Origin: a virus
DNA length: 22,544 nucleotides
Reading direction: 5' to 3' (one strand)
IMG/VR virus record: IMGVR_UViG_3300032893_002905
Coordinates: 1-22,544 of that record
The position numbers were made by a program, and so were the translations under genes. This document shows, piece by piece, positions 1 through 22,544 of this stretch (the first letter of the stretch is position 1; each line of letters begins with the position of its first letter). Below the pieces are notes generated by a model. That model was not told the origin of the DNA. It saw only the letters and a program-made list of their open reading frames with translations, and searched no databases.

Positions 1-1005
1 GGTGATGAGCAACGCGATGGGATTCAGCGTGAGGGCGGCGGCAAGTCCCTCGACCGCCGTCGTGATGCCCATGATCTTCGTGATGAGGCCATAGGTGGCA
101 ATCGCGCCAGCCAGGAAGATTGCGCCTTGCGCGAACTTCACGATCCAGTCGGAGTTTTCCTTCAGGAAGCCAACGAGGTCGCGCATGTGATGGACGATCG
201 CGACGAGCGATGCCTGAAACTCCTTGCCGACCGCCTTTCTCAACTCATCCACTTCGCGACTCAGCGCAGCGGTTTCCGCTTTCAAGCTTCCCGCCGCGGC
301 GGCGGCGGACCCTTGCATCTTCGCCGCCTCGCGCATGATGGCGAGGCGCCGGACCTCTTTGATCTCGTTTTCGTCGAGTTCCTTGCCGTGCAGTTCGGCC
401 AGCTTCTGCGCGCGTTCCGTCTCCTTGTTGAGGTTGACGAAGATGCCAATTTCCCGAAGTCCGCGGCCCTGGCCGGATTCGATCGCCAGCATGATCTTTT
501 CGAGGGCCTCGGCCGCACCCAGCCCTTCCGTGTTGAGCGCTGCTGCGTCCTTGGCGATCTTGGCGAGGCCCTCCGCGTGGGCCAGGCTCATGTCCGCCTT
601 GATCAGTTTCTGGACCGCGCCCTGCGCGTCGTCGGTCGTGTAGCCGACCTGTTTGATCGCCTCAACCGCCTTCATCGCAGCCTGCGCGCCCTCGCCATGC
701 ACTCTGGCCAGCGATCTCGTGACCGCTTCCATCCGGTCAGTATTCGCCGCCGACTTCGCCGCCTCGATGGTCCACTCTTTGACCCACTCGATTGCGTGCT
801 TGATGCCGTCGGCCAGAAGGTTGCCCGCGGTGGCGCCCTTGACCATGCTGACCGTCAGGCCATCAATGCCGGCGGACGCGCCGCGAGCGGCCTTCGCGGC
901 CACCTGCTCCATGCTGGACAGGCCGGTATTGATGCTCTTGATCGAGGCATTGGCTTTGTTGACGTCCACCTCGACGACGAGTTCAAGCTTATTGTTGTCA
1001 GCCAC
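1..1005 (-). CDS. Phage tail tape measure protein, N-terminal part (runs off the left edge)
   Basis: The reading frame is open from a GTG at 1005 to the window edge, giving 335 residues. The protein begins VADNNKLELVVEVDVNKA and continues with Ala/Lys/Glu-rich helical sequence. A glycine-rich patch (GQGRGLREIGIF) and a hydrophobic stretch near the end (FLAGAIATYGLI, then ITTAVEGLAAALTLNPIALLIT) follow. This is the usual make-up of siphovirus tape measure proteins, which set tail length and are threaded through the tail tube. The gene sits directly after the tail assembly chaperone in the late order, as expected, although a plus-strand cargo gene lies between them. The start is not certain: there is no good Shine-Dalgarno, an in-frame GTG also lies at 1026, and a stop precedes that. 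I prefer 1005 because the protein reads naturally from VADNNK. The C-terminal part is not in the window. Confidence 0.88.
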   Translation of the reverse strand, partial: MADNNKLELVVEVDVNKANASIKSINTGLSSMEQVAAKAARGASAGIDGLTVSMVKGATAGNLLADGIKHAIEWVKEWTIEAAKSAANTDRMEAVTRSLARVHGEGAQAAMKAVEAIKQVGYTTDDAQGAVQKLIKADMSLAHAEGLAKIAKDAAALNTEGLGAAEALEKIMLAIESGQGRGLREIGIFVNLNKETERAQKLAELHGKELDENEIKEVRRLAIMREAAKMQGSAAAAAGSLKAETAALSREVDELRKAVGKEFQASLVAIVHHMRDLVGFLKENSDWIVKFAQGAIFLAGAIATYGLITKIMGITTAVEGLAAALTLNPIALLIT

Positions 1006-1094
1006 GAAGGAGAAACGAGAGATCACGCGGATCTGGGTGCTGCGTCAAGGCGCCACTCCGTGTTGGGGCGATTATGCGGTTACCTTCACGGGAG

Positions 1095-1100
1095 TACAAT
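1095..1100 (+). promoter_or_regulatory. Possible -10 box (TACAAT) upstream of the 402-aa cargo gene
   Basis: In the 199-bp divergent gap between the tape measure start and the plus-strand cargo gene, TACAAT follows GGAG. A weak -35 candidate (TTATGC) lies 17 bp upstream. The leader would be about 100 nt. The same hexamer after a G-rich triplet precedes the second cargo gene at 11121. Weak evidence on its own. Confidence 0.3.
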
Positions 1101-1204
1101 GCAATCGGTTCTGTGTGCGCAAACGAGGCCCAGAGGACACGGTTCGAAGCGTCACCACCGTTGCTCACCGTCGGGGCACTCGCAACAGGTACTAGAGCTG
1201 AGTT

Positions 1205-2413
1205 ATGATTGGCCCCCTGGTCATTTTCGACAAGTCCTTCCTTCAGATGCTCAATGCTGAAGAAGTATTTGAATTCAGCTTGCTGTTCAATCCGGTCGGC
1301 ACACCACTGCTTGTTCGTGAGATCATCGCAGACCTTCGGAAGGACCCTTCCTCATCGAAGCGACTGCCTATTGACGTTGTCAGAGAGTTAGCTCGGAAGA
1401 TGAGCCAAACCCACGGTGTGCAGCCCGCCGATTTTCGGAAGCTCACAATCGCGAATTTGTGGGGCAGTGATATTCCAATGTTCGGTCAAGTTCCGGTCGA
1501 TCCTGCCGCCCCAAATGTGAACGTCTCATCTGACGGGAAGATCTTGCTTTACGATTCCGTTCCGGAACAGCACATGTGGGATCGCTGGGCTGCGGGAGAG
1601 TTCAGCACCGAGGACGATGAAGTCGCCTCAGCGTGGCGCCGCGGGCTCGCAAAAGTTGATCTGCGAGCGGTTGGCGACAGATGGAAGACGTTCTCACAGG
1701 AGCGGTTGGGGGACGCCTCCAACATGGCCGACCTCATAGTCAAAGTCGACGCGATCCTTTCAGGCCCGAAGATTGAGGACCAACTGGAGTTCTTGGGCAT
1801 CGTGCTTGCGTTCGTCAGGGCTCCGGAAGATGCCAAGGCCCTCGCGTATAAATTGCGCCTCGAAGAGCGCTATACCCGGATTCGAGATTTTGCCCCATAT
1901 GCTAACAGTGTTCTCAAGCTGTATCTGTGCTTTATCGGTGGTTTGGCCCGTGGGTTTCTGGGGCCGCGGCCCAGTCACTACGTGGACTTGCAGTACCTTT
2001 TTTACGCTCCTTTTTGCATGGTTTTTGTTTCCGGTGACAAATTCCATCGCGAATTGTGGCCCGCAACAGCGGGAATCAATACCTTCATATGGGGGGCCGA
2101 TCTGAAGCGAGACCTCGCTATGCGCGTCGCCATCAAAAAGCAGATGACCGAAGAACAACTCAGAGCGCACGGCACGAAACATCGCTTTTACCCAATTGAG
2201 ATCGAGGGCTCAATCACGAATGAACTCTGGCGACGTTACATGCGGCCCGAAGAAGAGGTTCTCATTCCTCGGCAGGAAGCGCAGACAATCGACGAGTTGG
2301 AGCCGGAGATCAGAGACACCATAAAACGGGCTATGCGGGACTTCGATGCTCGGGAGCAAGTTCTCACCTGGCGTGAGCAAGACCGCCAGAGCAGTCTGGC
2401 CGACGAAACCTGA
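1205..2413 (+). CDS. Cargo (moron) protein of unknown function, 402 aa, possible PIN-like N-terminus
   Basis: The product is soluble-looking, with no signal peptide or clear membrane helix. It begins MIGPLVIFDKSFLQML, a short hydrophobic strand ending in Asp9, followed by acidic residues at 19-20, 39 and 43 (REIIADL). That spacing of acidic residues after a beta strand resembles the start of PIN-like nuclease domains, but I see no full set of catalytic residues, so this is only a suggestion. The rest has a Trp- and Glu-rich middle (DRWAAGEF) and a charged helical C-terminus. The gene points against the late operon. It begins 199 bp from the tape measure start and ends 3 bp before the stop of the chaperone extension. 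Its base composition is lower in GC than its neighbours (about 43% in 1981-2040), which points to separate acquisition. It is probably an independently expressed lysogenic or defence gene. The coding call is firm; the function is unknown. Confidence 0.8.
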   Translation: MIGPLVIFDKSFLQMLNAEEVFEFSLLFNPVGTPLLVREIIADLRKDPSSSKRLPIDVVRELARKMSQTHGVQPADFRKLTIANLWGSDIPMFGQVPVDPAAPNVNVSSDGKILLYDSVPEQHMWDRWAAGEFSTEDDEVASAWRRGLAKVDLRAVGDRWKTFSQERLGDASNMADLIVKVDAILSGPKIEDQLEFLGIVLAFVRAPEDAKALAYKLRLEERYTRIRDFAPYANSVLKLYLCFIGGLARGFLGPRPSHYVDLQYLFYAPFCMVFVSGDKFHRELWPATAGINTFIWGADLKRDLAMRVAIKKQMTEEQLRAHGTKHRFYPIEIEGSITNELWRRYMRPEEEVLIPRQEAQTIDELEPEIRDTIKRAMRDFDAREQVLTWREQDRQSSLADET

Positions 2414-2416
2414 GCC

Positions 2417-3363
2417 TCAACCGCCATATTTCCCTGCTGTTCGCAACTTCTCTTGTTCCAGAAGATCCCGCTCCTCGGCTACGATCAACATGGCCTGGAA
2501 CTCGTCCGCTCTGATCTCTTCGAGGGGGACCGCCACGCCAAGCTTAAGGGCGGCCATCAAATCCAGCGCTCGCCGGATCAGCAGACCTTTTTCCGACGCC
2601 TGTGCGACGTCGAGCTTGTCCAACGGGCAGTGGTCGCATCGGCCCTCGCCGTCCGGAGCATCGGGGCAAAGGCCAGGATCGCACAGCTCCTCGCGGCGCA
2701 TCGCCCAATGCACGAGGAACCGGTACGACGGATCATCCGGCCACTCCCCGGCTAAAAATTTGCGTCACGGCCCTCCGCGAACTCCGCATCCAGGGCGTCG
2801 ATGGCGGCCTTCACGGCTACTGCCTGGTGGACGATCGGCGCTTCGCCGACGTATCCTTCGCTCGAAACGACGAGCTTCTTGTACAACGCCGCCACGGGAG
2901 CGATGTTGATCCGGAGCTCCTGGCGGCCGTACGGCAGATCCAGCACCCGGGCGAACGCGCGCCGGTGGTCTACCACGTCCTTCTGCGACGGCATCTTCAG
3001 CAGATGAATGGTGGTGGCGCCCAGTACTCGCAGCGTGATCCGAAACGAGTCGCCCTCGGGAACCACATCGTCCACATCCGCTTGCGCCAACTGCTCGATC
3101 ACCTTCATGGCTTCAAACGGATCGATTTCGGGAGTCTCTTCGGAGCGGATCTTGGCGACCATGGCTGCGTCCACGTCCTCACCGTTGGCAACGGTCGTCT
3201 CAGACATGCCGCGGCCCAACTGCTTGATGATCGCCTTGCGGCGGCGCTGCCGTTCGATCCACTCGTCGTCGGTCGGGAAGCGGACGCGTACGGTCTTCAC
3301 GCCCTCCGGGGTGCGCAGGTTGATGGCGATCGGCCTGCTCGCGTCAAATACTGGAGTTTCCAT
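2417..3363 (-). CDS. Tail assembly chaperone, -1 frameshift product (lambda gpGT-like), 315 aa
   Basis: Reading starts at ATG 3363 and follows the shorter chaperone frame to codons GCA AAT TTT. A -1 slip there continues TTA GCC GGG GAG TGG past the TAG and stays open to a TGA at 2417. The extension begins LAGEWPDDPSYRFLVHW and adds a Cys-containing segment (CDPGLCPD ... CDHCP) and a helical end (IVAEERDLLEQEK). In lambda and most long-tailed phages the gene pair before the tape measure is made this way, and the G and GT proteins coat the tape measure during tail assembly. The extension frame has only weak starts of its own (a GTG at 2713, no Shine-Dalgarno), so frameshifting explains it best. 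Gene position, slip site and open downstream frame agree. Confidence 0.82.
2752..3363 (-). CDS. Tail assembly chaperone, short form (lambda gpG-like), 203 aa
   Basis: The start is ATG at 3363 (METPVFDASRPIAINL), preceded by AGAAAGGA at good spacing. The same frame is open upstream to 3411, but no ribosome site supports that. The protein is a mixed alpha/beta, acidic phage protein (for example MVAKIRSEETPEIDPFEA) and ends GRDANF at a TAG. It lies 13 bp downstream of the tail tube stop and before the tape measure, the standard place for the chaperone that escorts the tape measure in tail assembly. The stop codon directly follows a slippery heptamer, so this is the abundant form, with a minority extended by -1 frameshift. 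Identification rests on position, length and the frameshift rather than on a conserved motif. Confidence 0.85.
   Translation of the reverse strand: METPVFDASRPIAINLRTPEGVKTVRVRFPTDDEWIERQRRRKAIIKQLGRGMSETTVANGEDVDAAMVAKIRSEETPEIDPFEAMKVIEQLAQADVDDVVPEGDSFRITLRVLGATTIHLLKMPSQKDVVDHRRAFARVLDLPYGRQELRINIAPVAALYKKLVVSSEGYVGEAPIVHQAVAVKAAIDALDAEFAEGRDANF
2755..2761 (-). other. Programmed -1 ribosomal frameshift site (A AAT TTT)
   Basis: On the minus strand the last sense codons of the chaperone are GCA AAT TTT, followed by TAG. The heptamer A AAT TTT fits the canonical X XXY YYZ slip pattern in the zero frame, and the zero-frame stop is the very next codon. The -1 frame is open for about 110 more codons. 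No strong downstream pseudoknot is obvious by eye; GC-rich CCGG repeats follow. Confidence 0.8.
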
Positions 3364-3376
3364 TTGGCATTCCTTT

Positions 3377-4417
3377 CTACTGGCAGATGGCGTCCACGTT
3401 GCACTTCGCAACCGCCGTGATCAGGCCGTTGGTCGAGTCATAGATCGGCGTGCATTCGACCGCCACGGTCGCGAACTGATCCGTCTCGGTGATTTCAACC
3501 GTAGCGAACGCCATCTTCTGCCACGTGATCTGGAGAGAGTTGTTGGCGTCGTAGGTGAGCGTGATGACAGCGGTCCCGGTGGTCTGCGCCTTCAGCTTCG
3601 TGTACTCCGTCGAATTGTTGTCGAAGCGCGCGACAAACTTCAGCGTGCCAACGCGGTTCCCGAACTCCAGTCGGCCGCGCACCGCGCCAGTCGTCCCGTC
3701 GCCCGGCGTCTGGAACCCGGAGCCAGGGAAGAAGCCTGCATCCAGGCGGATGTTGTTCTTCCACGACGTGTCGAGCGAGACGATGTTTTTGTTCGTTACG
3801 TAATCCACGCCGTTGATTGAGAGCGTGAGCGAAGCCGATGGGAGGAGCTTTTCGACGGTCTGTGCCGGGAGCGTGATGCCGGACGGGTCGGTGTATTTTC
3901 CGGAACCAACGAACTCGACAGTGATTTTGCTGTTCGCCCGGCCTGGGCCCGAGCCAATCGTGATCGTCCATCCCTCTACGGCGCAGCCCACCGCCATCCG
4001 GTCGAGCACAACGCCCGCGCCAGGCCGGATCTGCTCGACGAAGGAGAAGTAGGGCAGCTCCGTGGCGTCGCCGTTCGACGGGATCAACGGAGTGCAGGTG
4101 TAGGTGAAGTTCGGCGTCGTGCCCGACTTCACGACCTTCCCCAGACCGAAGCACATCGCCCACGCGCCGATCTCCGCTCCCAGGTATTTCTCGAGCGAGC
4201 CGGCCACGTCCCATGAAGTCTTGAACGTCTGGGTGGCGAACTCGTGGCCCTTGCCGTACTCTTGCGCGTCGTTCTCGGTGGCGAGCTTCGGGTTGGCCAT
4301 CGACGCGTTCAGTTTCCGCAGCCGCCATATCGTCGGAGCGGTGTTTGCCGTGGCGATGTCGGTCTGCTTCCCGAAACCGAAGCCGACCAGCAGTTCCTGC
4401 AGCCTAGTCGTGGACAT
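3377..4417 (-). CDS. Phage tail tube (major tail) protein, 346 aa
   Basis: The ATG at 4417 is preceded by CAGGAGGT at good spacing, one of the strongest ribosome sites in the window, as expected for a protein made in many copies. The sequence is rich in beta strands, Gly, Thr and Ser (for example GTAVITLTYDANNSLQIT and GWTITIGSGPGR), typical of the stacked beta-sandwich rings that form siphovirus tail tubes. It follows the tail completion genes and precedes the tail assembly chaperone, matching the lambda V-G-T-H order. The length is at the long end for tail tube proteins, which may mean an extra C-terminal immunoglobulin-like domain (about residues 250-346), but I cannot delimit it with certainty. 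Confidence 0.82.
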   Translation of the reverse strand: MSTTRLQELLVGFGFGKQTDIATANTAPTIWRLRKLNASMANPKLATENDAQEYGKGHEFATQTFKTSWDVAGSLEKYLGAEIGAWAMCFGLGKVVKSGTTPNFTYTCTPLIPSNGDATELPYFSFVEQIRPGAGVVLDRMAVGCAVEGWTITIGSGPGRANSKITVEFVGSGKYTDPSGITLPAQTVEKLLPSASLTLSINGVDYVTNKNIVSLDTSWKNNIRLDAGFFPGSGFQTPGDGTTGAVRGRLEFGNRVGTLKFVARFDNNSTEYTKLKAQTTGTAVITLTYDANNSLQITWQKMAFATVEITETDQFATVAVECTPIYDSTNGLITAVAKCNVDAICQ

Positions 4418-4571
4418 TGGTCGTTACCTCCTGGGTCGCCTGCCGCGGCGGGTCGCACTGGCTCCAGCCCGCGACCATGAGCGGTGTCAAAATCTCGGGC
4501 GTTGCCTCGACTTCTTTCGGTTCGCCCTCGCCGAAAGGAGGCTTCATCCACACACGATGTCCTTCAGTCAT
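4404..4571 (-). CDS. Small unknown phage protein, 55 aa, between tail terminator and tail tube
   Basis: This short frame runs from an ATG at 4571, which overlaps the stop of the upstream gene (ATGACTGA), to a TAG at 4404 inside the start of the tail tube gene. The product begins MTEGHRVWMKPPFGEGEP and continues through an acidic segment (EVEATPE) to MVAGWSQCDPP. It is a hydrophilic protein without membrane segments. The tight overlaps on both sides and the protein-like composition argue that it is translated and coupled to its neighbours. Small genes at this place are common in tailed phages, but I do not recognise the family. It accounts for the otherwise empty 147 bp between the two larger genes. 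Confidence 0.65.
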   Translation of the reverse strand: MTEGHRVWMKPPFGEGEPKEVEATPEILTPLMVAGWSQCDPPRQATQEVTTNVHD

Positions 4572-5031
4572 CACCGATCTCCGTAAATGAAAGCGGAACT
4601 TCGAAGTAGTCCAACGCCTCTGCGTCCGTCTGCCGCTGAATCTGGGGCAGGTCCATCGCGTGGCAGGAAGGATGGACCGTGGCGTTCTCCATCGCGATGC
4701 CGGCCGCGACTGGAATGCCCTTGGTGATCAGCCGGAACAGGCGATAGTACGCGGTGCCAGCCGTCGCCTCCGGCTTCGCGCGCAGGAACAGAGTGATCTG
4801 ATGCTTCCACACGTCAATTCCGCCAAACGCGCCCGGAGCGGTGCCTTGCCAGACCGCCATCATCGACGGCGCGGGCATGTTGTGAATCGCATGCACCAGG
4901 CTGATGTTCTTCGGATACGAGTCGTGATAGGCGTAGACGCGCGCCGCATCGCCGCCCAACTCGGTCACCAGATCCGGGATGTCCCGCAGCATTGCGACCA
5001 GATTGTTGACGATTTCCGAAGGGTCGATCAT
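4564..5031 (-). CDS. Probable tail terminator/completion protein, 155 aa
   Basis: The ATG at 5031 overlaps the upstream stop (ATGA), so translation is probably coupled. The protein begins MIDPSEIVNNLVAMLRDIPD, a helix, followed by mixed alpha/beta sequence (YRLFRLITKGIPVA) and an acidic end. Phage proteins of 130-160 residues at this place, just before the tail tube gene and after a minor tail or neck component, are usually tail terminator or completion proteins (lambda gpU/gpZ region) that cap the tail tube and join it to the head. The assignment comes from length, position and general character; no diagnostic motif is visible. Confidence 0.6.
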   Translation of the reverse strand: MIDPSEIVNNLVAMLRDIPDLVTELGGDAARVYAYHDSYPKNISLVHAIHNMPAPSMMAVWQGTAPGAFGGIDVWKHQITLFLRAKPEATAGTAYYRLFRLITKGIPVAAGIAMENATVHPSCHAMDLPQIQRQTDAEALDYFEVPLSFTEIGDD

Positions 5032-5483
5032 AGTTGCTTACCGCCCAGCGATTGTTCGAGCACGAGCCGCGGTGCTGCCTCGCGGAGCACCCGATTAGTG
5101 GCATCCACGACGGCGGTTTTGTTCCTCGGCGAGAACACGATCCAGGGCTCGATCTTGCTCGTGATCCACGCCTTGATCCGATCCTTCCTGGTGGAGTTGC
5201 TGGCCTTCGCCTTGTTCTCACTGACCGTCCGGACCATGAAGTTGCGCAGCATGTCGCCGCTGAGCATCAGGTTTCGGCGATTGCCTTTGCCGAGCTTCGT
5301 TTTCCAGATGGCGTACCGCTTGGTGAGCGGCTTCGCCGGCCCGTCATCCGGGCCCTGCGCGGCCGCCAGGCGGTTCTTCACAGCCGCGACGCCGACGTTG
5401 CCGATCTTGAACATCTGCGTCTGCCGGAAGTTCAATCGGTCGAGGCGGATTTGTTTTTTCTGATAAACCCGTACGGATGGCAT
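5028..5483 (-). CDS. Head-tail/neck or minor tail protein (gpZ/HK97 gp10-like position), 151 aa
   Basis: The ATG at 5483 follows TGAGGT at 5 bp spacing. The product is strongly basic, rich in Lys, Arg and Asn (for example KTKLGKGNRRNLMLSGDML and SENKAKASNSTRKDRIKAW). It lies between the small neck protein gene and the terminator-like gene, the position of lambda Z or HK97 gp10-type proteins in other phages. The segment LMLSGDMLRNFMVRTVS resembles the region of phage virion morphogenesis and minor tail proteins that reads 'L..tG.L..s'. It is likely a structural adaptor; the exact family is uncertain. Confidence 0.55.
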   Translation of the reverse strand: MPSVRVYQKKQIRLDRLNFRQTQMFKIGNVGVAAVKNRLAAAQGPDDGPAKPLTKRYAIWKTKLGKGNRRNLMLSGDMLRNFMVRTVSENKAKASNSTRKDRIKAWITSKIEPWIVFSPRNKTAVVDATNRVLREAAPRLVLEQSLGGKQL

Positions 5484-5490
5484 GACAACC

Positions 5491-5787
5491 TCAGGAGTGT
5501 TGGCGCAGCCGCAACCACGCCGCTCCGGTCGGATCGACGGAAACCTCGAACACCGTGTAGTTGACGCCGTTCACAACAACCTCATCGCCATGGTCCGGGC
5601 GCGACGCGAAGTCGGCCAGGCGCACGAACAGCCGTGCGTACACTCCATCCTGATGCCGTTCCTCATCGGTGTCCTTCTGCACGATTCCCGTGATCGCGAA
5701 CGGACTGCCCGCGCCCTGCTGGTAGGTGACCGGGGAACCGAAGGCGTCGATGCACGACGTGTTGAGCGCGGCGAAAGGCTCAGGCAT
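5491..5787 (-). CDS. Small head-tail joining protein (lambda gpFII-like position), 98 aa
   Basis: I take the start at ATG 5787 (MPEPFAALNTSCIDAFGSPV), 8 bp after the upstream stop, with GGAAGG upstream. An in-frame GTG at 5823 would add 12 residues and overlap the upstream gene. The C-terminal half is beta-rich (GDEVVVNGVNYTVFEVSVDP, then GAAWLRLRQHS), the pattern of small beta-barrel connector proteins that stop DNA leaking out and dock the tail, such as the lambda FII or HK97 head closure type. Residues 60-75 (RLADFASRPDHGDEVVVN) match the common form in which a new value must be declared at the end of a barrel strand, but this is judged by eye only. Confidence 0.6.
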   Translation of the reverse strand: MPEPFAALNTSCIDAFGSPVTYQQGAGSPFAITGIVQKDTDEERHQDGVYARLFVRLADFASRPDHGDEVVVNGVNYTVFEVSVDPTGAAWLRLRQHS

Positions 5788-5795
5788 GATCGGGG

Positions 5796-6344
5796 CTACG
5801 CCTTCCGCGTATACTGCAGCCACGCCGAATACAGATAGAGCGCGTCACCGGCATGTGCGGCCGGAATGAGCGAGAGGTTGAGAAAGTTCGGCGGCGCGGG
5901 AACGTCGGCGGCGGCGAGCGTCACGACGTACTCCGCGAGCGCCTGGGCGACGTTGGCGGTGTTGCCGCCGCAGTTCGTGTCGCCCACTCCGAAGAAGGCG
6001 TTGACTGCCACGGCGAAGGTATTCGCATTTGCATCCTTCGCCAGCATCAGATGAACTTCGACGCCCGCGGATGGGTCCAGGTCCGCTGGCAGCGGAACCG
6101 GCTCGAACTGGATCTCATCAACCTGGGTCGCCGCCCACGCCAGCCGGAGTGCCTTGTCGGTCGCGCCGTTGACACGAGCCAGCGACGGGCCGGCGGTGTT
6201 TCCATCCGGCACGCCGCCCTCGGTTGTGTTCTGGATGGCGTTCGTGGCTATGATGCGGGCCGTCGTGAGATTGAGGTGGATGGTCCCCAGTTTGAGCCGC
6301 CCGTATTGCGTGATCTGCTGAATGGTCTGAACCTGCTTCGACAT
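5796..6344 (-). CDS. Phage head-region protein of unknown function, 182 aa
   Basis: The ATG at 6344 overlaps the stop of the 71-aa gene (TAATG), with GGGGAAGAAG upstream. The protein is Ala-, Thr- and Asn-rich with predicted beta character (VEVHLMLAKDANANTFAVAV, then GLVDTN-like turns) and contains a Cys in GDTNCGGNT. It has no membrane segment. It is encoded three genes after the major capsid gene in the coupled run leading to the connector genes, so a virion or head-completion role is likely, perhaps a head fibre or decoration protein. I do not recognise the family. Confidence 0.6.
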   Translation of the reverse strand: MSKQVQTIQQITQYGRLKLGTIHLNLTTARIIATNAIQNTTEGGVPDGNTAGPSLARVNGATDKALRLAWAATQVDEIQFEPVPLPADLDPSAGVEVHLMLAKDANANTFAVAVNAFFGVGDTNCGGNTANVAQALAEYVVTLAAADVPAPPNFLNLSLIPAAHAGDALYLYSAWLQYTRKA

Positions 6345-6559
6345 TACTTCTTCCCCTTTCTGGCGGCGCGATCGGCGACCGCTGGTTTGCGCTCTTCGAC
6401 GGGACGAACTTTCCGCAGTTCGAACAACTGCCGAAGGCGGCGCTCCGGAATATCCTGGACCGGTTCTCCTGGCTGGAACTCCCGGCCATTGAACGCGAAG
6501 ACCCGGTTCGCCTCGAACCGAGCTTCGGGATTGAATTTCGGCAACGAGCGATATGCCAT
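6344..6559 (-). CDS. Small basic phage protein after the major capsid gene, 71 aa
   Basis: The ATG at 6559 follows AGGAGG, a near-perfect ribosome site, 13 bp after the capsid stop. The product starts MAYRSLPKFNPEARFEANRV and ends in a very basic tail (AARKGKK). The middle (FAFNGREFQPGEPVQDIPER) looks like a small beta-turn motif followed by an Arg-rich helix. Its position just after the capsid gene is comparable to lambda FI, which helps packaging, but there is no recognisable similarity. The strong ribosome site and the overlap with the next gene support translation. Confidence 0.65.
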   Translation of the reverse strand: MAYRSLPKFNPEARFEANRVFAFNGREFQPGEPVQDIPERRLRQLFELRKVRPVEERKPAVADRAARKGKK

Positions 6560-6572
6560 GGAAGCCTCCTGA

Positions 6573-7562
6573 CTATGCGATCGCGCCGGAGAAGAAGTAG
6601 CCCAACTCCGAAGCGACCAGCTTGATATCGAAGGCCATCTCGATCTCGACGATGTCGCTCGCGATGATCTCCCACCGGTACCGCTTGACGCGGTTGCCTT
6701 CATTGCCCGCGCCCAGGTAGCCGGTCCAACCGAAGGTGTATGCAGCCGACGGCGTGAGGAGGCCCGGGCTCGGGGCGACGTGCGCCAACAACGCGTTCTT
6801 GCCGCCGATGAAGGAGTGCGAGTCGGTGGCGCCTTCGCCAGCGGTGTTCTCGATCGCGCCCATCACGAGGATACGGTCGATTTCGAGGATTGCCGCCAGA
6901 GCTTCGCGGGTGATCCGGGCGGGCCCGCCATTGGTCTGGCCGTACTTCACGCGGTCCACCAGGTCCGGATGGTCGACGAGTTTCAGCCAAACCGGTTCGG
7001 AAACGACGAGCGTGTTCGCCGGGTAGCCGGTGGCCTGTTTGATGGCGAGCTTGCCGGCGCGAACGTCTTCGATGGGCGTGGAAGCGCCGTCATTCCACTG
7101 AAGGAACTGGCCCGCACCAGGATTCGCGGCCTGGCCGACCATGTCGGTCTTCCACTTGCCGGTCGTGAATAGGTTGCCGGCGAAGATCTTCTCGCGCCGG
7201 ATGAGCGCCTGTTGCGTCAGGAACTCCGTTGCGTCACGGTCCATATTGAGGACCGCGTCAGCGTTGCCGCGCAACTGGTCCGGAATCGGCTTGGCCTCGG
7301 CCCAAACGTCGGCGAAGTAGGTCGGCGTGTTGTCGAGCCGGTAGCCGGTGCTCGCGGCCGGAGTGCCCGGCGCGCGCTTCTGCATCTGGTCGCGGAAGAA
7401 GTCGCCGCGATTGTAGACGTAGTAGCGGTCGCTCTGCTTTTCCACCGGAATGACCGGGCAAATCTGCGCCGCTACGAACTGATCCTGCTGTTGCAGGTAC
7501 GCGATGCTGATCTGAGTCAGCGGCGTATTGACGTGAACGTCACCGGGAGTCGGGGTGTACAT
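6573..7562 (-). CDS. Major capsid protein (HK97 fold expected), 329 aa
   Basis: The start at ATG 7562 lies about 12 bp after AAGGAG. Typical features are an N-terminal arm (MYTPTPGDVHVNTPLTQISI), a segment of capsid character (FFRDQMQKRAPGTPAAS), a conserved-looking helix (QALIRREKIFAGNLF), and a C-terminal end describing a non-polar fold (VEIEMAFDIKLVASELGYFF). The peptide TLVVSEPVWLKLVDHPDL is characteristic of this capsid family, where the protein pairs with a small cement protein and an S49 protease-scaffold. Gene order (protease, cement, capsid) is the same as lambda C-D-E. The length is close to lambda gpE (341 aa). It would assemble the icosahedral shell. Confidence 0.87.
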   Translation of the reverse strand: MYTPTPGDVHVNTPLTQISIAYLQQQDQFVAAQICPVIPVEKQSDRYYVYNRGDFFRDQMQKRAPGTPAASTGYRLDNTPTYFADVWAEAKPIPDQLRGNADAVLNMDRDATEFLTQQALIRREKIFAGNLFTTGKWKTDMVGQAANPGAGQFLQWNDGASTPIEDVRAGKLAIKQATGYPANTLVVSEPVWLKLVDHPDLVDRVKYGQTNGGPARITREALAAILEIDRILVMGAIENTAGEGATDSHSFIGGKNALLAHVAPSPGLLTPSAAYTFGWTGYLGAGNEGNRVKRYRWEIIASDIVEIEMAFDIKLVASELGYFFSGAIA

Positions 7563-7590
7563 GTTGGTTCATAGCTCCTTTTCTGTGTCA

Positions 7591-7956
7591 CTACCGCTGA
7601 AGGATCAGCAGCGCCGGGATGATGCTGCCCGCTCCGGCGCCCGCCACCAGAGCCTTCGCGAGGATCTTCCCCGCAGCCTGGGTCACCGCCTTGCCGGCGT
7701 TGTCCGCTTCGAGCAGCGCGCCGTTGGCAACAGCCGCGCCGCACATCACCTTGACGACCATGCCGGGCGTTGCATAGAGCGCACAGGGACGGCCCTGCGC
7801 GGCGGGCTTGTCGGCAATCACGCCATCCGCGGCCAGGCCAGCGCCGACTACCGCGACCTGCCCATTGGCATCGATCACGCCGAACAGAAACTGCTTCGCG
7901 GAGAGGTCGGCACTCGCCGGAACCGAGATTGCTTGGTTTCCAACTTCGTAAGCCAT
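7591..7956 (-). CDS. Capsid cement/decoration protein (lambda gpD position), 121 aa
   Basis: The ATG at 7956 follows AAAAGGAG. The sequence is small, Ala/Gly/Val-rich and beta-like: VPASADLSAKQFLFGVID at the N-terminus and a C-terminal GAGAGSIIPALLILQR. The pattern 'SaDLSAkQF..V.....G......G....GVi..kP' is typical of the small capsid cement proteins (DUF2190-like) encoded next to phage capsid genes, which bind the outside of the shell and stabilise it during packaging. It lies between the protease-scaffold and the capsid gene, where lambda has D. Confidence 0.82.
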   Translation of the reverse strand: MAYEVGNQAISVPASADLSAKQFLFGVIDANGQVAVVGAGLAADGVIADKPAAQGRPCALYATPGMVVKVMCGAAVANGALLEADNAGKAVTQAAGKILAKALVAGAGAGSIIPALLILQR

Positions 7957-7997
7957 AGTTGTGTTTCTCCTTTTCGAGTGGGATTGGGCTTGCCGCC

Positions 7998-8489
7998 CTA
8001 GTTCGGCCTCACCGTGGCCGATTTCTCAGCGAGGTACTGCTGGTAAAGCTTGGGGTTCTGATTCATTGCCTGCACGTAGGCCTGGGCGAACGTGATGTTG
8101 CGGCTGGCGGCAATCTCGGTGGCGGCGGCGTTCAACTGCGCCTCCGCTCCCACCGGTGCAGCCTGCGTGTGCGATTGCAGCGCCGTTCTCTGGGACTCCT
8201 GTGCCGCAAGCGAAAGCAGATGCTCGCGCAACTGCGGCACGGTCATCTTCATCGCCTCGGAAATGAGGTCGGGGCGTCGTGCGATGGTGCACATTGCGGC
8301 CTTTTCCTCATACTCGGCGCGCAGCCGGGTTTCAATGGCGGCGGCGTCCGGAGCGGCCGAAGGAACCGGAGCGGCTGGGGTCGGAGCGGGAGCGGCGGCA
8401 GTAACCGGCACTTCCGCAGGCTTCTGTTCAGGAGCAGGCGCCACCGGCGCGCCGGGAGCGTCTGCCTTTTTCGTTACGTCTTGCGACAT
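7998..8489 (-). CDS. Nested scaffold protein in frame within the protease gene (lambda Nu3-like), 163 aa, predicted
   Basis: Within the protease frame an ATG at 8489 (MSQDVTKKADAPGAPVAP) is preceded by AAGAGAGG at about 5 bp, a good ribosome site in the middle of an open frame. Starting here gives a protein that contains only the Pro/Ala linker and the helical scaffold end, without the protease. Lambda makes gpNu3 in exactly this way from within C. The product would drive capsid assembly and then be degraded by the protease. This is prediction from the internal start and the lambda precedent; expression is not shown by the sequence. Confidence 0.55.
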   Translation of the reverse strand: MSQDVTKKADAPGAPVAPAPEQKPAEVPVTAAAPAPTPAAPVPSAAPDAAAIETRLRAEYEEKAAMCTIARRPDLISEAMKMTVPQLREHLLSLAAQESQRTALQSHTQAAPVGAEAQLNAAATEIAASRNITFAQAYVQAMNQNPKLYQQYLAEKSATVRPN

Positions 8490-9437
8490 GCTTGCCTCTC
8501 TTACTGGAATCTGCGCCTCGGCAGACGCCGCGACGCGAACTTGTTTCCGGGACCTCGCCGCTTCCGCTACTGCCGCGAGCGCCTGATCTCGGGTGCCAAC
8601 CTGATCCGCGAGGCCGGCGCTGATCGCCTTGGCACCGTAGAACAAACCGGCCTCGGTGTTCCGCACCAGCGCCGTCTTCATCTGACGGTTCTGGCTGACC
8701 AGGCTCACGAACATGTCGTAGAGCCGGTCGATCTCGGTCTGGAGATCGTCCTTCGCGGAGTCGGACAAAGGCTCGTGCGGATTGAAATCGTTCTTCTTCG
8801 CGCCGGCAAAGACCGCCGTGTACTTGCGGCCCACTTTCTCGTCGAAGCCCGACTGGTCCACATGGATTGCGATCACGCCCACGCTACCGACGCCGCCGGT
8901 GCTGGTGACAAACAGCCGTTCGGCGCTCGATGCAATCGCGTAGGCTGCCGAGAATGCAGCATCGTTTGCGATGGCGTAGATGGGCTTCTCCTGCCGTCCT
9001 GCGAAGATCTCACCAGCCAGATCGAACAGCCCACCGACTTCACCGCCGGGCGAGTCCACGTCAAGGAGAATGCCCTGGATGCGTGGGTCCGCGACGGCGT
9101 CCTGAAATTCCGCGCGGATCATCTCGTAGGACTGGAGGCCGGACCAAGCATCCATCCAACTGGCTTTCTTCACGAGCGTGCCGGAAACGCCAATGACCGC
9201 AATGCCGTCCGGGGTTACCTCGTAGGGCTTCGCCGCGCGCGCCTCGTCGTCGAGCTCGTCCGGATCATCCGGTTCGTCATCCATGGGCAGGCGCGCCGCA
9301 ATGAGATCAACGTCGACGTCGGTCAACCCCAGCCGTGGACCGATGGCCTGGAGGATGACGTAGAGCTTTCGGGGCCTGATCAGAAGCGGCTCGTCGAAGA
9401 CCCGTACCGCCAGGCGCGGCAGAAAGCTTGCCTTCAC
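7998..9437 (-). CDS. S49-family head maturation protease with C-terminal scaffold region (lambda gpC-like), 479 aa
   Basis: I place the start at GTG 9437, which overlaps the portal stop (GTGA) and follows AAGGAGATG; the frame stays open upstream but only as a shadow of the portal gene. Residues 75-300 form the ClpP/SppA-like protease: DSPGGE at 128-133, the nucleophile region AFSAAYAIAS with Ser163, a GGVGSVGV turn at 181-188, and Lys214 or Lys215 in AGAKKNDFNP, the likely general base of the Ser-Lys dyad. After residue 317 comes a Pro/Ala-rich linker (TAAAPAPTPAAPVPSAAPD) and a helical C-terminus that resembles a scaffold. In lambda the same design lets gpC process and gpNu3 scaffold the prohead. 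The order portal-protease-cement-capsid agrees. Confidence 0.9.
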   Translation of the reverse strand: MKASFLPRLAVRVFDEPLLIRPRKLYVILQAIGPRLGLTDVDVDLIAARLPMDDEPDDPDELDDEARAAKPYEVTPDGIAVIGVSGTLVKKASWMDAWSGLQSYEMIRAEFQDAVADPRIQGILLDVDSPGGEVGGLFDLAGEIFAGRQEKPIYAIANDAAFSAAYAIASSAERLFVTSTGGVGSVGVIAIHVDQSGFDEKVGRKYTAVFAGAKKNDFNPHEPLSDSAKDDLQTEIDRLYDMFVSLVSQNRQMKTALVRNTEAGLFYGAKAISAGLADQVGTRDQALAAVAEAARSRKQVRVAASAEAQIPVREASMSQDVTKKADAPGAPVAPAPEQKPAEVPVTAAAPAPTPAAPVPSAAPDAAAIETRLRAEYEEKAAMCTIARRPDLISEAMKMTVPQLREHLLSLAAQESQRTALQSHTQAAPVGAEAQLNAAATEIAASRNITFAQAYVQAMNQNPKLYQQYLAEKSATVRPN

Positions 9438-11062
9438 TGGATCATCTCCTTCCGGCGCTGCTCCTTCGGTTGCGCCGTGGCGTCGCCGGTTGTGTCCTCG
9501 CCGACTGCTTCGGGATCGTCTGCCTCTACCTTTTCCGCGCCGCGTGCATCGGTCCTGCGCGGATCGGAGTCGAGGACCAGTCCCAACCTGTCGGCGCGTT
9601 CGTTGTCCTTGGCGATCTGGGCGTCCACTTCTTCCTCGTCCATACCCGCTTCGTTGATGGACATCGAGCGGGGCTTCAAGCCCGCGCGGATCGCGATGAC
9701 CTCGGCCCTGACGTCCTTCTCCGGATCGACCCAGGCCCACTTCGGCGTGTGCCATTCCACGGCGAGGTATTCCTCGCGGTTGGCCTGGTAGTCGCGAGCA
9801 TCCAGCCGGCCCGCGAGCGCGGCCTGCTCGATGAACGCGCGCCACACCGGGCGGCAGAACTGGTGGATGAACACGCCGTACTGGATCTGCTCGCACAACC
9901 TGCGGAACGAGAGGATGCCGGCGCGGATCGACGAATAGCTCGTCTTCGACAAATCGCCGGTCAGCATGTCGTAGGGCAGCCCGAGGCCCGCGCCGATTCG
10001 CAGCAGCGTCATCCGCTCGAACGACTCGTAGTTGCCGCCCACGTCGGCGGGATCTGTGAACTTCACGTCCTCGCCGGGTTCCAACTCCTGCATCGTGCCA
10101 GCCTCGAGCGTCGCGACTTGGACGCCTTGATCGTTCGGAGTGCCACCGGCCACGCCACCGGAGTCGGTCGTTTGCTGGTCCTGGGCGTTCGGCAGGAACG
10201 GGTCTTCCGGATTCGTGCGGATGATGAACGCCATCATCATGGCGGCGAACTTCTTCCGCAGAAGTTCGGCATCGTCGTACTGGTCGAGCTCCCACAACCG
10301 CACCAGCGCGTTCGCGAGCCACGGCACACCGCGGAGTTGCCCAGGACGCAGCGGCCGGAACAGATGCATGACCTCATCCGCCGGCACGCGAATCAGGTCC
10401 AGGTAGTTCGGGAAGAAGAGCCGTTCGCCGGGATGCTCTTTGTAGAAGTAGTAAGCCGTACGCCGCCCGCGCGGGTCGAATTCGATCGACGCACGCACCA
10501 CGTTGCCCTTCGGCGTCTCCGGAGTCGGTCGCGCAAGGTAGAACGGCAACTGTTCCGTTTCGATCAACTGGAGTTGAAGCGGGACGGTCAATCCATCGCT
10601 CATCGGGTGGATATGCTTGCGCGCGAAACACTCGCCACCTTCGACCATGGATCGGAACGCGAGCGCCTGCAGGCCGTAGAGATCCGTGAGGCCGCCGGCG
10701 TCGGCTTCGGTGACGAACTGGGTCCACAGTTTTTGGATCTTCTCCTTCGTCGCCGGTGTGGAGTGGAGCGACTGCGGCTTGATCCCGTTGCCGACTGCGT
10801 TGCACACCCACTCGTCGATGGCCTTTGCCGCCCAGCCATCCTTGCGCGCGCTATCCCGCGACCGCGAAACCAGTTGGTCCGCGCTCTGATACCAGACCGA
10901 GTTGACGGCGTCGCGCGTTGTGGACCACGTCCCCAGCCTCCGACCCACCGTCGCTCCCTCATAGGGGAACGAACTCGCCCGGCGCGCTGGAGGTGCGGAG
11001 CCTGTAGGCACAGCTTTCCCGCCCCGTTTGAAACGAGTCAGAAATGCGCCGAAGTTGATCAA
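9434..11062 (-). CDS. Portal protein, lambda gpB family, 542 aa
   Basis: The start is TTG at 11062 (read as MINFGAFLTRF), with GTAGGTAGG just upstream; an in-frame stop lies four codons back, so no other start is possible. The family signature is plain: an N-terminal region with DSARKDGWAAKAIDEWV and NAVGNGI, the middle VPADEVMHLFRPLRPGQLRG, and the clip-stem segment GLGLPYDMLTGDLSKTSYSS followed by SIRAGILSFRRLCEQIQ. Lambda-type portals (phage_portal_2 family) have the same length and motifs. Twelve copies form the ring through which DNA enters, to which gpW-like and connector proteins bind. The acidic C-terminal tail (DDPEAVGEDTTGDA) is usual. Confidence 0.93.
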   Translation of the reverse strand: MINFGAFLTRFKRGGKAVPTGSAPPARRASSFPYEGATVGRRLGTWSTTRDAVNSVWYQSADQLVSRSRDSARKDGWAAKAIDEWVCNAVGNGIKPQSLHSTPATKEKIQKLWTQFVTEADAGGLTDLYGLQALAFRSMVEGGECFARKHIHPMSDGLTVPLQLQLIETEQLPFYLARPTPETPKGNVVRASIEFDPRGRRTAYYFYKEHPGERLFFPNYLDLIRVPADEVMHLFRPLRPGQLRGVPWLANALVRLWELDQYDDAELLRKKFAAMMMAFIIRTNPEDPFLPNAQDQQTTDSGGVAGGTPNDQGVQVATLEAGTMQELEPGEDVKFTDPADVGGNYESFERMTLLRIGAGLGLPYDMLTGDLSKTSYSSIRAGILSFRRLCEQIQYGVFIHQFCRPVWRAFIEQAALAGRLDARDYQANREEYLAVEWHTPKWAWVDPEKDVRAEVIAIRAGLKPRSMSINEAGMDEEEVDAQIAKDNERADRLGLVLDSDPRRTDARGAEKVEADDPEAVGEDTTGDATAQPKEQRRKEMIQ

Positions 11063-11120
11063 GCCTACCTACGATCAGGCCACGCAAGTCTGGATGACCC
11101 ACGCGGATTTGCGCATTGGG

Positions 11121-11126
11121 TACAAT
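11121..11126 (+). promoter_or_regulatory. Possible -10 box (TACAAT) close to the start of the 240-aa cargo gene
   Basis: TACAAT after GGG ends only 7 bp before the ATG at 11134. If it is a -10 box, transcription would start at or within a base or two of the ATG and the mRNA would be leaderless. I see no good -35 hexamer. The only plus-strand gene here is the cargo gene, and the divergent gap to the portal start is 71 bp. Confidence 0.4.
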
Positions 11127-11133
11127 CCTCGGA

Positions 11134-11856
11134 ATGGATGCCGCTGAACGCCTTCACTTCTTACTCGGTCCGAAACTCGAAGCAAAGGGAGCCACTCTCG
11201 ATCGACTAGACTACGGTCGCCTCAGGGCGCTTGGCGTGCAACTCAGAGACATTCCGAACCCACGGGAAGATTGGGACCTGCCTCCTTCGTCGCTGCAGGG
11301 TTGGGTCGCCTCTTACGAGGCGAGCAAGAACGCCATTTCCGTGGCTGCAGAGCACGGATTGATGGATATACTGAAAGAGAATTCCGATGAAATCCAGACT
11401 GCCTTGTCCTTGGATCTCCTCCCTCAAATTGACACAGCAATCGCGGACCCCGAAACACTGGGCAAGTTGATTGCGCAAGCCCGCGTATCGCCTAAGATAA
11501 AGAATTTCGATGCCGAATCGTTCTCGAAGATGGCTCCGTCGGAGCGAGAAGTTGCTGAGCACATCCGCGTGGAACTTCACGTTTCAATTCCCTGGGCAGA
11601 ACGCCCCAAAGTCGACAAAGGAACTGGCTCAAGGCGACTCAAGATAGGCGCTCTCATCGGCAAAGCTGCCCTTGGAAGCGCGTTGGCCGTCACGAACTTG
11701 TGTTTGGGAGCATTTGGAGCGATCACATCGTTGCCGACGGCTGCCAATGCACCGACGATGATTCCTCTAATCACAGGACTGATCACATCTGCCTACACAG
11801 GATTCAGTGCTTCGATGGATGCTTTCGACAAACTTAGCGACGAAATCAAGAAATAG
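11134..11856 (+). CDS. Cargo (moron) protein with hydrophobic C-terminal region, 240 aa, unknown function
   Basis: I start at ATG 11134 (MDAAERLHFLLGPKLE); a TTG at 11116 in frame would add 6 residues but overlaps the putative -10 box. Residues 1-165 are soluble and helical (EASKNAISVAAEHGLMDIL). Residues 169-228 are hydrophobic with a central break: IGALIGKAALGSALAV, LCLGAFGAITSL and TMIPLITGLITSAY, enough for two membrane helices in a hairpin. The gene lies between the gpW-like gene (13 bp from its stop, convergent) and the portal gene, on the strand opposite to the late operon. A soluble sensor-like domain with a membrane hairpin fits a superinfection-exclusion or abortive-infection effector, but nothing names the family. 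The coding call is firm. Confidence 0.75.
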   Translation: MDAAERLHFLLGPKLEAKGATLDRLDYGRLRALGVQLRDIPNPREDWDLPPSSLQGWVASYEASKNAISVAAEHGLMDILKENSDEIQTALSLDLLPQIDTAIADPETLGKLIAQARVSPKIKNFDAESFSKMAPSEREVAEHIRVELHVSIPWAERPKVDKGTGSRRLKIGALIGKAALGSALAVTNLCLGAFGAITSLPTAANAPTMIPLITGLITSAYTGFSASMDAFDKLSDEIKK

Positions 11857-11869
11857 ACCTTCGGCAGGA

Positions 11870-12079
11870 TCAAAAGCCCTTGCTGGACATCAGCCGGTAC
11901 TGGCGCGTGCGCTTTCCGCTGGAGGCGCGATTGGTGTTGACCATGTGCTGCTCGGCCTTGATCAATTGGTCCACATCGCGCAGGGTCTTGCTGCGGCCCT
12001 CGAAAGCAACCTGCTGCTCGGCGGTGGCGATAGCATCGCGTTGCGCCTGAATCTGCTCGTCAGTAAACGGATTAGCCAT
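11870..12079 (-). CDS. Head-tail joining protein gpW-like, 69 aa
   Basis: The ATG at 12079 is 3 bp downstream of the terminase stop. The protein is short and helical: MANPFTDEQIQAQRDAIATA, then VAFEGRSKTLRDVDQLIKAE and a basic C-terminus (SGKRTRQYRLMSSKGF). Both the size (lambda gpW has 68 residues) and the place between terminase and portal match the gpW family. The motif 'R.v.y.D..eL...i' seen in gpW-like proteins is here RSKTLRDVDQLIK. Such proteins bind below the portal and are needed to retain DNA and join the tail. Confidence 0.85.
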   Translation of the reverse strand: MANPFTDEQIQAQRDAIATAEQQVAFEGRSKTLRDVDQLIKAEQHMVNTNRASSGKRTRQYRLMSSKGF

Positions 12080-12082
12080 AGT

Positions 12083-14005
12083 TCACGTCGAAAAGCGCCC
12101 GACTACTCTCCGGCCAAGACGCGGTCTGGCTGGCGGCTCGGGAGGTTGCGGCCGAGAACTTGCAGATCGTTGTGACTTGCTTTGCAGGCCCAGACGTTCC
12201 TCTGTCGCACGCCAGTGTTTCTCCTGATAACGATCGATTCCGACGCGGCTGGCAGCCGCCCGTGCGTACACCCGGCAGTCCAGCGCTTCGTTGCGCTCAC
12301 GCATCTTCTGCCACTGGTGCCGTCGATAGCCCTTCACGATCTTGGTGACCAGTTGTTCGGCGGTGATCTGTTTGAAGTATTCTTCGCCGTATCGCGGGAA
12401 ATGGCAATAGCCGGGCGGAAATGGAACGCCCTTCTCGACGTCCTCATCGGTTGGCCGATCAAGACGCAGCCACCGATACAGCTCCTCTTTCGCCATCCCG
12501 GAATTCACCGGCCAGACACGCACGCCGCGAGTGATCCTCTTCCCGAGGGGGCCGACTTCGACGGGCGCAGCCGGGCCGAGGAGCGCAGGAGCACGCGAGT
12601 CGCCCTTGATGACGACTACCCGCCCACCCTGCCGCCGTGCCCACTGGTACACCTCCGTCGCCGCGAATCCTGAATCCACGGCCAGTTGCAGCACCGGTAG
12701 CTCCACACCGCTCGTGGTCGTGAATGTCTCGTTCAGGAGCGCGGTGAGTTTCTCCCACACTTGCGGCCGCGACGTGTCCCCCTCGAACACGCGGTAGTCA
12801 ACGGACCACGACTCCTTGCCTCGACTCCATCCGACGATCTCGACCTCGATGCGATCCTTCTGAACGTCAGCGCCAGCCGTGAGGAACAGCACGCCAATCG
12901 GCACCGTACCGACCTTGTAGGACTCGCGCCGGTCATACAGCTTCTGCCACTCCGGGGCTTCGCCAAGCAACGTCCATGTCTCGCCCAAGACGGTGTTAAC
13001 GAAGACCTGAAGCAGCGCCGGATTCTTCTGGGCCTGCTCGAACTGCTTGGCAGCGTCCGACCACGCGAACCATCCGATCGGAGAGTAGAGACTGGAGAGG
13101 TGAAAGCCGGCCGTCTTGCCATCGCCGACGGCGCTCGGCCGCCATTCTCCGCGCGCCAGCATCGACTGCTTCTGATGGTTCTGAATCTCCTGGCCGCAAT
13201 GCTCGCAGACGTAGACCGCCTTTCCCGTCTCTCCCTTCGGCCAGCGCACTTGCGCGAACTTGAGCGTCTGGAATTCCCGGCAGACCGGACACGGCACCCA
13301 GTACCACCGCTTGTCGCTCTCCTCAAACGCCGCTTCGATCCGGGACATGCCCGTGATCTTCGGCGTCGAGCACATGAAGACCTTGCGGCGCGCGAACGTC
13401 CTGGTGCGCGCAGTCGCCAGGTTGACCGGATCGCCCTCGCCCTCCACATCGCCCGGGTATCCATCCACCTCATCGAGGAACAGATACCTCGCCGCCATCG
13501 AGCGAAGGCCGACTGCGGAGTTTGCGCCAGTCATCACCAGCACGCCACCGGGAAATTCCTTCGACAGTACGGTGTTCCCCGAGTCACGCGATCGCGGATC
13601 GCTCACCAGTGCCCGCAACACTTCGGATTCCTCGATCAGCGGATCGATGCGCTGCTTCGAGTTGCGCTTGGCCATCTCGACGGTGGGCTGAACCGCCATC
13701 ATCGGGCCGGGCGCCTGGTGAATCACGTAGCCGATCCAGTTGTTGCCGCACTCCGTGCCGCCGATCTGCGCGCCTTTCATGAAGACCGTGCGCTCGATCG
13801 GCGACGACGGCGAGAGGCAATCCATAATCTCGCGTAGGTACGGCGTTCGTTCCGTTCGCCACGGACCCGGCTCGGCCGAGGCGCGCTGCGACAGTGCCCG
13901 GTACTTGTCGGCCCACTGCGAGATCGTCAGCAGCGGGTCCGGACGCGCGCCGGCTGCCGCCGCGGCTGAGTAGATCTCTTCAGCCGTTGGAGTCTGCAAA
14001 TTCAT
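12083..14005 (-). CDS. Terminase large subunit, GpA family (lambda gpA-like), 640 aa
   Basis: The ATG at 14005 overlaps the last 26 bp of the small subunit gene. The ATPase part has a Walker A-like loop at 76-85 (MKGAQIGGTE) and Walker B at 175-181 (LFLDEVD, followed by GYPGD). Cys 238, 241, 266 and 269 form two CxxC pairs (CPVC, CEHC) suggesting a zinc ribbon, common in this family. The C-terminal part holds acidic nuclease candidates, for example TAGADVQKDRIEVEIVGW and LQLAVDSGFAATEVYQW. The length of lambda gpA (641) is matched. It cuts the concatemer and pumps DNA into the prohead. The end of the protein is rich in Arg, Pro and Ser (ASSRPQPPEPPARPRLG). Confidence 0.95.
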   Translation of the reverse strand: MNLQTPTAEEIYSAAAAAGARPDPLLTISQWADKYRALSQRASAEPGPWRTERTPYLREIMDCLSPSSPIERTVFMKGAQIGGTECGNNWIGYVIHQAPGPMMAVQPTVEMAKRNSKQRIDPLIEESEVLRALVSDPRSRDSGNTVLSKEFPGGVLVMTGANSAVGLRSMAARYLFLDEVDGYPGDVEGEGDPVNLATARTRTFARRKVFMCSTPKITGMSRIEAAFEESDKRWYWVPCPVCREFQTLKFAQVRWPKGETGKAVYVCEHCGQEIQNHQKQSMLARGEWRPSAVGDGKTAGFHLSSLYSPIGWFAWSDAAKQFEQAQKNPALLQVFVNTVLGETWTLLGEAPEWQKLYDRRESYKVGTVPIGVLFLTAGADVQKDRIEVEIVGWSRGKESWSVDYRVFEGDTSRPQVWEKLTALLNETFTTTSGVELPVLQLAVDSGFAATEVYQWARRQGGRVVVIKGDSRAPALLGPAAPVEVGPLGKRITRGVRVWPVNSGMAKEELYRWLRLDRPTDEDVEKGVPFPPGYCHFPRYGEEYFKQITAEQLVTKIVKGYRRHQWQKMRERNEALDCRVYARAAASRVGIDRYQEKHWRATEERLGLQSKSQRSASSRPQPPEPPARPRLGRRVVGRFST

Positions 14006-14468
14006 TCAGTGCTCTGCGAACCTCGGTAGCCAGGACTTCGTAGCACTTCGCGGCTTCCGTTTCCGCGGCCACCACCGCCGCCACGCGATCCGGGATGTTC
14101 AACATGTGATCGCGGAACTGGCGGAACTTGTTGAACGCGGCGACTTGCACCTCGTCCTTGGGCACGAGCTTGCCCACGCGCTCTTCGTACTCGATCTTGG
14201 CGAGCCGCGCCTGGTAGTGTTCCCGCACGGCGCGCGCCTTGGTGTACTGCGAAGCGCCGAAGATCGAGACATCGTCCTCATCCTGGCCGCGCTTGGCGAC
14301 GGGCGGCGCATGCTGCGTGGTGTTCTGCTCCCACTCGATGTCGGCTTGTTCAGAATCGATGTGGCCATCCGGCAGTGTGGAGATGCGGCCTGTATCAATC
14401 GCCTTCTGCACGGCGGACAGCGCGACTCCGCGTTGTCGCGCGTAAGCCCGCTGGCTCAGAATCGCCAC
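13980..14468 (-). CDS. Terminase small subunit (lambda Nu1-like), 162 aa
   Basis: I choose GTG 14468 as start because AGAGG precedes it at 8 bp and because the helix-turn-helix begins immediately after it: AILSQRAYARQRGVALSAVQ, then KAIDTGRIS. An upstream ATG (14549) in the same frame would add a stretch of low-complexity residues and is less likely. Small subunits of this kind bind the cos site with the N-terminal winged helix-turn-helix and recruit the large subunit through the helical C-terminal half (KARAVREHYQARLAKIEYEE). The gene overlaps the large subunit start by 26 bp, consistent with coupled translation. Confidence 0.88.
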   Translation of the reverse strand: MAILSQRAYARQRGVALSAVQKAIDTGRISTLPDGHIDSEQADIEWEQNTTQHAPPVAKRGQDEDDVSIFGASQYTKARAVREHYQARLAKIEYEERVGKLVPKDEVQVAAFNKFRQFRDHMLNIPDRVAAVVAAETEAAKCYEVLATEVRRALNEFADSNG

Positions 14469-14587
14469 GTGTTCGCCTCTCGGAGAATCGTCGCGGGGAC
14501 GGTCATTATTCCCTTGCCTTCCGGGCGAACCGGAGTGATGAATCGTCATGCGCGAAGCACGCGCAGAAAAGGATGACCAGAAACACG

Positions 14588-14998
14588 ATGACGAACGCAG
14601 AAACCAACGACAAAGCCGCCGCCGTTGCGGAACAGGGCGCGAACGTTGCGCCGGAGAAGGCCCCCTCGAAGAAGGGTGCCAGCCAGAAGAAGGGCGCGCC
14701 CAAAGCCAAGAAAAGCGCCAAGGCCGCCGCGCCCAAGAAGGAAGCCAAGCCCAGCAAGAAGGCCGCCGCCAAGTCCGAACGCAAGGCCACCGCCCCGCGC
14801 GCCGAGAGCAAGGGCGCGAAGATCCTGGACATGATCGCACGCGCGAAGGGCGCGACCCTCGCCGAGATCATGAAGGCCACCGAATGGCAGGCCCACAGCG
14901 TCAGGGGCTTCATCTCCACCGCCGCCAAGAAGCACAAGGTCAACATCGAGTCCTCGAAGAACGAAGCCGGCGACCGCGTCTACAAGATCGCCAAGTAA
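14588..14998 (+). CDS. DUF3489-type protein, Lys/Ala-rich tail plus C-terminal winged-helix-like domain, 136 aa
   Basis: Residues 1-72 are almost entirely Ala, Lys, Pro and Ser with PKKEAKPSKKAAAKSERK-like runs, resembling histone H1 tails. Residues 75-136 form the folded domain: ILDMIARAKGATLAEIMKAT, EWQAHSVRGFISTAAKK, then DRVYKIAK, which is the DUF3489 pattern (a small helix-turn-helix). The basic tail suggests nucleic-acid binding. An alternative start at ATG 14573 adds 5 residues; neither start has well-spaced Shine-Dalgarno sequence. The gene is on the plus strand, against the late operon, and is followed by a hairpin terminator. It may be a nucleoid-type or regulatory protein carried by the prophage. 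The role is inferred from composition and fold only. Confidence 0.85.
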   Translation: MTNAETNDKAAAVAEQGANVAPEKAPSKKGASQKKGAPKAKKSAKAAAPKKEAKPSKKAAAKSERKATAPRAESKGAKILDMIARAKGATLAEIMKATEWQAHSVRGFISTAAKKHKVNIESSKNEAGDRVYKIAK

Positions 14999-15021
14999 CG
15001 ACCGACACCTACCTCACCCCC

Positions 15022-15053
15022 AACGCCGCCGGATTCAACGATCTGGCGGCGTT
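15022..15053 (+). terminator. Hairpin terminator after the DUF3489-type gene
   Basis: AACGCCGCC at 15022-15030 pairs perfectly with GGCGGCGTT at 15045-15053 across a 14-nt loop, 23 bp after the stop codon. The following ACTTTCGTTATT is T-rich but not a clean U-tract. The position and the 9-bp GC-rich stem fit an intrinsic terminator. It would insulate the next cargo gene, which then needs its own promoter. Confidence 0.7.
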
Positions 15054-15153
15054 ACTTTCGTTATTCCCTGCCCGGCCCGGTGTTTGACTCCACGATCGTC
15101 GTTGGTCCACACTACTGAACAGTTCCCCTTACGCGGAGCGAGCGGAAGACGCT

Positions 15154-16407
15154 ATGGAGCTAGAAGCTCTCATCAGCCGGCCACGACGTATCATCCTGGA
15201 GACCTGGGACAGACGTCCGATATGGCTTGCGCGTCGAAAAGGCATCAAGCGCTTGATCGTAGAAACGGCCCGAGCTAAACGAGAAGTTTTCGGAGCGCTA
15301 TCGACGATCTCGCCAGACGTCAGGCGACAATTGGCGCCTGCCCTTCGCCGGCATGTGAATCGCCTGGTTGTTTTGCGAGCCAAGACCATACGGTTGGGAA
15401 TCATCGCGTCGATAGCGTGGTTCGTTTTCTTTTATCAGCGCATTCACAATTTTGATGTGTTCACGCGATCAATCCCCGGTTTCATCTTGATGCTGTCGAC
15501 CATCGCGATGCTCTTCTTGCCGACGCTCATTGCGGACCGGCTGAGCGTCAGTAGGCTCACTTCTGTGGCTGCGACAGCAGTGTGGACGGCACTACTTATA
15601 GCTGGTTACGGCGTATGGAATTCGGTGCCCGGATCACAGCGGGAGTGGCTCAATGCGGCCGTAGCCCTCCCCGCACCAGCGATCGAACAGAGCATAAGGC
15701 TCCTGTTCGGATTCGGGGTGTTCATGCTCGCGCTCAGCATAATCGCCATTCGTCAGATCCAACAGGAACGGAGGCGACCGGATTCAGTCCTGACGTCCAG
15801 TTTACTTGAGGTGCTCGCAATTCTTCAGACAAAGCCGAATCGCTGGACTGATTTGAGTATTAAGCGGGACTTGATCCAGGAGCTTGAGTCCGCGGCCAAT
15901 GCAGTTGAAGGCGATCTGCCTGCACAGCTCATGACCGGACATCTTGCGGATGACCGATGGCTTAAGGAAATGACATTGAAGCGAGCCTCGGCCTTGAGAA
16001 ACCTCAAGCGCTGGGTGCTGATGCCAAAAGTTGACACGAGAGATCGCTTCGTTGAGCAGGTGAGTAATATCCTCGTATACGTTCTGAGAGGCGATTGGGA
16101 TAGCATGCCCATGGCGGAACCTGACCCAGTTTCAGCCACAGACCGTTGGTCACTGCGGCTCGCTGGACTTCTGCGAATCGTTATTACAGGCTTTCTGCCC
16201 GCGATCGCCTTGTGGTTCGCCCTCCGGATTAAGCTGTTATTGCCCGGCCCGACAATGGACTATCTTGCAGGAGCGGCCCTCGTATGGGCGCTCGTCGTCA
16301 CAATATCAAGCCTCGATCCCGTATATTCGGCCAAAGTAGAAGCGTTCAAGCATCTTTTCCAACTCGGCACTTCAATCAAATCCGAGGTGGCGAAGAAACG
16401 TGAATAG
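15154..16407 (+). CDS. Multi-pass membrane protein, cargo gene, 417 aa, unknown function
   Basis: ATG 15154 follows GGAAG at about 7 bp. Residues 1-76 are basic and soluble (RRKGIKRLIVETARAKRE). Four likely membrane helices lie at 80-97 (LGIIASIAWFVFFY), 108-127, 138-155 and 181-200 (FGFGVFMLALSIIAIR). Then comes a soluble domain of about 130 residues (201-334), with helices and Asp/Glu-rich stretches, and one or two more helices at 335-363 and 370-386 before a short charged tail. It is in tandem with the DUF3489-type gene and is opposed to the late operon. The GC content looks lower than in the flanking phage genes. A lysogenic-conversion or superinfection-exclusion role is possible, but the family is not recognised. 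Confidence 0.75.
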   Translation: MELEALISRPRRIILETWDRRPIWLARRKGIKRLIVETARAKREVFGALSTISPDVRRQLAPALRRHVNRLVVLRAKTIRLGIIASIAWFVFFYQRIHNFDVFTRSIPGFILMLSTIAMLFLPTLIADRLSVSRLTSVAATAVWTALLIAGYGVWNSVPGSQREWLNAAVALPAPAIEQSIRLLFGFGVFMLALSIIAIRQIQQERRRPDSVLTSSLLEVLAILQTKPNRWTDLSIKRDLIQELESAANAVEGDLPAQLMTGHLADDRWLKEMTLKRASALRNLKRWVLMPKVDTRDRFVEQVSNILVYVLRGDWDSMPMAEPDPVSATDRWSLRLAGLLRIVITGFLPAIALWFALRIKLLLPGPTMDYLAGAALVWALVVTISSLDPVYSAKVEAFKHLFQLGTSIKSEVAKKRE

Positions 16408-16463
16408 TGACGTCTTGGCATCGCTGTCCTGCGGCACATGATGGCTGCGGGCGGGTCATTGCC

Positions 16464-16736
16464 TTATGCCGTTTTCCGATCCGGCGTCGGTTCTGCTTTG
16501 TGAACTCCCGCCGCCAGCGCACTGATCCGTTCCGCCACCAACTCTTCACGTAAGCGGCATTCCCCTGCACGGACGTACGTACCGTTGATCCTGGTGATGA
16601 TCCGGTTCTCCAGTTCCGCGATCTCTTTGCGTACCTCGGCCAGCAACGCCCGGTTCTGGAGACTGACATAGGTAGCGATCAGACCGGACACCAATCCGAC
16701 CATGGGTACGAGCACCTGCAGGATGGGATCAATCAT
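16464..16736 (-). CDS. Small membrane-anchored coiled-coil protein, 90 aa, unknown function
   Basis: ATG 16736 overlaps the stop of the upstream gene (8 bp, ATGATTGA). Residues 3-25 are hydrophobic (LQVLVPMVGLVSGLIATYVS), one N-terminal transmembrane helix. This is followed by a Glu/Arg-rich helix (LLAEVRKEIAELENRI) that looks like a short coiled coil. Phage proteins with this plan exist as holins, spanin parts or membrane tethers, but there is no endolysin next to it and only one membrane helix, so I do not call it a holin. It is coupled to the small gene upstream of it, which supports it as a real gene. Confidence 0.7.
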   Translation of the reverse strand: MIDPILQVLVPMVGLVSGLIATYVSLQNRALLAEVRKEIAELENRIITRINGTYVRAGECRLREELVAERISALAAGVHKAEPTPDRKTA

Positions 16737-16971
16737 CGCCGTCGCGCTCCAGAATTCTCAACTCGGCCGACCAGTCCGCCAGCGCCATGCAGAGGCCCTC
16801 GACGTCCGGATGGCCGGCGAGGAGCAACGCTTCGGTAGCCGCGATCTCGGCGCGGCAACGGTCCGCTTCACGCTGCCACTGCGCTTCTCGTTCCGGCGAC
16901 CTCGCGGTAACTCTTCCCGTCGGATTCAAGCTTGGCTTCCCGCCCGGTGAACGCCTGCCAGCGACGAACAA
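16729..16971 (-). CDS. Small hydrophilic phage protein, up to 80 aa, start uncertain
   Basis: The frame ends at TGA 16729 inside the start of the next gene and overlaps the end of the methyltransferase gene. The well-formed part is REAQWQREADRCRAEIAATE and ALADWSAELRILERDGDD, a helical, Trp-containing, acidic protein. The only ATG start is 16971, 104 bp inside the methyltransferase gene. A TTG at 16929 (66 aa), preceded by GGGCGGGAAG, is another possibility. The coupling with the following gene suggests translation, but the N-terminus cannot be decided from sequence. Confidence 0.55.
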   Translation of the reverse strand: MFVAGRRSPGGKPSLNPTGRVTARSPEREAQWQREADRCRAEIAATEALLLAGHPDVEGLCMALADWSAELRILERDGDD

Positions 16972-18112
16972 TCACATCGCAATACTTCGGCTCCAACTCG
17001 ATCAGCCGCGCCTGCCGTCCGGACTTCTCACACGCGATCATGGTCGTGCCCGATCCGCCGAACGGATCGAGGATGGTGTCACGCGTCTTGCTGCTGTTGC
17101 GGATCGCGCGCTCCACCAGTTCCACCGGCTTCATGGTCGGATGGGCTTGGCTCGATGCTGGCCTCTTGATGAACCAGATATCGCCCTGGTCCCGCGCGCC
17201 GCACCAGAAGTGATCCGTGCCCTTGCGCCAGCCGTAGAGAATCGGTTCGTACTGCCGCTGGTAATCCGACCGGCCCAACGTGAAGTGGTGCTTCGCCCAG
17301 ATCACGAACGTGGACCAGTAGCCGCCTGCGTCGGTGAACGCCTGATGGAGCGTGTGCAGTTCCGACGACGACATGCAGACGTAAATGGCGCCCTTCGTTA
17401 CCGCCAGCACGTTCGCGCACGCATCGCGCAGGAAGTCATAGAACTTGGCGCCCAGCGTGTCGTTGCCGATCTTGAGCTTTTTGGCGGTCTTGCCTTCGTA
17501 ATCGACGTTGTACGGCGGGTCCGTAAAAACCATGTCGGCCAAGCCGCCAGAGAGAACGGCCTGGACCGCATCCATGCTGGTCGCATCGCCGCACAGCAGC
17601 CGGTGCTCGCCCATCAGCCAGACGTCTCCGCGCACGGTAACCGCGTGCTCCTCCTCTTCGGGAATCGCATCGTCATCGGTCAGTCCAACATTGGACTCCT
17701 CTGGATCGCGCAGAAGCTCTTCAACCTCCTCGTCCGTGAAACCGACTAGGTCGAGGTCGAAGCCATCCTCCTCGAGCGACTCCAACTCCACGCGCAGCAT
17801 CTCTTCGTCCCATCCGGCGTTCAGTGCCAGCCGGTTGTCCGCGAGCACGAGGGCCCGCCGCTGCGTTGGAGTCAGATGATCCAGGACGATGACCGGCACC
17901 TCGGCCAGCTTCAGTTTCCGGGCAGCCGCCAGGCGCGCGTGGCCGGCGATGATCACTCCGTCCGCGCCAACCAGAATCGGATTCGTCCAGCCGAACTCGA
18001 CGATGCTGGCCGCGACCTGCGCCACCTGCTCCTCGGAATGGGTGCGGGCGTTGCGCGCATAGGGAATCAGTTTCTCAACTGACCACTGCTGCACCTGGAG
18101 TTCGGTCTTCAT
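16868..18112 (-). CDS. ParB-domain / DNA N6-adenine methyltransferase fusion, 414 aa (DPPY type)
   Basis: Residues 8-135 form a ParB-like nuclease/CTPase domain: SVEKLIPYARNARTH and the box IIAGHARLAAARKL at 54-67. After an acidic linker (about 135-160) comes the methyltransferase: CGDATSMDAV at 174-183, the catalytic TDPPYNVDY at 197-205 and the SAM-binding LDPFGGSGTT at 348-357. DPPY before FGGSGTT is the beta-class order of N6-adenine methyltransferases. Such ParB-methyltransferase fusions are typical of phages and mobile elements and may modify phage DNA against host restriction. The gene lies 3 bp after a second, related fusion gene. ATG 18112 is the start; GGAAGG lies about 13 bp upstream. 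Confidence 0.93.
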   Translation of the reverse strand: MKTELQVQQWSVEKLIPYARNARTHSEEQVAQVAASIVEFGWTNPILVGADGVIIAGHARLAAARKLKLAEVPVIVLDHLTPTQRRALVLADNRLALNAGWDEEMLRVELESLEEDGFDLDLVGFTDEEVEELLRDPEESNVGLTDDDAIPEEEEHAVTVRGDVWLMGEHRLLCGDATSMDAVQAVLSGGLADMVFTDPPYNVDYEGKTAKKLKIGNDTLGAKFYDFLRDACANVLAVTKGAIYVCMSSSELHTLHQAFTDAGGYWSTFVIWAKHHFTLGRSDYQRQYEPILYGWRKGTDHFWCGARDQGDIWFIKRPASSQAHPTMKPVELVERAIRNSSKTRDTILDPFGGSGTTMIACEKSGRQARLIELEPKYCDVIVRRWQAFTGREAKLESDGKSYREVAGTRSAVAA

Positions 18113-18115
18113 GGC

Positions 18116-19666
18116 TCAGGAGACCTTCCGGCGGCTCCCGTAGAACGGTGCCGGCCCGTTGTGTTGAATGCGTCGGGCATCCCTCGCGCGCGGGTTGTCG
18201 ACCTGTTCAATCGGGACATCGCGCGCGGCCGCAACTGCGGTGATCGTCTGGCCAGTGGCGAGTAGAATCGGAACCTCGCCGCTCAGGTTAGAGATCCGCC
18301 GCAGGATCACATCGCAGTACGACGGACTGATCTCGCAACCCACTCCGATCCGCTCCAAGACTTCCGCGGCGGCGATCGTCGTGCCGCTCCCCAGGAACGG
18401 ATCAAACACCACGTCGCCGCCGTCCGTGAACGCCTTGACGAAGAACTCGGCCAGCGCGCGAGGAAAGGGAGCGGAGTGTGATCCTTGGTTGGACTCCGTT
18501 CTCGCCTCGATGACGTTGCTCGGGCGCGCGACGCCACGGAACCGGCCATCGTCATCGGCTGCCCCCGGCTTCTCGGCGGCGGTTCCGCGCGCACCCGTGC
18601 CCAATAATCCGCTGCCGGAGGTCGATTTCGGGTTGTTCGGCGAGTAGTCGAAGCAATCCTCCGAGACGTGACCGACCGCCTTCGGCCGGAACTTGATCTC
18701 GGGCTGGCGACAGAAGTGGAACACCGGCTCCCAGGCGTTCTTGAATCGATTGCCCCAGCCGCCCGGCACACCGTTATCGGTTTTGCGCCAGCAAAACTCA
18801 TCAACGAAGCGCCAGCCCCAGTGGCGTCGGTGCGTCAGCACGAGATCCATCACGTACAAATTCCGCTCGCCTTCGGCCGCGTGCGCCTTGATGTTCAAGA
18901 AGTAGGAGCCATCGGGCGCCAGAATGGCTTGGATGTTCGCGGCGACGTCGCGGAACCAATCGCAATACTCCTCCGGAGGCACCGGTTTGAAGCCGCTGGT
19001 GGGATCGTATTCGCGTTGCGTGGCGTAGGGCGGCGAGGTAATCACGACGTTCGCGTGCTTTCCGCCGAGCAATTTCTCAATCACACCGAGATCGCTGCAG
19101 TCGCCGCAGATGAGGCGGTGCGGTCCGATCAACCACACATCGCCAAGCCGCGTAATCGGCTGGCTCGGCGGTTCGGGAAGCGGTTCTTCCTCTTCCGGCT
19201 CCGAACTGTCGTCGGCGCTTGCGAGTAACGCCTCCAACTCCTCGTCGGAGAAGCCCACGAGTTTGAGGTCGAGCCCGTCGCGCTCCAAATCGGCCAGTTC
19301 CGCAGCCAGGACCTCCTCGTTCCAGCCCGCGTTCTCTGCCAGTTTGTTGTCGGCGATGATGTAAGCCCGACGTTGGGTCTCGGTCAGGTGGTCCAGCACC
19401 ACAACCGGGACTTCCGACAGGCCCAACTTGCGTGCCGCCAGCAGACGGCCGTGGCCGGCGACGATTCCGGCGTTGCTGTCCACAAGGATCGGCGCGTTGA
19501 AGCCAAACGCGGCAATCGACGCCGCAATCTGGGCCACTTGTTCCGGCGAGTGCGTGCGTGCGTTTTTGGAGTACGGCACCACACGGTCCACTGACCAGAT
19601 TTCGATGCGCCGCGCCAGCGCGGGCGTAATGGAAACGGGTTCGTGGATCACTGGAATTGCCGTCAT
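18116..19666 (-). CDS. ParB-domain / DNA methyltransferase fusion, 516 aa (SPPY type)
   Basis: This paralogue of the next gene has a ParB-like domain at about 24-150 (SVDRVVPYSKNARTH; GHGRLLAARKL at 71-81) that is about two-thirds identical by eye to its neighbour. The methyltransferase has CGDCSDLGVI at 188-197, VITSPPYATQ at 208-217 and FDPFLGSGTT at 421-430. SPPY, rather than DPPY, is more typical of N4-cytosine enzymes but also occurs in phage N6-adenine enzymes. About 200 residues separate the two motifs, more than in the neighbour, with a Gly/Ala-rich insert near 345-375. I take ATG 19666 (MTAIPVIHEP) with GAAGGGG upstream; the frame is open to about 19819, with an alternative GTG preceded by AGAGGT. 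Confidence 0.9.
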   Translation of the reverse strand: MTAIPVIHEPVSITPALARRIEIWSVDRVVPYSKNARTHSPEQVAQIAASIAAFGFNAPILVDSNAGIVAGHGRLLAARKLGLSEVPVVVLDHLTETQRRAYIIADNKLAENAGWNEEVLAAELADLERDGLDLKLVGFSDEELEALLASADDSSEPEEEEPLPEPPSQPITRLGDVWLIGPHRLICGDCSDLGVIEKLLGGKHANVVITSPPYATQREYDPTSGFKPVPPEEYCDWFRDVAANIQAILAPDGSYFLNIKAHAAEGERNLYVMDLVLTHRRHWGWRFVDEFCWRKTDNGVPGGWGNRFKNAWEPVFHFCRQPEIKFRPKAVGHVSEDCFDYSPNNPKSTSGSGLLGTGARGTAAEKPGAADDDGRFRGVARPSNVIEARTESNQGSHSAPFPRALAEFFVKAFTDGGDVVFDPFLGSGTTIAAAEVLERIGVGCEISPSYCDVILRRISNLSGEVPILLATGQTITAVAAARDVPIEQVDNPRARDARRIQHNGPAPFYGSRRKVS

Positions 19667-19868
19667 CGGCCGCCCCTTCGCGCACTGTTGGCCCACGTTG
19701 CGCCCCGTCGCGGCGGGTTGGCCTTGTCCTACCAGGCTGGCTGGCGGGCCGCCACGGGGCGCGCGGAGGGTGACCACCGACCACCTCTTTTTTCGTCTGA
19801 CGGTAGCGAAATGGTGCAATCGTGCAACGCGCCGCCGCCGGTCGCCCGGAAGTACCTATGAAACGAAA

Positions 19869-20198
19869 TCACCGTCCCCAGTAGGCGACAATCAACCCCT
19901 CGCCACCGTTGTTCGCGTCCACGTAGTAGTCGGAAGGCGACAGTAGGTGACGGTCGTCGGTGGCCCAGACATCGAGCGCGTCCGCGACGCCGCCTCCCGC
20001 TCCTGTCGGCCAGAACTCTTTGATGACGCCGGTACCATTGGCCTTGTTCATCCCAGCTACGCCGAGGAACACGCGGCCAGTCTCACCGATGACGGCGGCG
20101 AAACGTATTCGCGACGCTCGCAGATCCGTATTGGTCGTGACGCGCACCGGCGTGCCTGGAGTCGGCACCGCGATCTTACCGAACGACTCTGCCTGCAT
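19869..20198 (-). CDS. Unknown phage protein with beta-rich sequence, 109 aa
   Basis: ATG 20198 (MQAESFGKIAVPTPGTPVRV) follows AAAAAGGA at good spacing; the frame upstream to 20273 is not used. The middle contains FAAVIGETGRVFLGVAGMNK and the end SPSDYYVDANNGGEGLIVAY, a pattern of short beta strands and glycines ending in a 'DYYVDA' motif that I associate with small phage structural or decoration proteins; the family name is not certain. It is in the same orientation as the methyltransferase genes, 202 bp upstream of the second fusion gene, and has no paralogue in the window. Confidence 0.65.
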   Translation of the reverse strand: MQAESFGKIAVPTPGTPVRVTTNTDLRASRIRFAAVIGETGRVFLGVAGMNKANGTGVIKEFWPTGAGGGVADALDVWATDDRHLLSPSDYYVDANNGGEGLIVAYWGR

Positions 20199-20245
20199 CA
20201 GCTTTCCTTTTTCGAGTGAGCGGCTTGTTTCGACTGGTGAAGGCG

Positions 20246-20263
20246 CCTCGCGCTCTGGCGAGG
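20246..20263 (-). other. Hairpin in the leader between two small genes
   Basis: CCTCGC at 20246-20251 pairs with GCGAGG at 20258-20263 across 6 nt. It lies in the 96-bp gap between the 113-aa and 109-aa genes. No U-tract follows on the minus strand, so it is not a convincing terminator; it could be an RNA structure in the transcript. Confidence 0.35.
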
Positions 20264-20294
20264 TACCGTCCACCGACCTGCCGTCGCTGGCTCT

Positions 20295-20636
20295 TCATGG
20301 GACTAAGCAGTCCGCAACCACCTGGAGGAATGCGGCTCTCGTCTCCGGTGGCGCATACGTCGTGCCGTCACGGCTGCCATCAAGATGTTTCAGTTCCCAG
20401 GCCGGCCCGTGCTCCAGGAGATCTTTGAAGCTGTACCTCGTGCCCATCACGGAACTGGCCGACAGCGGCTTCGGCTCACCCGGCCTAAGAAAGAGAATCG
20501 CCCGGTGGATGCGTCCCTTGCGCTCACGCACCACCCGCGCTATCAAACCTGCCGCTTGCAGCCGGGCAAAGCGTTGTTCGGAGGCCCAGGCGTACAGGCT
20601 GCCGTCTGCGTGATAGACGGGGATCAAGACATTCAT
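20295..20636 (-). CDS. Unknown small protein, 113 aa
   Basis: The frame opens with GTG 20648 or ATG 20636 (MNVLIPVYHADGSLYAWASE); neither has an obvious ribosome site and I use the ATG. The product is basic in its first half (ARLQAAGLIARVVRERKGRI, then HRAILFLRPGEP) and contains a hydrophilic, Glu-rich end (RAAFLQVVADCLVP). There is no membrane segment. The 'RVVRERKGRIHRAILFL' stretch suggests a small DNA- or RNA-binding protein, but no helix-turn-helix can be pinned down. It is upstream of the 109-aa gene in the same direction. Confidence 0.6.
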   Translation of the reverse strand: MNVLIPVYHADGSLYAWASEQRFARLQAAGLIARVVRERKGRIHRAILFLRPGEPKPLSASSVMGTRYSFKDLLEHGPAWELKHLDGSRDGTTYAPPETRAAFLQVVADCLVP

Positions 20637-20648
20637 GTTTTTGGACAC

Positions 20649-21012
20649 ACGTAGCGCAGCAGAAAAGCTGCGAGAAGGGATTAACGAGCGTCCCGACGCT
20701 CGGGGAACGCTTCGCGAGCGTTCAACTGATGCTTATCATTCGGCGAGTTCAGTCGTCAACAGAAAAGTCTTACCGCGCTTATCGCGCTTAACGCGCGGCT
20801 ACCCGCTGTGCAGACGCTCCCGAATCTGGGCGTGGGAGTTTCTCTGCCGACTGAGTTGGATCTTCGTCGGCTCATACTGGTCGTGCTGCGACCGGAGATC
20901 GCCTCGATGCGCGATGCTCCAACGAGTCAACTCGCAACCGCAGGGGTTGGTTCTTCGATGGGCCCGAGTAAAGCCTGGAGGCGCGCTAAGAGCGCGGACG
21001 TAAGGCTACAAA
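20649..21012. other. 364-bp non-coding stretch rich in hairpins
   Basis: No plausible gene is visible on either strand; overlapping open frames lack ribosome sites and protein-like composition. Several short inverted repeats lie here: the pair at 20685-20723, CCGCGC/GCGCGG around 20773-20798, and CGCGCT/AGCGCG at 20982-20996 just after the stop of the minus-strand gene at 21013. CGCGCTTA occurs twice in tandem near 20774-20792. This may be a regulatory or processing region or a small RNA, but nothing specific is established. Confidence 0.5.
20685..20723. repeat. Two adjacent perfect hairpins
   Basis: CGAGCGT (20685-20691) pairs with ACGCTCG (20696-20702) across CCCG, and GAACGCT (20705-20711) pairs with AGCGTTC (20717-20723) across TCGCG. 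Both stems are 7 bp without mismatch and they are 2 bp apart. Both stems contain the related core AGCGT/ACGCT. Confidence 0.7.
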
Positions 21013-21615
21013 TCAGGGGGTATCGCCGGCCAGGAAGGTGAGTTCCGGACAGCGGGCGTGCAGCAAGTCACCAACGTTGAAGGCTTCCTCAAATGCCGAA
21101 TGCGCAACATCGAAGTCGTACCCAGGCCATCCCTTTTCGGCTGCTGCCTGCGCGTATGAGTAGAGATCGAAGAAGCCGTAATCGTGCTTGAACTCATGCA
21201 AGCCAAGTAGCCGCGGGCCCGAACCGACCAACGCCACGTGAAGGCAGTTCTGCCCACCCAGTCGCCGCAGTACCTGCCGGTTTCCTTCGTGCATCGGATT
21301 CAGGACGTGTTCCTTCAGAAAGTACGGCACGCCCTCTTCATCGACTGGCGGCAGCCACCACAGGATAAATGCTATCGGACCCGCCTGCGTAACTGCCAGG
21401 CCGCAACGGACGCGGAGATCAATAGTCTCGCAGCGGGACAGCGTTTCCAGGAAGGATGTTCTGTCGAACCACATCGCAATCACCTCTTGGCCGATGGATT
21501 CGTGGATGGTGGCAACATCTAGTACGAAGCCATTCCGGCCCCGATGATGCCAGATGGCTTGATCCAACTCGCTGGAATGTTGACCCACGATGAAGCTGAT
21601 ATTCCGACCGATCAT
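21013..21615 (-). CDS. Unknown protein, 200 aa, paralogue of its upstream neighbour
   Basis: I use ATG 21615 (MIGRNISFIVGQHSSELDQA), 5 bp after the stop of the upstream gene; a TTG at 21624 would overlap that stop. The protein shares a clear pattern with the gene before it: IGQEVIAM at 41-48, a hydrophobic core AGPIAFILWWLPPVDEEG at 78-95, NPMHEGNRQVLRRLGGQ at 106-122, LHVAL at 125-129, a GF aromatic turn near 147-149 and a C-terminal helix AHSAFEEAFNVGDLLHAR. The 'GPxxFxxWWxPP' stretch looks like a buried strand pair, not a membrane helix. No known family is recognised. It ends in a short Cys-Pro-containing tail (CPELTFLAGDTP). Confidence 0.72.
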   Translation of the reverse strand: MIGRNISFIVGQHSSELDQAIWHHRGRNGFVLDVATIHESIGQEVIAMWFDRTSFLETLSRCETIDLRVRCGLAVTQAGPIAFILWWLPPVDEEGVPYFLKEHVLNPMHEGNRQVLRRLGGQNCLHVALVGSGPRLLGLHEFKHDYGFFDLYSYAQAAAEKGWPGYDFDVAHSAFEEAFNVGDLLHARCPELTFLAGDTP

Positions 21616-21620
21616 GGCAT

Positions 21621-22178
21621 TCAATCATACCGGCCGGCAAGGATATCGTCGATCTCGTACTCCCGCTCGTATGCGCCCTTCGCCTCGGCAAAATCCGCTG
21701 GACCGCGCCACGCAACGCGCGCACCGTCCACGGCCGCCCGGATCCCGCCGAAACCGAAGATGTTCTCGTACTCAAAGACGGTCACAACCTGGCCGGTCTC
21801 GTCCGTGACGATCACGTGGAGGTGTGTTTGTTCCGCCACGCGGCGAAGGACCTCGGATGTGTTTAGGTACAAGGGGTTCATGATCTGTTCGTAGAAGGCG
21901 GTAGGGCGCCCGCTGACGATGGGTGGTATCCACCAGATTAGGAAAAGGACAGGACCGTAGTCAGTCGCAGCAATACCAGCTTTGAGATTGAGGTCCAGCC
22001 TCCTCTTTGCGAGCAGTTCGTCCGGCTCCGGTTCGATCAGTAGCGCCACGGCTTCCGGTCCGATGCGTTCGTCGAGCGTAACCTCTTCGAAAAGAACGCC
22101 AGACCCAGATGGCAGGCCGCTGAACGCCATGAAACTCCAGTCTCGGCGTTCAGGCGCAAGCTGGTTATTGAGCGGCAT
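21621..22178 (-). CDS. Unknown protein, 185 aa, first of a paralogous pair
   Basis: ATG 22178 (MPLNNQLAPERRDWSF) follows GGGGCGGTC. Pattern shared with the next gene: IGPEAVALLIEP at 39-50, YGPVLFLIWWIPPIVSG at 74-90, NPLYLNTSEVLRRVAEQ at 101-117, LHVIV at 120-124, FEYENIFGFGG at 135-145 and the C-terminal EAKGAYEREYEIDDILAGR. The order, spacing and hydrophobic stretches match, so the two arose by tandem duplication and have diverged strongly. It is likely soluble; a function is not recognised. The pair lies next to the tRNA gene, at the outer end of the phage-like genes, and may be bacterial cargo rather than phage structural. Confidence 0.75.
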   Translation of the reverse strand: MPLNNQLAPERRDWSFMAFSGLPSGSGVLFEEVTLDERIGPEAVALLIEPEPDELLAKRRLDLNLKAGIAATDYGPVLFLIWWIPPIVSGRPTAFYEQIMNPLYLNTSEVLRRVAEQTHLHVIVTDETGQVVTVFEYENIFGFGGIRAAVDGARVAWRGPADFAEAKGAYEREYEIDDILAGRYD

Positions 22179-22418
22179 TTTGACCGCCCCGCCGAGCCGT
22201 CGATTCTAAGTTGTCTGGTTGCGCGTGCGGCCGAGCCTCGCTCGTCGGCATGATCGATATCATCGCAGAATTCCAACCTGCCGGGCACCCGATGAGGGAC
22301 GCGTTCGTCCGGTTCGACGGCGTGGTGCGGGAGAGTTTGCCGCGTTGCGCGTCGTCTCGGCTGGCCCGTTGCGCGTCACAGCGCGTCACAGCGCAAAGCC
22401 CGTAAGTCTTTGAATTAT
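22179..22418. other. Gap between the paralogous pair and tRNA-Glu, with short direct repeats
   Basis: No convincing gene is visible. GCGCGTCACA is repeated in tandem at 22371-22390, followed by GCGC. CGTTGCGCGTC occurs at 22343-22353 and 22367-22377, 24 bp apart. Such short repeats next to a tRNA 3' end could be protein-binding arm sites or a copied remnant, but no integrase gene is here to support that. Confidence 0.5.
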
Positions 22419-22493
22419 TGGTAGCGCTAACGGGAATCGAACCCGTATTTAAGCCTTGAGAGGGCTCCGTCCTAACCGTTAGACGATAGCGCC
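22419..22493 (-). tRNA. tRNA-Glu (anticodon CTC)
   Basis: On the minus strand the gene reads GGCGCTA (acceptor), D-arm GTCTAACGGTTAGGAC, anticodon arm GAGCC-CTCTCAA-GGCTT with anticodon CTC, and T-arm ACGGG-TTCGAAT-CCCGT. The acceptor 3' strand TAGCGCT pairs with the 5' strand (G-U at the first pair), then A and an encoded CCA (22419-22421). The length with CCA is 75 nt, as for tRNA-Glu. The 3' end faces the phage genes. It decodes GAG. Confidence 0.96.
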
Positions 22494-22505
22494 ACGAACA
22501 TTTTT

Positions 22506-22511
22506 ATTATA
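22506..22511 (-). promoter_or_regulatory. -10 box (TATAAT) of the tRNA-Glu promoter
   Basis: A perfect TATAAT (minus strand, in GTAGTATAATAAAAATG) ends 12 bp before the first base of the mature tRNA, so transcription would start about 6 nt upstream of it. No clear -35 hexamer fits at 16-18 bp within the bases available. Confidence 0.7.
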
Positions 22512-22544
22512 CTACCGCCTCGTCGGACTCTTCATCCGCAGTTC

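Follow-up and report, generated by a model that had tools for sequence, protein, structure and literature searches.

Genes A and B, two neighbouring genes beside a tRNA gene at the border of a prophage of a soil bacterium, belong to an undescribed family of rare, patchily distributed, soluble proteins of ~180-200 aa from Acidobacteriota. The family is rare, occurs mostly as a single gene and is often found beside anti-phage defence genes, and for this reason A and B are probably mobile accessory genes linked to phage-bacterium conflict. Of most interest is that relatives lie next to several different defence systems. The whole stretch of DNA that we analysed, here called the window, is 22,544 bases long and makes up a virus record; its genes include those for terminase, portal, capsid and ParB-methyltransferase (PHROGs).

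Genes A and B are diverged paralogues under purifying selection

The original prediction of tandem homologous genes was confirmed. Both ORFs are present on the minus strand (Table 1), and pairwise BLASTP comparison of their products gave 30% identity and 53% positives over 162 aa (E 2e-26). A and B are therefore homologous, with a similarity far beyond chance. B lies downstream of A and five bases separate the stop of A from the ATG of B; an alternative TTG start of B at 21624, 9 bases upstream, would add 3 aa. In the leader between the tRNA gene and A no convincing sigma-70-like site was found.

Table 1. Features at the tRNA end of the window.
Feature	Position	Strand	Product	Basis and remarks
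Gene A	22178..21621	(-)	ATG start, 185 aa	ORF; family member (GPxxFxxWWxPP ... YExxxNP ... QTHLHV ... FEYEN)
Gene B	21615..21013	(-)	ATG start, 200 aa	ORF; diverged paralogue of A
tRNA-Glu(CTC)	22419-22493	(-)		ARAGORN; 3' end points towards gene A and the prophage
tRNA-gene A leader	22179..22418	(-)		Position only; presumed to hold the promoter of the A-B unit

All motifs that had been named as shared were found in the alignment. IGPEA in one protein is aligned with IGQEV in the other, LHV is common to both, and the counterparts of further named motifs are GPVLFLIWWIPP/GPIAFILWWLPP and NPLYLNTSEVLRR/NPMHEGNRQVLRR. Only the C-terminal motif had to be corrected, as it had been noted with one 'x' too many and reads A[YF]ExxxxxxDxL in the alignment.

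Comparison of the window with the sister-prophage copies gave dN/dS values of 0.13-0.23 for gene A and 0.12-0.16 for gene B. Such values identify both as real, maintained genes under purifying selection. The two were also said to be products of duplication, which holds in so far as they are paralogues. A recent local tandem duplication, however, was not established, because A resembles B (26-32% identity) no more than it resembles members that occur singly in other, unrelated loci (33-37% for the G257 member, 28-33% for the G074 member). In the tree, A and B form separate clades with B on a long branch, and the deep forks lack resolution.

A rare family of Acidobacteriota

Profile searches with A and B returned no match in Pfam, NCBIfam, PHROG or PADLOC, nor among PDB sequences, and nothing significant was obtained for any family member tested. 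This agrees with the earlier statement that no known family could be recognised. The only Pfam match of A, a weak one to DUF6894 (PF21834) at residues 110-134 (E 0.075), was rejected, as its 13.6 bits are below the curated cut-off of 24.1; it was seen in one of nine family members.

The family was collected by profile searches of Acidobacteriota genomes, which recovered about ten members. They are present in 6 of 257 genomes of the order to which the sister prophage L004 belongs and in 2 of 397 genomes of another order. The members closest to A come from G955 (68% identical) and G709 (51%), and the G727 member is 81-83% identical to B. Those of G257, G074 and G360 are distant, and G754 carries a degenerate fragment of A. 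Over 11 sequences, 13 columns are invariant (M1, N5, G27, G40, E42, T72, G75, P76, W82, E97, P102, Q117 and E136 in the numbering of A). These do not suggest any particular enzyme, and none looks catalytic.

We found no relative of A or B in 50,697 phage records, and motif and profile scans of viral contigs recovered no member of the family. Beyond Acidobacteriota, coverage consisted of one narrow pattern scan and of plasmid and phage sets. The tblastn matches in plasmids and phages were at chance level only, and the match in Ensifer (E 0.01) is a stop-filled stretch.

The family proteins are short and have no evident membrane segments. Structure prediction with five sequences gave weak models: that of gene A (pLDDT 56, pTM 0.49) is mixed alpha/beta at low confidence, and that of gene B reached pLDDT 40 and pTM 0.37. 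With the model of A, Foldseek returned nothing at E <= 0.001, and in a second fold comparison no Z was above 3.4. Resemblances to RNA-binding or LOV/PAS folds within these lists were discarded as noise.

The genes lie at the border of a prophage

The order tRNA-Glu, A, (B), phage genes is also found in two Terriglobia metagenome-assembled genomes (L004 and L005). Their gene A copies at the same tRNA are 94% and 88% identical to that of the window, and the gene B copy in L004 is 92% identical. The 51 bases past the tRNA differ among the window, L004 and L005, and the phage side of the tRNA is 83-90% identical across the three. As the host-side flanks differ and the phage-side sequence is conserved, the 3' end of tRNA-Glu(CTC) is likely the attachment site, and the same contrast places A and B as the first genes inside the prophage. 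The predicted prophage border beside the tRNA is thus corroborated. Tyrosine integrase (PF00589) was not found in the window, which is a fragment.

Several other features of these prophages were noticed. In L005 (11632-14782), three consecutive overlapping tyrosine-recombinase genes are inserted, with the ParB-methyltransferase gene on one side and the DUF3489-like/terminase genes on the other; we take them to resemble a recombinase-in-trio element. The window carries two adjacent ParB-methyltransferase fusion genes (16868-18112 and 18116-19819, minus strand), which are paralogues of each other. It also contains three ORFs on the strand opposite to the phage genes (1205-2413, 11116-11856 and 15154-16407, plus strand; 402, 246 and 417 aa), which had no PHROG or PADLOC match and are possibly further prophage cargo.

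The pair is a lineage-specific cassette

The genes had been proposed to form an undescribed two-gene system, and a survey of whether homologues always occur as neighbours had been suggested, with homologues that normally occur singly named as counter-evidence. The family is indeed undescribed, but this counter-evidence was largely obtained: most homologues are single, and only the window and the sister prophage L004 carry both genes intact. One intact gene each is present in G257, G074, G360, G709, G955 and L005. In L005, A is intact and ~550 bp of B are deleted internally, with both ends of B left. The reverse is seen in G727, where B is intact and A is reduced to its last 38 codons. Here the similarity to the window is 82% at the nucleotide level over 737 bp, which begin in the last part of A, reach to the B stop and contain no phage sequence. 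Since it stops at the B stop, the cassette is present there without phage sequence.

Because single states prevail, we conclude that the rare family is mostly single-copy and that A-B is a lineage-specific cassette in it, not a fixed two-gene system. The strict two-gene reading was rejected, as single-gene states exist, and it is unlikely that A and B work as an obligatory two-gene machine.

Relatives are located beside different defence systems

Seven chromosomal loci were inspected, of which three are clear defence loci (G257, G360 and G727), two are candidates (G709 and G955) and two are negative (G074 and G754). The G257 member is a fusion protein of 399 aa, with the family domain at its N-terminus and a second domain behind it. 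Its gene starts 12 bp after that of a DruE/YprA-like helicase, which is itself preceded by genes for an Eco57I/DrmMI-like methyltransferase and a DrmD/BrxHII-like helicase; conjugation-type genes follow the family gene (read from the sequences). The C-terminal domain of the G257 protein has a relative of its own (32% over 126 aa, E 8e-13), encoded between the major tail protein and tape measure protein genes of a Peptoclostridium prophage and without a Pfam match. The comparison concerns L012:9541-10179 and L018:8959-9642.

In G360 the family gene shares its strand with a BrxE-BrxA-BrxC-PglX-PglZ locus, which lies downstream of it. Between the family gene and BrxE there are three genes (L019:10353-14456; 210, 897 and 210 aa) that had no Pfam or PADLOC match where tested. 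In G727, B and the A remnant are situated 1.4 kb after a run of HmaC/DUF499, HmaB/DUF1156-type methyltransferase, DarT, DarG and PLD-type helicase genes, and an opposite-strand ORF lies in the 1.4 kb between B and these defence genes.

The G709 gene has a Ser/Thr kinase-FHA gene on one side, at a distance of 34 bp, and a DprA/SLOG gene with a weak PsyrA match on the other, at 27 bp. In G955 a run of nucleotide-metabolism genes and a serine recombinase precede the family gene. This run (L030:3512-7622) consists of RNase_H_2, dNMP-kinase-like, adenylosuccinate-synthetase-like and dCTP-deaminase-like genes and looks like a nucleotide-metabolism island. The G074 gene adjoins an IS30-like transposase, with no defence gene seen by eye, and no evident defence genes surround the A fragment of G754. 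Of the window itself five proteins were scanned, and none could be identified as a defence protein.

Assuming that 3-10% of genes in such genomes lie within ~10 kb of a known defence system, the chance of at least three defence loci out of seven is ~0.001 to 0.03. This proximity is only suggestive, because the base rate is higher for genes on mobile islands.

Possible roles of the family

The homology of A and B, their purifying selection, their position in the prophage and the loci of their relatives are established, and from the last of these we infer a defence link by guilt by association. Our tentative preference, held with somewhat less than even confidence, is that the rare family to which A and B belong travels as accessory cargo with mobile elements and defence islands, and that the two genes encode a small cytosolic conflict protein that serves lysogenic conversion here. 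A-B would then be a short two-gene prophage cassette beside the attachment tRNA, presumably expressed in the lysogen. The family protein may be a small intracellular adaptor or sensor subunit that helps to block incoming phages, acting alone or, where a larger defence machine is encoded next to it, by binding to that machine. A might represent the ancestral-type module, working by itself, and B a second copy that diverged towards another partner or trigger and is no obligate antidote. Beside the defence context of the relatives, the mobility of the cassette seen in G727 and the constraint on both genes speak for this reading, as does the lack of a match in the phage records and viral contigs, which sets A and B apart from core phage genes. 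Against it, only three of the seven chromosomal loci are clear defence loci, B of G727 is set apart from the defence genes there, the scanned proteins of the window included no defence protein, and the invariant residues do not look catalytic. The associated defence systems are also unrelated to one another, and this fits a passenger of islands as well as a shared subunit. A more specific proposal, which we regard as rather unlikely, is that the family is a modular component common to unrelated anti-phage machines (the ARMADA/DISARM-like operon, BREX, the Hma/DUF499 locus and the kinase-FHA/SLOG operon), which would have passed to prophages as a cassette of two paralogues that serves phage-phage competition.

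It is possible, although we consider it unlikely, that A and B are mobile accessory genes whose function has nothing to do with phage defence, and that they keep this company only because mobile islands and integration sites collect both. The unrelated types of the neighbouring defence systems would be expected in such a case, as would the low and patchy frequency of the family in both orders and the transposase and the serine recombinase with nucleotide-metabolism genes next to the G074 and G955 members. However, mere co-residence does not sit well with the 12-34 bp co-directional spacing to defence-type genes in G257 and G709, or with the co-directional run into BREX in G360. The prophage copies could also be phage-borne relatives of a defence component that serve as decoys or inhibitors of the host version. 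Defence operons (G257, G360) and a prophage do both contain members of the family, and its paralogues are strongly diverged, as expected for interfering copies. This counter-defence role is nevertheless improbable, as the A-B cassette is also present, in decayed form, in the chromosomal defence island of G727, and no host was seen with both a defence copy and a prophage copy.

Two further explanations appear very improbable to us. One sees A and B as an obligatory heteromeric pair, either a toxin-antitoxin or a two-part sensor; in two prophages the genes are indeed adjacent, probably co-transcribed and only five bases apart. Yet L005, G955 and G709 have A but no B, and G727 has B but no full A, so neither gene needs the other for viability, and a toxin-antitoxin pair was rejected on the same grounds. 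Paralogous partners would also be unusual for a toxin and its antidote. The other, which we doubt to the same degree, takes them for ordinary phage genes, for example for the control of integration or lysogeny, given the position at the attachment site. The genes adjoin the attachment tRNA in three prophages, but the phage records and viral contigs hold no relative and the single relatives are located in non-phage loci. With members next to several unrelated defence systems and also in a prophage, the unnamed family offers a concrete candidate for a hitherto unrecognised protein with a defence, accessory or counter-defence role, and it gives a short list of loci in Acidobacteriota, whose phage biology is little studied.

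Comparison with known systems

ARMADA comprises a BrxHII-like helicase, a PglX-like methyltransferase and a YprA-like helicase, and the fourth gene of its Type II encodes a GajB-like helicase fused to a RelE-like domain (PMC12458937). The family gene of G257 comes directly after helicase, methyltransferase and DruE/YprA-like helicase genes in the same order as in Type II (PMC12458937), but its product differs from that fourth protein. None of the ARMADA genes lies beside A and B in the window. With BREX of the type that has BrxE, the likeness lies in the upstream, same-strand position of the G360 member; the family protein, however, is no known BREX component, and the genes that separate it from BrxE are uncharacterised.

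Lysogenic-conversion genes are usually found beside the attachment tRNA at the end of a prophage. A and B resemble such moron cassettes in being two small genes at the prophage end by a tRNA, unconserved among phages and under selection: they lie inside the prophage boundary, had no relatives in the phage records and viral contigs searched, and show dN/dS of 0.12-0.23. In their protein family, an undescribed one, they differ from the known cassettes.
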